64,000 nt of DNA, taken from assembly GCA_022841365.1 (NCBI GenBank), contig JALHRP010000005.1, forward strand, positions 1 to 64,000. The letters are read 5' to 3'. The notes under the pieces were generated by a model. The model did not search any database. It was given only the letters and a program-made list of their open reading frames with translations, and had not been told where the DNA came from. The DNA is from Chitinophagaceae bacterium. Lineage in GTDB: Bacteria; Bacteroidota; Bacteroidia; Chitinophagales; Chitinophagaceae. Shown one piece after another: positions 1 through 64,000 of the stretch (its first letter is position 1; each line of letters opens with the position of its first letter). A program made the position numbers and the translations under genes.

Positions 1-634
1 GGAGCTTTAGTTTCGTTATTTTTTCTACACTGAATATTTCATGCACCATACAGGCACCATTCCAAAGCAGCATGTTTCTGCCGGTTACTTTGTTAATGTA
101 GGCTCCCAGGTTTTTATCGGGCGCAAAAATAATGGGTTGCTCTGCAGGTAAACTTTCAACTATTTTTTGTGCATTACTGCTGGTGCAAATAATATCACTG
201 AGCGCTTTTATACCTGCACTGCAGTTGATGTATGAAATCACCAGATGATCCGGGTGTTTCTGTTTAAACGCTTCAAATAAAGGTGGTGGACAACTGTCGC
301 TCAAAGAACAACCTGCTTTAAAATCAGGTATCACCACTTTTTTTGATGGGTTTAATATTTTTGCCGTTTCAGCCATGAAGTGTACGCCTGCAAACACAAT
401 CATATCCGCATCCGTTTGTTCTGCTTTTTGTGCAAGCCCTAAACTGTCGCCAATGTAATCGGCCACATCCTGTATATCCGGTTCCTGGTAGTAATGCGCC
501 AGAATAATGGCATTTTTTTCTTTTTTCAACCGTTCAATTTCTGCAAACAGATCCAGCTCAGGATTGAGTTCAACATCTAAAAAACCATTTTTTTCTACAC
601 TTGCCTGTTTATCGGTGAGTATCATTGTGTGCAT
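1..634 (-). CDS. nadA: Quinolinate synthase NadA (3' end cut by window)
   Basis: Quinolinate synthase condenses iminoaspartate with dihydroxyacetone phosphate in de novo NAD synthesis, using a [4Fe-4S] cluster in the cytosol. The reverse strand is open from an ATG at 634 to the window edge, so about 211 residues are visible and the C-terminus is missing. Characteristic segments are [19 protein letters not shown] near residue 45, [14 protein letters not shown] near 80 and a Cys-bearing SCSLSD/SCP stretch near 110. An in-frame ATG at 625 is an alternative start. It is absent from the ORF track only because it runs off the edge. It diverges from the foldase gene across the candidate origin region. 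Confidence 0.93.
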
Positions 635-742
635 CTTTACGTTTTAAAATCAAGTGCAAATTACTTTAATTTTTGAAAGCAGTTTTTCATTAATAACTCA
701 TAATAGATACTTATTTATTTAAGAAACTATTATTACTATGCG

Positions 743-1162
743 TGTGAATTAGTGGATATCTCTTATTTATATTTTGTTCTAAAAATTGAAAAGCTCAGTT
801 ATTAACAGTAATTCCCAATTCATCCACAAGAGTATAATCCCTGCAGTTCTTCGTTTCTCCTGCTTATACACAATAGTGGATTATAAATTGATTGTATAAT
901 TATCAACCCAATCACCTCTTTTTTTACTGTGAATGAACCGAGGAAAATCCTGCAGTTATGAACGGTATTTTTTAACCCGGCTTTCATGAACCCATCTCTT
1001 CACTAACCATCCCCTTTTTTATTCGCTCCAAAAGAGGGGATATCCACCGGAAATTTCCCTTATTCACATACCGGATGTGAATAGTTTCTGCTGCGTTTTT
1101 TTTACAGGTTGCTCATTTTTTCTGTAACCTTTATCCTGTGCAGTTTTTGGACGTTTTCCACA
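743..1162. other. Candidate replication origin: DnaA-box-like cluster
   Basis: The 593-bp gap between divergent nadA and the foldase gene has no ORF. Within 420 bp it carries two exact matches to TTATNCACA (TTATACACA at 864-872 and TTATTCACA at 1060-1068). Five more sites lie one mismatch from TTATCCACA/TTATNCACA: TAATTCACA 743-751 minus, TCATCCACA 820-828, TCATTCACA 929-937 minus, CTATTCACA 1076-1084 minus, and TTTTCCACA 1154-1162. An AT-rich stretch (about 660-740) adjoins the cluster and could be an unwinding element. Bacteroidota origins are often not beside dnaA, so the absence of dnaA does not exclude this. GC skew was not measured, so the call is an inference from box density. Confidence 0.5.
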
Positions 1163-1227
1163 ATTTGTTCAAACCTCTTTTTCCCCCTATTTTTGCCGCT
1201 CACTTTTATAACGTATAATCTACTATT

Positions 1228-3363
1228 ATGTCCATTATTCAGCAGATCCGTGAAAAGTATGCAGCTGTGAGTATTGCTGTGATTGCTTTAAGCCTGGTGG
1301 GGTTTATTTTAACCGACTATTTTTCAAGCCGCAACACTTCGAGTGGCTCTCAGCCAACAACCATTGGTGAAGTTAACGGGAAAGAAATTGATTTTAATGC
1401 CTTTCAAACACTGGTTGCTGAAACCGAAAGCGGTTACAGACAGCAGGGTATGGATATTAATGAAGATATGCGTCAGCAGCTGATTGATATGCTGTGGAAT
1501 ACCGAAGTGGACGAAGTCATCTTAACCGGCGAATATGAAAAACTGGGTATCCAGTTTACTTCTGCCGATTTAAATGAAGCGTTATATGGCAGCAACCCTC
1601 CTCCGGTGCTGGCACAGCAGTTTAAAAACGAACAAACCGGTGCGTATGATGCAAATGCTGCACGCCAGTTTATCAACTCCATGCGCAAGAAAAAAGTAAC
1701 CGATCCGCAAAGGCAGTATGTTGAGCGTAATATTATTGACTACTTAATTAAAAATGGTTTGCGTGTAAAATATGCAGCCATGCTTGCAGGCAGTGTATAT
1801 TATCCAAAATGGCTGAGCGATAAAGACATCACCGATCAAAGCAGTATTGCATCTATCAGCTATGTGGCTATTCCTTATGCAGGTATCAGCGACAGCACCA
1901 TTAAAGTTTCTGACGATGAGATTAATGCCTATGTACGCAAACATAAAAGCGAGTTTAAGCAGGAAGAAAGCCGCAGCATCTCTTATATCTTGTTTGATGC
2001 ATCACCTACTGCTGCAGACAGTGCTTATGCCTACCAGGAAGTAAGTAAACTAAAACAGGCTTTTTTAGCTTCATCGGATGCTGCACAATTTATTAACGCC
2101 AATAATTCAAGTCTGCCTTTCTTTGATGGCTATGTGTTAAAATCAACCATGCAGGTACCGAATGCAGATTCTATCCGCAGTTTGCCAGTTGGCGCTACAT
2201 ATGGTCCTTATCTGGATGCAGGAAATATTGTGATTGCCAAAATGCTGGGCAAAAGAGAATTGCCCGATTCAGTAAAATGCCGCCACGTCTTAATAGCAAC
2301 AAATGATCAGCAAAGCGGTCAGGTGATTATGAGCGACAGCGCTGCAACTAAATTAATTGACAGTATTAAAAATGCAATTAACGGCGGAGCTAACTGGGGT
2401 GAGATGGTGAAAAAATACAACCCTCCAACCGATGGCAGCCGTGAGAACAACGGAGAAATGACCTTTACTTCTGTGCAGATCCAATCGCCCAATTTTGCAA
2501 AAGAGTTTGCACAGTTTATTTTATTCGATGGCAAGAAAGGTGAGCGCAAGGTGGTAAAAACAAGTTTCGGTTATCACTACATTGAAATTCTTGACCAGAA
2601 GAAGGTAGAGCCTGCTTACAAGATTGCCTACTTTGCAAGACCAATAGAGCCAAGTGATGAAACAGTAACTGCTGCAAGCACTGCTGCCGCACAGTTTGCT
2701 GCAGAAAGCCGCAATGCAAAACAGTTTGAAACAGCAGCCCGTACTAAAAAATTATCTCCACGCATTGCCGATGTAAAGCCCAACGATTATACCATTACAG
2801 GAATTGGCAGTGCACGTTCACTGGTGAAATGGATTTATGAAAACAAAACAGGCAATGTATCTGAACCAACCAATCTGGGCGATAAATTTATTGTTGCATT
2901 AATTGCAGAAGAAAGAGAAGAAGGTTTACCCGATGCCAAAAGCATTCGTCCGGTAGTAGAGAATACCATCCGCAACCAGAAAAAAGCAGCGGAAATTATT
3001 TCGAAGATTGGAAACAACAGAGATCTGAATGCTATTGCAGGTTCATTTAAAACAAATGTTCTTCGTGCAGACAGTATTTCTTTCCTTGCTCCTTTTGTTC
3101 CGGGTGTTGGAGCAGAATCGAAGTTAATTGGTGCCGCATTTAACCCTGCAGTAAAAGGAAAAGTGAGTGATCCTATTCCGGGTAACACTGCTGTGTTTGT
3201 AATTAAAACAGAAAGCACCGGTTTAAAACCTGCTGCTGATATGGATTACAACATGCGTCGTATGCAGATGGAGATGGAAATGAAACAATCTGCAGGTAAC
3301 AGTTCTGTACAGGCGTTGCGTAAAGCAGCGACTATTAAAGACAGAAGAATAAAGTTTTATTAA
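1228..3363 (+). CDS. PpiD/SurA-type peptidyl-prolyl isomerase, membrane anchored
   Basis: Periplasmic folding factor of the SurA_N/parvulin type. Residues 12-32 form one N-terminal transmembrane helix (AVSIAVIALSLVGFIL), as in PpiD. A SurA_N-like helical region follows (about 45-230). A parvulin rotamase domain lies at about 350-455, seen in VKCRHVLIAT and TSFGYHYIEIL. A second, degenerate isomerase-like tail runs to 711. The length fits PpiD-like proteins of Bacteroidota. It probably acts on outer-membrane and secreted clients at the periplasmic face. It is monocistronic, with a hairpin terminator 20 bp after the stop, and it starts at the right edge of the candidate origin. Confidence 0.88.
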   Translation: MSIIQQIREKYAAVSIAVIALSLVGFILTDYFSSRNTSSGSQPTTIGEVNGKEIDFNAFQTLVAETESGYRQQGMDINEDMRQQLIDMLWNTEVDEVILTGEYEKLGIQFTSADLNEALYGSNPPPVLAQQFKNEQTGAYDANAARQFINSMRKKKVTDPQRQYVERNIIDYLIKNGLRVKYAAMLAGSVYYPKWLSDKDITDQSSIASISYVAIPYAGISDSTIKVSDDEINAYVRKHKSEFKQEESRSISYILFDASPTAADSAYAYQEVSKLKQAFLASSDAAQFINANNSSLPFFDGYVLKSTMQVPNADSIRSLPVGATYGPYLDAGNIVIAKMLGKRELPDSVKCRHVLIATNDQQSGQVIMSDSAATKLIDSIKNAINGGANWGEMVKKYNPPTDGSRENNGEMTFTSVQIQSPNFAKEFAQFILFDGKKGERKVVKTSFGYHYIEILDQKKVEPAYKIAYFARPIEPSDETVTAASTAAAQFAAESRNAKQFETAARTKKLSPRIADVKPNDYTITGIGSARSLVKWIYENKTGNVSEPTNLGDKFIVALIAEEREEGLPDAKSIRPVVENTIRNQKKAAEIISKIGNNRDLNAIAGSFKTNVLRADSISFLAPFVPGVGAESKLIGAAFNPAVKGKVSDPIPGNTAVFVIKTESTGLKPAADMDYNMRRMQMEMEMKQSAGNSSVQALRKAATIKDRRIKFY

Positions 3364-3383
3364 CAGACCTTCTTATTAATAAG

Positions 3384-3417
3384 AAATGGGCATAGCGGAA
3401 GTTATGCCCATTTTTAT
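3384..3417 (+). terminator. Rho-independent terminator after the PpiD-like gene
   Basis: An 11-bp perfect stem (AAATGGGCATA pairing with TATGCCCATTT) with an 8-nt loop is followed by a T-rich run, 20 bp past the foldase stop codon. Confidence 0.88.
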
Positions 3418-3461
3418 TCACAGTAGTTTTACGAGTGGCCGAATGAAAAACTACGGTGCTA

Positions 3462-3492
3462 TTGCATAGTAAAAATGGATATAGCATATTTG
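3462..3492 (+). promoter_or_regulatory. Possible Bacteroidota-type promoter for the DUF2480 gene
   Basis: TTG at 3462-3464 and CATATTTG at 3485-3492 are separated by 20 bp. This resembles the Bacteroidota -33 TTTG / -7 TAnnTTTG arrangement with one mismatch in the -7 box, 30 bp upstream of the ATG at 3523. Confidence 0.35.
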
Positions 3493-3522
3493 GAGTAAAT
3501 TTACTATCTCAATAAAAAAGCT

Positions 3523-4041
3523 ATGAGTGAAGTGATAGTAAATAAAGTGGCGGAAAGCTCGCTGTTAACCATTGATCTGGAAACGTATTATCCCAAAGAA
3601 GAACCGCTGTTATTTGATTTAAAGGAGTTTCTTTTTATGGGTTTAATTGTAAAAGAAAAAGAATTCAGAAACAGTTTACAGGAAGTGGATATTGAGCCAT
3701 ACCGTAACAAAACAGTTCTTGTAACCTGCAGTGCAGATGCTATTATTCCCATGTGGGCTTATATGCTGGTAGCAACAAAGTTGCAGCCTGTAACCGCTGA
3801 ACTGTTTTTGGGCACAAAGGAAGAATGGAAAAAGAAAAAACTGATGGATGCTGTTGCAGCTGCAGATCTGTCGGCCTGTAAAGACCAACGGGTAGTGATC
3901 AAAGGATGTGGAGACGAGCCTTTACCTGAAGCAGCTTATCTTGAAATCACCAGCCGTTTAAGACCCCTTGCCAAAAGTATCATGTATGGGGAGCCCTGCA
4001 GTACGGTACCCATTTATAAACAACCAAAACCAACTGTTTAA
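3523..4041 (+). CDS. DUF2480 family protein
   Basis: A 172-residue cytosolic protein with no signal peptide or membrane segment. The opening VNKVAESSLLTIDLETYYP and the overall length fit the DUF2480 family, which is essentially restricted to Bacteroidota and has no established biochemical role. The middle region (VTCSADAIIPMWAYMLVATKL) and the C-terminal KGCGDEPLPEAAYLEITSRL are the most family-like parts. It is followed after 6 bp by a small membrane protein, so the two are probably co-transcribed. Family recognition is fairly confident; function is unknown. Confidence 0.8.
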   Translation: MSEVIVNKVAESSLLTIDLETYYPKEEPLLFDLKEFLFMGLIVKEKEFRNSLQEVDIEPYRNKTVLVTCSADAIIPMWAYMLVATKLQPVTAELFLGTKEEWKKKKLMDAVAAADLSACKDQRVVIKGCGDEPLPEAAYLEITSRLRPLAKSIMYGEPCSTVPIYKQPKPTV

Positions 4042-4047
4042 ACCACG

Positions 4048-4389
4048 GTGCAATTCAACGATTATCGAAACTACCATCCTTACCGGCTGACTCCGAGACA
4101 ACGAAAATTTTTAAAACAATGGGAAAAGCGAAGAGAAATTCCCAGGTGGAAATATATATTGTTTCATGGTGTGTTAAGGGAAGGTCTTGTAAGCATGCTC
4201 ATCATCAAGCTGCTGCAGTTTGCATTTGATCCAACAGCATTCGGCGGATTTTATTTTAATGCTATGGGCATTATTTTCTTTGTATTGGAAATCTGTTTCT
4301 GGTTTGGCGGCGGCGGTATTATTGGCTGGTTTAAACACCGCAGCTTTGAAACCGAATATGAAATGCTTAAAAGCATGGAGCATTTTTAA
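4048..4389 (+). CDS. Small two-helix membrane protein of unknown function
   Basis: A 113-residue protein whose only upstream start is GTG at 4048, 6 bp after the DUF2480 stop. A basic N-terminal segment (RLTPRQRKFLKQWEKRREIPRW) precedes two hydrophobic helices, around residues 40-60 and 68-92, the second followed by a glycine run (FGGGGIIGW). The spacing suggests translational coupling to the DUF2480 gene. It is convergent with the RidA gene (2-bp gap). I recognise no family. Confidence 0.65.
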   Translation: MQFNDYRNYHPYRLTPRQRKFLKQWEKRREIPRWKYILFHGVLREGLVSMLIIKLLQFAFDPTAFGGFYFNAMGIIFFVLEICFWFGGGGIIGWFKHRSFETEYEMLKSMEHF

Positions 4390-4391
4390 GT

Positions 4392-4910
4392 TTACTCTTT
4401 TACTTCCACCACCATTTCAATCTCTACAGCAATATTGTTTGGTAACGCCACCATCCCCATTGCAGCTCTTGCATGTTTTCCTTTTTCTCCAAATACAGCT
4501 ACCATTAAATCGCTGCAGCCGTTAATCACTTTAGGCTGCTCTGTAAAATCGGGTAAGCAATTTACATAACCATTCAGTTTTACAATACGTACCACTTTAC
4601 TTAAATCGCCACCCAATGCATCTTTGAGTGTAGCGAGTAAACTTAATCCGGTAACCCTTGCAGCATCATACCCCTGCTCAAGTGTTAAGTCTTTCCCCAC
4701 TTTGCCTGTAATATTGGTTCCATCTGCTTTTGTTGGACCATGACCCGAAAGAAAAATTAAATTTCCCGAACGCACATATTTTACATAGTTAGCAATGGGT
4801 TTGGTTGCCGGAGGTAACTGTAAACCTAATGATTTTATTTTTTCATCGGGTGTTTGTGCCTGTGTGTTCATAATACAGAAGATGAAGAAAGAAGCGAATA
4901 AGATTTTCAT
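4392..4910 (-). CDS. RidA family protein with signal peptide
   Basis: YjgF/YER057c/UK114 (RidA) family. Cytosolic members deaminate reactive enamine/imine intermediates. This one begins with a clear signal peptide (MKILFASFFIFCIMNTQAQ), so it should be exported, which is common among Bacteroidota paralogues. Family features include VRSGNLIFLSGHGP near residue 45 and the C-terminal KHARAAMGMVALPNNIAVEIEMV, with the Arg and Glu expected in the active-site pocket. The substrate cannot be named. It lies 20 bp downstream of corA on the same strand and may be co-transcribed with it. Confidence 0.85.
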   Translation of the reverse strand: MKILFASFFIFCIMNTQAQTPDEKIKSLGLQLPPATKPIANYVKYVRSGNLIFLSGHGPTKADGTNITGKVGKDLTLEQGYDAARVTGLSLLATLKDALGGDLSKVVRIVKLNGYVNCLPDFTEQPKVINGCSDLMVAVFGEKGKHARAAMGMVALPNNIAVEIEMVVEVKE

Positions 4911-4929
4911 TTGAAGAGAAGTTTAAAAA

Positions 4930-6024
4930 TTAAAACCAGCCACGTTTTCTGAATATATAGAGCATTATCATTGGAATCAGAATCATCATGCCGCAGGTAA
5001 GATAAAAACCCCATTTATGATGAGCATAGGGAATGATGTCGAAGTTCATCCCAAACATACCGCCAATAACAGTTGCAGGTGCAAGTAAGCAGGTAACAAT
5101 GGCCATCACCTTCATTACTTCATTCATCTTCAGGTTTACATTGCTGATGTACAGATCATGTAAGTTCATCATCATATCACGGTAGTTCTCTGCAAGATCA
5201 TTGGCCTGTACAATATGATCGTACACATCTTTAAAATATTTTTCTGTCTTTTCTTCCAGCAAAGGACTTTCACTTCTTAAAATACCATTGATCATATCTC
5301 TTACCGGAGTTATGTTTCGTTTTAACACAATCATTTCTTTGCGCAGCTGGTTTATTTTTGCAAGCGATCGTTTATTGGCGTTGCGAACAATATCTTCTTC
5401 CAGCAGTTCAATCCGGTCGCTCAGTTTTTCCATCACCAGAAAATAATTATCTACAATCAGATCAATCAATGTATAAAACAAATAATCGGTGCTGCTTTGT
5501 CTGATCTTGTTGTTACGGAACTGCAGTTTATCTCTGAGCGGATTAAACACATCACGTGAAGCATCTTCCTGAAAACTCAATACAAATTTTTTACCGAGTA
5601 TAATAGAGATTTGCTCGGCCTCTACAGTAGAGTCCCGCTCGTTGAAATAAAGCATATTCAGCAAACAGAAAATAACATCATCTATATCATCCATTTTTGG
5701 CCGCTGACCAATACTTAAAATATCTTCCTGTACCAGTGAATGGATATTGTAGTGATTACAGATTTCCTCAATGTCTTTTCTCCTCAAGCCATCTACATTT
5801 ATCCAGGTAACACGGGGAGAGTGTTTGTACATAAAACAATCCTGTACTTTTTTCAGCCGCTCTTCGTGTATATTTTCCTGATCGTAATCATATACAAACA
5901 CATTGATGTGTTCCGGTTCCGCCCTGGCAGGGGTAACGGTTGGGTTTACTTTCAGGATCCTCTTGGTACGCAACATGTTAAAAGGGTTCAGTACCAGGTC
6001 TAAATAAGAGGTCCGCTTGCTCAT
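4930..6024 (-). CDS. corA: CorA-type Mg2+/Co2+ transporter
   Basis: Pentameric inner-membrane divalent-cation channel. A long N-terminal alpha/beta cytoplasmic domain (residues 1-240) and a stalk helix are followed by two C-terminal transmembrane helices. The signature GMN sits in GMFGMNFD at the end of TM1 (about residue 323), and a basic tail (FRKRGWF) ends the protein. Its length of 364 residues is typical of this CorA subgroup. The start ATG at 6024 is the only good one. It is divergent from the lipoprotein at 6092 with a 67-bp gap that must hold both promoters. Confidence 0.92.
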   Translation of the reverse strand: MSKRTSYLDLVLNPFNMLRTKRILKVNPTVTPARAEPEHINVFVYDYDQENIHEERLKKVQDCFMYKHSPRVTWINVDGLRRKDIEEICNHYNIHSLVQEDILSIGQRPKMDDIDDVIFCLLNMLYFNERDSTVEAEQISIILGKKFVLSFQEDASRDVFNPLRDKLQFRNNKIRQSSTDYLFYTLIDLIVDNYFLVMEKLSDRIELLEEDIVRNANKRSLAKINQLRKEMIVLKRNITPVRDMINGILRSESPLLEEKTEKYFKDVYDHIVQANDLAENYRDMMMNLHDLYISNVNLKMNEVMKVMAIVTCLLAPATVIGGMFGMNFDIIPYAHHKWGFYLTCGMMILIPMIMLYIFRKRGWF

Positions 6025-6091
6025 ACAGGAAATTTAAAACGAATTTAAACAATCGTTCTTCATCTTGCCAACTGTTATGTAGCTTTAGGAT

Positions 6092-6589
6092 ATGATAAAA
6101 TTACTCACCCCCGCCGCCTGTTTTGTTTTGCTGCTTGGCTGCAATAACGAAGCAACAGAAGAGAAGAAAGCGGCTGAAGAAGCAGCAGCTCCTGTTCAAC
6201 AGTGGTTTGCAACTGATACAATTATTGCATGGGATTGTAATGCGGATGATAAACAACGAAAACGAATCTTTAATACCAGCGACTCTGTTCCGTTTGCTCA
6301 GGCCTTCATTAACGGTATTAATAAAACCTATGGTGAGATTAAAATGAAATTGGATCATATCTCCGCCGATACATTATACGTAACGTTTGAAAAATCCGAC
6401 TGGCTTACCGACAGAGCAGGGAACGCAGGCGCAGCTCAATATTTATCTTTTGCAACGTTAAATCTGCTTGAAACAAAAGGCATTCATTACGTAACCTATG
6501 TGTTTACGGCAGGCGCACACGCAAGACCAGCTACCTGGAACCGAACAGATTTTAATGATTGGAAAACCGACTCTTCTTCTGTACAATAA
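6092..6589 (+). CDS. Small lipoprotein of unknown function
   Basis: A 165-residue protein with a lipobox (FVLLLGC, Cys at residue 17) followed by an acidic/alanine-rich linker, so it is probably anchored in the cell envelope. The remainder (AWDCNADDKQRKRIFNTSDSV onward) matches no family I know. It lies 2 bp before the ATG of the beta-lactamase-like gene and is probably in the same operon. Confidence 0.7.
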   Translation: MIKLLTPAACFVLLLGCNNEATEEKKAAEEAAAPVQQWFATDTIIAWDCNADDKQRKRIFNTSDSVPFAQAFINGINKTYGEIKMKLDHISADTLYVTFEKSDWLTDRAGNAGAAQYLSFATLNLLETKGIHYVTYVFTAGAHARPATWNRTDFNDWKTDSSSVQ

Positions 6590-6591
6590 TT

Positions 6592-7479
6592 ATGAAACGA
6601 CTTATTTGTTTTCTTTTAAGCTTGCTAAGCTTACAGTTTTGTACTGCACAACTTACAGATCGCAAACTCCAGAAAAAAGTAAATGAACTGCTCAAAGGCT
6701 TTAACGGAGAAGTGGGTGTGTATATCAAAGATTTGAAATCAGGAAAAACTGTTACCATCAATGCAGACACTGTTTTTCCTACAGCCAGTATAGTGAAGGT
6801 TCCTATACTCATTGGCATTATGGATAAGATCAACAAAGCCGAACTCAGCTATCATCAACCATTGATTTATAAAGACTCATTATTGTATGCAGGAGTTGAT
6901 ATTCTCGGATCGTTTAAAAACAACGAGTCGGTTGAGTTATCAAAGGTGTTGATGCTGATGCTGACCACCAGCGATAATACAGCCAGTTTGTGGTTACAAC
7001 ATATTGCAGGAACCGGAACACGTATTAATCAGTTGTTAGACAGTTTGGGCTTCCCTTTAACCAGAGTAAATTCAAGAACACCCGGGCGAGAAGAAAACAG
7101 AAACCTGTATGGTTGGGGACAAACAACGCCATTTGAAATGGCTACACTGCTTGAAAAAATATACCGTAAAGAAATATTCAATGAAAAAAGTTGTGTGCAG
7201 ATGATGCGCATGCTGGGCCGTAATTACTGGGACGAAGAAGGGCTTTCTCAAATACCGCCCACTGTTGAAGTGTTTAGTAAAAACGGAGCAGTGAACGCAA
7301 GCCGAAGCGAAGTAATGCTGGTAAACGCACCGCATCATCCCTATGTATTTTGCATCATCACAAAAAATAATAAAGATCAAAGCTGGGGTAGTACAAACGA
7401 AGCATGGGTGCTCACCAGAAAATTATCTGCCCTGCTTTGGAATTATTATGAACCCAAAATGAAATTTACTGCTCAATAG
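6592..7479 (+). CDS. Class A beta-lactamase-related serine hydrolase
   Basis: Exported 295-residue serine hydrolase of the class A beta-lactamase/penicillin-binding fold. The ATG at 6592 is preferred over the upstream start in the track because it opens directly into a signal peptide (MKRLICFLLSLLSLQFCTAQ). Active-site motifs are visible: SxxK as SIVK near residue 70, SDN in LTTSDNTASLW near 130, and a KTG-like KNG near 235. Family members include beta-lactamases and D-Ala-D-Ala-type peptidases. Resistance activity cannot be inferred. A strong bidirectional hairpin follows. Confidence 0.87.
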   Translation: MKRLICFLLSLLSLQFCTAQLTDRKLQKKVNELLKGFNGEVGVYIKDLKSGKTVTINADTVFPTASIVKVPILIGIMDKINKAELSYHQPLIYKDSLLYAGVDILGSFKNNESVELSKVLMLMLTTSDNTASLWLQHIAGTGTRINQLLDSLGFPLTRVNSRTPGREENRNLYGWGQTTPFEMATLLEKIYRKEIFNEKSCVQMMRMLGRNYWDEEGLSQIPPTVEVFSKNGAVNASRSEVMLVNAPHHPYVFCIITKNNKDQSWGSTNEAWVLTRKLSALLWNYYEPKMKFTAQ

Positions 7480-7501
7480 TGTTTTGCTCTTTCAATAAAT
7501 T

Positions 7502-7530
7502 AAAAAGGCCGGAATTACTCCGGCCTTTTT
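7502..7530. terminator. Bidirectional terminator between convergent genes
   Basis: A 12-bp perfect stem (AAAAAGGCCGGA pairing with TCCGGCCTTTTT) with a 5-nt loop lies between convergent stop codons at 7479 and 7542. A- and T-runs on both sides let it serve both directions. Confidence 0.92.
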
Positions 7531-7541
7531 AATTGCAATTT

Positions 7542-10500
7542 TTATTGTTTGATGATTTTAAATACTTCATTGCTGTCATCAACCTTTAACAGATACACAC
7601 CGTTAATAAGATCCTGCATATACAGTTGCAGCACAGCTCCTTTCAGCTTGAATTGTTTTACAACACGGCCCTGTGTATCATAAACAGTAATGATACTGCT
7701 GCGGTTACTGTTTAAACCGGTTATGGTTAACAGGTTGCCAACAGGGTTTGGATATATACCACGTTGCTGCTGTACGTTTACAACAGAAGCTTCCTGCATT
7801 GGGGGAGCTATCACTCTTGTATTTGCAACAGGTTGCCTGCAGGCTTCATTTACATTGAGCGGAATGGTATAACGTACTCCCTTAAACGTAGCACCTGTGC
7901 GGAAGTTTACTTTATCTGCATAACATGCTCCTTCAAGACGGCTGTTATTTTCAAACTCCACTTCTGCATTAGGCGCATAGATAATACCCTGTACTAATGA
8001 GTTATTGAACTTACTCAACTGGTTACCGTATGAATAGATTACTACATCAGAAACCTTGCCCTGTCCGTCAATGATCATTTGCAGGTTATTGCGTTGCAAT
8101 GGCTGAAACTTATCTACATGTATAGTGATGGTTTGTCCGCCAAGCTGGTATTTCACTTTTGCATTGTTGCCCATAAACTTCCAGGTGTCAAAATAATAAA
8201 CACCGGCTGTTAAAATCAACGTGCTGTTTTCATTGACGATTATGTGTTGATAGGCCCCCGGTTGTAATGTACGGGTGCTGCCTGCCATCAGCTCAACAGA
8301 ATGTGTTGAGTTGTTAGCCGGCTTCAACAGATTTGGTTTTGGAACAGAAACTACACAACCGGAGTTGTTGCTCATAGCTCCTGTTGTAGTAAGGGAAGAT
8401 TTGCTGTTTGCTATGATAGGTGTTCCTGTGTTTTGTATGTAATCAACAATTACTCTGCTTTCTCCTAATAAACGTAACCGATCCTTCACATGTAAATCAC
8501 CAACAATAACCGCAGAGGGTGAGCCCTGAAGCGAAACGTTTTCAAAAATCATATCTGCAAATGAACCTGCATTTCCAAAAGACCTGTTGAACTGTTTATC
8601 AAATACAACACCCTTCCATCCGTAAATGGTAAAATCCTCCAGCTTGCTCAGTACATCGGCGCCCAGATCAACAGTTGTTGTAATATCAGCACCTGTTGTT
8701 TGCATAGTGCATTGGTTGTAATCGCTGGTAATATTGGTTCCAATGGGGCTGGTAGCAGTTGCTTTAGCAGCAACGGTATAGTTTACCATTTCAAAACAAC
8801 CGGAAGAAGTAAGGCCCGAAACAGCAGGCATCACTTCAACAATAAATTCAATTTCTTTTGTTTGATTTACAGCAAGCGTATTACCTGCAGCAAGTAAGTT
8901 TTTGTTTGAAGCTCCGTTAAAAGAACCGTTGACTATAAAATCATTACTGTTGATGCAAATGACCTTGTATCCCTTTGATGTTGCAAAAGCAGCAGCCAGA
9001 TCAATAACCGCCTGCACGTTCAGCAGGGTTACATCACCCGTATTACTGAGTTTTGTTTTATACACTACCTGTCGCTTGCCGGCACCTGTGTTTCGCACAT
9101 CTTCAACTTTTAGATAGCTTACATCAATCACGGGATTTTCAGGATCCAGCACAAAATTGGGAAGTGTGATGCTGTTGGGTAAAGCAAGGTTAAAGCTGTG
9201 ATCAATAATTCCTTTCTCTCCAACTTTTGATTTAAATACTTCGTCAGTAAGCAATGTTTCATCAATTACTCCCGGCATTTTAATTTCGCCAAATGCAAGT
9301 TTAATACTGCGGTAATATTCCTGAGCGCTTTGAGAAGAAAATGTTCCACTGAGACTTGAGCCGCCTGATGCATTTAAAGCGGTTGTTTGTGACTGTGGTA
9401 CAATAGCATCAATGTATTGCCCGGCAGTAAGCTGTACAAACTGTCCGTTACCACTGTGCGATGCTGTGCCGTTGCTGTTAAATACAGTATAGCTCATTAC
9501 TGCACCCAGATTAATTTGCAGGTGCACAACCGGATTGTATTGAAAGTTGAAGTTTTGGTCAATGGTAAAAGTTGGGGCAATATCGCCTACATCAATACTG
9601 CCTCTGCCGCCGCCAAGACTTTTGCTGGTAGGTACGCCTGCATAATCTAACAGTGAAACCAAATCAAAACTCATCTGACTCAGAAATGATTTAGTACCGC
9701 TTACAGTTAGTTGTTTAGCTCCGTTGGCAGATGAATACTGGAGCTCCGTTCCCGTTACATCTTTAAACGTTCCTTCCATTTCAGGAATTGTGGGACCGCC
9801 ATCCGGCAAATCAGGTGGTGCAATCTTTACTGTATGCTGATCAGGAAATTCAGCAAATGTATAAGCGGTGTTGTTGTTTGCATTGTATGCATCAAGCGTT
9901 TGTTGTCCGAGGTTTAACAAAGGCGAAAGCGCACTCCAGTTACAACTTAACAGTGTGGCGTTGGTTGCATTGAGTCCAAACCCCCTTTCACAAAAATTAA
10001 TTAATGAAGGCAGTGTTGGTAAAGACGGACTTAATAAAAACGATACACTTTCATTAAAGTATTTTTTATCACTGCATATTTCACCTACTAACGGAATACT
10101 TACTCCAAAACCCACATAAGCATCTACACCAATGGTAGCGCCGAATTTTAAATTATTAATCACCGGTCCTATTTCCTGGTTTACAAAAGGAGGTTTAACT
10201 CTTAGCTTATCGTTAGCAGCCGGTTGTAAAACAGTATACCCTGTGCTGATGCGGATAGTTTCACCGCAGGCAAAACTGTTGGCTTCGGGATACTGAATGG
10301 TCACCTGCACCGGATAGTTTACATCTACATTCGCATTACCAACTGAACGTACCTGATAATAACCTCCTACATCTATGGAGCCGTTGATGCTGATATTGGG
10401 TGTTACGCCGGAGCAAAAGAACGAAGTGCCTGCATTTAAATCGGTGAGCCAGCCGGGGATAGACACATCTCCGCCAATCAGGTTGAGGATGGTATTAAGA

Positions 10501-10715
10501 CCGGGGTCAAATGATTTTGCAGGGTTGAATGTATTTGTAAACTGAACCCTTGAGTTGCTGCCCGTAACAGGGTTAGGATCAAGCATGACGTTCTGAAAAC
10601 TGTGCTGAAAAGGCAATGACTTTGTAACGGAAACATTGTTGCCTCTTGTTTGAGCAAAAATTTGAGCAATAAATAAGAGGAGGATGCTGAAAAGCAGCGA
10701 TTTTTTCTGTACCAT
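7542..10715 (-). CDS. Large secreted T9SS cargo protein
   Basis: A 1057-residue extracellular protein with an N-terminal signal peptide (residues 1-21, ending IFAQ) and a C-terminal type A T9SS sorting domain beginning GIYPNPVGNLLTITG (about 985) and ending GVYLLKVDDSNEVFKIIKQ. Residues 550-680 look like Ig-like/DUF11-type repeats with conserved aromatic and Cys positions. Residues 770-950 resemble a beta-helical region (LQPGAYQHIIVNENSTLILTAG). No catalytic motif was recognised, so surface structural or adhesive work is a guess. It is divergent from the lipoprotein at 10976 across 260 bp. Confidence 0.83.
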   Translation of the reverse strand: MVQKKSLLFSILLLFIAQIFAQTRGNNVSVTKSLPFQHSFQNVMLDPNPVTGSNSRVQFTNTFNPAKSFDPGLNTILNLIGGDVSIPGWLTDLNAGTSFFCSGVTPNISINGSIDVGGYYQVRSVGNANVDVNYPVQVTIQYPEANSFACGETIRISTGYTVLQPAANDKLRVKPPFVNQEIGPVINNLKFGATIGVDAYVGFGVSIPLVGEICSDKKYFNESVSFLLSPSLPTLPSLINFCERGFGLNATNATLLSCNWSALSPLLNLGQQTLDAYNANNNTAYTFAEFPDQHTVKIAPPDLPDGGPTIPEMEGTFKDVTGTELQYSSANGAKQLTVSGTKSFLSQMSFDLVSLLDYAGVPTSKSLGGGRGSIDVGDIAPTFTIDQNFNFQYNPVVHLQINLGAVMSYTVFNSNGTASHSGNGQFVQLTAGQYIDAIVPQSQTTALNASGGSSLSGTFSSQSAQEYYRSIKLAFGEIKMPGVIDETLLTDEVFKSKVGEKGIIDHSFNLALPNSITLPNFVLDPENPVIDVSYLKVEDVRNTGAGKRQVVYKTKLSNTGDVTLLNVQAVIDLAAAFATSKGYKVICINSNDFIVNGSFNGASNKNLLAAGNTLAVNQTKEIEFIVEVMPAVSGLTSSGCFEMVNYTVAAKATATSPIGTNITSDYNQCTMQTTGADITTTVDLGADVLSKLEDFTIYGWKGVVFDKQFNRSFGNAGSFADMIFENVSLQGSPSAVIVGDLHVKDRLRLLGESRVIVDYIQNTGTPIIANSKSSLTTTGAMSNNSGCVVSVPKPNLLKPANNSTHSVELMAGSTRTLQPGAYQHIIVNENSTLILTAGVYYFDTWKFMGNNAKVKYQLGGQTITIHVDKFQPLQRNNLQMIIDGQGKVSDVVIYSYGNQLSKFNNSLVQGIIYAPNAEVEFENNSRLEGACYADKVNFRTGATFKGVRYTIPLNVNEACRQPVANTRVIAPPMQEASVVNVQQQRGIYPNPVGNLLTITGLNSNRSSIITVYDTQGRVVKQFKLKGAVLQLYMQDLINGVYLLKVDDSNEVFKIIKQ

Positions 10716-10975
10716 TTTTTAGAGTTTTGGTTAAATCGGCTTTCCAATAAAAGAGAAGGAATTACAATACAGTAATAATACTGTTTTTTATGAAGATCAA
10801 AAACTTTTGTTGAACTTTTTAAAGAAGCGTGAACGGGTTTAACATGATCAATCAAGCTTTCAGTAAAGATCTTTTTCTTGCAGCTATTTACTCTTTATTT
10901 GTTAAATCTTTTGTGCTTTCAACGATTGGTATTTCCTTTGACTGTATATCTGTACATCCACAAAACCTCAGCATC

Positions 10976-12121
10976 ATGAAACAATATTTACCCATTCTCC
11001 TTTTTCTTATTTCTGTTTCAATAAGCGCCTGCAGGGGCGGCAGATACAGCACAAGAAGCGAAGAAAAAGATCTGGCCACACTCATCAAACGATTAAATAA
11101 AAAAGGGGGTGATGATAAGATCATTGCCGATCTGCAGGAAGTGTATGGCAGTGCGTATCAAAAATCTGCTCTTCGGTTAGAGAACTACCGTTATGATGCT
11201 GCTCCGCAAAAATGGGACAAGATCATCCCCGAACTCGAAGGATTGCAACGGATGTATGAAACCATCAGCCAGAGTGCTTATGCTTTACGAATGATCAAGC
11301 CAACCAATTATTATCCACGCCTGGTGGCAACAAAAGATTCTGCGGCTGCAGATTATTATCAATACGGCACGGAACAATTGCAGCAGAACCAACGGTTAAC
11401 AAACAAAGAAGCCTACTATGCTTTTGAACATGCAAACCGTTTTGTACCCAACTACCGTGATTCCAGACAGCGAATGAAAGAAGCATTTGAACGCAGCATT
11501 GTTCATGTACTCATCAACGAAGTGCAGTACGATGATTGGGGCAACAGCAACTGGAACTTTAACCAATACAATAACAACGACCGGATGCTGCACAACAATC
11601 TGATCCGTGATTTGGGCGGACAAACATCCACCAGCATACCTGCACGTTTTTACGATGCGTTTCAATTAAGACAGCAAAACAGACAACCCGATATTGTTAC
11701 AGATCTTGTATGGCGCAATCTCCGGTTTGATCAGCCAAGAGATTATACAAGATCGTATAACAGAAGCAAACAAATTGAAACAGGAAGAGATACAGCTAAC
11801 CGACCCATCTATACAACAGTAACAGCAACTGTTCATGTAACACAGCGTCAGTTGAATGCAGATGCAGAGATGAATGTGATTCTAACGGATGCTGTTGAAC
11901 GCACACAAATCGGCTGGGATCGCTTACCTGCGGAATACCGTTATACCTATGAATATGCAGATTATACCGGCGACAGAAGAGCACTGGATGCAAACGATCT
12001 TACACTCATCAACCGCAGCCGTAATCAGCAATTGCCTTCAAGGCAGGATGCGATGAATGAAATGATGCGAAGGGTTTATCAGGACATTGTGAACAGAGTA
12101 CGGAGTAAAGTGAATTGGTAA
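10976..12121 (+). CDS. Lipoprotein of unknown function
   Basis: The ATG at 10976 is chosen over the track start because it gives a textbook lipoprotein signal (MKQYLPILLFLISVSISAC). The mature part of about 360 residues is rich in Arg, Asn and Tyr. A helical, TPR-like first half (residues 40-170, including YYAFEHANRFVPNYRDS) precedes a beta-rich second half (TVTATVHVTQRQLNADAEM). It is likely periplasmic, attached to a membrane. I recognise no named family. Confidence 0.75.
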   Translation: MKQYLPILLFLISVSISACRGGRYSTRSEEKDLATLIKRLNKKGGDDKIIADLQEVYGSAYQKSALRLENYRYDAAPQKWDKIIPELEGLQRMYETISQSAYALRMIKPTNYYPRLVATKDSAAADYYQYGTEQLQQNQRLTNKEAYYAFEHANRFVPNYRDSRQRMKEAFERSIVHVLINEVQYDDWGNSNWNFNQYNNNDRMLHNNLIRDLGGQTSTSIPARFYDAFQLRQQNRQPDIVTDLVWRNLRFDQPRDYTRSYNRSKQIETGRDTANRPIYTTVTATVHVTQRQLNADAEMNVILTDAVERTQIGWDRLPAEYRYTYEYADYTGDRRALDANDLTLINRSRNQQLPSRQDAMNEMMRRVYQDIVNRVRSKVNW

Positions 12122-12195
12122 TGAGTAAGCAAATAGAACGGTATCGTTGCTCGGAAACAATGAAGGAACGTTTTTTCAAACAGATTTAAGATTGT

Positions 12196-12423
12196 TTAAA
12201 GCGCATCAAACTCTTTTCTTTTGTTATCGAACCATTCTCTCATGGCTTCCGGAGTTTTCATCAGCTCCTGCATCTTGTTCATTGCTTCCAGATGAGGCTG
12301 GTCGCCTTGTTGAAACATTTCCATGGCGTGTTTTTTACTTTGGTCGGCAATTGATTCAAATGTGTCTGCATGAAATTCCAGATTACATGCGCCGCCGAGT
12401 TGTTTACATGTCATTGTTTTCAT
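12196..12423 (-). CDS. DUF1059-like small protein
   Basis: A 75-residue cytosolic protein starting MKTMTCKQLGGACNLEFHADTF. The Cys-x(6)-Cys pattern and the following acidic helix are typical of DUF1059-like stress-associated small proteins. Helices with several Met residues (NKMQELMKTPEAM) make up the rest. It stands alone between a lipoprotein gene and a methyltransferase. Role unknown. Confidence 0.75.
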   Translation of the reverse strand: MKTMTCKQLGGACNLEFHADTFESIADQSKKHAMEMFQQGDQPHLEAMNKMQELMKTPEAMREWFDNKRKEFDAL

Positions 12424-12508
12424 TGTTGTAAGTTTTAAGGATGAATATATAGTGAAATACTTCTTTGCCGGGGTGCAGGTTACAGTATCAGCACTGAACC
12501 TGTCGCTT

Positions 12509-13324
12509 TTATTTTACTCCTGCGCCTATCACAAATTCTCCCGGTACAGCATATCCGTTTCCGGTTTTATATTGTTCAACTGAAGCAAGGTATTCTTCAC
12601 ACACTTCCTTTTGCACAGCTTCAGAAAATTTAAAATAAGCTAATGCCACAGGTCCGCCTTCAAATGCAGCTGCACATGCAGCCGCAGCAGTATCATAATG
12701 TAAAAAGGCCTTTATTGTTTTGATTTGAATAGTTGAAAAACCTGCTAACTCAATCGTTTTTTCCAGCACTCCGTCATTGCCCAGGTTAAAGAACATTGGG
12801 CACACTTCAGATGAAACACGTTTATCAACAATCTCAAAAATTGCGGCCCATCCGCAATGTGCTCTCTTTCCCCAAACAGCGCTCACACTGCGTCCCCCTT
12901 TTTTCAACACACGGTACATTTCTTTCAATGCATTCAACGGACCGGGAGCATACATTAAACCAAGTGCACAAATGGCTACATCATAAGTTTCATCCGGTAT
13001 GTTTAACTCTTCAGCATCCATTCGTTGAAAGGTTATATTGCTGAGATTGTTTTGTGTGGATGTGTGAGTAGCTAACTCAATCATTTTGTCTGACAGATCG
13101 GTGCCCAGAACAAAACCCTCATTTCCTGTTTCTGCTGCTGCACGAAAACCTGCTAGACCAGTGCCGCAGGCAATATCAAGAATATGTTCTCCCTGTTGAA
13201 TGGCAGCAAGTTCAAATAAGCAATCATGTGCTGGTTTCAGTTGCTGTTGCCATGCATGTTCGTAAGCAGATGCGGCTTTATCCCATCCATATCGTTGCAC
13301 CCGTCTTTGTAAACCCGGTTCCAT
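12509..13324 (-). CDS. Class I SAM-dependent methyltransferase (UbiE-like)
   Basis: Cytosolic methyltransferase with the Rossmann motif I LDIACGTGLAG at about residue 50. An acidic motif II (GTDLSDKMIELA) and the post-motif DVAICALGLMYAPGP follow, as in Methyltransf_11/25 families. The substrate cannot be told; UbiE/menaquinone-type and small-molecule methylases share this layout. Its ATG at 13324 lies 3 bp past the osmC stop, so the two genes form an operon with OsmC first. Confidence 0.83.
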   Translation of the reverse strand: MEPGLQRRVQRYGWDKAASAYEHAWQQQLKPAHDCLFELAAIQQGEHILDIACGTGLAGFRAAAETGNEGFVLGTDLSDKMIELATHTSTQNNLSNITFQRMDAEELNIPDETYDVAICALGLMYAPGPLNALKEMYRVLKKGGRSVSAVWGKRAHCGWAAIFEIVDKRVSSEVCPMFFNLGNDGVLEKTIELAGFSTIQIKTIKAFLHYDTAAAACAAAFEGGPVALAYFKFSEAVQKEVCEEYLASVEQYKTGNGYAVPGEFVIGAGVK

Positions 13325-13327
13325 ACA

Positions 13328-13855
13328 TTAATGCGTTTTAGTTGAAATAATATTGATTGTTCGTACACAGGTTTGCGCTCTTGTAAACACATCAAGGTAT
13401 GGACTGTGTTGATCTCCTTTATCGAGCATCTGCATAATTTTTTCTTCCGGCTCATCGCTTTCGATGTTGATTTTATACCGCACTTCAAGATAACCCGGAT
13501 AAACATGTTGATCTGCTGTGCCCAGCAATGCACCATCATCATAATCGGCTTCTACTTCAACTTCAAGCGATTGAACGTTGATATTTAATTCTGCAGCCTT
13601 CATCATATATCCAATGGCCAAACAGGAACCAAGAGCCGCTCTTCCATATACACCGGGTGTTGGTGCGGTATTGTTCCCGCCAATTCCTTCGGGCATATCA
13701 ACCATAAACTTCCAGTTGCCTTCGGTGATCTCGCAGCTAAGTCCGTTTACGATACGTGCTTTTGATAAGCCCGTACCTCTGCCCATAGATGGTTTAAGTG
13801 TAAAAGCTTTTTTGCAGCGTTCAAGTGCGGTTTTAATTTTTTCTGATGCTGACAT
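13328..13855 (-). CDS. OsmC family peroxiredoxin-like protein
   Basis: OsmC/Ohr-fold protein of about 175 residues, usually a thiol-dependent hydroperoxide reductase. The ATG at 13855 (MSASEKIK) is preferred over the upstream one, which adds a non-conserved 13 residues. The first Cys-bearing helix is seen in GRAALGSCLAIGYMMKAAEL and the second Cys in FTRAQTCVRTINII, the spacing expected for OsmC. The C-terminal half is typical (VEVEADYDDGALLG). First gene of a two-gene operon with the methyltransferase. Confidence 0.85.
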   Translation of the reverse strand: MSASEKIKTALERCKKAFTLKPSMGRGTGLSKARIVNGLSCEITEGNWKFMVDMPEGIGGNNTAPTPGVYGRAALGSCLAIGYMMKAAELNINVQSLEVEVEADYDDGALLGTADQHVYPGYLEVRYKINIESDEPEEKIMQMLDKGDQHSPYLDVFTRAQTCVRTINIISTKTH

Positions 13856-13950
13856 GGCGAAGTGTTTAATTGAAGCATACAAATGATCAGGCAATCGTTC
13901 TCTCTTAAAGATACTTCAATTGCAGAACATGATAACCGGGAAGTAGATGG

Positions 13951-14406
13951 TTAATCCTGTTCCTCTTCGCCCTTAAAACTATAGATGGCAATAGCGCCGC
14001 CATTACCATACATGAGGTTTCCGCCAAAAGGTCCTTTAATGATTTTGATAAGAGCAATGTCTGCAGGATTGATCATGTTCAGAAACGAAAACTGAACAGG
14101 TATTTCATCAAAATAAACCGTAGCCCTTTGATTACGGATAAAAGGAATGGCAACCCCTGTTGCTGAAGTATATACATCGAGCCCGGCAATACGACCCTGC
14201 AGCCAGTACAGGATATTACTGTAACCTTGAACCGTGTTGATGTTATCTGTTAAATCAAAAATTGTTCCGTGAGCTGTTTTAAACAGACTGCTGCAATACG
14301 CTTCATTGAGGCGTTCTTCCTTTGTAATTTGTTTTTTGATGCTGTATTGTGCTTTTGCAAGAGAGGCTGCGACTACAAACAGCAGGAATATGATCTGCTT
14401 TTTCAT
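13951..14406 (-). CDS. Secreted TonB-plug-like domain protein
   Basis: The ATG at 14406 gives a signal peptide (MKKQIIFLLFVVAASLAKAQ). The mature part of about 130 residues resembles only the plug domain of TonB-dependent receptors (LQGRIAGLDVYTSATGVAIPF, then PADIALIKIIKGPFGGNL), with no barrel after it. Such stand-alone plug modules occur in Bacteroidota, often with carboxypeptidase-like domains, and may interact with or regulate the outer membrane. No barrel partner is adjacent. Confidence 0.72.
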   Translation of the reverse strand: MKKQIIFLLFVVAASLAKAQYSIKKQITKEERLNEAYCSSLFKTAHGTIFDLTDNINTVQGYSNILYWLQGRIAGLDVYTSATGVAIPFIRNQRATVYFDEIPVQFSFLNMINPADIALIKIIKGPFGGNLMYGNGGAIAIYSFKGEEEQD

Positions 14407-14597
14407 AACACACAATTTTGCTTTCCATAAGTTACGAAATACTGCTGTTAGCAGAGCGTTAAAGAAATTGATTGCAGACTGTTTTAAAGAAGAAATGACA
14501 GGAGCCTTACATAAAAGCCTCCAATAAAAGAACAGAACACGTCACAGGATTATCCGATAGTTTGCCGTACTAAGCTTGTTTTCTTAAGCAAGGAATT

Positions 14598-15443
14598 TTA
14601 TTTTAAACGCAGCCCCATTTCGTATTGTTTAATAAAGATGTGCATCCCCAGATCCGTTAAAAAGCTTGTTGTGTTTGTAGAAGCGCTGTCAATATTTGTT
14701 ACAGAAAATTCATTGCCATACTTGGAGGACAGATGGAATATTAATTGTCGCCCGATTCCTTTGTTTCTGTAAGCTCTGTCAACAGCAAGCTGAAGTATCC
14801 GTTTCGTATCAGGATTAAAAATGATGTAGCCCAGTAATTCTTCACCCGCATAGATTCCTGAAGCAAAAAGATAATCTTTTAGTTTTTCAACAGCTGTAAT
14901 TGAATTTTGCCACGAAGGTTGTATGTCCCAAAAGGACTGAAGTTGTTGCCAGTTATATGTTTTCAAGTCCCGGATTTCATAGTCATGTGTTGTACTATTA
15001 CCATTTACTAAACCCTTGAAACAGTTTAATTCCCTGATAAGTTGAAAACCTGTGTTTCTGTATGTTTTAATTGCAGCATCATTTGTGGTAATCACTTCAA
15101 GTACAACGTTGTTCATCTCATGTTTCTTGAAAACAGTCAAAGCGTAGTCGTACAACTTTGCGGTTATTTTATTTCCTCTTTTGGCCGGGATTACACCCGT
15201 TCCTGCATTATAAACTGTTTTCTGGTTGTTAAGAATGCCATACCCGTGAAGAATGAACCCAATCAACTCATCCTCCTCGAACGCACCCACGGATAACTCT
15301 AACACGATACTTTCACTTATCATTTTAGTTTCTAATTGTTCTTTAGTGAGACTAAATGGAATGATATAGTCAGAAAATGACAGATTGAAAACCGCTGCAA
15401 TTTTTTCAATTGAGCAGGATTCTAAAGTTTGTATTGAGGTCAT
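14598..15443 (-). CDS. GNAT N-acetyltransferase, tandem domains
   Basis: A 281-residue cytosolic acetyltransferase with two GNAT folds. The first (residues 1-145) has the acetyl-CoA loop region in GVIPAKRGNKITAKLYDYAL. The second (150-281) has its counterpart in AVDRAYRNKGIGRQLIFHL, a good Q/RxxGxG/A match. The second copy looks the more canonical catalytic domain. The substrate is unknown. The 128-bp and 182-bp flanks are non-coding with nothing recognised. Confidence 0.83.
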   Translation of the reverse strand: MTSIQTLESCSIEKIAAVFNLSFSDYIIPFSLTKEQLETKMISESIVLELSVGAFEEDELIGFILHGYGILNNQKTVYNAGTGVIPAKRGNKITAKLYDYALTVFKKHEMNNVVLEVITTNDAAIKTYRNTGFQLIRELNCFKGLVNGNSTTHDYEIRDLKTYNWQQLQSFWDIQPSWQNSITAVEKLKDYLFASGIYAGEELLGYIIFNPDTKRILQLAVDRAYRNKGIGRQLIFHLSSKYGNEFSVTNIDSASTNTTSFLTDLGMHIFIKQYEMGLRLK

Positions 15444-15571
15444 AGATCCAATGTAGAGGTTTAAAGATACGCAGCTTAAAAAATGAATAGCGTATACGGC
15501 AGGTTAAAAGATACAACGATGGCGTTTTTTTAGGTAGTTTAACAAAGGCGGAACAATGTTATAAAAGTGAA

Positions 15572-15928
15572 TTAAGTCATTTTCCTAAAGTAAAACCAAA
15601 TTACCATTGTCACAATGGTTGGTATAATTAGAGAAGTACAACTCCACATAACGTTAAACTTGAGCAAAATGAGTTGAGTCGAAATGATAAGTAGAGAGTA
15701 TGAAACAACGGCCCATTTTTTCATTAACCATATTCCGGCCAGACTAACCCAAATCAACAATGACGAAAGCAGTAAGAAATTTTTATACCATTGTCCAACC
15801 ATGTATGCATGTTCGGTTGTCCAAAGTAAAAGGACAGGAATTGTAGCAAAAAAACCTAAAATACAAGCAGTATAAATAAGTGAAGGTGTAGTAGCCCGAC
15901 TTTTTTTAGTCTCTTTATCTACTCTCAT
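15572..15928 (-). CDS. Small four-helix membrane protein, unknown
   Basis: A 118-residue hydrophobic protein with a basic, Thr/Ser-rich N-terminus and four predicted transmembrane helices (around residues 20-38, 46-66, 70-88 and 93-112). No family is recognised. Codon pattern and length are compatible with a real gene, but there is no homology anchor. Confidence 0.55.
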   Translation of the reverse strand: MRVDKETKKSRATTPSLIYTACILGFFATIPVLLLWTTEHAYMVGQWYKNFLLLSSLLIWVSLAGIWLMKKWAVVSYSLLIISTQLILLKFNVMWSCTSLIIPTIVTMVIWFYFRKMT

Positions 15929-16024
15929 GCTTTTATTATCTTTATTTATCTTCTGGTTCTTGCACGAACTGACAAGAAAAATACCAACATAGGCGGAATA
16001 AACCTCATTTTGTATGAAGGCCTT

Positions 16025-16222
16025 TTATTTATTAGTCTTAACGTAAAGCACAATGTAATTAATTGTATACCCCGTTATAATTAAGAACATTATGATGCGA
16101 AGAAACTTTGTAATATTTTCTTCTGTGCTATAAACTGAATAAGCAAATAAGGAGATTAAAATGAAACCAATAACCGACTTCAATAAGTACGTTCTTTTTT
16201 TTGAAACAGGAAACAAACTCAT
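16025..16222 (-). CDS. Small two-helix membrane protein, unknown
   Basis: A 65-residue protein with a basic start (MSLFPVSKKRTYLLK) and two hydrophobic helices (residues 14-30 and 40-60). It lies on the same strand as, and close to, the preceding small membrane protein. It is AT-rich with no recognised family. It could be a real small membrane gene or a chance ORF. Confidence 0.42.
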   Translation of the reverse strand: MSLFPVSKKRTYLLKSVIGFILISLFAYSVYSTEENITKFLRIIMFLIITGYTINYIVLYVKTNK

Positions 16223-16315
16223 AGCTCTTTACAATTTTATTTATCGGTTGAAGTCCTCGCTAACTGAAAGTACATTATGGTAAATTTAGTATAAGAATTC
16301 GATGTTTTTAATATT

Positions 16316-16379
16316 GTTCTGATGACAGGCATAACAAGGCAGCACTATTTTTCTGCGCCTCATTCTTACGCTATATGGG
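16316..16379. repeat. About 64-bp direct repeat, copy 1
   Basis: This segment, ending in CTCATTCTTACGCTATATGGG, recurs as copy 2 at 17008-17073. The last 39 bp differ by two substitutions and one inserted base; the first 25 bp are looser. The two copies bracket the beta-barrel gene at 16386-16916 and may mark the outer edge of the island. Confidence 0.6.
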
Positions 16380-16385
16380 TCAGCA

Positions 16386-16916
16386 TCAATACAGCTTCAC
16401 ACCTAAAGTAAAACTAATAGATGTAAAGTTTTGTTTTGCTCTCACTTCCCGTTTCAACACATTGATGTAAGAAATTTTGGCGCTTAACTTTTGATTATTC
16501 GAAAAATAAAAGCCCACTGATGGTTTCAGTCCTAAAAGCGTTTGTGTGCCAACAAAACTTGGACCGGCAACAAACGAAAAGTAAACATTGCGTATGGGAT
16601 GTACTGATACTCCTGCAAAAATATTTACCATGCCGCCCACCGTTTCTATAGCAGTCCCGTCAGCATTTGCTCTATACACTTTATCATCCACGAGATATGC
16701 ATCGGCAGTTAATTCAACAGTTGGTCTTACGATGGATGCCTGCCGAAAGAACATTTGCAAACCCAGCCCCATTCCCGAAGGGTTGTTGCCTTTTGTTACA
16801 TCAGAAAGAGTATGGTTGTATTGTCCCTGCAGGTAAAGCGACTTTTTGCGTTCTTTCTGTGCAAGTGCCTGAGTGAAGATGATGCACAAAAAAAATGTAG
16901 TTATAAGTTTTTGCAT
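16386..16916 (-). CDS. Outer-membrane beta-barrel-like protein
   Basis: A 176-residue exported protein with a signal peptide (MQKLITTFFLCIIFTQALAQ). The mature part is made of amphipathic beta strands alternating with turns (SLYLQGQYNHTL, VYFSFVAGPSFVG, FTSISFTLGVKLY), and the aromatic/hydrophobic C-terminus is typical of small 8-stranded barrels. No specific family is recognised. It is bracketed by the 64-bp direct repeat and is oriented like the cassettes, but clear cassette ends were not found around it. Confidence 0.65.
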   Translation of the reverse strand: MQKLITTFFLCIIFTQALAQKERKKSLYLQGQYNHTLSDVTKGNNPSGMGLGLQMFFRQASIVRPTVELTADAYLVDDKVYRANADGTAIETVGGMVNIFAGVSVHPIRNVYFSFVAGPSFVGTQTLLGLKPSVGFYFSNNQKLSAKISYINVLKREVRAKQNFTSISFTLGVKLY

Positions 16917-17007
16917 GGTTAGTTTTTTTAGTCATCGGTTGCTGTCAGCACCAATCAAATGTACTTGATTGTAAAAATAATATATGAAACCGATGCAAAC
17001 AATAAGG

Positions 17008-17073
17008 CTTCTGATTGCAAGGCACAAGAAGCCAGCGCTATTTTTCCTGCGCCTCATTCTTGCGCTATATGGG
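17008..17073. repeat. About 66-bp direct repeat, copy 2
   Basis: Second copy of the repeat at 16316-16379. It contains AGCGC and GCGCT arms about 25 bp apart and so could form a small hairpin. It lies between the beta-barrel gene and the first attC-like site. Confidence 0.6.
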
Positions 17074-17123
17074 ATTTTTTTTCGGTTGGTCAAAAGACAC
17101 AACCTCGGCGTGCTTTTTTATGA

Positions 17124-17319
17124 ACACCAACCAAGGCGAAGCGGGGCAATTGTTTTACGTCGCCCCTGGCGACGAATACTGAACTGTGGTATTAAAGATA
17201 AAATTTTATTCAAAAGCCTAATAGATAAATGTCAGCCGGTACAGAAGCTAAATAGAATTACAGGTGATGACCGACGCTTTGCGTCGCCCCCTGCTGCCGC
17301 AAAACTGCCTGTTGTGTGT
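17124..17319. repeat. attC-like inter-cassette site A
   Basis: Long structured site at the far end of the cassette row. The right core is GTTGTGTGT (17311-17319), the start of the lipoprotein cassette. The left side holds ACACCAAC and a G-rich arm. The interior contains two small hairpins: CGTCGCCCC/TGGCGACG and CGACGC-TTT-GCGTCG. Its central part of about 155 bp is nearly identical to that of site C. The left arm is degenerate, and the row may have decayed here. The ORF predicted across it (16984-17343) is rejected. Together with the flanks described above it accounts for the 415-bp gap. Confidence 0.68.
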
Positions 17320-17331
17320 TCGTGCTTCTTG

Positions 17332-17766
17332 TCAAAAGAGTAACTCAACTAATTCCTCGTCATATTTAAAATTTGTTACCGTCCAACCACTGGATGCCTT
17401 ATATAGTGTAAAGTCAAACTTTAAATAGTATTTGTCAAACTTGAGAATGTAAAAACGCTTAGCAATAAAATCTTTAATTTTTCTTTCTGTGATAAACTCG
17501 TAAGAAAGCATTTTTCCGTACGCTGGAAAGTAATTGTCCATTTGGTTGTCAATTGTCACTTGTAAGGTGTCAATTGAAGATGGAGTCATAACTGTATTTT
17601 GTTTGAGAAGCTGCAAAGCCTCATGTGTCTTGCCTTCAGAAAATAATTTCATAAAGGTGTCGCAAACTTTGTCAAGACGTTGTTTGTCTTTATCGACGGT
17701 TTGATTTTTTTGTCCGCAAGAAGTAAGAGTGAGTAAAAGAAAAGCAACAGTCAAAAAATTTGTCAT
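17332..17766 (-). CDS. Cassette-borne lipoprotein, unknown
   Basis: The ATG at 17766 gives a lipoprotein signal (MTNFLTVAFLLLTLTSCGQ); the longer track start adds an implausible N-terminus. The mature part of about 125 residues resembles small periplasmic folds of the DUF4878/NTF2-like kind: a helical start (DKVCDTFMKLFSEGKTHEALQLL), then strands ending SSGWTVTNFKYDEELVELLF. It is the only gene of a cassette bounded by the perfect 9-bp inverted repeat GTTGTGTGT (17311) / ACACACAAC (17823-17831). The family is not certain. Confidence 0.68.
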   Translation of the reverse strand: MTNFLTVAFLLLTLTSCGQKNQTVDKDKQRLDKVCDTFMKLFSEGKTHEALQLLKQNTVMTPSSIDTLQVTIDNQMDNYFPAYGKMLSYEFITERKIKDFIAKRFYILKFDKYYLKFDFTLYKASSGWTVTNFKYDEELVELLF

Positions 17767-17822
17767 AAGTGTCGATTTGATTAAGTCGTTGTTGAATTCA
17801 AGGATAGTGTCGCCATTGCATG

Positions 17823-18027
17823 ACACACAACGAACAGGTATTGCCGAAGTGCAGGAAATAGAATTCCGTCCGCCCGGCTAACTGCTGCTGAATAAAGATA
17901 AAAAAGTTGATGATAAGAACTACAGCTAAATTACTAACGTCAAGCTGGATATGAAGCTAAATTGAAAAACAGAAGTTGAAACACGGCTTCCGTCAGCCTG
18001 CATTTTGGCAATACCCATGTTGTACGT
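17823..18027. repeat. attC-like inter-cassette site B
   Basis: Site between the lipoprotein cassette (ending ACACACAAC, 17823-17831) and the methyltransferase-operon cassette (starting GTTGTACGT, 18019-18027). Inner arms pair over about 20 bp with three mismatches: GGTATTGCCGAAGTGCAGG at 17837-17855 against CCTGCATTTTGGCAATACC at 17997-18015. The AT-rich interior holds the AAAGATA and AAGCTAAAT words shared with the other sites. Confidence 0.78.
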
Positions 18028-18085
18028 TCGCCCTTCTTCGTGGTCATCTACAATGTGGGGCTGTGTCGCACCTTAGAGTGTTGCC

Positions 18086-18174
18086 TGTGCGTTGGCACAA
18101 GGCAGGCTCTTTTGCAAGGTTAGCTTTTGTGTGTCGGCTTTGTGTGCCTTGCAAATGTGCCTGACTTGGTGTGT
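18086..18174. repeat. 89-bp direct repeat, copy 1 (downstream of operon)
   Basis: Matches 23692-23780 at 86 of 89 positions. It is also internally palindromic: CAGGCTCTTTTGCAAGG near the left pairs with CCTTGCAAATGTGCCTG near the right. This copy lies a few bases past the methyltransferase stop; copy 2 lies upstream of the operon's first gene. Confidence 0.85.
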
Positions 18175-18177
18175 CGG

Positions 18178-19209
18178 CTATTTAGAAGCTAAATGCTCTA
18201 ATAAATGTTTTTTAATATTGTCTGACTGATAATAACTAAATTTTGGAGGCAATGCGTTACCAATAAGCAAAGCCAGATTTGCTTTTGGTATATCACTTGG
18301 AAATTTATAGTCAGAAGGGAATGATTGCAGCATTGATGCTTCTCTTGCTGAAATGTTACGATTTTGTTCTGGATGCAGAAACCGTCCTTTAGATGGGTTT
18401 AGACAACCACCAGTTATAGTTGTTGAATAATCATCCCAGCGTAACCTGCCATATACATCATTAAAGCCAATGTTTTCACTTTCATGGCATTTAAGTAAAT
18501 ATTGTTTTGGTAAATCTTTCCTGCTGCCACCGTTTTTTGGAGTTAACTCTATTCTCTTTTGCACAGAAGGAATATGCGTAGGAAATATTTTATGAATTGG
18601 GTCGGAGGAATTTTCAGGTAATGGTAAATGTTCTATGGTTTGCCTTACGGTTTTCTTTTCATTCAATGGTTCTGCAACTTTTATTGTGCCTAACCTTGAA
18701 CCAACCAATACCAATCTTCTTCTGCTTTGAGGAACACCATAGTCTTTAACATTTACCACTTTAAAATCAACTTCATATTTTAATTCGTATTTCAAAATCC
18801 TTACCGCTTTTTTAAATAAGTCATATTCAACAAGTCCTGGCACATTCTCCATCATTATTGTGTAAGGTTTAAGAGCTTTTACTAACCTCACATATTCCAT
18901 TATCAAATTATTTCTGTCATCATCAACAGGTGTAACTCTATTAAGCCTTCTTATAGATGAAAATCCCTGACATGGGGGGCAACCGGCTAAAAGATGAATT
19001 GTCTTGCCTTTTAATTTCCTTTTGATTTCAGCAATAGAAACTTTACGAATATCTTTTGTAATAACAGAAGTTTGGGTGTGATTTAACCGATATGCCTTTG
19101 ATGCAATTTCATCAATCTCAAATGCTACTTTTGTTTTAAAGTTGGCTTGGTGCATACCTTCTGTTAACCCACCGCAGCCACTGAAAATATCTATAGATAT
19201 TAGTTCCAT
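18178..19209 (-). CDS. DNA (cytosine-5) methyltransferase
   Basis: C5-MTase that transfers methyl from SAM to cytosine in a specific DNA sequence. Motif I is IDIFSGCGGLTEGM at residues 6-19, motif IV with the catalytic Cys is GCPPCQGFS near 80, motif VI is MMENVPGL near 120, and motif VIII is VPQSRRRLVLVG near 165. A target-recognition region and motif X (ALLIGNALPP) follow. The length of 343 residues is normal for Dcm/M.HhaI-type enzymes. The ATG at 19209 overlaps the previous stop (TAATATG); the track start at 19218 is a TTG. Last gene of the five-gene operon; no adjacent endonuclease is recognisable. Confidence 0.93.
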   Translation of the reverse strand: MELISIDIFSGCGGLTEGMHQANFKTKVAFEIDEIASKAYRLNHTQTSVITKDIRKVSIAEIKRKLKGKTIHLLAGCPPCQGFSSIRRLNRVTPVDDDRNNLIMEYVRLVKALKPYTIMMENVPGLVEYDLFKKAVRILKYELKYEVDFKVVNVKDYGVPQSRRRLVLVGSRLGTIKVAEPLNEKKTVRQTIEHLPLPENSSDPIHKIFPTHIPSVQKRIELTPKNGGSRKDLPKQYLLKCHESENIGFNDVYGRLRWDDYSTTITGGCLNPSKGRFLHPEQNRNISAREASMLQSFPSDYKFPSDIPKANLALLIGNALPPKFSYYQSDNIKKHLLEHLASK

Positions 19210-19210
19210 A

Positions 19211-19711
19211 TTAAACAACTAATTTTTTAGGAATATAGCCTACACATTCAAATAATGCTTGAATTTGAGGAAACTGAGAAGGAACATCTCTTGCTGTATA
19301 TCTTCCAGAATCCAAATTAAAGTGAACTTCAATTTCGCCTGTTTCTTTTTTCAGAAACCATAATTCCCCACCAATAATTGCGTCTCCACCACCTGTCATA
19401 TTGGGATGTGAAGCATGCCCTCTTTTGCAGTCAACAACAGTAGCTTCACGAATCATACGAATTTGATTATCCTTCAAAACCCACAAATACATATTTCTTA
19501 CGGGAATATTGCTATAATCATGTTTTTGAGAACTGTCTTTTTCATTTTTAATATCCTCCATATTTGTGGCATAAAAACAATTATCCGGGTATTTGTTATC
19601 GGATGCGTCATAGTATTCTAAAAGTAATCCTTCACCTTGCAGAACTGCTTTTAATGGAGGATGTGGCTCACCAGCGGTTACATAAATTTTAAGGCAATCA
19701 TCTTTCATCAT
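19211..19711 (-). CDS. Unknown protein, operon gene 4 before the methyltransferase
   Basis: ATG at 19711 (or 19708, three bases on), chosen because it overlaps the preceding gene by only 11-14 bp; the track start at 19753 overlaps by 56 bp. About 166 residues, soluble. A glycine-rich turn (PNMTGGGDAIIGGELWF) leads to a beta-hairpin ending HFNLDSGRYTARDVP. This SG(R/H)Y-type ending reminds me of modules in some toxin-like proteins, but I cannot assign a family. Between the receiver-like protein and the methyltransferase it is the best candidate effector of the operon. That is inference from position. Confidence 0.72.
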   Translation of the reverse strand: MMKDDCLKIYVTAGEPHPPLKAVLQGEGLLLEYYDASDNKYPDNCFYATNMEDIKNEKDSSQKHDYSNIPVRNMYLWVLKDNQIRMIREATVVDCKRGHASHPNMTGGGDAIIGGELWFLKKETGEIEVHFNLDSGRYTARDVPSQFPQIQALFECVGYIPKKLVV

Positions 19712-20588
19712 TAACAAATGTTTTTGAAGTTCCTTTTTCCATCGTTGTTTCAAGTATTGCTAAATCATAATTTTTTAAAGCATAAATCGGAGTCAGCGGC
19801 TTTTCTACTAATTTATCTTCGTAAAATTTATGAAGTTCAGAACCTGTTTCAGAATAAATTCTTGTGTTTGTAGTATTGATAAAAAATTTCAGTCCTGATT
19901 GCTCAAACAGTTTCTCGATTTTGCTTTCGGAGATTACCATTTCATTTTCTTTAATAAAATTCATCATATAATCCTGCCCCAAAATTGATTCAAGCATCCA
20001 TATTCTATTTGGGTTTGGAAGAAAAATTGACGGGGAAAAATTGATAGTTTCTCCATTAAATTCAAACTCAATTACTAGTTGCATGTATTGAGATACCACT
20101 TCTTCGATTAAATTATCTTCAGCGTTTTTTTCAATTTCATCTTTATTTTTTTGATAAACCCTCAATCCTCTTTCCGGATGGCTATCTCTTCTTCCTTTAA
20201 TTCTTTCTTCAATGTTTTCAATCAAATCATTTCCTGAAAGGATATAGATTTTTGCATCAGTAATTTCTAACAATGTGTCAATATAATTTTCAGCATCTCC
20301 GCCAGCACCTAAATCCCAATCCAACTGAATTAGGCTTGGGCGATACGTTTGCTCTCTTATATCTCTTATTAGAAACGAAGGATTTGTGTAACCAGAGTAA
20401 TGAATGTTTTCAAATCTCTTGGTTTTTTTTAATGAGCTATCTAAGAAGCGTTTTACAGCTGGGTCATTCCATTCATTAGAACCAAGAAAATGTCTAATAT
20501 TTTCTTCTCCGAATCTTCGTGTATCATCTTCAATACCCGAATCTATCGGAAGAATTAAATCATCTGCGTAACATACATTGTAACTCAT
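19698..20588 (-). CDS. Receiver-like protein with atypical REC domain
   Basis: A 296-residue soluble protein. An acidic pair near the N-terminus (CYADDLILP), a putative phospho-acceptor strand (PSLIQLDWDLGAGG, about 105-118), a Ser after the next strand (KIYILSGND) and a later Lys (VYQKNKD) are laid out like a response-regulator receiver with an insertion of about 60 residues after the first strand. The remaining 150 residues match nothing I know and have no DNA-binding motif. Its ATG overlaps the kinase stop as ATGA, so the two are translationally coupled and probably partners. REC assignment is moderately supported. Confidence 0.72.
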   Translation of the reverse strand: MSYNVCYADDLILPIDSGIEDDTRRFGEENIRHFLGSNEWNDPAVKRFLDSSLKKTKRFENIHYSGYTNPSFLIRDIREQTYRPSLIQLDWDLGAGGDAENYIDTLLEITDAKIYILSGNDLIENIEERIKGRRDSHPERGLRVYQKNKDEIEKNAEDNLIEEVVSQYMQLVIEFEFNGETINFSPSIFLPNPNRIWMLESILGQDYMMNFIKENEMVISESKIEKLFEQSGLKFFINTTNTRIYSETGSELHKFYEDKLVEKPLTPIYALKNYDLAILETTMEKGTSKTFVNDER

Positions 20589-23281
20589 TTTGCTTCTTCT
20601 TTTCGTGATGGAACTTTTTCAAAATCAATTGTTAACTGTGCTCCGGTGACAAAATCTTTTAATCTTTCACGGTTGTGTGTTTCATAAATGTCTCCTTTCA
20701 TTGCTTTCATATAATACTTGCATATGTATAAACCTAAACCGCTAGGGTCTTCAGTTTTCATAGAATAGCCGGGTTCAAATAAATTGTCTTTTATTGCTTC
20801 TGATATCCCGTCACCGTTGTCTGCAAAAATTAAGGTTCTTTCTTTTTTATCTAATTTAATTTTAATTTTTCTTGGCATATTGTGGCTAAATGGAAGCCAA
20901 AAAACACTGTTATCAAAAAGGTTTGTCAATACCTGATTCATCGTACCATATCTTCCATAAACAACAAAATCTTCCTCTGGATTAAATTCAAATTCTATAT
21001 TCTGCTCTTCTAGCTTTCTTTTAAAAACTTCTGCAGCAAATCTTATTGATTTAGAAATAGGAAATTCAACAGCTTTTTCGTTTCTAATTGCACGCAAAGG
21101 ACTTAACCTTTTTAATTCAGATTGCAATGATGCTGAAGCATTCTTTAAGTCTTCTAATTTTACTTTATCAATTACATCTTTCTTCAATAGCTCTGAAATT
21201 CCAGAATAAAAATTTGCTGTTATTTTTGCAATTTCATGAACTGAAACAGCAACCGAAATTCCATAGGCGGCTTTCTCTTTTAATAAATCTTGAATCTCTT
21301 CCATTAGCTCCAAACTTGCTTTAAGGTTCTTCAATGAATTATCAAGATTTATCAGTCTATCTTTTCGTTTGCTTACATTCTCTACAACTAAGTGAAATAA
21401 GGAATGAGGGTCTTGCTCAATTGGATAATTATCGCCAATATTTTTTAATAATTGTCTTTGTTGCTTTACTGCGTCATTTAGCTTGACAGGGTCTCTTGTT
21501 ACCCCCTTTGTTAAATCAGTGTACTTATCTCTAAATTTTATGTATTCTATTTCAACTAATTTGATAGCGTTTTTAACGAGTTCAATAAAATCGAGGGATT
21601 GCCTATTGCCGACTAAGCCTTCCCGGCTGGTTTTATCAATTAAAAATTCATTATCTAGTTGGTCTATTTCGATGTTAGCAACCATATACCTATAGTTTAG
21701 CCTATAAGCTTGCTTAGATTGTTTTTTTCCTAGTCCATAAACATCCATTTTACTTGCATATTTTGCAGGTAAAATCAAGGTGTTATCTCTGTAAAGAGAA
21801 ATTCCACCATGCTCATCCAGATAATCAAATAAGTCATTATATCCTGGATTCTCAATCCATTCTTTATCTCTATACCAAATATCAAAGTGAAAATAGAATA
21901 CTCCGCATTTCGGACTTCCATTTTTAAGCCAGTATGGATTGCCAAGTTTTAAATCATAATTTTCATATTTTATTTCATCAGGGGGTAGCGGAATATTTTT
22001 AGGCGGTTTAAATTCTATTACAGCCTCTTCAATAATCCCTTTTTCATTTACTAACCCATAGTAAGAAAATATTGGTGTGTATTCTTTGTAAATAGGCTCT
22101 TTTTGCAGTTTCCCGACTTGCGGACATGAAAAATTGACTATAAATGGAGGTCTGATTTTATCAGGGTTGGGATTGGGAGAGTTAAGTTGATTTATTGAAT
22201 CATTAATTTCCCTGATAACATCTTCATTCCAAACAAAATTTTCCCTTCCTCCATATATGATAAGGCGTGTTCCTGAATTACTCTTACCATAATCCCTGCT
22301 TAAAGCTTGTCGGGTTAGTGAAACACTCACCGAACTTAAATCAATTAAAGTATTTTGGTCGTTAGGATTAAAATCATCCCAGTTTATTTTTAAAGCAAGT
22401 TCATAATCAGTATCTGCTGTTTTTGTAGTAATAATTAGATTTCTGCCCAAACGGTTGGTTGCAAATCTTCCAACACCCTTTTCTCCAATTGGTATTCTTC
22501 CTTTATACTCATTTTTGAGTTGAGAAATTATCGCTTCATAGTAGCTAAGTTTACCTTCCTCAAATGCTCTTGCTTTTTCCTTTTTTATTTTCTCCTTGAT
22601 ATTCGTTTTTAACGAAGTAGCTGGTCGCAACCAGCCATCTTCAATAATTTCTCTCGTCATTCCCATCCCATCATCTTCTACTATAATAACAGGACCATCA
22701 TACTGATTGAATTCATAATTTGATTCATCTACGGATGGTAGAGATTTTATTTTTTCAATTTTTACATTGCAATATGTTGCCCCAGCATCTAAACTATTTT
22801 TAATTAACTCTAAAATACCTACTTGCTCTGACTCAATTAGTTGCTCACCCAAAACTTGGATAAGGTGAGCATCTGCTTTGAAAGTCAATAAAATCCCTCC
22901 ATCTAGGCAAATTTCATCAAGAACCTGAGGCGTAATTTTTCTTACTGCATTCTGTGCGTTGTAACTTGCTCCAAATTCCCGCTGGTTTCCTTTTTCATCT
23001 CTGAATGGAACAGGCTTTGAAAATGCTTTGTATTGACTTATTTCAGCAAAATAGAAACCTTCATTTGTTTTGTCCTCAAATACACGGCTGATTTTTCCTG
23101 AACCAAAATATTCGCCTTTACCATTTGACGGCGGCTCATAATAAACAAACTCTATATTCTCTGATTCTGATAGTTGCTTAAAATATTTTTTTGGAAAATG
23201 ATAGTACTTCCCCGTAAAATTATTATAAGTAGAATCCTGATTTCGATTTTGAATAAGTGCAAAACAATTTCTTTCTTCCAT
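20585..23281 (-). CDS. Dual-GHKL protein: MORC/Hsp90-like ATPase plus histidine kinase
   Basis: A soluble 898-residue protein with two GHKL ATP-binding domains. The N-terminal one (about 140-330) has ELIKNSLDAGA, DDGMGM and GEKGVGRFATNRLG, as in MutL/Hsp90/MORC-type ATPases reported in restriction-modification loci. The C-terminal third is histidine-kinase-like: an H-box candidate VSVHEIAKI near 700, NQVLTNLFDNSVFW, DNGDGI and GLGLYICKYYM. Residues 20-95 (YYHFPKKYFKQL, YEPPSNGKGEYFGSGKI) look like a PUA/EVE-type reader module, with low confidence. No membrane segment is visible, so any signal sensed is cytosolic. Overlaps both neighbours by ATGA junctions. Confidence 0.87.
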   Translation of the reverse strand: MEERNCFALIQNRNQDSTYNNFTGKYYHFPKKYFKQLSESENIEFVYYEPPSNGKGEYFGSGKISRVFEDKTNEGFYFAEISQYKAFSKPVPFRDEKGNQREFGASYNAQNAVRKITPQVLDEICLDGGILLTFKADAHLIQVLGEQLIESEQVGILELIKNSLDAGATYCNVKIEKIKSLPSVDESNYEFNQYDGPVIIVEDDGMGMTREIIEDGWLRPATSLKTNIKEKIKKEKARAFEEGKLSYYEAIISQLKNEYKGRIPIGEKGVGRFATNRLGRNLIITTKTADTDYELALKINWDDFNPNDQNTLIDLSSVSVSLTRQALSRDYGKSNSGTRLIIYGGRENFVWNEDVIREINDSINQLNSPNPNPDKIRPPFIVNFSCPQVGKLQKEPIYKEYTPIFSYYGLVNEKGIIEEAVIEFKPPKNIPLPPDEIKYENYDLKLGNPYWLKNGSPKCGVFYFHFDIWYRDKEWIENPGYNDLFDYLDEHGGISLYRDNTLILPAKYASKMDVYGLGKKQSKQAYRLNYRYMVANIEIDQLDNEFLIDKTSREGLVGNRQSLDFIELVKNAIKLVEIEYIKFRDKYTDLTKGVTRDPVKLNDAVKQQRQLLKNIGDNYPIEQDPHSLFHLVVENVSKRKDRLINLDNSLKNLKASLELMEEIQDLLKEKAAYGISVAVSVHEIAKITANFYSGISELLKKDVIDKVKLEDLKNASASLQSELKRLSPLRAIRNEKAVEFPISKSIRFAAEVFKRKLEEQNIEFEFNPEEDFVVYGRYGTMNQVLTNLFDNSVFWLPFSHNMPRKIKIKLDKKERTLIFADNGDGISEAIKDNLFEPGYSMKTEDPSGLGLYICKYYMKAMKGDIYETHNRERLKDFVTGAQLTIDFEKVPSRKEEAK

Positions 23282-23499
23282 CAGTTAATAGTTTTTTTAG
23301 TTGATGAAAGTAAATCCCTAATATCTACATTTAGATGCCGAGCAATTTCAGAAAGCGTATCAACTGGCGGCTGCATATTATTAGTACACCACCTGGAAAT
23401 TGTAGATTCATTCATTCCAAGTTTTCCAGCTAACCACTTACTGGTTTTGTTCTGTTCTACAAGAACTATTTTAATTCTATTGATTGCTTTAACTGCCAT
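23281..23499 (-). CDS. XRE-family helix-turn-helix regulator
   Basis: A 72-residue Cro/C1-type DNA-binding protein. The HTH lies in SKWLAGKLGMNESTISRWC (residues 20-38), followed by the usual stabilising helices (PVDTLSEIARHLNVDIRDLL). It is the first gene of the operon and overlaps the dual-GHKL gene by the ATGA junction. It is likely the operon's own repressor, comparable to controller proteins of restriction-modification systems; the operator was not identified. Confidence 0.88.
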   Translation of the reverse strand: MAVKAINRIKIVLVEQNKTSKWLAGKLGMNESTISRWCTNNMQPPVDTLSEIARHLNVDIRDLLSSTKKTIN

Positions 23500-23691
23500 T
23501 TAAGTTGCGTATTATGCAAATCTATTGACTTTTTCCGAAACTAAGTAATGCTTGATTGCTGAACAAAATACATAATAGCTCATAAAAATTCCGTCTGCTG
23601 GGTGGTGGGTGGGCTTTGGTGTTCAGTAATGATATGTTGCTGAAATGTCGAACAAATGATGATAGATATTCGTCAGCCGGGGTGGTTGGGT

Positions 23692-23780
23692 TGTGCGTTG
23701 GCACAAGGCAGGCTCTTTTGCAAGGTCGGCTTTTGTGTGTCGGCTTTGTGTGCCTTGCAAATGTGCCTGACTTGGTGCGT
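23692..23780. repeat. 89-bp direct repeat, copy 2 (upstream of operon)
   Basis: Second copy of the palindromic 89-bp repeat at 18086-18174 (three substitutions). The 550-bp gap upstream of the regulator (23500-24052) holds this repeat, a G-rich stretch at 23598-23690 and site C. No gene is seen in it. The operon promoter should lie in 23500-23690. Confidence 0.85.
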
Positions 23781-23838
23781 TGGGTTGTGTCGGCAAAGTC
23801 ATGGATGCTTAAATGTTTTCAGGATGTCGTTTAGGGTG

Positions 23839-24045
23839 ACGTACAACGTTCACAGCTTTGCGGTCGGCGGGGCAATTGTTTTACGTCGCCCCGGGCGACG
23901 ACTGATGAGCTGTGATACTAAAGATAAAATTTTATTCAAAAGCCTAATAGATAAATGTCAGCCGGTACAAAAGCTAAATAGAATTAAAGGTGATGACCGA
24001 CGCATTGCGTCGCCCCCGCTGCCGCAAAACTGCGTGTAAGGTGCA
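23839..24045. repeat. attC-like inter-cassette site C
   Basis: Site between the methyltransferase-operon cassette (ending ACGTACAAC, 23839-23847) and the YD-protein cassette (starting GTAAGGTGCA, 24036-24045). Inner arms pair well: CAGCTTTGCGG near 23853 against CCGCAAAACTG at 24022-24032. The interior has the CGTCGCCCC/GGGCGACG and CGACGC/GCGTCG hairpins, and about 155 bp nearly identical to site A. ORFs predicted across it are shadows of this structure. Confidence 0.8.
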
Positions 24046-24052
24046 GTAAAAA

Positions 24053-24832
24053 TCACTCATAGCTTATTTGGTACGTTGTCTTTTGCGGCGTTTTGCTTAT
24101 TGAACTTTCCCATGTATCGCTTATTAATAAACCCTTGTCATTGTACTCGAATAATGTTGTCGATGAAACCCCGTTTGAAGATTTTTCATATAGCTTGGTC
24201 AGCTTACCTGCGTCATTATAAGAGTATGTCAAAGTAATTGTTGTGTTGAAATAATAAGCCTTTGTCTTTTTTTCTATTAACTGTCCGTTGACGTTGTATT
24301 TATAATTAACTCGTTCTTCCTTTCCAATTGTGTTATTTGATTTGTCTTCCTGAACTAAAAGACCTTTGTCATCATACTTATACTTTGTCACTGAGTTTCC
24401 CATTGTACCTGATGTCTTCGTCTCAGAAATTTTATTGCCTTTGTCGTCATACTCAAATGTCCATGTGGCATAAACCTGACCAAACTGAATGTATTCCTTT
24501 TTTGAAAGTTGATTCTTGTCGTTATAATAATATTTTGATGTTGAATTTATGTCACCACTACTTGTGTACGTCCGTTCCTCAATAAGTTGTGAGGAGTCGT
24601 TATAGAAAAGTTCTCTGTCAACCTGAAGCTGTTTATTGTCATTTGGAGAACCTTGTTTAATGAAGTTTCCTTTGTCGTTATAAAACTCGGTGTATTTAAT
24701 CTTGCCGTCGCCGTCAATTGTTGTAATTGACTTGATTTTGAATTTTATAATGTCGGGCTTACTAATTTCCTGTCCAGCAGAAACCTTAGCAAGAAAAAAG
24801 CAAAGCAGAATTAAAAAGATGTTTGATTTCAC
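24053..24832 (-). CDS. Secreted YD-repeat-like protein in a cassette
   Basis: A 259-residue exported protein with a signal peptide (MKSNIFLILLCFFLAKVSAG). The mature part is a run of about ten RHS/YD-like beta-hairpin repeats of about 20 residues (YNDKGNFIKQG, YNDKNQLSKKEY, YDDKGNKISET, YDDKGLLVQED, YNDAGKLTKLY, YNDKGLLISDT). It is far shorter than RHS toxins and has no C-terminal toxin domain; small MORN/YD-type surface proteins are a better comparison. Single gene of a cassette bounded by a 15-bp inverted repeat with one mismatch (24036-24050 / 24843-24857). Confidence 0.78.
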   Translation of the reverse strand: MKSNIFLILLCFFLAKVSAGQEISKPDIIKFKIKSITTIDGDGKIKYTEFYNDKGNFIKQGSPNDNKQLQVDRELFYNDSSQLIEERTYTSSGDINSTSKYYYNDKNQLSKKEYIQFGQVYATWTFEYDDKGNKISETKTSGTMGNSVTKYKYDDKGLLVQEDKSNNTIGKEERVNYKYNVNGQLIEKKTKAYYFNTTITLTYSYNDAGKLTKLYEKSSNGVSSTTLFEYNDKGLLISDTWESSISKTPQKTTYQISYE

Positions 24833-24847
24833 GGGTTGTCAATTTAT

Positions 24848-25050
24848 TGCACCTTACGTTAAAGCATTGGCGATGTGGCGGCATTCTGTGTTTCGTCCGC
24901 CCAGTGCCGCTGCTGATTAAAGATACAAAAGCTCATTGTTTATTCTGCTGCTCGGCGTTATTCGTCTGCCGAAACCAAAGCTGACTAGCGAACAAAAAGC
25001 TGAAAATATATTCGTCGCCCCGCCATATTGCCAATGCAATGTTAGGCACA
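24848..25050. repeat. attC-like inter-cassette site D
   Basis: Runs from TGCACCTTAC (24848-24857) to GTTAGGCACA (25041-25050). Inner arms pair over 17 bp with two mismatches: GCATTGGCGATGTGGCGG at 24864-24881 against CCGCCATATTGCCAATGC around 25020-25037. The right core GTTAGGC fits the classical integron consensus GTTRRRY exactly. The interior is AT-rich with AAAGATA and AAAAAGCTGAA words shared with other sites. Confidence 0.8.
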
Positions 25051-25057
25051 GTGTTTT

Positions 25058-25813
25058 TTACCAATGCTTTCGTTTTTCTGTCACAACAACCAAATACTTT
25101 TTGTCAAGGTTATTGTTAATGTATGAAACAGCACTCATAAACATACCATACCGATTCATTGAATTTTCTCTTTTGCTATCTCCAACCCATTGCTCATATT
25201 TTAAATCAAGCTCGTCAGCATTTATACAGGACTGTTTAAGATTTGTCAGGTCATAGACTTCTCTTTCGCTATTTGAATCTAACTCTGTCAAGCTGAGAGG
25301 TTGTTTAAAAATGAATGACATTAGCCGAATTAGCTCGTCTTGATTCTCTGCATATACTGATTCAAAACCCTGTTCGTCAACATCTGTAACGTAAGCTTTG
25401 ATAAATTTGTCTTCATTTAATAATATGGTCGTGTCAAGTGTATTTGTTGCTACAAAGTAAATGTCCATAAATAAGTCGGCTAAGTTGTCAAGAAGTGAAA
25501 CTGTTACTGACTCAGCTTGCTGACTATTTGGAATTTCAGAGCCTTCAATGTTATGATTAGTTGTCCATTGTCGCCCTAAAAATATACCCAATTTCTGAAC
25601 GGCTTCATCTAATTCTTCGCCATTGTTTAACCTTTTGGTTAAGTCTTGTACTAATGGTTTAGTCCGTCTATTGAAGTCTAAAAGGTATTTTGGTTGTCCG
25701 TTTTCAAAAACTACCCACTCGTCAATTGAAAGTTCGTAAAAAGGAATTGCTCTGAATTGTCCGCCAGAGTTTTGAAATAAATATGATTCTGTCTGTAAGG
25801 TAACGGTCTCCAT
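25058..25813 (-). CDS. Cassette-borne protein of unknown function
   Basis: A 251-residue soluble acidic protein without signal peptide or membrane segment. Visible stretches are an N-terminal beta region (SYLFQNSGGQFRAIPFYELS), a helical middle (LLDNLADLFMDIYFVATNTL) and a C-terminal helical part. No family is recognised. Single gene of a cassette bounded by GTTAGGCACA (25041) and TGTGCCTAAC (25819-25828). The start codon lies only 5 bp inside the cassette end, so expression probably depends on a promoter outside or within the site. Confidence 0.72.
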   Translation of the reverse strand: METVTLQTESYLFQNSGGQFRAIPFYELSIDEWVVFENGQPKYLLDFNRRTKPLVQDLTKRLNNGEELDEAVQKLGIFLGRQWTTNHNIEGSEIPNSQQAESVTVSLLDNLADLFMDIYFVATNTLDTTILLNEDKFIKAYVTDVDEQGFESVYAENQDELIRLMSFIFKQPLSLTELDSNSEREVYDLTNLKQSCINADELDLKYEQWVGDSKRENSMNRYGMFMSAVSYINNNLDKKYLVVVTEKRKHW

Positions 25814-25818
25814 AACAT

Positions 25819-26027
25819 TGTGCCTAACGTTCAGGCATTTGTGCTGTTGGGGACTTCATCTATTCGTCGCCCCCGGCGACGGATGCCGAACAAACAACTA
25901 AAGTACAAAACATATTCTGTTGCTTAATAGTAAAAGTCAAGCTGGGACAAAAAGCTGAATAGCCTTACTGCTGTTGAACCACGCTTTGCGTCGCACCCCA
26001 ATAGCACAAATGCGGCTGTTGGCTGCT
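25819..26027. repeat. attC-like inter-cassette site E
   Basis: Runs from TGTGCCTAAC (25819-25828; GCCTAAC is a perfect RYYYAAC) to GTTGGCTGCT (26018-26027). Inner arms pair over 18 bp with one mismatch: GCATTTGTGCTGTTGGGG at 25835-25852 against CCCCAATAGCACAAATGC at 25996-26013. The interior carries a CGTCGCCCCCGGCGACG hairpin. It is the clearest of the five sites. Confidence 0.83.
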
Positions 26028-26040
26028 GCTCTACTTTTCG

Positions 26041-26829
26041 TCATAGTTGTTGCTTTAGTTTTATCAGCGTCCTCTCAACCGCTTTGAATGTGTCTTGGTT
26101 ACGAATATCAATCTCAAAAACTTTTTTTCCGTTCACTTCAATTCGGTAAATGAAATAGTCGTCACGCCAGTCAACTTGAGTAATTTTTATTTGATTGTTT
26201 CCTTTCTCAAAGGTCAGGGAGTCAACCATGCCGCTGCTGTCAAATGGTGAAAGTTCATCGCTGTCAATTAGAAGTTGGTATTCGTTTTTAGTGAAAAGCT
26301 TTATTGCTTGTTTCTTTAGTTCTCCAAAGAATGTTGGTCGGCTGTGGTCTGGTCGATTACCAAATTTCTTTTCAAAATCATCATCTCTTAATTGCTCAAT
26401 TCTCTTTACATCAATCCAGTTGTCTGTTGTTAGAAAAGTTTTGTATCGCTTAAATAAGTTTTCTGTATTAGTCAATACACCGTTTAATCCTGTTGTACCT
26501 CCAGCGTAGTAATCAAAATGTTCGTATTTGTTATTACTTTCCAAAATGGCTAACGACTCAAATCCGATGCAGTTATCCTTGTCGCTGTACTTTGCAGGTT
26601 GTCCATTTATAAGCCGCCTGATTTCACAATGAAACCAAGTGGTGTCACCACAAATCTCTAATTGCAGTTTCGAAGTGTCATTACGATAAACCAGAAAGTG
26701 CATGGCTTTAAAATCCGGACGTTGTTCGGTTTTGATGAGTTGAAAACCGTATTCAGTAGTCAAGAAACGAAATGAGTTCTTAATATCGTCAAGTGGGGTT
26801 TTGGTATTAAAAATGTCAAGCAATCCCAT
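26041..26829 (-). CDS. First-cassette protein of unknown function
   Basis: A 262-residue soluble protein, no signal peptide. The N-terminal half contains strands and aromatic residues (FHCEIRRLINGQPAKYSDKD). The C-terminal part resembles a small alpha/beta domain (QVDWRDDYFIYRIEVNGKKVFEID). No family is recognised. Its cassette is the one nearest the recombinase, bounded by GTTGGCTGCT (26018) and AGCAGCCAAC (26863-26872). By integron logic this would be the most recent insertion and the best expressed. The role is unknown. Confidence 0.72.
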   Translation of the reverse strand: MGLLDIFNTKTPLDDIKNSFRFLTTEYGFQLIKTEQRPDFKAMHFLVYRNDTSKLQLEICGDTTWFHCEIRRLINGQPAKYSDKDNCIGFESLAILESNNKYEHFDYYAGGTTGLNGVLTNTENLFKRYKTFLTTDNWIDVKRIEQLRDDDFEKKFGNRPDHSRPTFFGELKKQAIKLFTKNEYQLLIDSDELSPFDSSGMVDSLTFEKGNNQIKITQVDWRDDYFIYRIEVNGKKVFEIDIRNQDTFKAVERTLIKLKQQL

Positions 26830-26965
26830 TTGTTTGATTGTTTAGAAATGTCGCCAAAGAGTAGCAGCCAACACTAAATTATGCGCCACTCCTCAAAAAA
26901 CCAAATTTTCCAAATGTTTGATTATCAGCATGAGTTATGTTGCCTTTTTGGATTGTTGTTAAACA
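26830..26965. other. Recombinase-proximal junction, attI-like region
   Basis: Holds the end of the first cassette (AGCAGCCAAC, 26863-26872) and then about 95 bp with no paired arm before the recombinase stop. Unlike sites A-E it has no long palindrome, as expected for an attI-type primary site rather than attC. Equating it with attI is inference from position. Confidence 0.45.
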
Positions 26966-26985
26966 AAAGGCGACATGTCGCCTTT
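26966..26985 (-). terminator. Perfect 20-bp palindrome at the recombinase stop
   Basis: AAAGGCGACATGTCGCCTTT overlaps the recombinase stop codon by two bases and is followed on the minus strand by TTG and a short T-rich run. It could terminate recombinase mRNA before the cassettes, or be a protein-binding palindrome. Confidence 0.55.
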
Positions 26986-28108
26986 ACCATTCAATGGTTC
27001 CCTTTTCCCAAATATCGTCAAGCGGACTGCTGATGTTTACAAGTTTTTCTCGTGTAACATGGAGGTATCGTTCGGTAGTTTTAATGCTAAAATGCCCTAG
27101 AATATCTTTTATAAAACGAATGTCAACCCCTTTTTCAAGTAAGTGTGTGGCAAAACTATGTCGCAGGCTGTGAAAACTTACATGTTTCTGTATGCCGGCT
27201 TTTTCTTTTGCTCTTTGAAAAACCTTTTGTGCCGTACGAGAAGGGTAGGGCTCGTTTTCTACTTCACCTTCAAATAGAAATGTCTTCGGTCTTTTCTTTT
27301 GTTCTTTCAGGTAAGAACGGAGTACATCTAGAAGTATAGGGCTTAATGTTACATATCTGTCTTTCTTTCCCTTCGCTTTTTCAATCAGAATCTGCATTCG
27401 ATCACTATCTATATCACTCATTTTTAAACGAACAGCTTCACTCACACGTAGCCCTGCACTGTATGCAGTAAACAAAATGGCTTTATGTTTTTTGTTTGTA
27501 ACAGCATTAAATAGCCGGGCTATTTCCTGTTCTCCCAAGACCTTGGGGAGTATGATATGTTTTTTGGGCCTTGGTATCTCCCAAAAAAATTTCTCTCGTT
27601 TCAATACCTGCTCATAATAAAACTTCAACGCATTCAACCTGCTGTGCAACGTATTCTCCGACAGCTGCAATTTTACCACACAATACAGCATGTATCGCTT
27701 CAAATGTTCTGGAGTTAAATCCTGCACATGAAGGTCTTTCAGCAATTGTAATAATTGCATAAACTCATTTCGGTAGGTTTGTAAAGTGCTCTTACTGTAT
27801 TTCTTTAATGCCAGTTGTTCCAGATAGAGTAACAACTGTTCTTTGTTGTTGGCCGATAGCCGTATGGATGATGTTTGTACTTTTTGCTGTTGTATACTTA
27901 ATGCAGTGGCGGGTTCTATTCCACATTTTTTCCGATTTTCTTCATTGTCTGGCAAATGCCATCCTTTTAAGCTGCTGCTCCAGCGGGCATCTGCTACTTG
28001 TTTAATGCGTTGGTTCCATGCGGTATTATGTGCAAACTGTACGAGTATTCTCGACTTTCCTCTGTATACTATCAGTTGGTAATTGATCTTACTCATGGCG
28101 CTGTTCAT
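26984..28108 (-). CDS. Tyrosine recombinase with extra N-terminal module
   Basis: A 374-residue site-specific recombinase. A SAM-like core-binding domain (about 85-175) precedes the catalytic domain with Arg221 (SAGLRVSE), Lys near 246 (EKAKGKKDRY), H-x-x-R at 313-316 (HSLRHSFA), His339 (LGHFS) and nucleophile Tyr348 (ERYLHV). The set is complete, so it should be active. Residues 8-62 form an extra module (ILVQFAHNTAWNQRIKQV, then WSSSLKGWHLP) that looks HARP-like. I see no IntI-type insertion between the Lys strand and the H-x-x-R box. An ATG at 28096 is an alternative start. All neighbouring cassettes read away from its 3' end. Confidence 0.92.
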   Translation of the reverse strand: MNSAMSKINYQLIVYRGKSRILVQFAHNTAWNQRIKQVADARWSSSLKGWHLPDNEENRKKCGIEPATALSIQQQKVQTSSIRLSANNKEQLLLYLEQLALKKYSKSTLQTYRNEFMQLLQLLKDLHVQDLTPEHLKRYMLYCVVKLQLSENTLHSRLNALKFYYEQVLKREKFFWEIPRPKKHIILPKVLGEQEIARLFNAVTNKKHKAILFTAYSAGLRVSEAVRLKMSDIDSDRMQILIEKAKGKKDRYVTLSPILLDVLRSYLKEQKKRPKTFLFEGEVENEPYPSRTAQKVFQRAKEKAGIQKHVSFHSLRHSFATHLLEKGVDIRFIKDILGHFSIKTTERYLHVTREKLVNISSPLDDIWEKGTIEW

Positions 28109-28210
28109 ACAGAAGTAAGTTCTGAAAAAAAATTAATAAAATGAAACAAGAAGGTTGATTCATTATCAACATCACACTCAAAAAAAATCAATGGGTTTTC
28201 GAAGTTTTTA

Positions 28211-29857
28211 TCAAACTCCTTTTTCTCTCCGTACTTGCATCAAATAATCTTCAAACTCATTCAATGAAAAACTGCTTAAATTTTGTGCAGCTGTGAGTCC
28301 GCCTTTTTGTGCGGCCAGGACACCATAACGAATATCGTTGTACCCACTCAGTTCGTGTGCATCGGGATTAATAGAAATCAATGCGCCTTTTTTTAATGCA
28401 TAGCTGATCCAGCGCCAGTCAATATCCAAACGGCGGGGATGTGCATTGAGTTCAATCACCACACTGTTAGCTGCACATGCATCAATTACTTTTTTATGAT
28501 CGAGTGGATAACCGGCACGGCTCAACAACAATCGCCCCGTCATATGACCCAGTATAGTGGTGTACGGATTTTCAATGGCATTCATTACACGCATCATTGC
28601 TTTCTCTTCGTTCATTTTTAGGTTGCTGTGTACCGATGCAATCACTAAATCAAATGAGGCTAATACCTCATCATCATAATCCAGTGAACCATCACCCAGA
28701 ATATCAGCTTCAATACTTTTAAAAATGCGGAAGCCGTTGAGCTTTTCATTGAGTTCGTCTACATACTTATGTTGTGCTTCGATGCGTTCAACAGAAAGTC
28801 CGTTGGCATAACCGGCGCTCTTGCTGTGATCGCTGATCACTAAATATTCAAATCCTTTTTCCTGTGCATGCAAGGCCATCTGTTCAATGGTATTGCTGCC
28901 ATCGCTCCAGTTACTATGACTGTGAATGATACCTTTTACTGTATTGGGTTGTATAAGTTCAGGAACAGCATCGGTTGTAAACTCTTCCCGTAAACAGGAT
29001 GGAATAAAAGCAATGCCTTTTTGCTCAAAGATTTTTTCTTCTGTTGCTGCGGGTTCAACAACTCCCCACTGCTGTAAAAAGTCTTCACTGCAGGAGGTTG
29101 TAAAAAGAACTGATCCAAATGTATCTGCCGTTGCAGCATAAAATTTCAATTGAATATTTTCAGGACCTTTTACAAGAATGAAGGCAGTTTCTTTTTCCAG
29201 CAGTTCAAAATTATTTGCTGTAAACAACGTTTCAACAGCAGCGAGTGATGCAGTGGTAACCCACTCCAGCAAATGAATAATTTCCATTTGCCGTTTAAAC
29301 TCACCAGTAATTTCAAATTGCTCATCGGGGAAACGGAGTTCCATCGTTTGCTGCACTTTTGCTGCATAGGCTTCCACATCGGCATAGAGATGAATATTCT
29401 TATGCTGCAGAAAAAATTCAATGGAGCTGATGACATTGGCCTGTGTTTTTTCACCAAAGCCTTTGTACAGGAGCAGGCGGTTTTCCTGACAGGCATATAA
29501 CAGTTCACCTATACTTTCAATCTCCATCTCTTTCCAGATGGTGGATATTTTTTTTGGACCAATGCCTTTTATAGAAAGCATTTCAATTACACCGGGTGGT
29601 GTTCTTGCTATTAAATCGGTTAATGCTTTTAATTCGCCGGTTTCTAAAATCTCAATTATTTTTTTTGCCGTGCTGCTGCCAATCCCTTTGTAGGTAGAAA
29701 TTTTTGAAGGCTCCACTTCCGCTAACTGTACAGGTAACTTTTCAATATTAAATGCAGCAGAGGCATAGGTCTTTGCTTTAAATGCATCTTCTCCATGAAT
29801 GTCCATGAGTTTGCTCAGCAATGAAAAGGCATCGGCAATCTGGTAATTATCGGGCAT
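28211..29857 (-). CDS. PolX-like protein: HhH plus PHP, degenerate polymerase domain
   Basis: A 548-residue PolX-family protein. N-terminal helix-hairpin-helix repeats (KGIGSSTAKKIIEIL, IKGIGPKKISTIW) bind DNA. The C-terminal PHP domain (from about 310) keeps its metal-binding motifs IIHSHSNWSDG, VISDHSKS and VIASVHSNL, implying 3'-5' exonuclease or AP-endonuclease activity. The middle nucleotidyltransferase region has GEFKRQMEIIHLLEWV where canonical PolX has GSxRRGKETxGDxDxLV, so the metal-binding DxD is not visible. Repair nuclease rather than polymerase is the inference. Monocistronic. Confidence 0.88.
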   Translation of the reverse strand: MPDNYQIADAFSLLSKLMDIHGEDAFKAKTYASAAFNIEKLPVQLAEVEPSKISTYKGIGSSTAKKIIEILETGELKALTDLIARTPPGVIEMLSIKGIGPKKISTIWKEMEIESIGELLYACQENRLLLYKGFGEKTQANVISSIEFFLQHKNIHLYADVEAYAAKVQQTMELRFPDEQFEITGEFKRQMEIIHLLEWVTTASLAAVETLFTANNFELLEKETAFILVKGPENIQLKFYAATADTFGSVLFTTSCSEDFLQQWGVVEPAATEEKIFEQKGIAFIPSCLREEFTTDAVPELIQPNTVKGIIHSHSNWSDGSNTIEQMALHAQEKGFEYLVISDHSKSAGYANGLSVERIEAQHKYVDELNEKLNGFRIFKSIEADILGDGSLDYDDEVLASFDLVIASVHSNLKMNEEKAMMRVMNAIENPYTTILGHMTGRLLLSRAGYPLDHKKVIDACAANSVVIELNAHPRRLDIDWRWISYALKKGALISINPDAHELSGYNDIRYGVLAAQKGGLTAAQNLSSFSLNEFEDYLMQVRREKGV

Positions 29858-30129
29858 AAAACTGTTCTGATCTTTTTACAAAGAAAATACTTTTCAGTAA
29901 GCTAAGGGTAGGGTTGGAGTTGGAAGGCGTGTTAGAAGTTGGGAAGTGAGAAAGAAAAGAGGCCGGTAAGAAGGGAAGTCGGGAAGACAGAAAGCAAAGA
30001 AACATCTTCTCCTGATTTTTTCCTTATCGTCTTTCCGCCTTGCCGGCATAAAATAAAAAACGGCATCAAGAGATTGAAGAGATAATTGTAAAGCAATTTT
30101 ACACTGCCTTTCCGGCATCAGGTTGATAT

Positions 30130-30227
30130 AAAAAAGAAAAACTTCCTGGTGGGGAAGTTTCTCAAGGGACATTGGCGGACTGTGAAGGTCCGTTGTGTTT
30201 CATAAGATACCGATTTTCGGTTTTTTT
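30130..30227 (+). ncRNA. Possible small RNA: two hairpins and a terminator
   Basis: The 517-bp gap 29858-30374 has no credible gene. On the plus strand it contains the hairpins AAACTTCC/GGAAGTTT (30139-30160) and CGGAC/GTCCG (30176-30192), then ACCGATTTTCGGT followed by six T (30209-30227), a good intrinsic terminator that no annotated plus-strand gene needs. This pattern fits a short stable RNA. No Rfam family was recognised. The first part of the gap (29858-30130) shows nothing I can name. Confidence 0.3.
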
Positions 30228-30304
30228 CAGGATTGGATTAAGTTCGTTCTCTTATAGGGTGTTGATATTTTCAACAGTGTAAAAATAACATGGCAGCAAC
30301 ATAA

Positions 30305-30351
30305 AAAAGGATACGCTGTAACTTCATTTCAAAGTTTAAGAGTATCCTTTT
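30305..30351 (-). terminator. Terminator after the 30375-30863 gene
   Basis: A 10-bp perfect stem (AAAAGGATAC pairing with GTATCCTTTT) encloses an inner AACTT/AAGTT hairpin and is followed on the minus strand by a T-run, about 25 bp beyond the stop codon. Confidence 0.82.
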
Positions 30352-30374
30352 ATTGTCATCAGAGGAAAACCTTT

Positions 30375-30863
30375 TTAGAACGTATAGCGGATTGCTAAAC
30401 CACCCCAGTTTCCGGTAAAGCCGCCATAATCACCAAATTCAAACGAAGGCTGCCAGTCAATAGACATATTAATGGGTGCGCCATTAAATTTATAATCTAA
30501 ACCTAACACACCATCAATACCAACTAATGCACCACCTCTGTAACCGGGATATCTTCTGTCCCAGTAACGGTTGTTCCAAAAACCAACGTGTGCACCCGGA
30601 CCAACATACCATTTTAAACCCGGTGCTCCTTTGATATTACCATGAAATTCGTACAAGCCTGTAATACGTACACCATCTCTCCAGAAATAGGCAATTCCTT
30701 CCAGTGCTGCGTTGCTTTGTACAAAATGTTTGAGTGTAATACCTGCTCCGGGATAAAACTTAACACCTAATGCTGTCTTGTAATTACTGCCCTTGGCCTG
30801 TGCAAATAACTGTTGTTGTGAAATAACAGTAAACACAATGGCCAGCATAAAAATCTTTTTCAT
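30375..30863 (-). CDS. Outer-membrane-type exported protein, unknown
   Basis: A 162-residue protein with a signal peptide (MKKIFMLAIVFTVISQQQLFAQ). The mature part has alternating beta strands with Gly/aromatic turns (KFYPGAGITLKHF, GLKWYVGPGAHVGFW, WGGLAIRYTF), consistent with a small beta-barrel. An arginine/tyrosine-rich loop (NRYWDRRYPGYRGG) lies near the middle. No specific family. It is divergent from rimO. Confidence 0.77.
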   Translation of the reverse strand: MKKIFMLAIVFTVISQQQLFAQAKGSNYKTALGVKFYPGAGITLKHFVQSNAALEGIAYFWRDGVRITGLYEFHGNIKGAPGLKWYVGPGAHVGFWNNRYWDRRYPGYRGGALVGIDGVLGLDYKFNGAPINMSIDWQPSFEFGDYGGFTGNWGGLAIRYTF

Positions 30864-30965
30864 ACATGTGAGTTTTAGAATAACCCACCTTGAAAAAATG
30901 ATGCCAAACTTTTGTTAACGGACAGAAAAACAGCTTTCTGCCTGTTTCTATTACCTTTGCAGCCT

Positions 30966-32276
30966 ATGAAGAGTAAGACGTTAAAGAAGGATAAAGTAAA
31001 TATCATTACACTCGGCTGCAGTAAAAATATGGTGGATAGTGAAGTGCTCAGCGGTCAGCTGCTTGCTAATGAAATTGATGTGGTGCATGAAAGCAGTAAG
31101 AAAGATCACAACATTGTTATTGTAAACACCTGTGGCTTTATTGACAAAGCAAAAGAAGAAAGCATCAATACCATTCTTGATCAGGTTGAATTAAAACGCC
31201 GTGGTAAATTAGATAAAGTGATTGTTACAGGGTGTTTAAGCGAACGGTATAAAAATAACCTGGAAGCAGAGATCCCCGAAGTAGATGCTTTTTACGGTAC
31301 CATGGAGCTGCCGCAAATTTTAAAACAGTTTGAAGCCGATTATAAAACCGAACTGGTGGGCGAACGTTTGTTGAGTACACCATCGCATTATGCATATCTC
31401 AAAATCAGCGAAGGTTGTAACCGTACCTGTGCTTTTTGTGCCATCCCTTTAATGCGTGGGGAGCATAAAAGTAAAAGCATGGATGATCTGGTGAAAGAAG
31501 CAGAGGCTCTTGTAAAAAAAGGAGTGAAAGAAGTAATGTTGATTGCTCAGGAACTTACGTACTACGGATTGGATCTCTATAAAAAAAGAATGCTGGGCGA
31601 TTTAATGCTTCGCCTTGCAGATGTGAAAGGGTTTGAATGGATCCGTTTACATTATGCGTATCCGCATAAATTTCCATTGGATGTATTGGATGTAATGCGT
31701 GAACGGCCAAATATCTGCAACTACTTAGATATGCCCTTGCAGCATGCAAGTAACAATATGCTCAAAGCCATGCGCAGGCAAATTACCAGAACCGAAACAG
31801 AAGAGCTGATTGCTGCAGTGAGAGAAAAAGTTCCCGGTCTTTGTTTACGTACATCATTAATTGCAGGTTTCCCCGGTGAAACCTTAGATGATATTGAAGA
31901 AACAAAACTGTTTTTACAAAAACAACGTTTCGATCGTGTAGGCATTTTCACTTACAGTCATGAAGAAGGAACAAGCGGATATGAGTTGACGGATGATGTA
32001 CCTGCAGAAGAAAAAGAACGGAGGGCACAGGAGATTATGGCGGTGCAGCAGGAAATTTCTTATGAGCTGAACCAGGAAAAAGTGGGACAAACATTTAAAA
32101 CCATCATTGATAAAAAAGAAGCCGGCCGTTATTTAGGCCGTACCGAATTTGACAGCGTGGAAGTAGATAATGAAGTAATTATTCATTCTGATAAGAAATT
32201 AAAAATCGGCGAATTTGTAAACGCAAAAATCACCAAAGCATTTGATTACGATCTGGAAGGCGAGGTGGTGGAATAA
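30966..32276 (+). CDS. rimO: Ribosomal protein uS12 methylthiotransferase RimO
   Basis: Radical SAM enzyme that adds a methylthio group to the conserved aspartate of ribosomal protein uS12. An N-terminal UPF0004 domain with cluster cysteines (ITLGCSKN, NTCGF, VTGCLS) precedes the radical-SAM domain with CNRTCAFC near residue 150. A C-terminal TRAM domain ends with FDYDLEGEVVE. The length of 436 residues is normal. The ATG at 30966 is preferred over the longer track start, which reads through a TACCTTTG promoter-like element at 30952-30959. Confidence 0.95.
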   Translation: MKSKTLKKDKVNIITLGCSKNMVDSEVLSGQLLANEIDVVHESSKKDHNIVIVNTCGFIDKAKEESINTILDQVELKRRGKLDKVIVTGCLSERYKNNLEAEIPEVDAFYGTMELPQILKQFEADYKTELVGERLLSTPSHYAYLKISEGCNRTCAFCAIPLMRGEHKSKSMDDLVKEAEALVKKGVKEVMLIAQELTYYGLDLYKKRMLGDLMLRLADVKGFEWIRLHYAYPHKFPLDVLDVMRERPNICNYLDMPLQHASNNMLKAMRRQITRTETEELIAAVREKVPGLCLRTSLIAGFPGETLDDIEETKLFLQKQRFDRVGIFTYSHEEGTSGYELTDDVPAEEKERRAQEIMAVQQEISYELNQEKVGQTFKTIIDKKEAGRYLGRTEFDSVEVDNEVIIHSDKKLKIGEFVNAKITKAFDYDLEGEVVE

Positions 32277-32293
32277 TCAAACAGATTATCAGC

Positions 32294-32327
32294 AAAAAAA
32301 CCGCTCTTTAACAGAGCGGCTTTTTTT
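32294..32327. terminator. rimO terminator, probably bidirectional
   Basis: The stem CCGCTCT/AGAGCGG with a TTAAC loop is flanked by an A-run and followed by seven T. It lies between convergent rimO and the Spy-like gene. Confidence 0.88.
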
Positions 32328-32346
32328 AGAGGTTGCGTTGAAGGGT

Positions 32347-32841
32347 TTAGTTTGATTGAGAAGTACCTTGTTTTTTATTTCTGTCTTCACCTTGCGAAGG
32401 CATTCTGCGTTTCATAATCTGATCAATGGTGGTATTAAATAACTCCAGCTGATCGGGGCGGCAGATCGAACGTATCTGTAAAAAATGTTTGAAGAAGGTA
32501 TGCTCAAATCTTTTTTTATTGGCAGCAATTAAAGTTGTGAGTGAATCAATCCGTAACGAATCGTTGTTGCCGGTTTTTACAAACTGAAAAAGCTGTTCGT
32601 GTAACTCCATATCTTCTTTACGAAGCTTATCCAGTTCTGTTTTGTGTTCATCTCTCAGTTGCTTTAATTGTATTTCCTGTTGTGCATCCAGTTTTAGTTG
32701 TTTGCTCATGAACTCAGAATAAGGCCTACCTCCTCTGAAAGAATGCGGTCCGCTTCTTTTCTGGAATAAAAAGTAAAGCGTGGTTGCATTCAAACCAATT
32801 AAGAGCAATACAGCAATCGTTAAAAATCGGGTCTTATTCAT
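32347..32841 (-). CDS. Spy/CpxP-like periplasmic protein
   Basis: A 164-residue envelope protein with an N-terminal hydrophobic anchor or signal (FLTIAVLLLIGLNATTLYFLF). The rest is a long helical region rich in Leu, Lys and Gln with LTXXQ-like organisation (LKLDAQQEIQLKQLRDEHKTELDKL, RPDQLELFNTTIDQIM), as in Spy/CpxP and periplasmic heavy-metal-sensor families. The chaperone or stress-sensing role is known from that family; here it follows a sigma/anti-sigma pair, which suggests an envelope stress response. Third gene of the operon starting at 33749. Confidence 0.8.
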   Translation of the reverse strand: MNKTRFLTIAVLLLIGLNATTLYFLFQKRSGPHSFRGGRPYSEFMSKQLKLDAQQEIQLKQLRDEHKTELDKLRKEDMELHEQLFQFVKTGNNDSLRIDSLTTLIAANKKRFEHTFFKHFLQIRSICRPDQLELFNTTIDQIMKRRMPSQGEDRNKKQGTSQSN

Positions 32842-32851
32842 TTGTATACGA

Positions 32852-33157
32852 TCAGGGAATGGATGTGTATTGATTATTCAGTTCATATTCATTAATCACC
32901 ATTTCAATATCAACCGGTTGGCCTGCAGCGCTGTTGTTGGCAGCAGAACTTCCGTTCCAGCCAAGTAAATTGAGCAGCAGCATACATACAAATACCGCTG
33001 TAAAGGCAAATACCCATTTTAACTGAAGGGGCTGTCGGGTAGTTGCTGCCGAAAGCCGGGCCATTACACGGGTATGCAGGTAGGGGTTACCTGCAGCAGG
33101 TTGCTGTTTGCGCAAACTGCCCATCACTTCATTGATCCATTGTTCCTGTTCCTGCAT
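32852..33157 (-). CDS. Putative anti-sigma factor, short
   Basis: ATG at 33157 (MQEQEQWINEVMGSL); the longer track form runs into the sigma gene. It has 101 residues: a short cytosolic N-terminal helix region, one transmembrane helix (WVFAFTAVFVCMLLLNLLGW, about 48-67) and a short periplasmic tail. Topology and position directly after an ECF sigma gene (37-bp gap) support an anti-sigma role; no zinc-binding HxxxCxxC is visible. Confidence 0.65.
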   Translation of the reverse strand: MQEQEQWINEVMGSLRKQQPAAGNPYLHTRVMARLSAATTRQPLQLKWVFAFTAVFVCMLLLNLLGWNGSSAANNSAAGQPVDIEMVINEYELNNQYTSIP

Positions 33158-33194
33158 ACGTATTCTTTTTGACGATGGTAAAAATAAAAACTTG

Positions 33195-33749
33195 CTACCC
33201 GCTGTTATTTTTATAGTAGGCAGCCAGTATTTTTCGCAGGTTTTTCCGGGCTCTGAACAGCAGCGATTCAATGGAAGATACGGATGTACCAACAATTTCG
33301 CTGATTTCTCCATAGCTCAGCCCTTCCGTTTCGCTGAGTAAAAATGCAATTTTTTGTGTTTCCGGCAATTGCTGAATGGCTTTATACAGCACGGCGGCTT
33401 TTTCTTTGTTTTCGGAAACAATGCCGGGGTGTACAAAATCGCCGGCATCTTCAATAGGCTCGCCGCTTTCATGAAAAAGGTCGGTCATAAAAGCAAATCT
33501 TTTTTTCCGTTTGCGGCTGCGCATGAGATCAATGCATTTATTGATGGTGATGCGGTAGAGCCAGGTGGTTACCTGCGATTCTCCTTTAAATGTATGGGCT
33601 TTGTTATAAGCTTCTACAAAAACATCCTGTGTTATTTCTTCAGCATCCTGTTCGTTCTGCAACGTATTTAATGCTGTATTGTACACCCGGGGCTGGTGTT
33701 GCTGTATAAAATCTTTGAACACTTGTTCATTGTCCCGGAGGTTGAGCAT
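33195..33749 (-). CDS. ECF-type RNA polymerase sigma factor (first triad)
   Basis: Sigma-70 family ECF regulator of 184 residues. Region 2 (QDAEEITQDVFVEAY near 40, then TWLYRITINKCIDLMRSRKRKKR) binds core polymerase and the -10 element. Region 4 (LPETQKIAFLLSETEGLSYGEISEIVGTSVSSIESLLFRARKNL) has the -35-binding HTH. The ATG at 33749 is chosen; the track start at 33767 is a TTG. It heads the operon with a short anti-sigma-like protein and the Spy-like gene. The regulon is not inferable. Confidence 0.92.
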   Translation of the reverse strand: MLNLRDNEQVFKDFIQQHQPRVYNTALNTLQNEQDAEEITQDVFVEAYNKAHTFKGESQVTTWLYRITINKCIDLMRSRKRKKRFAFMTDLFHESGEPIEDAGDFVHPGIVSENKEKAAVLYKAIQQLPETQKIAFLLSETEGLSYGEISEIVGTSVSSIESLLFRARKNLRKILAAYYKNNSG

Positions 33750-33851
33750 GCGGTGATAAGTTGGCAATTAAGATAAGAAGGATTACGTTATGGGACAGAA
33801 AAATGTGATTAATGGAAATGATCGTTATCAATAAGTATTGAAAATGAAAAT

Positions 33852-33875
33852 CCCCTTTTGTTTCTACAAAAGGGG
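33852..33875 (-). terminator. Terminator after the second sigma triad
   Basis: Stem CCCCTTTTG/CAAAAGGGG with a 6-nt loop, followed on the minus strand by ATTTTCATTTTC. It lies between the DUF4097 gene and the first triad's sigma gene. Confidence 0.8.
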
Positions 33876-33969
33876 AAAGATAATAAGGCGGGTGTTTATC
33901 TTAAACTTTAATCCTGTAAGAACAATTCTGCTTTAACATCAGGAACGATTCAGTTGAAAAAAACGGATA

Positions 33970-34956
33970 TTAACTTTGCCTGTGTTTCTTTTTTACTTTC
34001 ATCTCTTCTTCTGTTGCTTCGCCGATGATGATGCGGCCAAAGCTTGATTTGATTTCTACTTTAGCAGAACCTGAGCCTGATTTGCCTTCGTATGTTTTGT
34101 TTGAATCAGGGCCATACTGATCCGGTTTGTCTGTGCGTTGAATATTTGCTTTGCTCCGGTCTTTTAAAGAACCAAAGCTTGTATGAATATTGTAGCTGGC
34201 AGAAAAATCTGCAGCAGGACGGATGTTTACCAGGCTGTAAGAATCATTCAGGTAAAGTGCTGTAAGATTATTGTTCACATGAATTACACTGCTGCTGCAG
34301 AATTCCATATTGATTTTATTGGCTCCTGTTAAGGTTTCAATTTCAACCGTAGAGAACTTAAATGTTGCAGAGGCATTATTCATGCTTTTGATATGTGCAC
34401 TTCCAAATTCTACCAACAGTTTTTCAACCTTGGGGATATTGCCTGTTGTTAAAGATCCAAATTTACTCACCAGCGAAACAGAGCCATTGTAATCCGGCAA
34501 TTGAACAGATCCAAAAGAGTTTTCTATTTTCAAGGGATTGGCTGCAGGCATCTGGATGGTGTAATTAATGTGCATGTTGCTGTTACAATTCTTACAATGG
34601 TAATTATTGTTTGTTTTATTTTTGTTTACTGTTGTTGTAAACTTAATCTGGCTGCCATCCTTCTCTTCTTTCACATCAATATTTTCAAACATTTTATCTG
34701 CATGATCTTTGTCTGTTGAGCTGGCTTCAATATGAATGTCTACTTTGATTTCATTCCTGTCCCATGTAGTAACAGTTACATTGCCAAAGCTGTTTTCAAT
34801 ATTCAATGTATTACCTGAGGCAGCGTAGGTTTTAGAGATGGTACGTTCTTTAAAATGCTCGTACCTTTTTTTCTCTTTGGTTTCTTTCTGTGCTGCAACC
34901 TGATATGAAATAAAGAGGAGTGATAAAGTAAAAATGAGTTTAACTGACTTTTTCAT
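33970..34956 (-). CDS. DUF4097-type beta-repeat envelope protein
   Basis: A 328-residue protein with a signal peptide (MKKSVKLIFTLSLLFISYQVAAQ). The mature part repeats short beta strands around an SFG motif (IENSFGNVTV, IENSFGSVQL, SKFGSLTTG, TSFGSLKD, SSFGRIIIG), as in DUF4097/adhesin-like right-handed beta-helices. It contains a CKNC pair. Third gene of the sigma/anti-sigma operon (overlap of 17 bp with the anti-sigma gene), so it is probably a target or part of the stress response. Function is unknown. Confidence 0.8.
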   Translation of the reverse strand: MKKSVKLIFTLSLLFISYQVAAQKETKEKKRYEHFKERTISKTYAASGNTLNIENSFGNVTVTTWDRNEIKVDIHIEASSTDKDHADKMFENIDVKEEKDGSQIKFTTTVNKNKTNNNYHCKNCNSNMHINYTIQMPAANPLKIENSFGSVQLPDYNGSVSLVSKFGSLTTGNIPKVEKLLVEFGSAHIKSMNNASATFKFSTVEIETLTGANKINMEFCSSSVIHVNNNLTALYLNDSYSLVNIRPAADFSASYNIHTSFGSLKDRSKANIQRTDKPDQYGPDSNKTYEGKSGSGSAKVEIKSSFGRIIIGEATEEEMKVKKKHRQS

Positions 34957-35518
34957 TTCGTTTTGTTTTTTGTTTTTTGAATTCGTTGCTGATCATCAGT
35001 TGGCGATAGAGCAGTTCTGCCTGCAGTTGCAGATTCTGAATCATCGCTTTCATAATCACATCCTTGTTGGGTGTTTGTGATGCCTGAGCATGCAGCATAC
35101 GGTAAGAACTGTCCAGCACAAGCAGATCATCGAGGAATTCTTTGTACAATTCCGGATGTTCTGAAGTTGCAATTTTCAGCTCTTCCTGTCTGGTTTCTAT
35201 CGCACTGAATGCCTGCTTAACCTGTGATGCATATTCCGGAGATATGCCGCTTAATTCATCAGGACTCTTCAATGGTTCTTCGGTTGAAACTGTTTCTGTA
35301 TTTTGCCGGCGTATATAGATAAAGTAAACCGAAGTAAGGAGGATGCATACAAATGCAGCAGCGGCTGTCCATTTATACAGTTCTCTGATTGAAAATTTTC
35401 TTGCTTCCTTTTTTACAGGAAGTGCGGCTTCAATTTTTTTCCATGTGCCGTCTGCCGGCATCTCTGTATCAAAATCGCCACGGTTTCTGTTGATAAATTT
35501 CTCCAGGTTATCGCTCAT
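34940..35518 (-). CDS. Putative anti-sigma factor, membrane bound
   Basis: ATG at 35518 (MSDNLEKFINRNRGDF), which overlaps the sigma stop; an ATG at 35527 is the alternative. It has 192 residues: a cytosolic N-terminus of about 60 residues, one transmembrane helix (WTAAAAFVCILLTSVYFIYI) and a helical periplasmic domain of about 110 residues. Position between the sigma and DUF4097 genes and the topology support an anti-sigma role. Confidence 0.75.
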   Translation of the reverse strand: MSDNLEKFINRNRGDFDTEMPADGTWKKIEAALPVKKEARKFSIRELYKWTAAAAFVCILLTSVYFIYIRRQNTETVSTEEPLKSPDELSGISPEYASQVKQAFSAIETRQEELKIATSEHPELYKEFLDDLLVLDSSYRMLHAQASQTPNKDVIMKAMIQNLQLQAELLYRQLMISNEFKKQKTKRNEKVS

Positions 35519-36071
35519 ATAGTTCATGTTGTTTTAATACCTGTAATAATTTTTGTTTGGCACGCATATACTGCGTTCGAACAGTTGAATGTGTTACCTG
35601 CATAATCTCAGCTACTTCTTCCTGATCGTATCCTTCAAAGAGATGCAGCGATAAAACCGTACGGTAACCGGTTGGTAAACTTTGCATGGCTCCTTTAATT
35701 ATTTCAACGGTGTACCAGATCTCGTCTTCGTGCAGAGGTGGTTCATCAGGCAGTGTATCTGCATCTGGTTCCATATCTGAAAAGAGCAGGCGTTGTTTTT
35801 TTAAATGTGTGATGCATTTATAAACCACAATCTGTTTCAACCATGCACCAAAGGTTGATTTGCCCCGGAAGTTTTCCAGTTGCTGAAAGGCATCGGTAAA
35901 AGCTTCCTGCAAAATGTCTTCCGCATCAGCAGTCCGGTTCAGCATCCGCAGGGCGGTATTGAACATGGCTTTGGAGTAACGGTCATACAGTAATTTGTAA
36001 GCAGTATGATCTCCATTGATGCATTGCTGCACCAGTATTTCAGCTGAAGGGACAATCGTAGTCAGGTTCAA
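35508..36071 (-). CDS. ECF-type RNA polymerase sigma factor (second triad)
   Basis: A 187-residue sigma-70 family ECF factor. Region 2 is seen in RTADAEDILQEAFTDAFQQL and TFGAWLKQIVVYKCITHLKK; region 4 in LPTGYRTVLSLHLFEGYDQEEVAEIM, followed by the HTH TVRTQYMRAKQKLL. Overlaps the anti-sigma gene by 11 bp, indicating translational coupling. It is a paralogue of the sigma gene at 33195, and both head a triad with a membrane anti-sigma and an envelope protein. Confidence 0.93.
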   Translation of the reverse strand: MNLTTIVPSAEILVQQCINGDHTAYKLLYDRYSKAMFNTALRMLNRTADAEDILQEAFTDAFQQLENFRGKSTFGAWLKQIVVYKCITHLKKQRLLFSDMEPDADTLPDEPPLHEDEIWYTVEIIKGAMQSLPTGYRTVLSLHLFEGYDQEEVAEIMQVTHSTVRTQYMRAKQKLLQVLKQHELYER

Positions 36072-36170
36072 TGATTCGGTTTATAATAAAGTATAAGGTT
36101 CTTGAAGAATGTTGCATGAGGGCAGAAAAAAATAAAAGCAATTCAAGCAGTACAACTCAATTTCATTTTT

Positions 36171-36623
36171 TCATCTAAGGTCTGTCTTATTTACAGCAAC
36201 TGTTGGCCTTGCTTTTCTGAAAAGAAAGGCAATGGCCATCACAACGATCCAAAGTGCAGAAAAGGCCAGCAGCCCGTTCAGATTGGCTTGCACATCTTCC
36301 GGATCATAGCGGCCATGTATTCTGGAACGGAAAAACCGGTTGCTATACGCCTGTGCATATTCAATGCCGGCACCAAAAAGATAGAGTGCAACAAAGATGA
36401 GTAAGTGTCTGAAAAGTTTTCTGTTTGCAAACAGGATGTTTAAGAATGCTGCAGCTATAAAATAAAAAAGAGAATGAAGTTCTTTATCAATATGCCTGAA
36501 ACCCGACGGCAGCTTAAGCATAAATCCAACAATGGCAATGCCAAAACAGAAAGCAGCCAGAAACAGTTTGGTCCAATTACTTAATTTCAATTTCAACTTT
36601 TTTTGTAATGAAAACTTTTGCAA
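36171..36623 (-). CDS. VanZ-like membrane protein
   Basis: A 150-residue protein with four transmembrane helices. VanZ-like signature residues are DKELHSLFYFIAAAFLNILF (residues 47-66) and GAGIEYAQAYSNRFFRSR, then DPEDVQANLNGLLAF. VanZ proteins are linked to low-level teicoplanin resistance in some Gram-positives, but in Bacteroidota the family is housekeeping with no known role. It stands alone between the sigma operon and the repeat pair. Confidence 0.82.
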   Translation of the reverse strand: MQKFSLQKKLKLKLSNWTKLFLAAFCFGIAIVGFMLKLPSGFRHIDKELHSLFYFIAAAFLNILFANRKLFRHLLIFVALYLFGAGIEYAQAYSNRFFRSRIHGRYDPEDVQANLNGLLAFSALWIVVMAIAFLFRKARPTVAVNKTDLR

Positions 36624-36653
36624 AGTTTATACAGACTGATAAAACACAATCCA

Positions 36654-36726
36654 ACTCTTACAACTTTGCCAAAGTTGGAGAAAGTTCAAAAAAAATTTCA
36701 TACTCTTACAACTTTGCCAAAGTTGG
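36654..36726. repeat. Pair of 25-bp direct repeats, each palindromic
   Basis: ACTCTTACAACTTTGCCAAA followed by GTTGG occurs at 36654-36678 and again at 36702-36726. Each copy contains the palindrome CAACTTTG/CAAAGTTG with a shared centre. The second copy includes the last codons and stop of the hydroxylase gene, so the ending LAKL-stop is encoded inside the repeat. A looser relative lies at about 36611-36628. Confidence 0.82.
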
Positions 36727-37998
36727 TTTAAGTTCATCTTCTTTTACATGTTTCTGCACAAACCATAGTGTGATCATGGTTGATGCAAGAAAGTAAAAAG
36801 CAATCAGGTATTTAATTGATCCGCTTAAAACAGATGCTCCAAACCAATCGCCTGTTTGTAAAATAACAGCGATACCAAAACTGTTTTTGATTACTTCCCA
36901 CACAATGGCATATTTATTCCGGTCCATTAATTCGGTATAAGCATATACACTCAAAAATATAAACAGTCCATAGAGATAGATATAAGATGGGTGTAGTGCA
37001 TTGATGCCGGCAATATTCCCAAACAGATAACTGATAAATAATAAAACCATTGTGATCTGCACCCAGCTCCACACATGTAATGCAGGCGATGCTTTGGTAT
37101 CATACTTTTCAAAATGATACGGATCGGTAATTTTGTGTACAGGATATTTTTCTGCAACATCTGCTGGTCGCCAGCCGGTGGGCATCATCCAGATGCGGAG
37201 TTTATCGTTCCAGCTTTTAGTGAGCCATGCATCTTTGATGAGTAAACCAAGGTGCATAAAATTTATTTTGATGGGGTTCCAAGTCTGTACAGGACGTGTA
37301 ATGCCGTATACAGGTGGTTTATCAACTAACTCTTCCTGAAATGTACCAAACCATTTGTCCCAGAAAATAAAAATCTGCCCGTAGTTCTTATCTAAATATT
37401 CAGGATTGATGGCATGATGTACACGATGATGCGAAGGTGTAACAATGATCTTCTCCAACAATCCCATCCTGTTGATGTGTTGTGTATGATACCAAAACTG
37501 TGCAAACAAATGCAAAGGAGCAACTACAGCAATCACCATGGTTGGCACACCCAGTAATGCAGCTGGTAATAAAAAAATAGTGAAGAGACGAAACACAACC
37601 GAAATACTTTGCCTTAATGCACAAGCCAGGTTAAAATCTTCACTGCTGTGATGAATGATATGTGCGTTCCAGAAAAAATTATATTCATGGTCCAGACGAT
37701 GCACCCAGTAGCCTGCAAAATCAAGTGCAATAAATGCAATGATGTAAGTGAGGATGGTATGTTCAATATGTACAACAGCTAATTTATCAACAAGCCATCC
37801 ATAACCGATGATGGCAATACTCAAACCCAACACATCTTTGGTTACATTGGTAATACCGCTGCTGAGGCTGGAGATCATATCCATATTACGGACGGTTTGT
37901 TTTCCTTTCCAAACACCATAATATGCTTCCGCAAGCACCAGCAATAGAAAAGCCGGCATGGCAAAGAGTAAAATTTTACCGTAGGTTTCCATGTGCAA
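36706..37998 (-). CDS. Sterol desaturase/fatty acid hydroxylase family protein
   Basis: A 430-residue integral membrane di-iron oxygenase. Histidine boxes are HRLDHE (near 100), HIIHHS (near 114), HTQH (near 170) and SHHRVHH (near 190), the expected HxxxH, HxxHH, HxxHH pattern. Four helices lie in the first 250 residues and several more in an extra C-terminal hydrophobic region of about 150 residues. Alkylglycerol monooxygenase-like proteins have such a tail. The substrate is a lipid; which one cannot be told. Confidence 0.87.
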   Translation of the reverse strand: MHMETYGKILLFAMPAFLLLVLAEAYYGVWKGKQTVRNMDMISSLSSGITNVTKDVLGLSIAIIGYGWLVDKLAVVHIEHTILTYIIAFIALDFAGYWVHRLDHEYNFFWNAHIIHHSSEDFNLACALRQSISVVFRLFTIFLLPAALLGVPTMVIAVVAPLHLFAQFWYHTQHINRMGLLEKIIVTPSHHRVHHAINPEYLDKNYGQIFIFWDKWFGTFQEELVDKPPVYGITRPVQTWNPIKINFMHLGLLIKDAWLTKSWNDKLRIWMMPTGWRPADVAEKYPVHKITDPYHFEKYDTKASPALHVWSWVQITMVLLFISYLFGNIAGINALHPSYIYLYGLFIFLSVYAYTELMDRNKYAIVWEVIKNSFGIAVILQTGDWFGASVLSGSIKYLIAFYFLASTMITLWFVQKHVKEDELKPTLAKL

Positions 37999-38029
37999 AC
38001 AATCTTATTGCTAAAGTACGAAATGCCCG

Positions 38030-38908
38030 TCAGTTTACTTGCTGCCGGTAATCTGTTATATAACGGGAAGGCGATACACCGGTTACTTGTTTAAACACCC
38101 TGTTAAAGCTCACAGCACTGCTGAACCCGGTTTCATAGGCAATGGATGAAATACTTGTTACATCAGCTCCCGTCATTTTTTTACAGGCTTCATTGATGCG
38201 GATCTCATTTACAAAACTGATATAAGTTTTACGGGTATGCTTTTTAAAATACCTGCAAAAAGCCTGCACGGTCAGATGTGCTACTCCGGCTATTTCCTTC
38301 AGTTTGATCTGATCGGTATAATGCTCCATGGTATAACGATACACATCATTCATCCGCAAACCTTCTGTATCAGAAATACTATAGTGTGTAGATGCAGAAG
38401 CAAGTATCCTGTTTCCTTTGATGCTGCTCAATGTCTGTAATAAATGAAGAAAGGCTGCAAGTATATAAGCCTGCTTCGCTTCTTTTACTAACAGCATTTC
38501 AGCAATGATCTTTTTTGCACTTGCAGCAGGAACCTGCAAACCCATGCTGCTCTGCTCTATCAGCCGTTTGATGTTTTTTGTTTCCGGCAGGGATAATACA
38601 GTTTGTGTAAACTGAACAGGATTGAAGAACAATGAAAGTGCCTGTACTTTTTTCTTTCTGCGTTGATCAAAATAAACAGGATCACTTTTAAACAGGTGTG
38701 GTTGATTGGCACCCAATAAATAAACTTCTCCTGCTTTAAACGGTTGCATATAATTACCGGCAATGAGTGTGCCTGTTCCTTCAATGATCCAGGTGATCTG
38801 TATTTCTTTGTGCCGGTGCAGGTGATTATAAAAATGCGGCAACTTTTCTTCCTGCACCACAATAGAACGATCACCTGCAACAGGAATGGTAAATTGTACA
38901 ACCTTCAT
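38030..38908 (-). CDS. AraC family transcriptional regulator
   Basis: A 292-residue regulator with an N-terminal cupin-type ligand-binding domain (residues 1-150, with PHFYNHLHRHKEIQITWI) and a C-terminal double HTH (IKLKEIAGVAHLTVQAFCRYFKKH, then SISSIAYETGFSSAVSFNRVFKQVTGVSPSRY). It is divergent from the hydroxyproline operon that starts at 39034 (gap 125 bp), so it is probably its hydroxyproline-responsive regulator. The ligand is inference. Confidence 0.9.
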   Translation of the reverse strand: MKVVQFTIPVAGDRSIVVQEEKLPHFYNHLHRHKEIQITWIIEGTGTLIAGNYMQPFKAGEVYLLGANQPHLFKSDPVYFDQRRKKKVQALSLFFNPVQFTQTVLSLPETKNIKRLIEQSSMGLQVPAASAKKIIAEMLLVKEAKQAYILAAFLHLLQTLSSIKGNRILASASTHYSISDTEGLRMNDVYRYTMEHYTDQIKLKEIAGVAHLTVQAFCRYFKKHTRKTYISFVNEIRINEACKKMTGADVTSISSIAYETGFSSAVSFNRVFKQVTGVSPSRYITDYRQQVN

Positions 38909-39033
38909 TCTTTGCTGATTTTAGCCTTAATTGTAAAATTAGGGAGAATGCATGTTAATATCGGTAAAGTATTGGCTAATCAGCGACTGCCTGTTCTGTG
39001 TACGATCCGGTATTTTCGTTCAAACTTATTACT

Positions 39034-39930
39034 ATGTCATTTGAATGGAAAGGAGTGTTTCCGGCAGTATTAACTCCGTTTACCGCCGATGATGCATTGG
39101 ATCTGCCAATGTTTGAAAAAAATCTGCAGGCTCAACTCGATGCAGGTGTGCAGGGGATTATCATTGGCGGTTCTTTGGGCGAGGCCAGTACCATCACAGC
39201 AACAGAAAAAGAACAGTTAGTAAAACATGCGGTACAATTCTTCAACGGAAAAATTCCGGTGATTATGAATATTGCAGAAAGTACTACCAAAGATGCAGTA
39301 CAACAGGCAGCCAATGCCAAAGCATGGGGAGCCGAAGGATTAATGCTGTTGCCACCTATGCGATATAAAACGGATGAAAGGGAAACAGTTGCTTTTTTTA
39401 AAACAGTAGCGCTTTCAACAGATTTGCCCGTTATGATCTACAACAATCCGGTGGATTATAAAATTGAAGTTACGCTGGATATGTTTGAAGAACTGTTGAC
39501 ATGCAGCAATATTACAGCAGTGAAAGAAAGTACCAGAGATGTGACCAATGTTACAAGAATCATCAATCGTTTTGGAACACGGTTAAAGATTTTATGCGGG
39601 GTTGATACATTAGCTATGGAAGAATTGTGTCTGGGTGCTGATGGCTGGGTGGCCGGATTGGTAGATGCTTTTCCAAAAGAGACACTCGCCATTTTCAATT
39701 TAGTGAAAGAAGGAAAGATTGCAGAAGCAGCCGCCATCTATCGTTGGTTTATGCCATTGCTTGAACTGGATATTCATCCCAAACTGGTGCAATATATTAA
39801 ACTGGCTGCCACACAAACTGGAATTGGAAGTGAATATGTTCGGGCACCTCGTTTACCTTTACAGGGCAGCGAAAGGGAACGCATTCTCCAGATCATCAAT
39901 GATGGCATCGCTGCAAGGCCAAACTTATAA
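39034..39930 (+). CDS. DapA-family aldolase/deaminase for hydroxyproline catabolism
   Basis: A 298-residue TIM-barrel enzyme of the dihydrodipicolinate synthase family. GGSLGEASTITATEKEQLV, the conserved Tyr region PVMIYNNPVDY, and the Schiff-base Lys in NITAVKESTRDV (near residue 165) are visible. The ATG at 39034 is preferred over the track's GTG. With the epimerase, dehydrogenase and semialdehyde dehydrogenase in the same operon, the likely job is 1-pyrroline-4-hydroxy-2-carboxylate deaminase, giving 2-oxoglutarate semialdehyde. That specific role rests on context. Confidence 0.87.
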   Translation: MSFEWKGVFPAVLTPFTADDALDLPMFEKNLQAQLDAGVQGIIIGGSLGEASTITATEKEQLVKHAVQFFNGKIPVIMNIAESTTKDAVQQAANAKAWGAEGLMLLPPMRYKTDERETVAFFKTVALSTDLPVMIYNNPVDYKIEVTLDMFEELLTCSNITAVKESTRDVTNVTRIINRFGTRLKILCGVDTLAMEELCLGADGWVAGLVDAFPKETLAIFNLVKEGKIAEAAAIYRWFMPLLELDIHPKLVQYIKLAATQTGIGSEYVRAPRLPLQGSERERILQIINDGIAARPNL

Positions 39931-39945
39931 AATAAAATTTCTACA

Positions 39946-41430
39946 ATGAGTTTTGATGATACTTCGCTTGCGCAGATTGATCAATACATGAACGATGCAT
40001 GGGATGCATTTCATGTGTATCGGAAGAAAAGTTTAAAAGAAAGGGCAGCGTTGATGCGTGCCATTGCTGTTGAACTGGAAGCATGTGGCGATGCGCTGAT
40101 TCAAACAGCAATGAAAGAAACCAATTTGCCTGAAGCAAGATTGCGGAACGAACGGGGAAGAACAATTTTACAACTCAATCAATATGCAACTGCATGTGAA
40201 CAGGGCGAATGGATTGAAGCAAGAATTGATACGGTGATTCCTGATAAAAATCCTCCGAAACCCGACATCAGAAAAATGTTGGTGCCCCTTGGCCCGGTTG
40301 TAGTTTTTGGTGCAAGTAATTTTCCATTTGCATACTCAACTGCAGGTGGCGATACAGCCTGTGCGTTAGCTGCCGGTTGTCCGGTGATTGTAAAAGCACA
40401 TCCTGCACATGCACATACATCACAGATAGTTGCTGATGCTATTCATACAGCAGTCGCAAAACTTAATTTACCCCAAGCTGTTTTTACACATGTACATGGA
40501 AAAGCTTTTGAAGTGGGTCATGCATTGGTTACACATGCATATACAAAAGCAGTAGGCTTTACCGGTTCTTATAACGGCGGTAAACAATTATTCGATTGGG
40601 CCAATCAACGCAGAGAACCGATTCCCGTGTTTGCAGAAATGGGAAGTATCAACCCTGTGTTCTTATTACCGGAGAAATTAAAATCATCAGCAACAGAAAT
40701 TGCAACCATGTATGCAGGTTCCATTACATTAGGTGTTGGTCAGTTTTGCACCAATCCGGGTTTGATCATTGGTATTGAAGGTGAAGATTTAAAAACCTTC
40801 ACCCATGATCTGGGCAAAGCCATACAGAAAGTTCAACCGGGTGTGATGTTACACCAGGGAATTGTAAATGCATACAAAGAGAAAAAAAGTACAGCGCTTT
40901 TGCAGGGTGAAGTGCATTTAGTAGCAGAGTCAGAAACAGAAGTAAAAGAAAACGAAGGGTTGCCAACAATTGCAACTGCCAGTGCAGAAGCATTTTTAAA
41001 TAACCCGGTATTGCAGCAGGAAGTGTTTGGTCCGTATTCACTCATCATCCGTTGTAAGAACAAAGAAGAAATGCTTGCAGTAGCGCAACATCTCGAAGGA
41101 CAGTTAACTGCAACACTCATGGCAACCAATGAAGATGCGTTGCAAAATGAAGATCTTGTTGAAGCAGTAAAAAACAGTTGCGGTCGTTTTATTTTAAACA
41201 GTGTGCCAACAGGCGTAGAAGTTTGTTTAAGTATGCATCATGGTGGACCGTTTCCTGCAACAACTGATTCCAGGTTCACCAGTGTAGGTGCAGATGGCAT
41301 TAAACGTTTTGCACGGCCCATTGCTTTTCAAAACTGGAGCAATGAATTGTTGCCGGAAGAATTGAAGAACGAAAATTCTTTACAGATATGGCGTACAGTA
41401 AATAACGAACTGACAAAAGAACCGATCTGA
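39946..41430 (+). CDS. Aldehyde dehydrogenase (2-oxoglutarate semialdehyde type)
   Basis: A 494-residue NAD(P)-dependent aldehyde dehydrogenase. The cofactor region has VVVFGASNFPFAYSTAGGDT, the catalytic Glu is in FAEMGSINPVFL (near 230), and the nucleophile Cys is in GVGQFCTNPG (near 270). The FGASNFPFAYS type and the operon context point to alpha-ketoglutarate semialdehyde dehydrogenase, the last step from hydroxyproline to 2-oxoglutarate. It is 15 bp downstream of the deaminase gene. Confidence 0.9.
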   Translation: MSFDDTSLAQIDQYMNDAWDAFHVYRKKSLKERAALMRAIAVELEACGDALIQTAMKETNLPEARLRNERGRTILQLNQYATACEQGEWIEARIDTVIPDKNPPKPDIRKMLVPLGPVVVFGASNFPFAYSTAGGDTACALAAGCPVIVKAHPAHAHTSQIVADAIHTAVAKLNLPQAVFTHVHGKAFEVGHALVTHAYTKAVGFTGSYNGGKQLFDWANQRREPIPVFAEMGSINPVFLLPEKLKSSATEIATMYAGSITLGVGQFCTNPGLIIGIEGEDLKTFTHDLGKAIQKVQPGVMLHQGIVNAYKEKKSTALLQGEVHLVAESETEVKENEGLPTIATASAEAFLNNPVLQQEVFGPYSLIIRCKNKEEMLAVAQHLEGQLTATLMATNEDALQNEDLVEAVKNSCGRFILNSVPTGVEVCLSMHHGGPFPATTDSRFTSVGADGIKRFARPIAFQNWSNELLPEELKNENSLQIWRTVNNELTKEPI

Positions 41431-41455
41431 ATCATTTCTTAACCATCACTTGCAT

Positions 41456-43762
41456 ATGAAAAAAGTAATTAGTTTTCTATTGTTCCCGTTTTTTGCTTTT
41501 GCACAAAACAAAAGCACAACAGGTGCACAAAAGATTGCTGCGTTTAAACAGCAACAACTGTTATTGCAGCAATCACCTTATAAAAATCTGCAATGGCGAT
41601 TGACAGGTCCAGATAACAGAAGCGGCCGCAGTACCGATGTGGCGGGCATTACAGGCAATCCAAATATCATCTACGCCGCTTTTGCAACAGGTGGTTTGTG
41701 GAAGACAGAAGATGCAGGTGCAACATGGAAACCATTGTTTGATAAAGAAGCAACACAATCCATCGGCAATATTGCTTTGGCTCCATCCGATCCAAACACA
41801 TTGTATGTAGGAACAGGTGAAGCAAATATTTTCCGTGCATCCTTACCTGGAATCGGAATGTATAAAACAACCAACGGCGGAAAAAGCTTTACGCATATTG
41901 GTTTGGAAAACACAGGAACCATTGCAAGAGTCATTGTTCATCCGAAAAATGCAAACCTTGTATACGTTGCAGCAAGTGGTAATGAATGGACTTATAATAA
42001 AGACCGTGGTGTATACATGACCAATGACGGTGGTAAAACATGGAAGAATATTTTATTTGAAAGTGAGCAAAGTGGATGTATTGATCTGATGATGGATCCA
42101 TCTGATCCTAATATCTTGTATGCAAGTATGTGGAACCGTATACGCAGAAGATGGAGCGATCCTGTTCCGGAAGATGGTGATCATTTGTATAAAACTACTG
42201 ACGGCGGTAAAACATGGAAGAAGATCACAAACGGTTTACCCGACACAAAACTCACAGGTCGTATAGGCCTGGCCGTTAGTCATTCAAACCCGAATGTATT
42301 ATATGCCTTTGTTGATGATCATAATAAAAAGCGTGATCCCAACCCCGGTGAAACAGACAGCTACGAACGGAAGGTGCAAAAGGTTGTAATAGGTGGTGCT
42401 ATTTACCGCAGTACGAATAAAGGAGAGAGCTGGGAAAAAATGGGAGAGGTGCATGATTTCTTTAAACCATTCTCCGGTACGTATGGTTGGGTGTTCAGTC
42501 AAATTCGTGTGCATCCAAAAAATGAAAACCGCATTTATGCATTTGGTGTAGAAAAAGGAATCAGCGAAGATGCAGGTAAAACATGGAAAGTATGGGACCC
42601 CACAGATACAACCGGTGACTGGACACATGGGGATAATCATGCCATGTGGATTGATACAGACAATCCTGATCGAATGATCGTAGGAAATGATGGTGGTGTT
42701 ACATTAACTTATAACGGTGGTATAAAATGGAAAAACTTTTTTGATAAAATTCCAACCACACAGTTTTACACTGTTACGTATGACATGAACACGCCGTTCA
42801 ACATTTTTGGTTCCGTGCAGGATGAAGGAACCATGAGCGGTAATGTGAGCAACACGTTTGGTACAGCTCCAGATACAACGCTTCGCCCATGGCGTATGGC
42901 TCCCGGCGGTGAAGGAACACAAATACAGGTTGATCCGCTCAATACAAACATTGTATACTCATCTACCTACTATGGCCGGTTGATGAAAACAGATATGAGC
43001 AAGAGTCGTCGTGAAGCCGTGCAACGCTTTTCTTCATTTGATGTTGGTCGTATTGATTCATTACGTGGAGAATGGCTGGCAGCAACTGTGATGAGTAAGT
43101 TCAACAACAAAGTAATCTATCATGGTTTGCAGCATTTGTATAAAACAGAAGATGCAGGTGAAACGTGGAAGAGAATCAGTGTTGATCTGAGTTACAATGA
43201 TCCAAAGCGTATGGGTAATTATCCCTATCTCATTTATCATCAGGCCATCACTGCAGTTGCAGAAGGCGATAAAGCAGGTGTATTGTATGCCGGTACAGAT
43301 GATGGTCGTGTTTGGTTTACTGCAAATGATGGCACAAGCTGGAAAGAAATCACAAAAGGACTTCCTTATAATAAACATGTCATTAAAATTGTGGCATCAG
43401 CATTTAAATCATCAAGAGTATATATTGTGTTGAATGATCGCCGTGCGGATAACAACACGCCTTATATCTATGTAAGTGATGATTATGGAACAACATGGAA
43501 ACCGATTGCATCCAATCTGCCGGCTTCACCAGCGAATGTAATTGCAGAACATCCGGACAATGCGAATGTTTTATTCTGCGGAACAGATTTTGGTGTATAC
43601 ATGAGTAAGGATGGTGGAAAAAAATGGATCGCTATCAATGGAACTATTCCTGCATCCGTTTCGGTGAATGATCTGTTTATTCATCCGAGGGATAAAAAAC
43701 TCGTGATTGGTACTTACGGAAGAGGTGTGTATGTGTTGGATGATTTAAATGTGTTGAAATAA
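41456..43762 (+). CDS. Secreted BNR/VPS10-like beta-propeller protein
   Basis: A 768-residue exported protein; the ATG at 41456 gives the signal peptide MKKVISFLLFPFFAFAQ. At least eight Asp-box/BNR-type repeats are visible (TTNGGKSFTHI, TNDGGKTWKNI, TTDGGKTWKKI, STNKGESWEKM, SEDAGKTWKVW, TEDAGETWKRI, SDDYGTTWKPI, SKDGGKKWIAI), indicating one or two beta-propellers of the sortilin/VPS10 or glycosidase-like kind. No catalytic residues are assignable. Its place inside the hydroxyproline operon suggests an extracellular role on hydroxyproline-containing material; that is a guess. Confidence 0.83.
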   Translation: MKKVISFLLFPFFAFAQNKSTTGAQKIAAFKQQQLLLQQSPYKNLQWRLTGPDNRSGRSTDVAGITGNPNIIYAAFATGGLWKTEDAGATWKPLFDKEATQSIGNIALAPSDPNTLYVGTGEANIFRASLPGIGMYKTTNGGKSFTHIGLENTGTIARVIVHPKNANLVYVAASGNEWTYNKDRGVYMTNDGGKTWKNILFESEQSGCIDLMMDPSDPNILYASMWNRIRRRWSDPVPEDGDHLYKTTDGGKTWKKITNGLPDTKLTGRIGLAVSHSNPNVLYAFVDDHNKKRDPNPGETDSYERKVQKVVIGGAIYRSTNKGESWEKMGEVHDFFKPFSGTYGWVFSQIRVHPKNENRIYAFGVEKGISEDAGKTWKVWDPTDTTGDWTHGDNHAMWIDTDNPDRMIVGNDGGVTLTYNGGIKWKNFFDKIPTTQFYTVTYDMNTPFNIFGSVQDEGTMSGNVSNTFGTAPDTTLRPWRMAPGGEGTQIQVDPLNTNIVYSSTYYGRLMKTDMSKSRREAVQRFSSFDVGRIDSLRGEWLAATVMSKFNNKVIYHGLQHLYKTEDAGETWKRISVDLSYNDPKRMGNYPYLIYHQAITAVAEGDKAGVLYAGTDDGRVWFTANDGTSWKEITKGLPYNKHVIKIVASAFKSSRVYIVLNDRRADNNTPYIYVSDDYGTTWKPIASNLPASPANVIAEHPDNANVLFCGTDFGVYMSKDGGKKWIAINGTIPASVSVNDLFIHPRDKKLVIGTYGRGVYVLDDLNVLK

Positions 43763-43764
43763 AA

Positions 43765-44850
43765 ATGGCAACAAATCCCATCATAAAAAAATATCCCAAC
43801 AGCAGCCTCAATCGTTTTGGCGGTTGGGTATTTCATTGCATTGATGCACATACCTGCGGTAACCCTGTTCGTTTAGTTGCAGAAGGTGGTCCGGCATTGG
43901 AAGGAAAGAACATGAGCGAAAAACGTCAGCACTTTTTAAGAGAGTATGATTGGATACGCAAGGGATTAATGTTTGAACCACGTGGTCATGATATGATGAG
44001 TGGCAGTATTCTCTATCCGCCGCATGATCCGCAAAATGATGTGGCTGTTTTATTTATTGAAACAAGCGGTTGTTTACCCATGTGCGGTCATGGTACGATT
44101 GGTACGATTACTATTGCTATTGAAGAAGGATTGATTGTTCCCAAAACGCCGGGCATTATTCGTATGGAAGCACCGGCGGGATTGGTGATGATTGAATACA
44201 GGACGGACGACAGACCACAGACGACGGACAACAGCAGCTCACTAAAGGTTACCAGTGTGAAGTTGACAAACGTACCTGCTTACTTACATTCAACAGAATT
44301 AACAGTTGATTGTCCGGAATTGGGTGAATTAATTGTTGATGTTTCTTATGGAGGAAATTTTTATGCCATTGTAGATGTGCAGAAAAATTTCAAAGGACTG
44401 GAACATTATGCTGCTGATAAACTCATTGCATGGGCAAGAGAGCTGCGCAAGAATATCAATGCAAAGTATACATTCGTTCATCCGCAGGATGAAACGATCA
44501 ACGGATGCAGTCATATTTTATGGACCGGTGCTGTTCTTGATCCAATCTCAACAGCACGCAATGCAGTGTTTTATGGCGATAAAGCAATTGACCGCAGTCC
44601 ATGCGGTACTGGCACCTCCGCCCGTATGGCGCAATGGTATGCAAAAGGAAAGTTGAAGAAAGGGGATCTGTTTATTCATGAAAGCATTATTGGCAGTAAG
44701 TTCATTGGCAGCATTGAAGAAGAACTGGAAGTAAACGGCATTAAAGCCATTAAACCGGGTATTGAAGGTTGGGCAAAAATTTATGGGTACAATACCATCA
44801 GTATTGACAAAGAAGATGATCCGTATGCCGAAGGGTTTCAGGTTGTCTGA
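43765..44850 (+). CDS. 4-hydroxyproline epimerase (proline racemase family)
   Basis: A 361-residue enzyme that epimerises trans-4-hydroxy-L-proline to cis-4-hydroxy-D-proline. Both catalytic cysteines are present, MCGHG near residue 112 and RSPCGTGTS near 280, which excludes the Thr-containing dehydratase relatives. FHCIDAHTCGNPVR at the N-terminus is typical. A low-complexity insert (TDDRPQTTDNSSS, about 150-163) comes from a GAC-rich repeat in the DNA and is not expected in the family. Begins 2 bp after the stop of the BNR protein. Confidence 0.9.
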   Translation: MATNPIIKKYPNSSLNRFGGWVFHCIDAHTCGNPVRLVAEGGPALEGKNMSEKRQHFLREYDWIRKGLMFEPRGHDMMSGSILYPPHDPQNDVAVLFIETSGCLPMCGHGTIGTITIAIEEGLIVPKTPGIIRMEAPAGLVMIEYRTDDRPQTTDNSSSLKVTSVKLTNVPAYLHSTELTVDCPELGELIVDVSYGGNFYAIVDVQKNFKGLEHYAADKLIAWARELRKNINAKYTFVHPQDETINGCSHILWTGAVLDPISTARNAVFYGDKAIDRSPCGTGTSARMAQWYAKGKLKKGDLFIHESIIGSKFIGSIEEELEVNGIKAIKPGIEGWAKIYGYNTISIDKEDDPYAEGFQVV

Positions 44851-44940
44851 ACCACGATTTTTAGGATTAGTATGATTCGTGAAATGAGAGGAAGAATGTT
44901 GTTGCACAGTTCAGTTGTTAATTCAATATATCAGTAATAA

Positions 44941-45000
44941 TGATAAGCTCGGCCTCCCCTCTCCGAAAGAGAGGGGAACGAGTGGAGAGGTTTAGCCATT
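44941..45000. repeat. REP-like palindromic intergenic repeat
   Basis: The 192-bp gap after the epimerase holds GCCTCCCCTCTCCGAAAGAG followed by AGGGGAACGAGTGGAGAGG, a hairpin-forming element of the kind scattered between genes in many Bacteroidota. It may attenuate transcription between the epimerase and dehydrogenase genes. Confidence 0.6.
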
Positions 45001-45042
45001 CAATGTGGCAAATGTGTAAACTTAAATGAAGTGTAAACTTTT

Positions 45043-46287
45043 ATGAGTAAAGCAATTATTGTTGGCGGAGGAATTGTAGGATTAAGTTCTGCCTATTATT
45101 TACAACAAAGCGGCTGGGAAGTAACGGTGCTGGACAAGGGCGATTTTTCCGATAACTGTTCGTATGGTAATGCAGGTTATGTTTGTCCAAGTCATTTTAT
45201 TCCATTGGCAACGCCCGGTATTGTAACACAGGGGCTGAAATGGATGTGGAATTCAAAGAGTCCGTTTTATGTAGAGCCTCGTTTGAATGCTGCACTGATC
45301 TCATGGGGCATGAAGTTTATAAAAAGTGCTACAGCCAAACATGTAAACAATTCTGCCATACCCCTTCGTGATATTGCCTTCCTCAGTCAACAGTGTTACG
45401 AACAATGGACTAAGTTGCCCGACTTTGATTTTGCTTACGAAAAGAAAGGACTGCTTGAATATTTTCAAACAGCAGAAAAAGAAGAACATTCGCATCATAC
45501 TGCAGAAGATGCAAAAAAAATAGGCATTGAAGCAGTGATGTTATCAGCAGCAGAAGTACAAGCCATGGAGCCGGATGTTCAACTCAATATTCGTGGAGCA
45601 TTGTATTTTAAAGATGATGCACATTTGTATCCGCAAAAATTGATGAAAGGATTAATGACGGTGTTGAAACAGTCTGGCGTAGAGTTGATCCCGAATGAAG
45701 AAGTTGTCCGGTTTGAACAAAATGGAACAAGAATAAAAACTGTTTATACAAAGCAACAGCAATACAATGTAGACATGCTGGTGATTGCAACAGGATCGTG
45801 GTCGAGAGAAGTTGCTTCAATGGTTGGTTTGAGTCTGCCGTTAATGCCGGGCCGTGGTTATTCTGTTACTTTAGAAAACTCGCCATTCAAATTAAATTAT
45901 CCGGCTGTGTTGCAGGAAGGCAGAGTGGCCATTACACCGATGGATCAAAATAAAATCCGTTTTGGTGGAACCATGGAAATTACTTCCATCAAAACTCCGC
46001 CACGTATGAACCGTGTTGCCGGTATTCTTGAAGCAGTGGAACGTTATTTACCTGCGTTTAAAATACCCATGCCCTCAACAGAAAATATTTGGTACGGATA
46101 CAGGCCCTGTTCAGCAGATGGCTTGCCGTATATTGGCAGAGTAAAAGAAAATGTTCTTGTAGCAACCGGTCATGCAATGATAGGATTGAGTTTGGGCCCT
46201 GCCACAGGTAAGTTGGTTGCAGAGCTGGCAAATGAACAAACAACCAGCGTTGATATCAATCCTTATAATCCCGGACGGTTTTCATAA
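45043..46287 (+). CDS. FAD-dependent D-amino acid (hydroxyproline) dehydrogenase
   Basis: A 414-residue DAO/DadA-type flavoprotein. The FAD-binding Rossmann motif is IIVGGGIVGLSSAYYLQQSGWEV at residues 4-26 (quoted in part as GGGIVGLSSAYYL). A C-terminal FAD-contact segment is WYGYRPCSADGLPYIGR, then ATGHAMIGLSLGPATGKLVAEL. In this operon it most likely oxidises cis-4-hydroxy-D-proline to 1-pyrroline-4-hydroxy-2-carboxylate. A general D-amino acid dehydrogenase is the alternative by sequence alone. Confidence 0.89.
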   Translation: MSKAIIVGGGIVGLSSAYYLQQSGWEVTVLDKGDFSDNCSYGNAGYVCPSHFIPLATPGIVTQGLKWMWNSKSPFYVEPRLNAALISWGMKFIKSATAKHVNNSAIPLRDIAFLSQQCYEQWTKLPDFDFAYEKKGLLEYFQTAEKEEHSHHTAEDAKKIGIEAVMLSAAEVQAMEPDVQLNIRGALYFKDDAHLYPQKLMKGLMTVLKQSGVELIPNEEVVRFEQNGTRIKTVYTKQQQYNVDMLVIATGSWSREVASMVGLSLPLMPGRGYSVTLENSPFKLNYPAVLQEGRVAITPMDQNKIRFGGTMEITSIKTPPRMNRVAGILEAVERYLPAFKIPMPSTENIWYGYRPCSADGLPYIGRVKENVLVATGHAMIGLSLGPATGKLVAELANEQTTSVDINPYNPGRFS

Positions 46288-46331
46288 TTGTAGTTGTTGT
46301 TGTACTAACTTCGGTCATTAATAACAGCATC

Positions 46332-47165
46332 ATGAAAAAAATAATTTTCTTTCTTGTTTTCTGCAGCTGCGTACTTGCTCTTTCTGCGCAACATCAACTG
46401 GTAAAAATATGGTCAACCGATACCATTTTAAAAGTACCTGAATCTGTATTGTTTGATGGAAAGAATAAAGTGCTTTACGTAACCAACATTGATGGTATAC
46501 AACCATGGGGTAAAGATGGCAAAGGTTCTGTTGGTAAAGTGGGATTGGATGGACAGATCATTGCTGTTGACTGGGTAAGTGGATTGAATGCACCCAAAGG
46601 AATGGGTTTGTATAAAAATAAATTATACGTGGCCGATTTAACCGAGCTGGTTGTGATTGATGTACTGAAAGGAATTATTATTGATCGGATACAGGTAGAA
46701 GGTTCGCAGGGATTAAATGATGTAAGTGTGAATGAGAAAGGAATTGTGTACGTGTCCGATTCAAGGAGCAGAAGAGTGTATGAAGTGAAAGAAAAGAAGG
46801 CCACTGTTTTGCTTGACAGTACTAAATTAAAAGGACCGAACGGTGTATTGATGCATAAAAAGAATCTGTACGTTCTTGATGCCGGCAGCATGTACCGCAT
46901 GGAGAAAGATGGGTCATTAACCAAACTGGCCGAAGGGATGGATGGCGGAACTGATGGAATTGAGAATGTAAGAGGTAACGACTATCTTGTTTCAACCTGG
47001 AGCGGCGTGGTATATTATGTAAATGCTGATGGAACAAAACAGGTGCTGCTTGATGGAAGGGAGCAGAAAGTCAACTCAGCAGATATTGGTTACGATGCTG
47101 CCAAACGCATTGTATATATTCCTACTTTCTGGAAAAATTCAGTAGTAGCCTATCAATTAAAGTAA
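46332..47165 (+). CDS. Exported SMP-30/NHL-like beta-propeller protein
   Basis: A 277-residue protein with a signal peptide (MKKIIFFLVFCSCVLALSAQ). The mature part is a six-bladed propeller-like run of short strands (VLYVTNIDGI, KLYVADLTELVVID, GIVYVSDSRSRRVYEV, NLYVLDAGSMYRM), as in SMP-30/gluconolactonase or NHL proteins. It follows the dehydrogenase by 44 bp on the same strand. Metal-binding catalytic residues of lactonases cannot be confirmed by eye, so the substrate is open. Confidence 0.78.
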   Translation: MKKIIFFLVFCSCVLALSAQHQLVKIWSTDTILKVPESVLFDGKNKVLYVTNIDGIQPWGKDGKGSVGKVGLDGQIIAVDWVSGLNAPKGMGLYKNKLYVADLTELVVIDVLKGIIIDRIQVEGSQGLNDVSVNEKGIVYVSDSRSRRVYEVKEKKATVLLDSTKLKGPNGVLMHKKNLYVLDAGSMYRMEKDGSLTKLAEGMDGGTDGIENVRGNDYLVSTWSGVVYYVNADGTKQVLLDGREQKVNSADIGYDAAKRIVYIPTFWKNSVVAYQLK

Positions 47166-47230
47166 AGGAATGTGAAAACTTTTTGTACGGCATTTCCAGC
47201 AATGGGAATGTCGTTATTTTTACCAAACGT

Positions 47231-48829
47231 ATGGACTGTACAGCACAAACTCTTTCTTATCAACAAACCGGCGCTTTTTCTAACATTGTATTGGATTATC
47301 TGAACAATGCGCCGCAACTGCGTTCGTTCTATTCTCATCGTCCCGATCTGGAAGGAATTCAAAAAGCTATTGCTGAACGAAAAACTTTTTCAACCAACAG
47401 GAAAGTACTGGTTGATCAGTTAAAGAAACAATACAGTGAGGTTGATGTTACAAATGCGGTCAAAAAAAACATTGACTTGCTGTTACAGGATAATGCCTTC
47501 ACCATCACCACCGCACATCAGCCCAATTTATTTACCGGTCCGCTTTATTTTATTTATAAAATTCTCCATGCTGTTAAACTCGCCAATGAAATGAAGCAAC
47601 AATTACCTGCATATGAGTTTGTTCCTGTTTATTACATGGGTAGTGAAGATGCAGATTTTGAAGAGTTGAGTTATTCTGTGGTGAATGGAGTAAAATATCA
47701 ATGGGCAACACAACAGAACGGTGCTTTTGGTAAAATGCTGATTGATAAAAACATTACGCAGCTCATTAATGACATCAGCGGACAGTTATTAGTGCAGCCA
47801 CACGGTAAAGAAATTGTTGATGCCTTGCGTAATTGCTATAAAGAAAAAACCAGCATACAGGATGCAACCTTTGCTTTTGTACATTTTCTTTTTGCGGAGT
47901 ATGGATTGATTGTGCTGATTGCTGATGCCAAAGAATTAAAACAGGAAATGATTCCTGTGTTTGAAGATGAACTGGTAAACCGAAGCTCATCAAAGCAGGT
48001 GCAGCAAACCATTACAGCGCTTGAACAGCATTACAAAGTACAGGCAGGCGGCAGAGAAATCAATTTATTTTATTTTGATGAAGATCTGCGTGAACGGATA
48101 GAAGCAGATGGGGATGGATTTGCGGTTGCTAATACAACCATCCGATTTACAAAAGAAGAAATACTGAAGGAAGTAAAGGAACATCCGGAACGTTTCAGTC
48201 CTAATGTGATACTTCGTGGATTATATCAGGAAAGTATTTTACCCAACATCGCTTTTATTGGCGGTGGGGGAGAGCTGGCTTACTGGCTGGAGTTAAAAAA
48301 TGTATTTACGCATCATACAGTTCCTTTCCCTGTTTTAGTTTTACGTAATTCGTTTTTATTAACGCAACAGCAGTTGAATGAAAAAATCATTAAACTTGGA
48401 TTTACGATTGCTGATTTCTTTTTAACCGAACTGGAATTGATGAACAGGTTTGTAAAAAGAGAAACAGCAAATAAAGTAGAATTAAACGGAAGCTTTACGC
48501 AGGCAGAACATTTATATGAAACACTGAAGCAACAGGCAGCTGCTATTGATGTTACATTGTCGCAACATGTAGAGGCGCTTAAAACAAAAGCACTGTACCG
48601 CTTGCAGGAACTGGAAAAGAAATTACTCCGTGCAGAAAAACGAAAGTTTGAAGAACAGCAAAATCAAATTCAACAAATCAGGCAAAACCTGTTCCCCGGT
48701 AATGGTTTACAGGAACGGAAAGAAAGTATGCTCGGCTTTTATGCAAAATATGGGAAGGAGATGATTACTGAGTTGTATAAACACTCACCTTCACTGGAGC
48801 AGGAGTTTGTGGTGATGAGTATAAAATAA
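47231..48829 (+). CDS. bshC: Putative cysteine ligase BshC (bacillithiol synthesis)
   Basis: A 532-residue cytosolic enzyme, the last step of bacillithiol synthesis, adding cysteine to glucosaminyl malate. The ATG at 47231 (MDCTAQTLSYQQTGAF) is used; the track start at 47183 is a TTG. Family landmarks are FTITTAHQPNLFTGPLYFIYKI near 105, VYYMGSEDADFEEL near 140 and AFIGGGGELAYWLELKNVF near 350, then a long C-terminal coiled coil (LEKKLLRAEKRKFEEQQNQ). Convergent with purE. BshA and BshB are outside this window. Confidence 0.92.
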   Translation: MDCTAQTLSYQQTGAFSNIVLDYLNNAPQLRSFYSHRPDLEGIQKAIAERKTFSTNRKVLVDQLKKQYSEVDVTNAVKKNIDLLLQDNAFTITTAHQPNLFTGPLYFIYKILHAVKLANEMKQQLPAYEFVPVYYMGSEDADFEELSYSVVNGVKYQWATQQNGAFGKMLIDKNITQLINDISGQLLVQPHGKEIVDALRNCYKEKTSIQDATFAFVHFLFAEYGLIVLIADAKELKQEMIPVFEDELVNRSSSKQVQQTITALEQHYKVQAGGREINLFYFDEDLRERIEADGDGFAVANTTIRFTKEEILKEVKEHPERFSPNVILRGLYQESILPNIAFIGGGGELAYWLELKNVFTHHTVPFPVLVLRNSFLLTQQQLNEKIIKLGFTIADFFLTELELMNRFVKRETANKVELNGSFTQAEHLYETLKQQAAAIDVTLSQHVEALKTKALYRLQELEKKLLRAEKRKFEEQQNQIQQIRQNLFPGNGLQERKESMLGFYAKYGKEMITELYKHSPSLEQEFVVMSIK

Positions 48830-48846
48830 GAACTGTGTTAAGCAAA

Positions 48847-49350
48847 TCAATCAAACTTATTTTCCCAACCTTCACTTTTCAGTTTGTCAACCTTCGCAAT
48901 CACTTCATCTTTCATATTATTTTTATAAGCTGCTACTTTCTGAGAAATGGCTTCATCAAAGGTGCCGATAATTTCTGCAGCAAGAATGCCCGCATTTTTC
49001 CCTGCATTTAATGCAACTGTTGCAACAGGCACACCGTTGGGCATCTGTAAAATAGAAAGAATGCTGTCCCATCCGTCAATTGAGTTGGAAGATTTTACAG
49101 GAACACCAATAACAGGTAACGATGTAATACTTGCAACCATGCCCGGCAAATGTGCAGCACCACCAGCGCCTGCAATAATTACTTTCAATCCTCTTTCTTT
49201 AGCAGTTTGTGCATAATCCAGCATCCGTTGCGGAGTTCTGTGTGCAGATACAACCGTAAGCTCATAGCTGACTCCGAATTCTTTTAATACATCTGCAGCA
49301 GGCTGCATAACAGGTAAATCGCTGTCGCTGCCCATGATAATTCCGACCAT
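48847..49350 (-). CDS. purE: N5-carboxyaminoimidazole ribonucleotide mutase PurE
   Basis: Purine synthesis enzyme that converts N5-CAIR to CAIR. The ATG at 49350 ([16 protein letters not shown]) is chosen. The longer track start ([11 protein letters not shown]) reads through the inverted-repeat end of the neighbouring element. Motifs are GSDSDLPVM at 7-15, SAHRTPQRM near 43, and [25 protein letters not shown]. Its 167 residues are typical of class I PurE. The partner purK lies at 55379 on the same strand, with the efflux operon in between. Confidence 0.95.
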
Positions 49351-49354
49351 AATC

Positions 49355-49825
49355 GTTTGTAGTTTGTGGTTTGTAGTTGCCATTACAGTCTGTCTTTAAA
49401 TTTTTGACCTTTTACTTTTGCTTGATTTAAGTAAGCTATAAATGTTGTTGTCATCTTTGTGATTTCATCTGCTCTGTCGTAAAGATGTTGAAATTTTTCT
49501 TCTGAAAGATAATTTCTATCATGGGCTCTGTATAATTGTGATTTTACTTCACCTGCTGAGCCTTTTGAATAAGAAAGAAAGTTGATGAATTCTAATTTGC
49601 TGCTTCGTTCAAACCCTTCTGCAATATTATCCATGATTGAACCGCTTGCAGCATTTATCTGATCTATTAATTTGTAGTCTTTTTTAAATCCCCCTTCTTC
49701 AATATATAGAAAAATGTCTTTTGACAGACTTCTTGCTTTTTGCCACATGTCCAGCTCTTCAAACTTGGTGATGGTAGCCATAGTAGTTTAGGTTTGCCCA
49801 AAACTACAAACTATAAACTACAAAC
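49355..49825. mobile_element. Inverted-repeat-bounded element with four-helix-bundle gene
   Basis: A 471-bp unit between the tolC stop and the purE start. Its ends are inverted repeats of 24 bp with two mismatches (left starts GTTTGTAGTTTGTGG, right ends AAACTACAAAC). The only gene inside is the four-helix-bundle ORF. The right repeat overlaps the tolC stop codon, the left ends 4 bp before purE's ATG. No transposase is inside, so movement would need an enzyme in trans. Mobility is inference from structure. Confidence 0.6.
49383..49781 (-). CDS. Four-helix bundle protein (S23/23S IVS family)
   Basis: A 132-residue protein of the S23/Avd-like four-helix bundle family, which is common in Bacteroidota and has been found inside 23S rRNA intervening sequences and beside diversity-generating retroelements. 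Typical segments are [18 protein letters not shown] (residues 7-24), [21 protein letters not shown] and [16 protein letters not shown]. It is cytosolic and basic; other members form oligomers. No reverse transcriptase is nearby. It is the sole gene inside the inverted-repeat-bounded element. Confidence 0.87.
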
Positions 49826-51137
49826 TAAAGCCTCCTCAAATCACCTGCAAGCAATTTCATTTCAGCTTCAGCAAGCTTGGCCATGTACAATGCGTTGATG
49901 TAACGTGTTTGTCCGTTAATATAATCAATCTGCACCTGCCGTAATTCAATGGATGTAATTGCAAGCTTACGGAAACGCTCAGTTGCAATTACATTATTTT
50001 CCTGTATCAGCAGCAATGTACTTTTTTCAAGATCAACCAGATTAACTGCATTTTGAAAATTATAATAAGCATTCACCAGACTGGTGTTCACCTGATTTTT
50101 TAAACGATCAATTACTACCTGTTGATTTTTGATATTGATATCTGCCACTTTTTCCTGCCGTTTAATATTACCTCCCTGAAAAATAGGAATCGCTACGCCG
50201 ATATTTCCGTTGGGCCCCAGATTGCGGTTAAACAATGTAAAACCCGCATCGTTCCTGCTTTGTGCCAGGTTAAAATTTCCATTTAATGTAACAGAAGGTA
50301 AACGTTGGGAAATGACTTCCCGTTTCTGTTGCACCAGCACCGAAAGATTACTCTGAGCCATCAGCAAATCATAATTATCTGTTTGTGCTTTTTGCTGAAG
50401 TGATGCAAAGTTTACAGTTGCATCTGTAGTAATAGCTTCCTGCACATCAAATGCAGTTTCAGGTGTACGTGCAAGAATGAAATTGAAATTTGATTTTGCA
50501 ACACGGATATTGTTTTCTATCACCAGCAGATTTCCCTTTTGCTGATTCAGATCAACCTGTGCCTGCAGCAAATCTGTTTTGGGTGCAGTGCCAATGGTAA
50601 AGCGGCTCTCTGCAATTTGTTTCCGTTCTTCAAAAAACAAAATGGTTTCCTGCAATGCTTTCTTTTGCTGATTGAGTTGTACAATTTGATAATAAGCAGC
50701 AATTACATCAAACACCGTTGCATTTAACTGTCTGCGAAAACTGAGTTCACCCAACAGTTCCAGTTCCTCCAGTCTTTTTTTGTAGCAAACATCCGCATGC
50801 CATCAAACACACGCCAGCTTACTGCAAAACCTGCATTGATGTTGCGGAGAACAGCACCGTTACGTTTAATAGTGGTACCGTTTGCCAGTTGCTGCTCCAG
50901 ATTGTTGGATGCTATACCGGCTGTTGAATTGAGATTGATATTGGGCCATAGCCCTGCTGTGCCCCAGTTGTTATTGATTTGACCGATCTGTTTACTGTTC
51001 TTTTCAATCACCACATCAAAATTCTTTTCCAAAGCAATTTGAATTGCTTCTTCCAAAGTAAGCCTGGTGGTTGTTTGTGCAAACGCTATGATATTAATCA
51101 GACAGCTTAGTAATAACAGTTTCAGTTTCTTCTTCAT
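49825..51137 (-). pseudogene. TolC-family outer membrane efflux protein, frameshifted
   Basis: Two adjacent reading frames make one TolC protein. The first (from 51137) has a signal peptide and the N-terminal repeat (RLTLEEAIQIALEKNFDVVI) up to WRVFDGMRMFATKK near residue 120, then goes off frame and stops at 50724. The second (49825-50754) resumes with LGELSFRRQLNATVFDVIAAYY and reads to the normal C-terminus. The break sits at a run of seven A on the coding strand (about 50773-50779); eight would restore the frame. A real mutation, a slippery phase switch or a sequencing error all fit. The intact product would be the outer-membrane channel of the RND pump. Confidence 0.85.
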
Positions 51138-54100
51138 GTACTTTAATTTTTTTGGATGACAGGTACGAATACATCGCAGGAATTACAAAAAGTGTAAGCA
51201 CCAGCGAAAACATAATTCCACCTACAATCACAACACCTAAGGGTATACGGCTGGTTGATGCAGCACCTAACGACAATGCAAGAGGTAATGCACCAAGGCT
51301 CATGGCTAAACTCGTCATCAAAATAGGACGCAAACGCATAGTGGCTGCTTCAATCACTGCAGGTTTTTTTAACATACCTGCATGTTTCTTTTGATTGGCA
51401 AATTCTACAATCAAAATACCATTCTTGGTTACAAGACCAATGAGCATAATCATACCAATCTGTGAAAAGATATTGATCGTCTGGTCGAACAACCATAGTG
51501 AAAATACAGCACCTGCTATCGCTAATGGTACAGTAAACATGATCACTAACGGATCAATGAAACTTTCAAACTGTGCTGCAAGAACTAAAAAGATGAGAAT
51601 TAAAGCCAGACCAAAAGCAAAAAATGTATTGCCGCTGCTTTCTGCAAAATCTCTGGAGTTACCGGAGAGTGCTGTGTTAAACGATTCATCCAGTAATTTA
51701 TCTGCAATAGCATTCATAGCTTCTATCCCGTCTCCAATCGTTTTACCGGGAGCTAAACCTGCACTGATGGTAGCCGATTTGTAACGGTTAAAATGATACA
51801 GCGTTGGCGGAGTAGTTTCTTCTGTAAAGCTTACAAACTGATCAATGGAAATCATTTGCCCAGCTGCATTACGGATGAATAAATTTTTAAGATCGGTAGG
51901 TGCATCTCTGTCATCACGCAACACCTGCCCAACCACTTGATATTGTTTTCCGTCTTTAATGAAATAACCAAGCCTTCGGTTACTTAAAGAGAGCTGCAGC
52001 ATTTCAGAAATATCGGTTACACTTACACCCAGCTCACTTGCTTTTAAACGATCAATATTTAAACGCAATTCCGGCTTATTAAATTTCAGATCAGCATCAA
52101 CACCTGCAAACACCGGATTCTTTTGCGCTTCTTCTAAAAACTTTGGAAGCAGTTCTTTCAGCTTATCAAAATTATTATTCTGCAACACAAACTGAACGGG
52201 CAAACCTCCACGTCTGTTTACTGAAATGGTTTGTTCCTGTATGGCAAAAGCTCTTCCTTCATTAAACTTGGGCAAGTTGCGTGTAATTACATCAACAATC
52301 TGTTGTTGAGAACGGTCTCTTTCATTTGGTGGAGTTAACAGACAACGAACAAAACCACTGTTTACTGATCCTGATCCTGTAAAGCCGGGAGCTGTTACTG
52401 AGATGAGTACTTTGGTTTCTGGTACACTGTCCTGTACAAGTTTGACTAATTTGTCAATGTACTTGTCCATTGCATCATAACTGGTTCCTTCGGGTGCACT
52501 TACCTGTAAGCGAAACTGGCTGCGGTCTTCCATTGGTGCCAGCTCACTTTGTAAATTGCCGCCAATAAAATAAATCATTGCAAAACAAACACCGAGAATA
52601 ATAAATGAAACCCATCTGGCTTTCATAAAACCACGAAGTAAACGGTTGTAACCATTTTCCATTCCGGTAAAGAAGGGTTCCGTAACTCTGTAAAACCAAC
52701 CATGTGAATGCCCACCCTTTCGTGTGAGATACACGTTAAGAACAGGAGTTAACGTAAGCGATACAAAAGCAGAGATCAACACCGCACCTGCCACTACAAT
52801 ACCAAACTCACGGAACAAGCGGCCTACAAATCCTTCTAAGAAAATGATTGGTAAGAAAACCACTGCCAGTGTAATGGATGTTGCAATTACAGCAAAGTAA
52901 ATTTCTTTAGAACCTTCACGGGCAGCTTTGTATTTATCCATGCCCTGTTCCATTTTCTTAAAAATATTTTCAGTAACTACAATACCATCATCCACCACCA
53001 AACCTGTAGCCAGTACGATGGCCAGCAATGTAAGTACGTTAATGGTAAAGCCAGAGAGGTACATGATAAAGAATGCACCAATTAATGAAACCGGTATATC
53101 TATTAATGGTCTGATGGCGACAAGCCAGTCACGGAAGAATAAGAAGATGATAAGTACAACTAATCCAAACGCAAGTACAAGCGTTTCCTGTACTTCAGAA
53201 ATAGATTTACGTACAAACTGTGTTTGATCTAAACCAATATCCAGTTTAATATCTGCCGGTACTTCTTTTTTAATTTGCTCATAGCGTTTGTAAAACTCGT
53301 CGGCTATGGCAATATAGTTACTGCCCGGTTGCGGTACAATGGCTAATGCAATCATGGGAATGCCACCTTCTTTCAACACACTTTCTTCATTCTCCGGTCC
53401 GAGAATGGCATAACCAATATCGCTGAGTTTAATATCACGGCCACCAATGTTTTTAATGATGAGGTTGTTGAAATCTTCTTCTGTATTTAACCGTCCGAAT
53501 GTTCGTACAGTGAGCTCTGTATTATCTCCTGAAATTTTTCCTGAAGGCAGTTCAATATTTTCACGAAGCAGTGCTGTTTGTACATCTTTTGCTGTTAAGT
53601 TATAGGCCAATAGTTTTTCCGGTTGAAACCAGATACGCATGGCATATTTTTTTTCGCCCCAGATGTTTACCGTACTAACGCCGGGAATGGTTTGTATCCG
53701 CTCCAGCAAATTATTGGTTGCATATTCAGTTACCTGTAAGGGATTGCGGCTTTCACTCTGGATCGTCATTGAAAGAATCGGATCACTGCTGGCATCGGCT
53801 TTGGTAACAACAGGCGGTGCATCCAGATCGGAAGGAAGTGAACGCACTGTTTGTGATACTTTATCCCGCACATCATTGGCCGCTTCTTCTAAATTAAAAC
53901 CCAGTTCAAATTCAACATTAATATTGCTGCTGCCCTGACTGCTGCTGCTGGTAATATTTTTTACACCTGCAATACCGTTGATTGATTTTTCTAACGGCTC
54001 GGTTATCTGCGATTCAATTACATCGGCGTTGGCACCGGGGTACGATGTACGAACGCTGATATTGGGGGGATCAATGGCAGGATAATCTCTGATACCTAAA

Positions 54101-54192
54101 AAACGAAAACCAATGACTCCAAACAATATAATGAGGATGTTCATTACAATTGCCAGAACAGGTCGTTTCAAACTCAGTTCGCTGATCGTCAT
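51094..54192 (-). CDS. RND-family efflux pump inner-membrane permease
   Basis: A 1032-residue AcrB/MexB-type permease, proton-driven and inner membrane. TM1 is in VLAIVMNILIILFGVIGFRFLGI. The large periplasmic loops carry the porter/docking domain signatures. The TM4 motif GLVVDDGIVVTENI holds the conserved Asp pair for proton relay, and the C-terminal TM10-12 region has GLVTKNGILIVEFANQ. Its last bases overlap the tolC start by 44 bp. Cargo (drug, metal, lipid) cannot be told, but FxxRDWL/DIPVSLIGAF features resemble HAE-1 hydrophobic-compound pumps. Confidence 0.95.
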   Translation of the reverse strand: MTISELSLKRPVLAIVMNILIILFGVIGFRFLGIRDYPAIDPPNISVRTSYPGANADVIESQITEPLEKSINGIAGVKNITSSSSQGSSNINVEFELGFNLEEAANDVRDKVSQTVRSLPSDLDAPPVVTKADASSDPILSMTIQSESRNPLQVTEYATNNLLERIQTIPGVSTVNIWGEKKYAMRIWFQPEKLLAYNLTAKDVQTALLRENIELPSGKISGDNTELTVRTFGRLNTEEDFNNLIIKNIGGRDIKLSDIGYAILGPENEESVLKEGGIPMIALAIVPQPGSNYIAIADEFYKRYEQIKKEVPADIKLDIGLDQTQFVRKSISEVQETLVLAFGLVVLIIFLFFRDWLVAIRPLIDIPVSLIGAFFIMYLSGFTINVLTLLAIVLATGLVVDDGIVVTENIFKKMEQGMDKYKAAREGSKEIYFAVIATSITLAVVFLPIIFLEGFVGRLFREFGIVVAGAVLISAFVSLTLTPVLNVYLTRKGGHSHGWFYRVTEPFFTGMENGYNRLLRGFMKARWVSFIILGVCFAMIYFIGGNLQSELAPMEDRSQFRLQVSAPEGTSYDAMDKYIDKLVKLVQDSVPETKVLISVTAPGFTGSGSVNSGFVRCLLTPPNERDRSQQQIVDVITRNLPKFNEGRAFAIQEQTISVNRRGGLPVQFVLQNNNFDKLKELLPKFLEEAQKNPVFAGVDADLKFNKPELRLNIDRLKASELGVSVTDISEMLQLSLSNRRLGYFIKDGKQYQVVGQVLRDDRDAPTDLKNLFIRNAAGQMISIDQFVSFTEETTPPTLYHFNRYKSATISAGLAPGKTIGDGIEAMNAIADKLLDESFNTALSGNSRDFAESSGNTFFAFGLALILIFLVLAAQFESFIDPLVIMFTVPLAIAGAVFSLWLFDQTINIFSQIGMIMLIGLVTKNGILIVEFANQKKHAGMLKKPAVIEAATMRLRPILMTSLAMSLGALPLALSLGAASTSRIPLGVVIVGGIMFSLVLTLFVIPAMYSYLSSKKIKVHEEETETVITKLSD

Positions 54193-54194
54193 AA

Positions 54195-55241
54195 CTAGTT
54201 CACTTTTGAAAGTTTGATTTTAGCGTCGGGTCTTAAGCCAAGCAATCCCGTTGTAACGATGGTATCTCCCGGTTTAACACCACTGATGATTTCAATGTTG
54301 GCCGAATCACGGATGCCGGTTTGTACATCAGTAAATTTGGCAACGCCGTCTTTATACAAGATGAGTTTTTTACCTCTTGCCTGTGGCAGTACAGCTTGTG
54401 ATGGTACAAGAATGGCCGCATCGTTACGGGCAAAATCCATATCTACTTTTGCAAAACCACCTGCAACAAGCGATGCATTACTTTGCTGAACAATACAACG
54501 CACATTCATGCCTCGTGTGGTTTCACTAACGGTAGATTCTGTTGCATACACTTTTGCAAGAAACTTTTTTGTACTTCCATCTGTAGAGAAAGAAATCATT
54601 TGCCCCAACTTCATCTTCGATGCATATTTTTCCGGTACACTGAACTGCAGTTTGAGAGTGTTTACCTGACGAATGTTACAGATGATGGTTGCAGGAGTAA
54701 TGTAAGCACCTGTAGAAATATTTCTGAAACCAATGCGGCCGTTAAACGGTGCACGGATTTCTGTTTTGGAAATATTTGTTTTGAGCAGGTCAATATCTGC
54801 TTTGATATTGCTCACCTGCAAAAAGCTGAGATCATAATCCTGCTGACTGATACCATTTATCTTCAGCAACTCTTTGTTACGTTCTTCAGTTTTTTCAGCA
54901 ATTTGTAACTGCACCTGCAGTTTTTTCAGTTGGGCCTGCAGATCCCCATCAAACAATTTTACCAGCAATGATCCTTTGTTTACAGAAGCACCTTCGTTGA
55001 TGTACAAACCAACTACACGGCCGCTTACTTCGGTATGTATTTCGGTTTCTTCCATGGGCAGTAAAGAGCCGGGTAATTGTAATGGTTCACTCACCGATCC
55101 TGTTTTAACAACATAACCAACTACAACCATAGGGCCTTGTTGTCTCTGGCCGCCTGCAGCAGCGGGTGCGGCATTTTTTTTCTCTTTGCAGCTTACAGCC
55201 GTTAGAATGGCCGCAAGTGCGATCAATTGTATACTTCTCAT
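54195..55241 (-). CDS. RND efflux periplasmic adaptor (MFP/AcrA type)
   Basis: A 348-residue membrane-fusion protein. The N-terminal lipoprotein-like signal (MRSIQLIALAAILTAVSC) suggests inner-membrane anchoring. Lipoyl/barrel-sandwich halves are seen in EIHTEVSGRVVGLYINEGASVNKGSLLVKL (near 65-95) and IRAPFNGRIGFRNIS (near 160), with a coiled coil between them. It is 2 bp upstream of the permease gene, so the operon order is adaptor, permease, TolC. Confidence 0.93.
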   Translation of the reverse strand: MRSIQLIALAAILTAVSCKEKKNAAPAAAGGQRQQGPMVVVGYVVKTGSVSEPLQLPGSLLPMEETEIHTEVSGRVVGLYINEGASVNKGSLLVKLFDGDLQAQLKKLQVQLQIAEKTEERNKELLKINGISQQDYDLSFLQVSNIKADIDLLKTNISKTEIRAPFNGRIGFRNISTGAYITPATIICNIRQVNTLKLQFSVPEKYASKMKLGQMISFSTDGSTKKFLAKVYATESTVSETTRGMNVRCIVQQSNASLVAGGFAKVDMDFARNDAAILVPSQAVLPQARGKKLILYKDGVAKFTDVQTGIRDSANIEIISGVKPGDTIVTTGLLGLRPDAKIKLSKVN

Positions 55242-55378
55242 GTGATAATAGATGTGCTAAAGTTAAGCAATGAACATTTTGCTCTTATTGTCAATGGATG
55301 AGTGGTAATGCATCATGTACACTTGTATTGCACATCAAACACATATCAGCCTTAGTTGGTTTTATACAGGCAGGAAAA

Positions 55379-56518
55379 TCAGCTGGATTTTACTTTTAAA
55401 AACTGCTTAATACGATTGGCTTTGTACGTTAGTTCGCTCCTGTCTTTTCCAATAACGGTGATATGCCCCATTTTGCGGCCGGGTTTCGTTTGCGCCTTGC
55501 CGTAAAGGTGTACAAAAACATGTTCCATTTTTAAAACTTCTTCCAGCCCTTCATAATGTACCGGACCGCTGAAACCGGTTTCACCCACAAGATTCAGAAG
55601 TACAGATGGTAAAATGGCATCGGTGCATCCCAAAGGGTAGCCCAGCATAATACGCCAAAGCATATCAAACTGAGAAGAATAGTTACCCTCAATACTGTGA
55701 TGCCCGCTGTTGTGCACTCTCGGAGCAGTTTCGTTTACCAGCACATTCCCGTTTTTATCAACAAACAGTTCAACAGCAAACAAGCCGGGCGAATTGAATT
55801 TGCGAACCAGTTCCATGGCAATAGCTTCTGTTTTCCACAACGTTTTTTCAGGTAGTTGAGCAGGGGATATCTGGTAGTCGAGTAAATTTAAGTGCGGATC
55901 AAATACCATTTCTGCAGGAGGATACATGGTGGTATCTCCGTTTTGTGCCACTGCAACAATTACAGCAATTTCTGTGCGGATGTCAACCAGTTTTTCCAAC
56001 ACGCCGGGTTCGTTAAACCCCTTTGCAAGATCGGCTTCTGTTCTGATCAGTTCAACCCCTTTTCCATCATAACCACCAACTCCCAGTTTATGTGCAGCGG
56101 GTAAAAAAGACAATTGCTTTTCAAGATCATTTTTGTTTTGAGTAATAACAAAATCTGCAGTGGGGATCCGGTGCTGCTGATAAAATTTTTTCTGTTCAAT
56201 TTTATTGTTGATGATACGAAGTGCAGATGGTTTTGGAAATATCTTTACACCTTCAGCTTCTAATTTTTCAAGTGCATCAATATTTACACGTTCAATTTCG
56301 ATGGTTAATGCATCAAGACCTTTTCCGAAATTGTAAACAGTTTCAAAATCTGTAATGTCGCCTTTTGTAAAATGATGACAGAGATGTGCTGCAGGGCAAT
56401 GCTCATCGTTTTCAAGTACAAATGTTTCAACCGGATAGTTAGCAGCTGCCTGTAATAACATACGGCCTAATTGTCCGCCGCCCAGGATGCCAATGTGGGG
56501 TGTAGTCGAAGAATGCAT
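55379..56518 (-). CDS. purK: 5-(Carboxyamino)imidazole ribonucleotide synthase PurK
   Basis: ATP-grasp enzyme that carboxylates AIR to N5-CAIR, the substrate of PurE. The N-terminal motif is IGILGGGQLGRMLLQAA (residues 8-24), the ATP-grasp loop is KLGVGGYDGKGVELI near 145, and the metal/ADP segment is VDKNGNVLVNETAPRVHNSGHHSIEG near 255. Its 379 residues are normal. The 137-bp gap to the adaptor gene below has no terminator that I can see. Confidence 0.95.
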   Translation of the reverse strand: MHSSTTPHIGILGGGQLGRMLLQAAANYPVETFVLENDEHCPAAHLCHHFTKGDITDFETVYNFGKGLDALTIEIERVNIDALEKLEAEGVKIFPKPSALRIINNKIEQKKFYQQHRIPTADFVITQNKNDLEKQLSFLPAAHKLGVGGYDGKGVELIRTEADLAKGFNEPGVLEKLVDIRTEIAVIVAVAQNGDTTMYPPAEMVFDPHLNLLDYQISPAQLPEKTLWKTEAIAMELVRKFNSPGLFAVELFVDKNGNVLVNETAPRVHNSGHHSIEGNYSSQFDMLWRIMLGYPLGCTDAILPSVLLNLVGETGFSGPVHYEGLEEVLKMEHVFVHLYGKAQTKPGRKMGHITVIGKDRSELTYKANRIKQFLKVKSS

Positions 56519-56540
56519 GGGGCAAAGATAAGGGGAGGAG

Positions 56541-56600
56541 GCCTGACGCTGAACCGCCCCTTCGACTCCCGTAATAGACGGGACAGGTTCGCTCAGGGTC
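56541..56600. repeat. GC-rich palindromic repeat upstream of purK
   Basis: The stretch CCGCCCCTTCGACTCCCG...CGGGACAGGTTCGCTCAGGG contains a CCCG/CGGG hairpin and the CCCTTCGACTC / GCTCAGGG words found in dispersed Bacteroidota repeats. A TACCTTTG promoter-like box follows at 56625-56632 on the plus strand. The rest of the 278-bp gap to hppD holds only the 29-codon ORF discussed under rejected items. Confidence 0.4.
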
Positions 56601-56796
56601 TTTCCTCACGTTCATATAAATAATTACCTTTGCTCTATGCATCCCGATTATGCCAGTAAACGCTTCAACGATAAACGCAGCAATTATTGTTTGCTGATGG
56701 AAGTATTGGCCATTGACTCTATCTGATTGTTTGAGAAAGGTTCATTCTGCTGAACCGGTTTTTGTTTCACTTTTATTGAATAAAAAAATAACAATC

Positions 56797-57927
56797 ATGT
56801 CAACCATAGCAGTTAACAGAAAAGAAGCTGTACAAAACGATTTTCTTCCACTTCACGGAACAGATTATGTAGAATTTTATGTAGGTAATGCCAAACAGGC
56901 GGCACATTATTATATTTCTGCTTTTGGTTTTCAGCCATTGGCATATGCGGGCCCCGAAACAGGAATGAAAGAGATCGCCAGTTATGCTGTGCGTCAAAAT
57001 AAATTAACGATTGTATTAACCACACCGCTTCGTTCAGGAAATGAAATGGCCGATCATATTTATAAACACGGCGACGGAGTAAAAGTGTTGGCTTTAAAAG
57101 TAGATGATGCAAAGAGTGCATTTACTGAAACAACGATCCGTGGAGCAAGGCCATTCAAAGAAGCAACTGTTCTATCAGATGCAGATGGCGAAGTAATCAT
57201 CAGCGGTATTCACACTTATGGAGATACCGTTCATTTGTTTGTTGAACGGAAAAATTACAAGGGCGTATTTCTGCCCGGTTATCGTGCATGGAGCAATCCA
57301 TATTTTAAAGTGGAAGAAACGGGATTGCAGTATGTAGATCATTGTGTAGGCAATGTAGGATGGAACCAGATGAACCCATGGGTACAGTTTTACGAAAACG
57401 TAATGGGCTTCCGCAATATTTTAACGTTTGATGACAACGATATTTCAACAGAATATTCTGCTTTAATGAGTAAAGTCATGAGCAATGGAAATGGCTATGT
57501 AAAATTTCCCATTAATGAACCTGCCGAAGGAAAGAAAAAATCGCAGGTAGAAGAATATCTGGATTATTATAACGGCGAAGGTGTGCAGCATGTGGCAATG
57601 GCTACCAATAACATTGTTGAAACAGTAATGGCCCTGCGGAGCAGAGGGGTAGAATTTCTGCAGGTACCCACTTCTTATTATGATGATTTGTTAGACCGTG
57701 TGGGGCATATTGATGAAGACCTGGAACCGTTGAAAGAACTGGGGATTTTGGTAGACAGAGATGAGGAAGGTTATTTACTGCAAATTTTTACAAAGCCGGT
57801 TGAAGATCGTCCTACTTTATTTTTCGAAATCATACAGCGAAAAGGAGCACAGAGTTTTGGCAAAGGCAATTTCAAAGCCCTGTTCGAAGCCATCGAACGG
57901 GAGCAGGAAGCCAGAGGTAATCTGTAA
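56797..57927 (+). CDS. hppD: 4-Hydroxyphenylpyruvate dioxygenase
   Basis: Non-haem Fe(II) dioxygenase that turns 4-hydroxyphenylpyruvate into homogentisate in tyrosine catabolism. The ATG at 56797 (MSTIAVNRKEAV) is used rather than the longer track form. Two vicinal-oxygen-chelate halves are present. Metal ligands appear in YVDHCVGNVGWNQMNPW (His near 190), GVQHVAMATNNI (His near 270) and FFEIIQRKGAQSFGKGNFKALFEAIE (Glu near 350). The length of 376 residues is normal. No homogentisate genes are adjacent. Confidence 0.95.
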   Translation: MSTIAVNRKEAVQNDFLPLHGTDYVEFYVGNAKQAAHYYISAFGFQPLAYAGPETGMKEIASYAVRQNKLTIVLTTPLRSGNEMADHIYKHGDGVKVLALKVDDAKSAFTETTIRGARPFKEATVLSDADGEVIISGIHTYGDTVHLFVERKNYKGVFLPGYRAWSNPYFKVEETGLQYVDHCVGNVGWNQMNPWVQFYENVMGFRNILTFDDNDISTEYSALMSKVMSNGNGYVKFPINEPAEGKKKSQVEEYLDYYNGEGVQHVAMATNNIVETVMALRSRGVEFLQVPTSYYDDLLDRVGHIDEDLEPLKELGILVDRDEEGYLLQIFTKPVEDRPTLFFEIIQRKGAQSFGKGNFKALFEAIEREQEARGNL

Positions 57928-57933
57928 AAATAC

Positions 57934-57957
57934 GGGGCAGTTTTACTGCCCCTTTTT
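57934..57957 (+). terminator. hppD terminator
   Basis: A 7-bp perfect stem (GGGGCAG/CTGCCCC) with loop TTTTA and five following T, 7 bp after the hppD stop. Confidence 0.92.
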
Positions 57958-58043
57958 CATGTATTAAATCTTCCTCATTTCAGCCGCAACAACTTCGTTT
58001 TGAACCGGTTCAACGAATGATCTTCCTCTTACGGCTCATTTCG

Positions 58044-58075
58044 TTTAATTTTATCAACATTTTGAAATATTTTTG
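58044..58075 (+). promoter_or_regulatory. Possible promoter for the L,D-transpeptidase gene
   Basis: TATTTTTG at 58068-58075 matches the Bacteroidota -7 box TAnnTTTG exactly, with TTTA (one mismatch to TTTG) 20 bp upstream at 58044-58047. The ATG is 28 bp downstream. Confidence 0.45.
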
Positions 58076-58103
58076 AACCGGCATCGTTCATTAAAAATCC
58101 AGT

Positions 58104-59264
58104 ATGCTTCAAAAAGTTTTTTTCGTTGGCTTACTTCTGTTTGCTGCTGCAGTTGCAGATGTTCAGGCGCAGTATTCTGTTGAGGATGCGCCTGTAAAAG
58201 TGTTCAAAACACCTTCCATGTTTGTGAAGGTGGAAGATTCATTAAAAAAAGAATTTAAGGAAAAAGGATTGCACTGGCCTGCCAAGTACATGTATGTAAG
58301 AGCCTTTAAGCACGAAAAACAGATGGAGGTATGGGTTAAGAACGACTGGAAAGAAACCTTCAGCCTGTTTAAGGTATATAAAGTTTGCGCTACCTCAGGA
58401 ACTTACGGTCCTAAACGCAAAGAAGGCGATAAGCAAATACCCGAAGGATTTTATTACATTAATGAATTCAACCCCAACAGTAATTATCATCTGGCGCTGG
58501 GCTTAAATTATCCCAATGCTTCTGATGCTATTTTGAGTGATCAGCATAAACCCGGTGGAGATATTTATATTCATGGTAATTGTGTAACTATTGGTTGTTT
58601 GCCTTTAACTGATTCATTAATTGAGCAGGTGTATTATCTGGCATCTGTTGTAAAAGAACAGGGACAGGATTTTATACCTGTGCATATTTATCCGCTGCGT
58701 TACGATAATAGCAAAGCAATTGAATTGTTCAGCAACAAAACAAAAAATAAACAGGAGGTGCAGAAGTTTGCATCAGAGATCAGAGAAGCGTATGAATTTT
58801 TTGAAGATACCCATCAACTGCCAACTGTATTGATTGGAAAAAACGGGGGATACGTTGTAGCAACCAATCCTGAAACACCAAAAATCACAAGGATAAAAAT
58901 TATTGAAACCAATAACCCTGCTGATCCTTATGCAGCATGGAGTTTAGAAGATAAAGTTGATATTGTTCCTTTTTATAAAGACGGAAATGCAGCATTGCAA
59001 CGTTGGTTGTTTAATTTGAGTAAGGAGCTGGTTCCAATGCTCTATGGCAATGCATCCATGTCTTTACAGGTTGAATTTATTGTAGATAAAAATGGTAATA
59101 CCGCATTGGCAACCGTTGTGCGTGGAGGTAATACAGAAATGAATAAAGTGGTAAAAGAAAAATTTGAGAAAGAATTAAAATGGACTCCTGCAACAAAAGA
59201 CGGTAAGCCTGTTAATTCGAAACTGAAGCAGAATCTGAATATTACTGCACCCGAAGATCTGTAG
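58104..59264 (+). CDS. L,D-transpeptidase fused to a TonB-like C-terminal domain
   Basis: A 386-residue exported protein with a signal peptide (MLQKVFFVGLLLFAAAVADVQAQ). The YkuD/ErfK catalytic domain (residues 60-200) has the HGN-x(n)-GC signature IYIHGNCVTIGCLPLTD with nucleophile Cys near 172, so it can make peptidoglycan cross-links or attach proteins. The last 80 residues (VEFIVDKNGNTALATVVRGG, ELKWTPATKDGKPVNSKL) resemble a TonB C-terminal domain, an uncommon fusion that may bind an outer-membrane partner. Confidence 0.85.
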   Translation: MLQKVFFVGLLLFAAAVADVQAQYSVEDAPVKVFKTPSMFVKVEDSLKKEFKEKGLHWPAKYMYVRAFKHEKQMEVWVKNDWKETFSLFKVYKVCATSGTYGPKRKEGDKQIPEGFYYINEFNPNSNYHLALGLNYPNASDAILSDQHKPGGDIYIHGNCVTIGCLPLTDSLIEQVYYLASVVKEQGQDFIPVHIYPLRYDNSKAIELFSNKTKNKQEVQKFASEIREAYEFFEDTHQLPTVLIGKNGGYVVATNPETPKITRIKIIETNNPADPYAAWSLEDKVDIVPFYKDGNAALQRWLFNLSKELVPMLYGNASMSLQVEFIVDKNGNTALATVVRGGNTEMNKVVKEKFEKELKWTPATKDGKPVNSKLKQNLNITAPEDL

Positions 59265-59334
59265 CTTGTATTTACACCGTTCGATCCATTACTCATGAAA
59301 AAACAGTGCATACCTGTGGAACCAAACCCACAAA

Positions 59335-61272
59335 ATGAAACCCGGTCTTTATATCATTTCCCTTTCCCTGACTGCATGTTTATTTTCAATAAATAGCAAG
59401 GGTCAAACTATTTCGGGTATTGTAAACAGCTATCATCAGGTTACCGACTTTGTTCCTTTATATAATGGTGTACGCCTGCAAAATGTTTCAGGATTAAATG
59501 CCGGCAACCGTGTACTGATTATTCAAATGAAGGGAGCAACCATTGATGAAACACAATCCGCTTCTTTTGGTGCAGTTACGGGTATTGGTCAGGCAGGCCT
59601 TTATGAGTTTGCCACCATCTGCGGCTTTCTGAATGATACAGTCATTTTTGAAAGGGAATTCATCAATACGTACGATTATACAAAATCTGTTCAGTTAGTA
59701 TATGTACCTGTTTATACCGATGTAACCATTAACGGAACATTACTGGCGCAGGAATGGAACCCGGCAACAGGTACAGGTGGTGTTATTGCAATTGAAGCAA
59801 CCGGAACAGTTACAATGAATGCGGGAATATCAGCAGACAGCGCAGGGTATAAAGGTGGCGGGCTTTTTATGAATGCAACAAATCGTTGCGGGCCCCGAAG
59901 CAATTGGTATTATTCATTAGCTCAATCATCGGGTACAAATTTAGGCGGAGCTCCAAAAGGAGAGGGTATTGCTGCATTTATCAGCAATAAAGAGTATGGA
60001 AGAGGAAAGCAGGCGAATGGAGGCGGAGGAGGTAATGTAGATGAAACAGGCGGTGGTGGGGGAAGTAATTTTGGTGCAGGAGGAAACGGAGGTCAGAAAT
60101 CAAATACTACATTTTGTAACTCAACTACCTATGGTCAAGGTGGTGCAACGTTAAGCAGCTTTGGATATACTGCAGGAAACAATCGGATTTTTTTTGGCGG
60201 TGGTGGTGGTTGTGGCGAAATGAATAATTACTATGATGGAGTTAATCCTCCCGGAGCAGGTACACCCGGCGGTGATGGTGGCGGTATTGTTTTTATTAAA
60301 TGCAACCAGCTCATCGGGAATAATCAAACCATATCAGCAAACGGTGCACAGGGTGTAAATCCTTTTCAGATTGTAAAAACAGAAGGCAGTGGTGATGGTG
60401 GTGGTGGTGGTGGTGCAGGTGGTGTGGTGCTGTTAGATGTTGCAACGTATACAACTTCGTTAAATGTACAGGCAAGAGGAGCCAATGGTTCGAGTGTAGG
60501 TTTTCAAAACGCCTGTCCCGGTCCGGGTGGTGGCGGTGGCGGCGGTGTTATCTGGTACAGCGGTACATTACCCGGCACCGTTATTACTAATGTAACTGCA
60601 GGTGCAAGTGGAGTGATTAAAAATGCACCGTCTCATAATCCTCCATGCGAAGGATTGCCAAATGGTGCTGCAGCAGGTACCAACGGAATTGTTCAATCCG
60701 GATTTCAAATAGTTGAAGGAACATTGTTTAATTGCGGTGGTATTTTGCCGTTTGGTTCATTGAAAAACTGGATGGGAAAACGTACCCCAGAAGGAGTTCA
60801 ATTAAGCTGGACCATTGAACAGGCAGATGCTCTGCAGGAAATAGCACTGGAGAAAAAACAGGCAAGAGGTGGCTTTGTAACCATTAAAACTTATCTGCAA
60901 CCGCAAAACGGGAACTCTGTTTTTCTTGATGAAGGTACTGCCTTTCCTGCAACCTACCGGTTGATGTTGAAATTGAAAACCGGAGCAAAAGAATACGCTG
61001 CACAATTATTTTTCGACCGGCAAAAAGTAAAACGATTAAACATTTATCCAAACCCTGTAATGGATGAACTTAGGATTGAACTGCCTGCTGCAAGAGGCAA
61101 AATTTTTATTGCACTGTTTGATTATACCGGCAAGCAGGTAATGAAAAAAGAACTTGATATCAACAATCAGTCATACACTATCCTGCAACTGGGGCATTTA
61201 ACTGCAGGCACTTATACCATTCGTGTATACATGAACTATGAATTGTACATCGGTAAAATGGTGAAGCAATAA
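59335..61272 (+). CDS. Glycine-rich T9SS-secreted surface protein
   Basis: A 645-residue protein with a signal peptide (start to about residue 23, INSKGQ) and a C-terminal T9SS sorting domain (LNIYPNPVMDELRIELP near 570, ending LTAGTYTIRVYMNYELYIGKMVKQ). The centre (about 215-400) has repeated Gly runs (GGGGGNVDETGGGGG, GDGGGGGGAGG) coded mainly by GGT/GGA/GGC, suggesting a flexible or beta-rich scaffold. No enzymatic motif was found. It follows the transpeptidase by 70 bp and may be co-transcribed. Confidence 0.85.
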   Translation: MKPGLYIISLSLTACLFSINSKGQTISGIVNSYHQVTDFVPLYNGVRLQNVSGLNAGNRVLIIQMKGATIDETQSASFGAVTGIGQAGLYEFATICGFLNDTVIFEREFINTYDYTKSVQLVYVPVYTDVTINGTLLAQEWNPATGTGGVIAIEATGTVTMNAGISADSAGYKGGGLFMNATNRCGPRSNWYYSLAQSSGTNLGGAPKGEGIAAFISNKEYGRGKQANGGGGGNVDETGGGGGSNFGAGGNGGQKSNTTFCNSTTYGQGGATLSSFGYTAGNNRIFFGGGGGCGEMNNYYDGVNPPGAGTPGGDGGGIVFIKCNQLIGNNQTISANGAQGVNPFQIVKTEGSGDGGGGGGAGGVVLLDVATYTTSLNVQARGANGSSVGFQNACPGPGGGGGGGVIWYSGTLPGTVITNVTAGASGVIKNAPSHNPPCEGLPNGAAAGTNGIVQSGFQIVEGTLFNCGGILPFGSLKNWMGKRTPEGVQLSWTIEQADALQEIALEKKQARGGFVTIKTYLQPQNGNSVFLDEGTAFPATYRLMLKLKTGAKEYAAQLFFDRQKVKRLNIYPNPVMDELRIELPAARGKIFIALFDYTGKQVMKKELDINNQSYTILQLGHLTAGTYTIRVYMNYELYIGKMVKQ

Positions 61273-61312
61273 TTGTTTAGTGCAACAGCTTTCAAAAAAG
61301 TCAATCAACTTA

Positions 61313-62575
61313 TTACATCATCAACACTTGCACGGTATCCGGACTTTGCTGCTGCAGTTCAATTGTTTTTCCTTCGGTCATTTTTTGCAGCAGTTCGTTT
61401 GTGTAGTGGCGGATACTCAGGAGCGTTAAACCTTTTTCAACCTGCACATCAAAAGCAACTGAAGCAGCTAAGGCTAACTGCTCTATTTTATCTGCACGGT
61501 CATCGAGGCACAACTGCAGACTTACAGCATGTGTCTGAATCAGATTCGGTTTTATTTTCAGCTTCGCCATCATTTCGTACAAATCACTCATGGGTTGTTC
61601 ACCAATAAACGAAAAATCTTTTGTGTGTAACTGCAGCAGCACCTGGTTTTGTTTTACCACAATTATGGGGGGCAGGTTTTTTACCGGATGATTATGAATG
61701 GTTGTGCCGGGTAATGAAGGATCTGAAAAACATTTTACAATCAACGGAATATTTTTATTCTGCAGCGGCTTAATGGTCTTGGGGTGTATCACCTGTGCTC
61801 CGTAATAAGCCATTTCAATTACTTCATCATAATTCAGTTCACCAATGTATTGTGCATCGGCAAATTCTTTTGGATCGGCATTCATCACACCTTTTACATC
61901 TTTCCAGATTGTGAGGTGTTGCGCATTGAGCATATTTGCAAAAAGGGCAGCAGAGTAATCACTTCCTTCACGGCCAAGTGTGGTGCTTTCATTTTCATCG
62001 GTACAACCGATAAAACCCTGCGTGATGACAATATTTGTTTTGTTGAAAAGCGGTTGTATCTGTTCATGTACCTGCTGTTGTGTAAAAGGAAAATCAATAC
62101 CTGCATCACGGAAATTATCATCCGTACGGAAAATATCCCTTACATCAATCCATTGATTGTTTACGCCAATTTCGTTGAGGTAAGCACTTACCAGTGCAGT
62201 GCTGAGCAATTCGCCGATACACACAATCTGATCATAATAATAATCGTACGAGCGAACAGGTTTGTCGTGCAGTAACCATTCCACTTCAGTAAAAAAATGA
62301 TTGTACTGTTCCATCAACGGATTAAAATGGGTAACCAGTAAAAACTTTGCTTCATCCAGATGTTGCAGTTTTACTGCACGGAATAATTGAAGTGCTTCCT
62401 CTTTTTTACCTGCAAAAAAAGCGTCGGTTACTTTTTCTAAGGCATTGGTGGTTTTGCCCATGGCCGAAATGACAATCATCATTTTTTGTGCAGGAAAATG
62501 CTGAACAATATGTCCAACATTTTTAATTTTTTCATAATTGCTTACACTGGCACCGCCGAATTTAAAAACCTGCAT
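61313..62575 (-). CDS. Aspartate kinase
   Basis: Phosphorylates aspartate at the head of the lysine/threonine/methionine pathway. The ATG at 62575 begins directly with the nucleotide site MQVFKFGGASVSNYEKI; the longer track start lacks family support. Other landmarks are VISAMGKTTNALEKV near 55 and TTLGREGSDYSAALFANML near 205, with a C-terminal ACT-like regulatory region. The length of 420 residues is typical of monofunctional enzymes. It could also be called lysC. Convergent with the glycine-rich gene (40-bp gap). Confidence 0.93.
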   Translation of the reverse strand: MQVFKFGGASVSNYEKIKNVGHIVQHFPAQKMMIVISAMGKTTNALEKVTDAFFAGKKEEALQLFRAVKLQHLDEAKFLLVTHFNPLMEQYNHFFTEVEWLLHDKPVRSYDYYYDQIVCIGELLSTALVSAYLNEIGVNNQWIDVRDIFRTDDNFRDAGIDFPFTQQQVHEQIQPLFNKTNIVITQGFIGCTDENESTTLGREGSDYSAALFANMLNAQHLTIWKDVKGVMNADPKEFADAQYIGELNYDEVIEMAYYGAQVIHPKTIKPLQNKNIPLIVKCFSDPSLPGTTIHNHPVKNLPPIIVVKQNQVLLQLHTKDFSFIGEQPMSDLYEMMAKLKIKPNLIQTHAVSLQLCLDDRADKIEQLALAASVAFDVQVEKGLTLLSIRHYTNELLQKMTEGKTIELQQQSPDTVQVLMM

Positions 62576-62854
62576 GGAAATAATTGATTTATGATGTTTG
62601 ATTTCAGATATGTAATTCAATCCTGCCTGAGCAGAATGCAAAGATAAGGGTAGCTTGTTAGCACCCTGCAGGGTAGTGATTAGCTGTATGTCGGGAAGAG
62701 GGTGCAGTGAAAAAACAAACTGCAGTTAAGACAAAGTTTCAGCAATAAGGTGTAACAGAAAAGTGTTTGCCGTTTTTAAGCGCCTTTATTGCCAATAGTT
62801 TTATAAATCAGTTAAAAGAATGTTGCTGTTCAGCTTGTGATAAATGCGGAGACT

Positions 62855-64000
62855 TTATTGCTGGTTTTCACTTGCAGGAAATGTTACAGTAAACGTACTG
62901 CCTTTATCCGGTTCACTTGTAACTTTAATATCGCCTTTATTAAGCTGAACAAATTCCTGCACCAGAATTAATCCCAGACCACTGCCGGTTTCCCCCGCCG
63001 TACCATTTCTGCTTCGATGTTTCCCAACTTGGAAAATTGAGTTCACTACCTCATTACTCATCCCAGTTCCCGTATCGGCAACTGAAATGGATGTATTATT
63101 TCCGTTTGTAGTGGCAGAAATATAGATATTTCCACCATAAGGAGTAAATTTAACAGCGTTATTGATGAGATTACGGATGATGAACCGGAACTGATTTTTA
63201 TCTGCATATAATTGATCTGCAGTATCTATTGCATAACTAATGACAATTTGTTTTTTTGAAGCCTGATTTTTAAAAACAGTTATTACTTCTATTACCAAGT
63301 TTAAAACATTTAATATCTCGGGTCGTGGGTATTCGTTTTTCATTTGTAACTGTGCCCATGTAATAAGGTCATCAGTTAACTTTCTTGAATCATCAATTAA
63401 ATTTTTTGCTTCTGTTACAAGCTCAGCTACTTGATCATCGGGTAATTTTTTATAGAAACCCGAAGCCAGCAGATCAGTAAAAGACGAGATAGAATTTAAA
63501 GGGGCCCGAAGGTCATGCGAAATGATACCAAAGAATTTATCTTTCGTGCTGTTTAATACCTCTAGTTTTTCGTTTTGATATTCAATGATTTTATTTTTCT
63601 GTTCGAGTTGATCATTTTTAATCCTGATCTTTTTAATAATTCTGAACAGCGAAACCATCAAAAAAATGGTAATTATTGAAAAACCTGCAATACTGTAAAG
63701 TACAATATTTTTTTGCCTTGCACGGTCGTCTTTCAAATTATTTTCAATCTCAAGTAAGCTGTTTTGTTTTTCCAGTTGATACAATCTTGTGAAACTTTCA
63801 ACCAGTTGGTTTTTTTCCTTTGAATCAACTTTTGCAAGACTGTCAGTTACAAGTCCGAATTTGGTTATGTACTCCAGCGCTTTTTCATTCCGGTTTGTCT
63901 GGTTATATAATTCAATCAATTCTAAATATACCTGAGCGGTATAGTTGGTCAAATTGTATTTGAGTAAGAACTTTGCTGCTTCCTGAAGAAAATATTCCTT
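62855..64000 (-). CDS. Sensor histidine kinase with TPR-like N-terminus (5' end cut)
   Basis: The frame is open to the window edge, so the start is missing; the M in the track is an internal TTG. About 382 residues are visible. TPR-like helices (YTAQVYLELIELYNQTNRNEKALEYI) lead to one transmembrane helix (IVLYSIAGFSIITIFLMVSLF), a coiled coil and the HisKA H-box FFGIISHDLRAPLNSISSF. HATPase_c boxes follow: NLINNAVKFTPYGG, VADTGTGM and GSGLGLILVQEFV. Typical two-component kinase of Bacteroidota; no response regulator is in view. The 279-bp gap to the kinase above it shows nothing. Confidence 0.92.
   Translation of the reverse strand, partial: KEYFLQEAAKFLLKYNLTNYTAQVYLELIELYNQTNRNEKALEYITKFGLVTDSLAKVDSKEKNQLVESFTRLYQLEKQNSLLEIENNLKDDRARQKNIVLYSIAGFSIITIFLMVSLFRIIKKIRIKNDQLEQKNKIIEYQNEKLEVLNSTKDKFFGIISHDLRAPLNSISSFTDLLASGFYKKLPDDQVAELVTEAKNLIDDSRKLTDDLITWAQLQMKNEYPRPEILNVLNLVIEVITVFKNQASKKQIVISYAIDTADQLYADKNQFRFIIRNLINNAVKFTPYGGNIYISATTNGNNTSISVADTGTGMSNEVVNSIFQVGKHRSRNGTAGETGSGLGLILVQEFVQLNKGDIKVTSEPDKGSTFTVTFPASENQQ

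Follow-up and report, generated by a model that had tools for sequence, protein, structure and literature searches.

Integron attC sites are nearly palindromic, yet only one of their strands is used, and the choice of this strand is the central question of integron recombination. In known integrons, a special domain of IntI reads extrahelical bases and the strand is thereby decided. One would thus wonder how the choice could be made at a locus whose recombinase does not possess this domain.

The window analyzed here (64,000 nucleotides of a Chitinophagaceae bacterium, contig JALHRP010000005.1) contains such a locus. In the three cassettes nearest the recombinase, the sequence-only reading had described paired ends consisting of a 10-bp stem, a mismatch at position 11 and four more pairs, a description that is exact for all three. 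The ends that pair belong to one and the same cassette of integron type, of which they form the R' and R'' boxes (Table 1). Read on the minus strand, R' faces the reverse complement of R'' as GTTGGCTGCT-A-CTCT versus GTTGGCTGCT-G-CTCT in cassette 1, GTTAGGCACA-A-TGTT versus GTTAGGCACA-G-TGTT in cassette 2 and GTAAGGTGCA-A-TAAA versus GTAAGGTGCA-G-TAAA in cassette 3. Cassettes 4 and 5, on which that reading had not drawn, display a variant pattern, in which the R'' side is longer by one base, after which comes the same A/G difference (GTTGTACGT-C-A-CCCT / GTTGTACGTTC-G-CCCT and GTTGTGTGT-C-A-TGC / GTTGTGTGTTC-G-TGC, respectively). Beyond the R'' box of cassette 5, the attC appears shortened on its far side, which corresponds to the end of the array.

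Table 1. Position of the recombinase, cassettes and recombination sites in the window.
Feature	Coordinates	Strand	Remarks
Tyrosine recombinase, integron-integrase-like	26984..28108	-	374 aa; Phage_integrase match
Putative attI left half, TGGCGCATAATTTAGT	26873..26888	-	directly before first cassette
Cassette 1 R' box and extension, GTTGGCTGCTACTCT	26858..26872	-	position 11 (A) = 26862
Cassette 1 gene	26041..26829	-	262 aa, no family
Cassette 1 R'' box and extension, AGAGCAGCAGCCAAC	26018..26032	-	position 11 (C) = 26028
attC of cassette 1 (R''-L''-loop-L'-R')	25822..26024	-	
Cassette 2 R' box and extension, GTTAGGCACAATGTT	25814..25828	-	position 11 = 25818
Cassette 2 gene	25058..25813	-	251 aa, no family
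Cassette 2 R'' box and extension, AACACTGTGCCTAAC	25041..25055	-	position 11 = 25051
attC of cassette 2	24851..25047	-	
Cassette 3 R' box and extension, GTAAGGTGCAATAAA	24843..24857	-	position 11 = 24847
Cassette 3 gene	24053..24832	-	259 aa, RHS/YD-repeat protein
Cassette 3 R'' box and extension, TTTACTGCACCTTAC	24036..24050	-	position 11 = 24046
attC of cassette 3	23841..24042	-	
Cassette 4 R' box and extension, GTTGTACGTCACCCT	23833..23847	-	bulge variant
Cassette 4 genes	18178..23499	-	C5 methyltransferase, two unknowns, 898-aa GHKL ATPase, small HTH
Cassette 4 R'' box and extension, GGGCGAACGTACAAC	18019..18033	-	one extra base, then A/G difference
attC of cassette 4	17825..18025	-	
Cassette 5 R' box and extension, GTTGTGTGTCATGCA	17817..17831	-	
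Cassette 5 gene	17332..17826	-	164 aa, lipoprotein-like
Cassette 5 R'' box and extension, AAGCACGAACACACAAC	17311..17327	-	

A fixed difference at position 11

The comparison covered 306 distinct cassettes from 64 recombinase loci of Bacteroidota. These cassettes share ancestry, so that the counts are not independent events. The two ends of each cassette were matched by a detector scoring positions 1-9 only, which returned 3, 0, 0, 0 and 0 pairs in shuffled-sequence controls. A first loose hairpin detector had been dropped because of its many chance matches; spacing-restricted versions came next, and finally own-end matching with shuffled controls, which in unfiltered form was itself too noisy (1050 pairs, as compared with 473 after shuffling).

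Position 11 is paired in only 6 of the 306 cassettes, as compared with 206 at position 10 and 228 at position 12, the neighbours thus being paired in 67-75% of cassettes. Counted by locus, every cassette is mismatched at position 11 in 59 of the 64, whereas the same is true of 5 loci for position 10 and of 2 for position 12, and among 41 cassettes from outside the family the position is paired once, with A in R' in all 41. The mismatch described earlier at position 11 therefore holds in this larger set, where the position is neither generally paired nor variable. Base identity is conserved too: R' has A there in 300/306 cassettes and the complement of R'' mostly G. When only the regular class is considered (10 matches, mismatch, 4 matches), A/G is found in 144 of 148 stems and spans 88 different 10-mers and 57 different outer 4-mers, which bears out the remark that the place and bases of the mismatch stay constant over differing stems. 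The A/G at position 11 is a rule, not a coincidence of three cassettes.

The outer 4 bp are identical in place in 143 of the 306 own-end pairs and in 2.8% of dealt partners, which means that the two ends of a cassette covary. The match stops sharply at position 15, position 16 being paired in 40/306. Such a limit would fit a functionless by-product of cassette birth or repair, in which one arm was copied from the other and one fixed difference was left. We consider this very improbable, since the stems counted above keep one and the same fixed-base difference across families, which drift or conversion would erase.

Two strands, two hairpins

The bases at position 11 are G and T on the + strand, where they can form a wobble pair, so that the word mismatch, in the sense of unpaired, is valid only for the minus (top) strand with its A·C. 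Folding of cassettes 1-3 of the window predicts a stem that continues through G.T on the bottom strand and opens at A.C on the top one. On this basis, the proposal of an attC-like site recognized as a folded strand through an unpaired base is to be amended: the ends are attC-like, and a conserved position does distinguish the hairpins of the two strands, the top one being open at A.C, but this position is neither unpaired nor extrahelical on the strand expected to recombine. We infer that a folded single strand is recognized and, by analogy with IntI, that the recombining strand would be the bottom one. In the excised circle, the bottom-strand hairpin is predicted to be the more stable in 62/83 cases, with means of -35.8 and -33.9 kcal/mol for bottom and top, a modest and parameter-dependent difference.

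The L arm repeats the A/G difference, which is seen at L16 in 69/83 and, when a single register is considered, at box position 11 in 49/55. In the same 55 arms, box position 2 shows a T/C difference in 28, which favours a wobble on the top strand, and box position 8 an A/G in 23, the consensus G being lost from L''. The mismatches thus do not all point the same way, and a uniform rule by which the bottom strand always wobbles was rejected because of position 2. Extrahelical bases in the L'' arm, the canonical mark of integrons, are absent from 82 of 124 L arms, which run to position 18 without any bulge and differ by substitutions (the bulge count covers these 82). In the R arm, a one-base bulge on the R'' side occurs in about a quarter of sites. 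Pairing of A11 goes mostly with a bulge: it occurs in 14/70 bulged stems but in only 3/190 of those lacking one (Fisher p = 1.2e-6). A 15-bp stem free of any defect was found in only 1 of the 306 cassettes.

We propose that the fixed A/G, or the bulge beside it, breaks the symmetry of the palindrome so that only the bottom-strand hairpin would be a good substrate, and we regard this as the probable explanation. In the excised circular cassette, one strand would fold, R'' with R' and L'' with L'. Boxes forming a perfect palindrome would make the top- and bottom-strand hairpins equivalent; with the A/G, neither arm would be symmetrical any longer. On the bottom strand, the T.G predicted by folding would wobble, both arms would stay paired and the consensus T would be kept on the cut strand; on the top strand, folding predicts A.C, which would place C on the cut strand, and the enzyme may thus discriminate between them. 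The one-base bulge on the R'' side could do the same job in the sites that carry it. As for the outer 4-bp stem, it forms in the circle only, so that the complete 15-bp arm would most likely serve cassette insertion.

The recombinase-binding box spans about 11 bp, with GTTRNNNGYNA as R' consensus, and A at R' and C at R'' could each be required separately by double-stranded binding. One could go further and assume that each end is a double-stranded binding site in its own right, occupied by the recombinase or by some other protein, and that the hairpin mismatch is a mere consequence. Each end's base is indeed conserved on its own, and the sequence preceding the first cassette at 43 loci resembles the left half-site of a double-stranded element akin to dif. 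However, separate binding leaves unexplained the covariation of positions 1-10 and 12-15 within a cassette, the occurrence of paired A11 mainly with a bulge and the equal difference at the equivalent place of the L arm, and we find it unlikely. Alternatively, the defect could be mechanical: a hinge or a weak spot where the 11-bp box ends, needed for synapse assembly or hairpin re-opening and marking no strand. This would agree with its presence at the box edge in both arms, with the tolerance of either mismatch or bulge and with the dependence of classical recombination efficiency on stem structure (PMC2727003). Nevertheless it seems improbable to us, because a plain weak point would take any mismatch where the regular stems have almost always G opposite A, and because G.T is the least disruptive mismatch on the bottom strand. 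A mark of strand thus remains our preferred reading.

The recombinase and its relation to known systems

The recombinase scores 181 bits against TIGR02249, below the cut-off of 265. XerA and VchIntIA are its best solved relatives, XerA being the closest by sequence, and its best fold match is VchIntIA (PDB 2a3v, E 5.5e-15). It shares with IntI this fold, an SP(L/F)D motif near the C-terminus and an array beside the gene. Unlike IntI, it lacks the additional domain that contacts extrahelical bases, the defining feature of IntI (PMC9668308, PMC2426708): around patch III, 20 residues are found versus about 64 in VchIntIA, and the aligned relatives are alike. It possesses an extra N-terminal domain of 80 residues, with no match in Pfam and no significant fold match (best, SMARCAL1 HARP, E 0.54). 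Since the domain that reads extrahelical bases is missing, the A/G substitutions probably replace these bases as the mark of strand and fold. With this domain missing, most L arms bulge-free and another mark fixed across families, strand choice becomes testable by single-base swaps.

A parallel can be drawn with integron attC sites (R''-L''-L'-R'; VCR, attC-aadA7, class 1), which share the cassette layout, the GTTRRRY/RYYYAAC boxes, a folded stem with an interruption telling the strands apart and a complementarity between the ends of one cassette that exceeds 7 nt (in classical attC, 9-11 consecutive nt; PMC2727003). In the latter, strand choice is attributed to stem interruptions (PMC2727003), namely extrahelical bases in L'', whereas the present sites have the fixed A/G (or bulge) at R-arm position 11, the L-arm A/G and an extra outer 4-bp stem, and measure 105-141 and 172-211 nt. 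In a control limited to class 1 plasmid cassettes, with counts read by eye from looser listings, A/G at position 11 occurs in 0/17 and the position is paired in 11/17, so that the R stem uninterrupted through position 11, a trait of those class 1 stems that reach this far, is not that of our cassettes.

Among other systems, the integrases of Treponema integrons are identified as IntI and the position-11 rule is not reported there (PMC3607928). For the simple tyrosine recombinases termed integron-like, the part of the source covered here describes neither cassette arrays nor attC sites in insertion-less members (PMC8138268). Xer/dif shares the closest solved sequence relative and the geometry of the attI half-site (11-bp boxes, short centre), but differs by the cassette arrays and hairpin sites found here, whose role is not chromosome dimer resolution. 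No description of such a system was found in a search of mostly open-access literature with few preprints. A further hypothesis, which we hold with evenly divided confidence, is that Bacteroidota own a widespread integron class in which the folded bottom strand is recognized via G.T at position 11 of both 11-bp boxes and not via extrahelical bases; it might have escaped notice, as the IntI additional domain is a requirement in searches.

Tandem cassette arrays are present throughout the sample, delimited by attC sites whose R''/R' core boxes read RYYYAAC/GTTRRRY; 195 attC sites have both ends defined, and the predicted folds are stem-loops that have an R arm, an L arm and an unpaired spacer. 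Relatives have a conserved stretch upstream of the first cassette (consensus about TTNCGTATATTTANGT^GTT), and at 43 loci this putative attI half-site adjoins the recombinase gene, mostly 86 to about 220 nt past it. Anatomy and shared cassettes together show, at the level of sequence comparison, that the cassette array is integron-like and that its recombination sites resemble attC. These arrays also show gene capture of the integron kind in Bacteroidota, where IntegronFinder 2.0 had found its sole complete integron of the phylum in Salinibacter ruber (PMC9024848). Near-identical cassettes were indeed found in different arrays, for example one shared between families with 99.8% identity over 998 nt, and the shared stretch begins at most 4 nt from G^TT in 24 of 74 matches, which supports mobility on comparative grounds.

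An integron-like array and its recombinase

The window belongs to a Lacibacter-like member of the Chitinophagaceae (closest named relative Lacibacter luteus, with several relatives placed in the same genus) and carries a tyrosine recombinase gene with five cassettes, numbered from it, whose genes are all oriented as the recombinase gene. The intergenic sites, about 200 nt long, are organised like integron attC sites, in the order R'' (RYYYAAC-like), short spacer, L'', long loop, L', short spacer and G^TTRRRY (R'). R' and its extension form the start of a cassette, R'' and its extension lie close to its other end, and the two meet only in the excised circle. In 43 related loci the recombinase gene points towards the array, as in Treponema integrons. 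The attC sites of related loci (e.g. L058, L116 and L190) are either 105-141 or 172-211 nt long, and both length classes sometimes occur in a single array.

Features of the array (window positions unless a contig is named)
Feature	Position	Strand	Remarks
Tyrosine recombinase gene	26984-28108	minus	five cassettes on its 3' side
Extra N-terminal domain	27869-28108		N-terminal 80 residues; domain length about 65 residues; W, S, W and P invariant (W-S...W..P)
Cassette 4 genes	18178-23499		C5 methyltransferase, two unknown proteins, 898-aa protein with two GHKL ATPase domains, small HTH protein
Cassette 4 repeat copies	18089-18180; 23695-23790		about 90-95 bp
Long attC loops, 92-93% identical	17141-17312; 23850-24040; own genome contig 39, 36277-36459

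The recombinase matches the integron integrase model at 181 bits, under the 265-bit cut-off. Its structure model, of moderate confidence (mean pLDDT 77.5, pTM 0.50), has VchIntIA and XerA as best fold matches. It lacks the IntI additional domain, with 20 residues aligned to about 64 of VchIntIA, and the aligned relatives are alike in this. That domain is regarded as defining for IntI (PMC9668308, PMC2426708) and contacts extrahelical bases (PMC3053210). The recombinase also differs from IntI by an extra N-terminal domain, predicted to adopt a beta-beta-alpha-beta-beta-alpha fold. A fold search with this domain returned no significant match, the top one, the SMARCAL1 HARP domain, being a lead only.

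IntegronFinder 2.0 (PMC9024848) reports one complete integron among Bacteroidetes, that of Salinibacter ruber; in the part of PMC8138268 that we cite, no arrays are described for members without the additional domain. Our literature search for the present system found no account of it. The system works like an integron, and we class it as a new variant rather than a canonical integron because the additional domain is missing and most L arms are free of extrahelical bases.

Cassette 4 is unusually long (about 6 kb), and its five genes are possibly an uncatalogued defence or modification module. This gene module is flanked, near both cassette ends, by a nearly identical, hairpin-capable repeat, which may be the sign of an insertion. 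Across cassettes and contigs the long attC loops share 92-93% identity despite differing boxes, and their sequence seems to be conserved or exchanged.

A conserved defect at position 11

The sequence-only reading had described, in the three cassettes nearest the recombinase, own ends mismatched at position 11 and paired again over four further bases. Both points are exact in 3/3 cassettes, R' carrying A and the complement of R'' carrying G. Cassettes 4 and 5 are variants in which an additional base on the R'' side comes before the same A/G difference.

At strict thresholds, relatives of the recombinase are present in 152/399 sampled genomes of the family, 49/299 of the order and 14/396 of the phylum, and cassettes were sought in the regions beyond their genes. 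In many drafts (e.g. G374:C149, G041:C20 and G121:C25) the recombinase gene lies within a few hundred bases of the contig end on the array side, so that many arrays are hidden. Hairpin-based attC detection gave a first set of 83 cassettes, in which position 11 was paired once and each neighbour 57 times. A second detector required a 9-base own-end match, GTTR at 1-4, G at 8 and another cassette of this kind at attC spacing; it recovered 306 unique cassettes from 64 loci, against 3, 0, 0, 0 and 0 in five shuffles. The cassettes share common ancestry, and their counts are not independent events. The proposal that position 11 is unpaired more often than its neighbours holds in this larger set: it is paired in 6/306 cassettes, versus 206 at position 10 and 228 at position 12, with 232, 217, 186 and 40 at positions 13 to 16. 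The R' base is A in 300/306, and every cassette is mismatched at position 11 in 59 of the 64 loci. The 41 cassettes from outside the family (13 loci) all have A as the R' base, and one of them is paired at position 11. Among stems with ten matches, a mismatch and four matches, 144/148 have A/G, with 88 distinct sequences among the R 10-mers and 57 among the outer 4-mers; position 11 is thus kept while the remainder of the stem changes.

The outer stem is real and covaries between ends. In 143/306 own-end pairs the bases at positions 12-15 agree without any shift, versus 2.8% with partners dealt from other cassettes. When a one-base offset in either direction or a two-base offset on one side is allowed, at least three of the four outer bases match in 270/306 versus 35.5%. 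The match ends after position 15. A11 is paired in 3/190 stems without a bulge versus 14/70 with a preceding one-base bulge on the R'' side (Fisher p = 1.2e-6), and just a single cassette has a 15-bp stem free of interruptions. The A/G difference, the bulge or both are therefore kept in nearly all cassettes: what is kept is a defect, not one exact base.

An own-end R match extending 9-11 consecutive nt has already been described for classical attC (PMC2727003). In a control set of 17 class 1 plasmid cassettes, all distinct and inspected by eye, most own-end matches extend over 7 to 13 bases; 11/17 are paired at position 11 and 0/17 have A/G, so that the A/G rule is not general to cassettes.

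Strand asymmetry and the inner arm

The bottom (+) strand carries G and T at position 11. Its outer stem runs without a break through this G.T wobble in the circular-junction folds predicted for cassettes 1-3, and the top strand is open at A.C. The idea of a conserved unpaired position is thus limited to the top strand. The bottom strand is predicted to be the more stable in 62/83 circles (means of -35.8 vs -33.9 kcal/mol).

The array, the box consensus, the A and G fixed in both arms, the covarying outer stem and the shared cassettes bounded by G^TT are established by our data. As to mechanism, the A/G difference would spoil the top-strand hairpin and leave the bottom one paired. The bottom strand would be the recombining one, and the recombinase would favour a cut strand with T at position 11. 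In classical sites, owing to their symmetry, such interruptions are the only difference between the hairpins of the two strands (PMC2727003); here a different type of interruption is seen, tied to a recombinase that lacks the domain reading extrahelical bases.

The inner (L) arm was analyzed in 124 confidently placed attC sites. Counting from R'', the 16th base is A/G in 69 of the 83 stems reaching it, the 7th T/C in 58/123 and the 13th A/G in 31/120; apart from this 13th base, most positions beside the 7th and 16th are almost always paired. In the most frequent register, that of 55 sites in 33 loci, L'' aligns with R' as an 11-base box, with A/G at position 11 in 49/55, T/C at 2 in 28/55 and A/G at 8 in 23/55. 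All R' boxes of these sites have G at 8 and A at 11; read on the complement, R'' never has A at 11 and L' has G there in 95%. By this alignment, each arm contains a putative recombinase-binding unit, of which R11 and L11 are the same place. The A/G rule alone does not explain the differences seen at positions 2 and 8 of the L arm, which may serve to prevent cleavage at L.

Cassette mobility and a candidate attI

Long identity starting at G^TT is common to cassettes of different arrays, its start lying at most 4 nt from this point in 24/74 matches. Examples are two occurrences inside array L202 (100% over 1577 nt), L178 against L202 (98.4% over 984 nt), and L066 at 16692 (Chitinophagaceae) against L189 at 1296, from another family of the class (99.8% over 998 nt). 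Judging from sequence identity, the latter pair points to a recent transfer between families. The sequence immediately ahead of the first cassette is conserved in 43 loci (about TTNCGTATATTTANGT^GTT) and is a candidate attI. This attI-like stretch, the 16 nt that precede the first cassette, comes close to a dif-like 11-5-11 layout.
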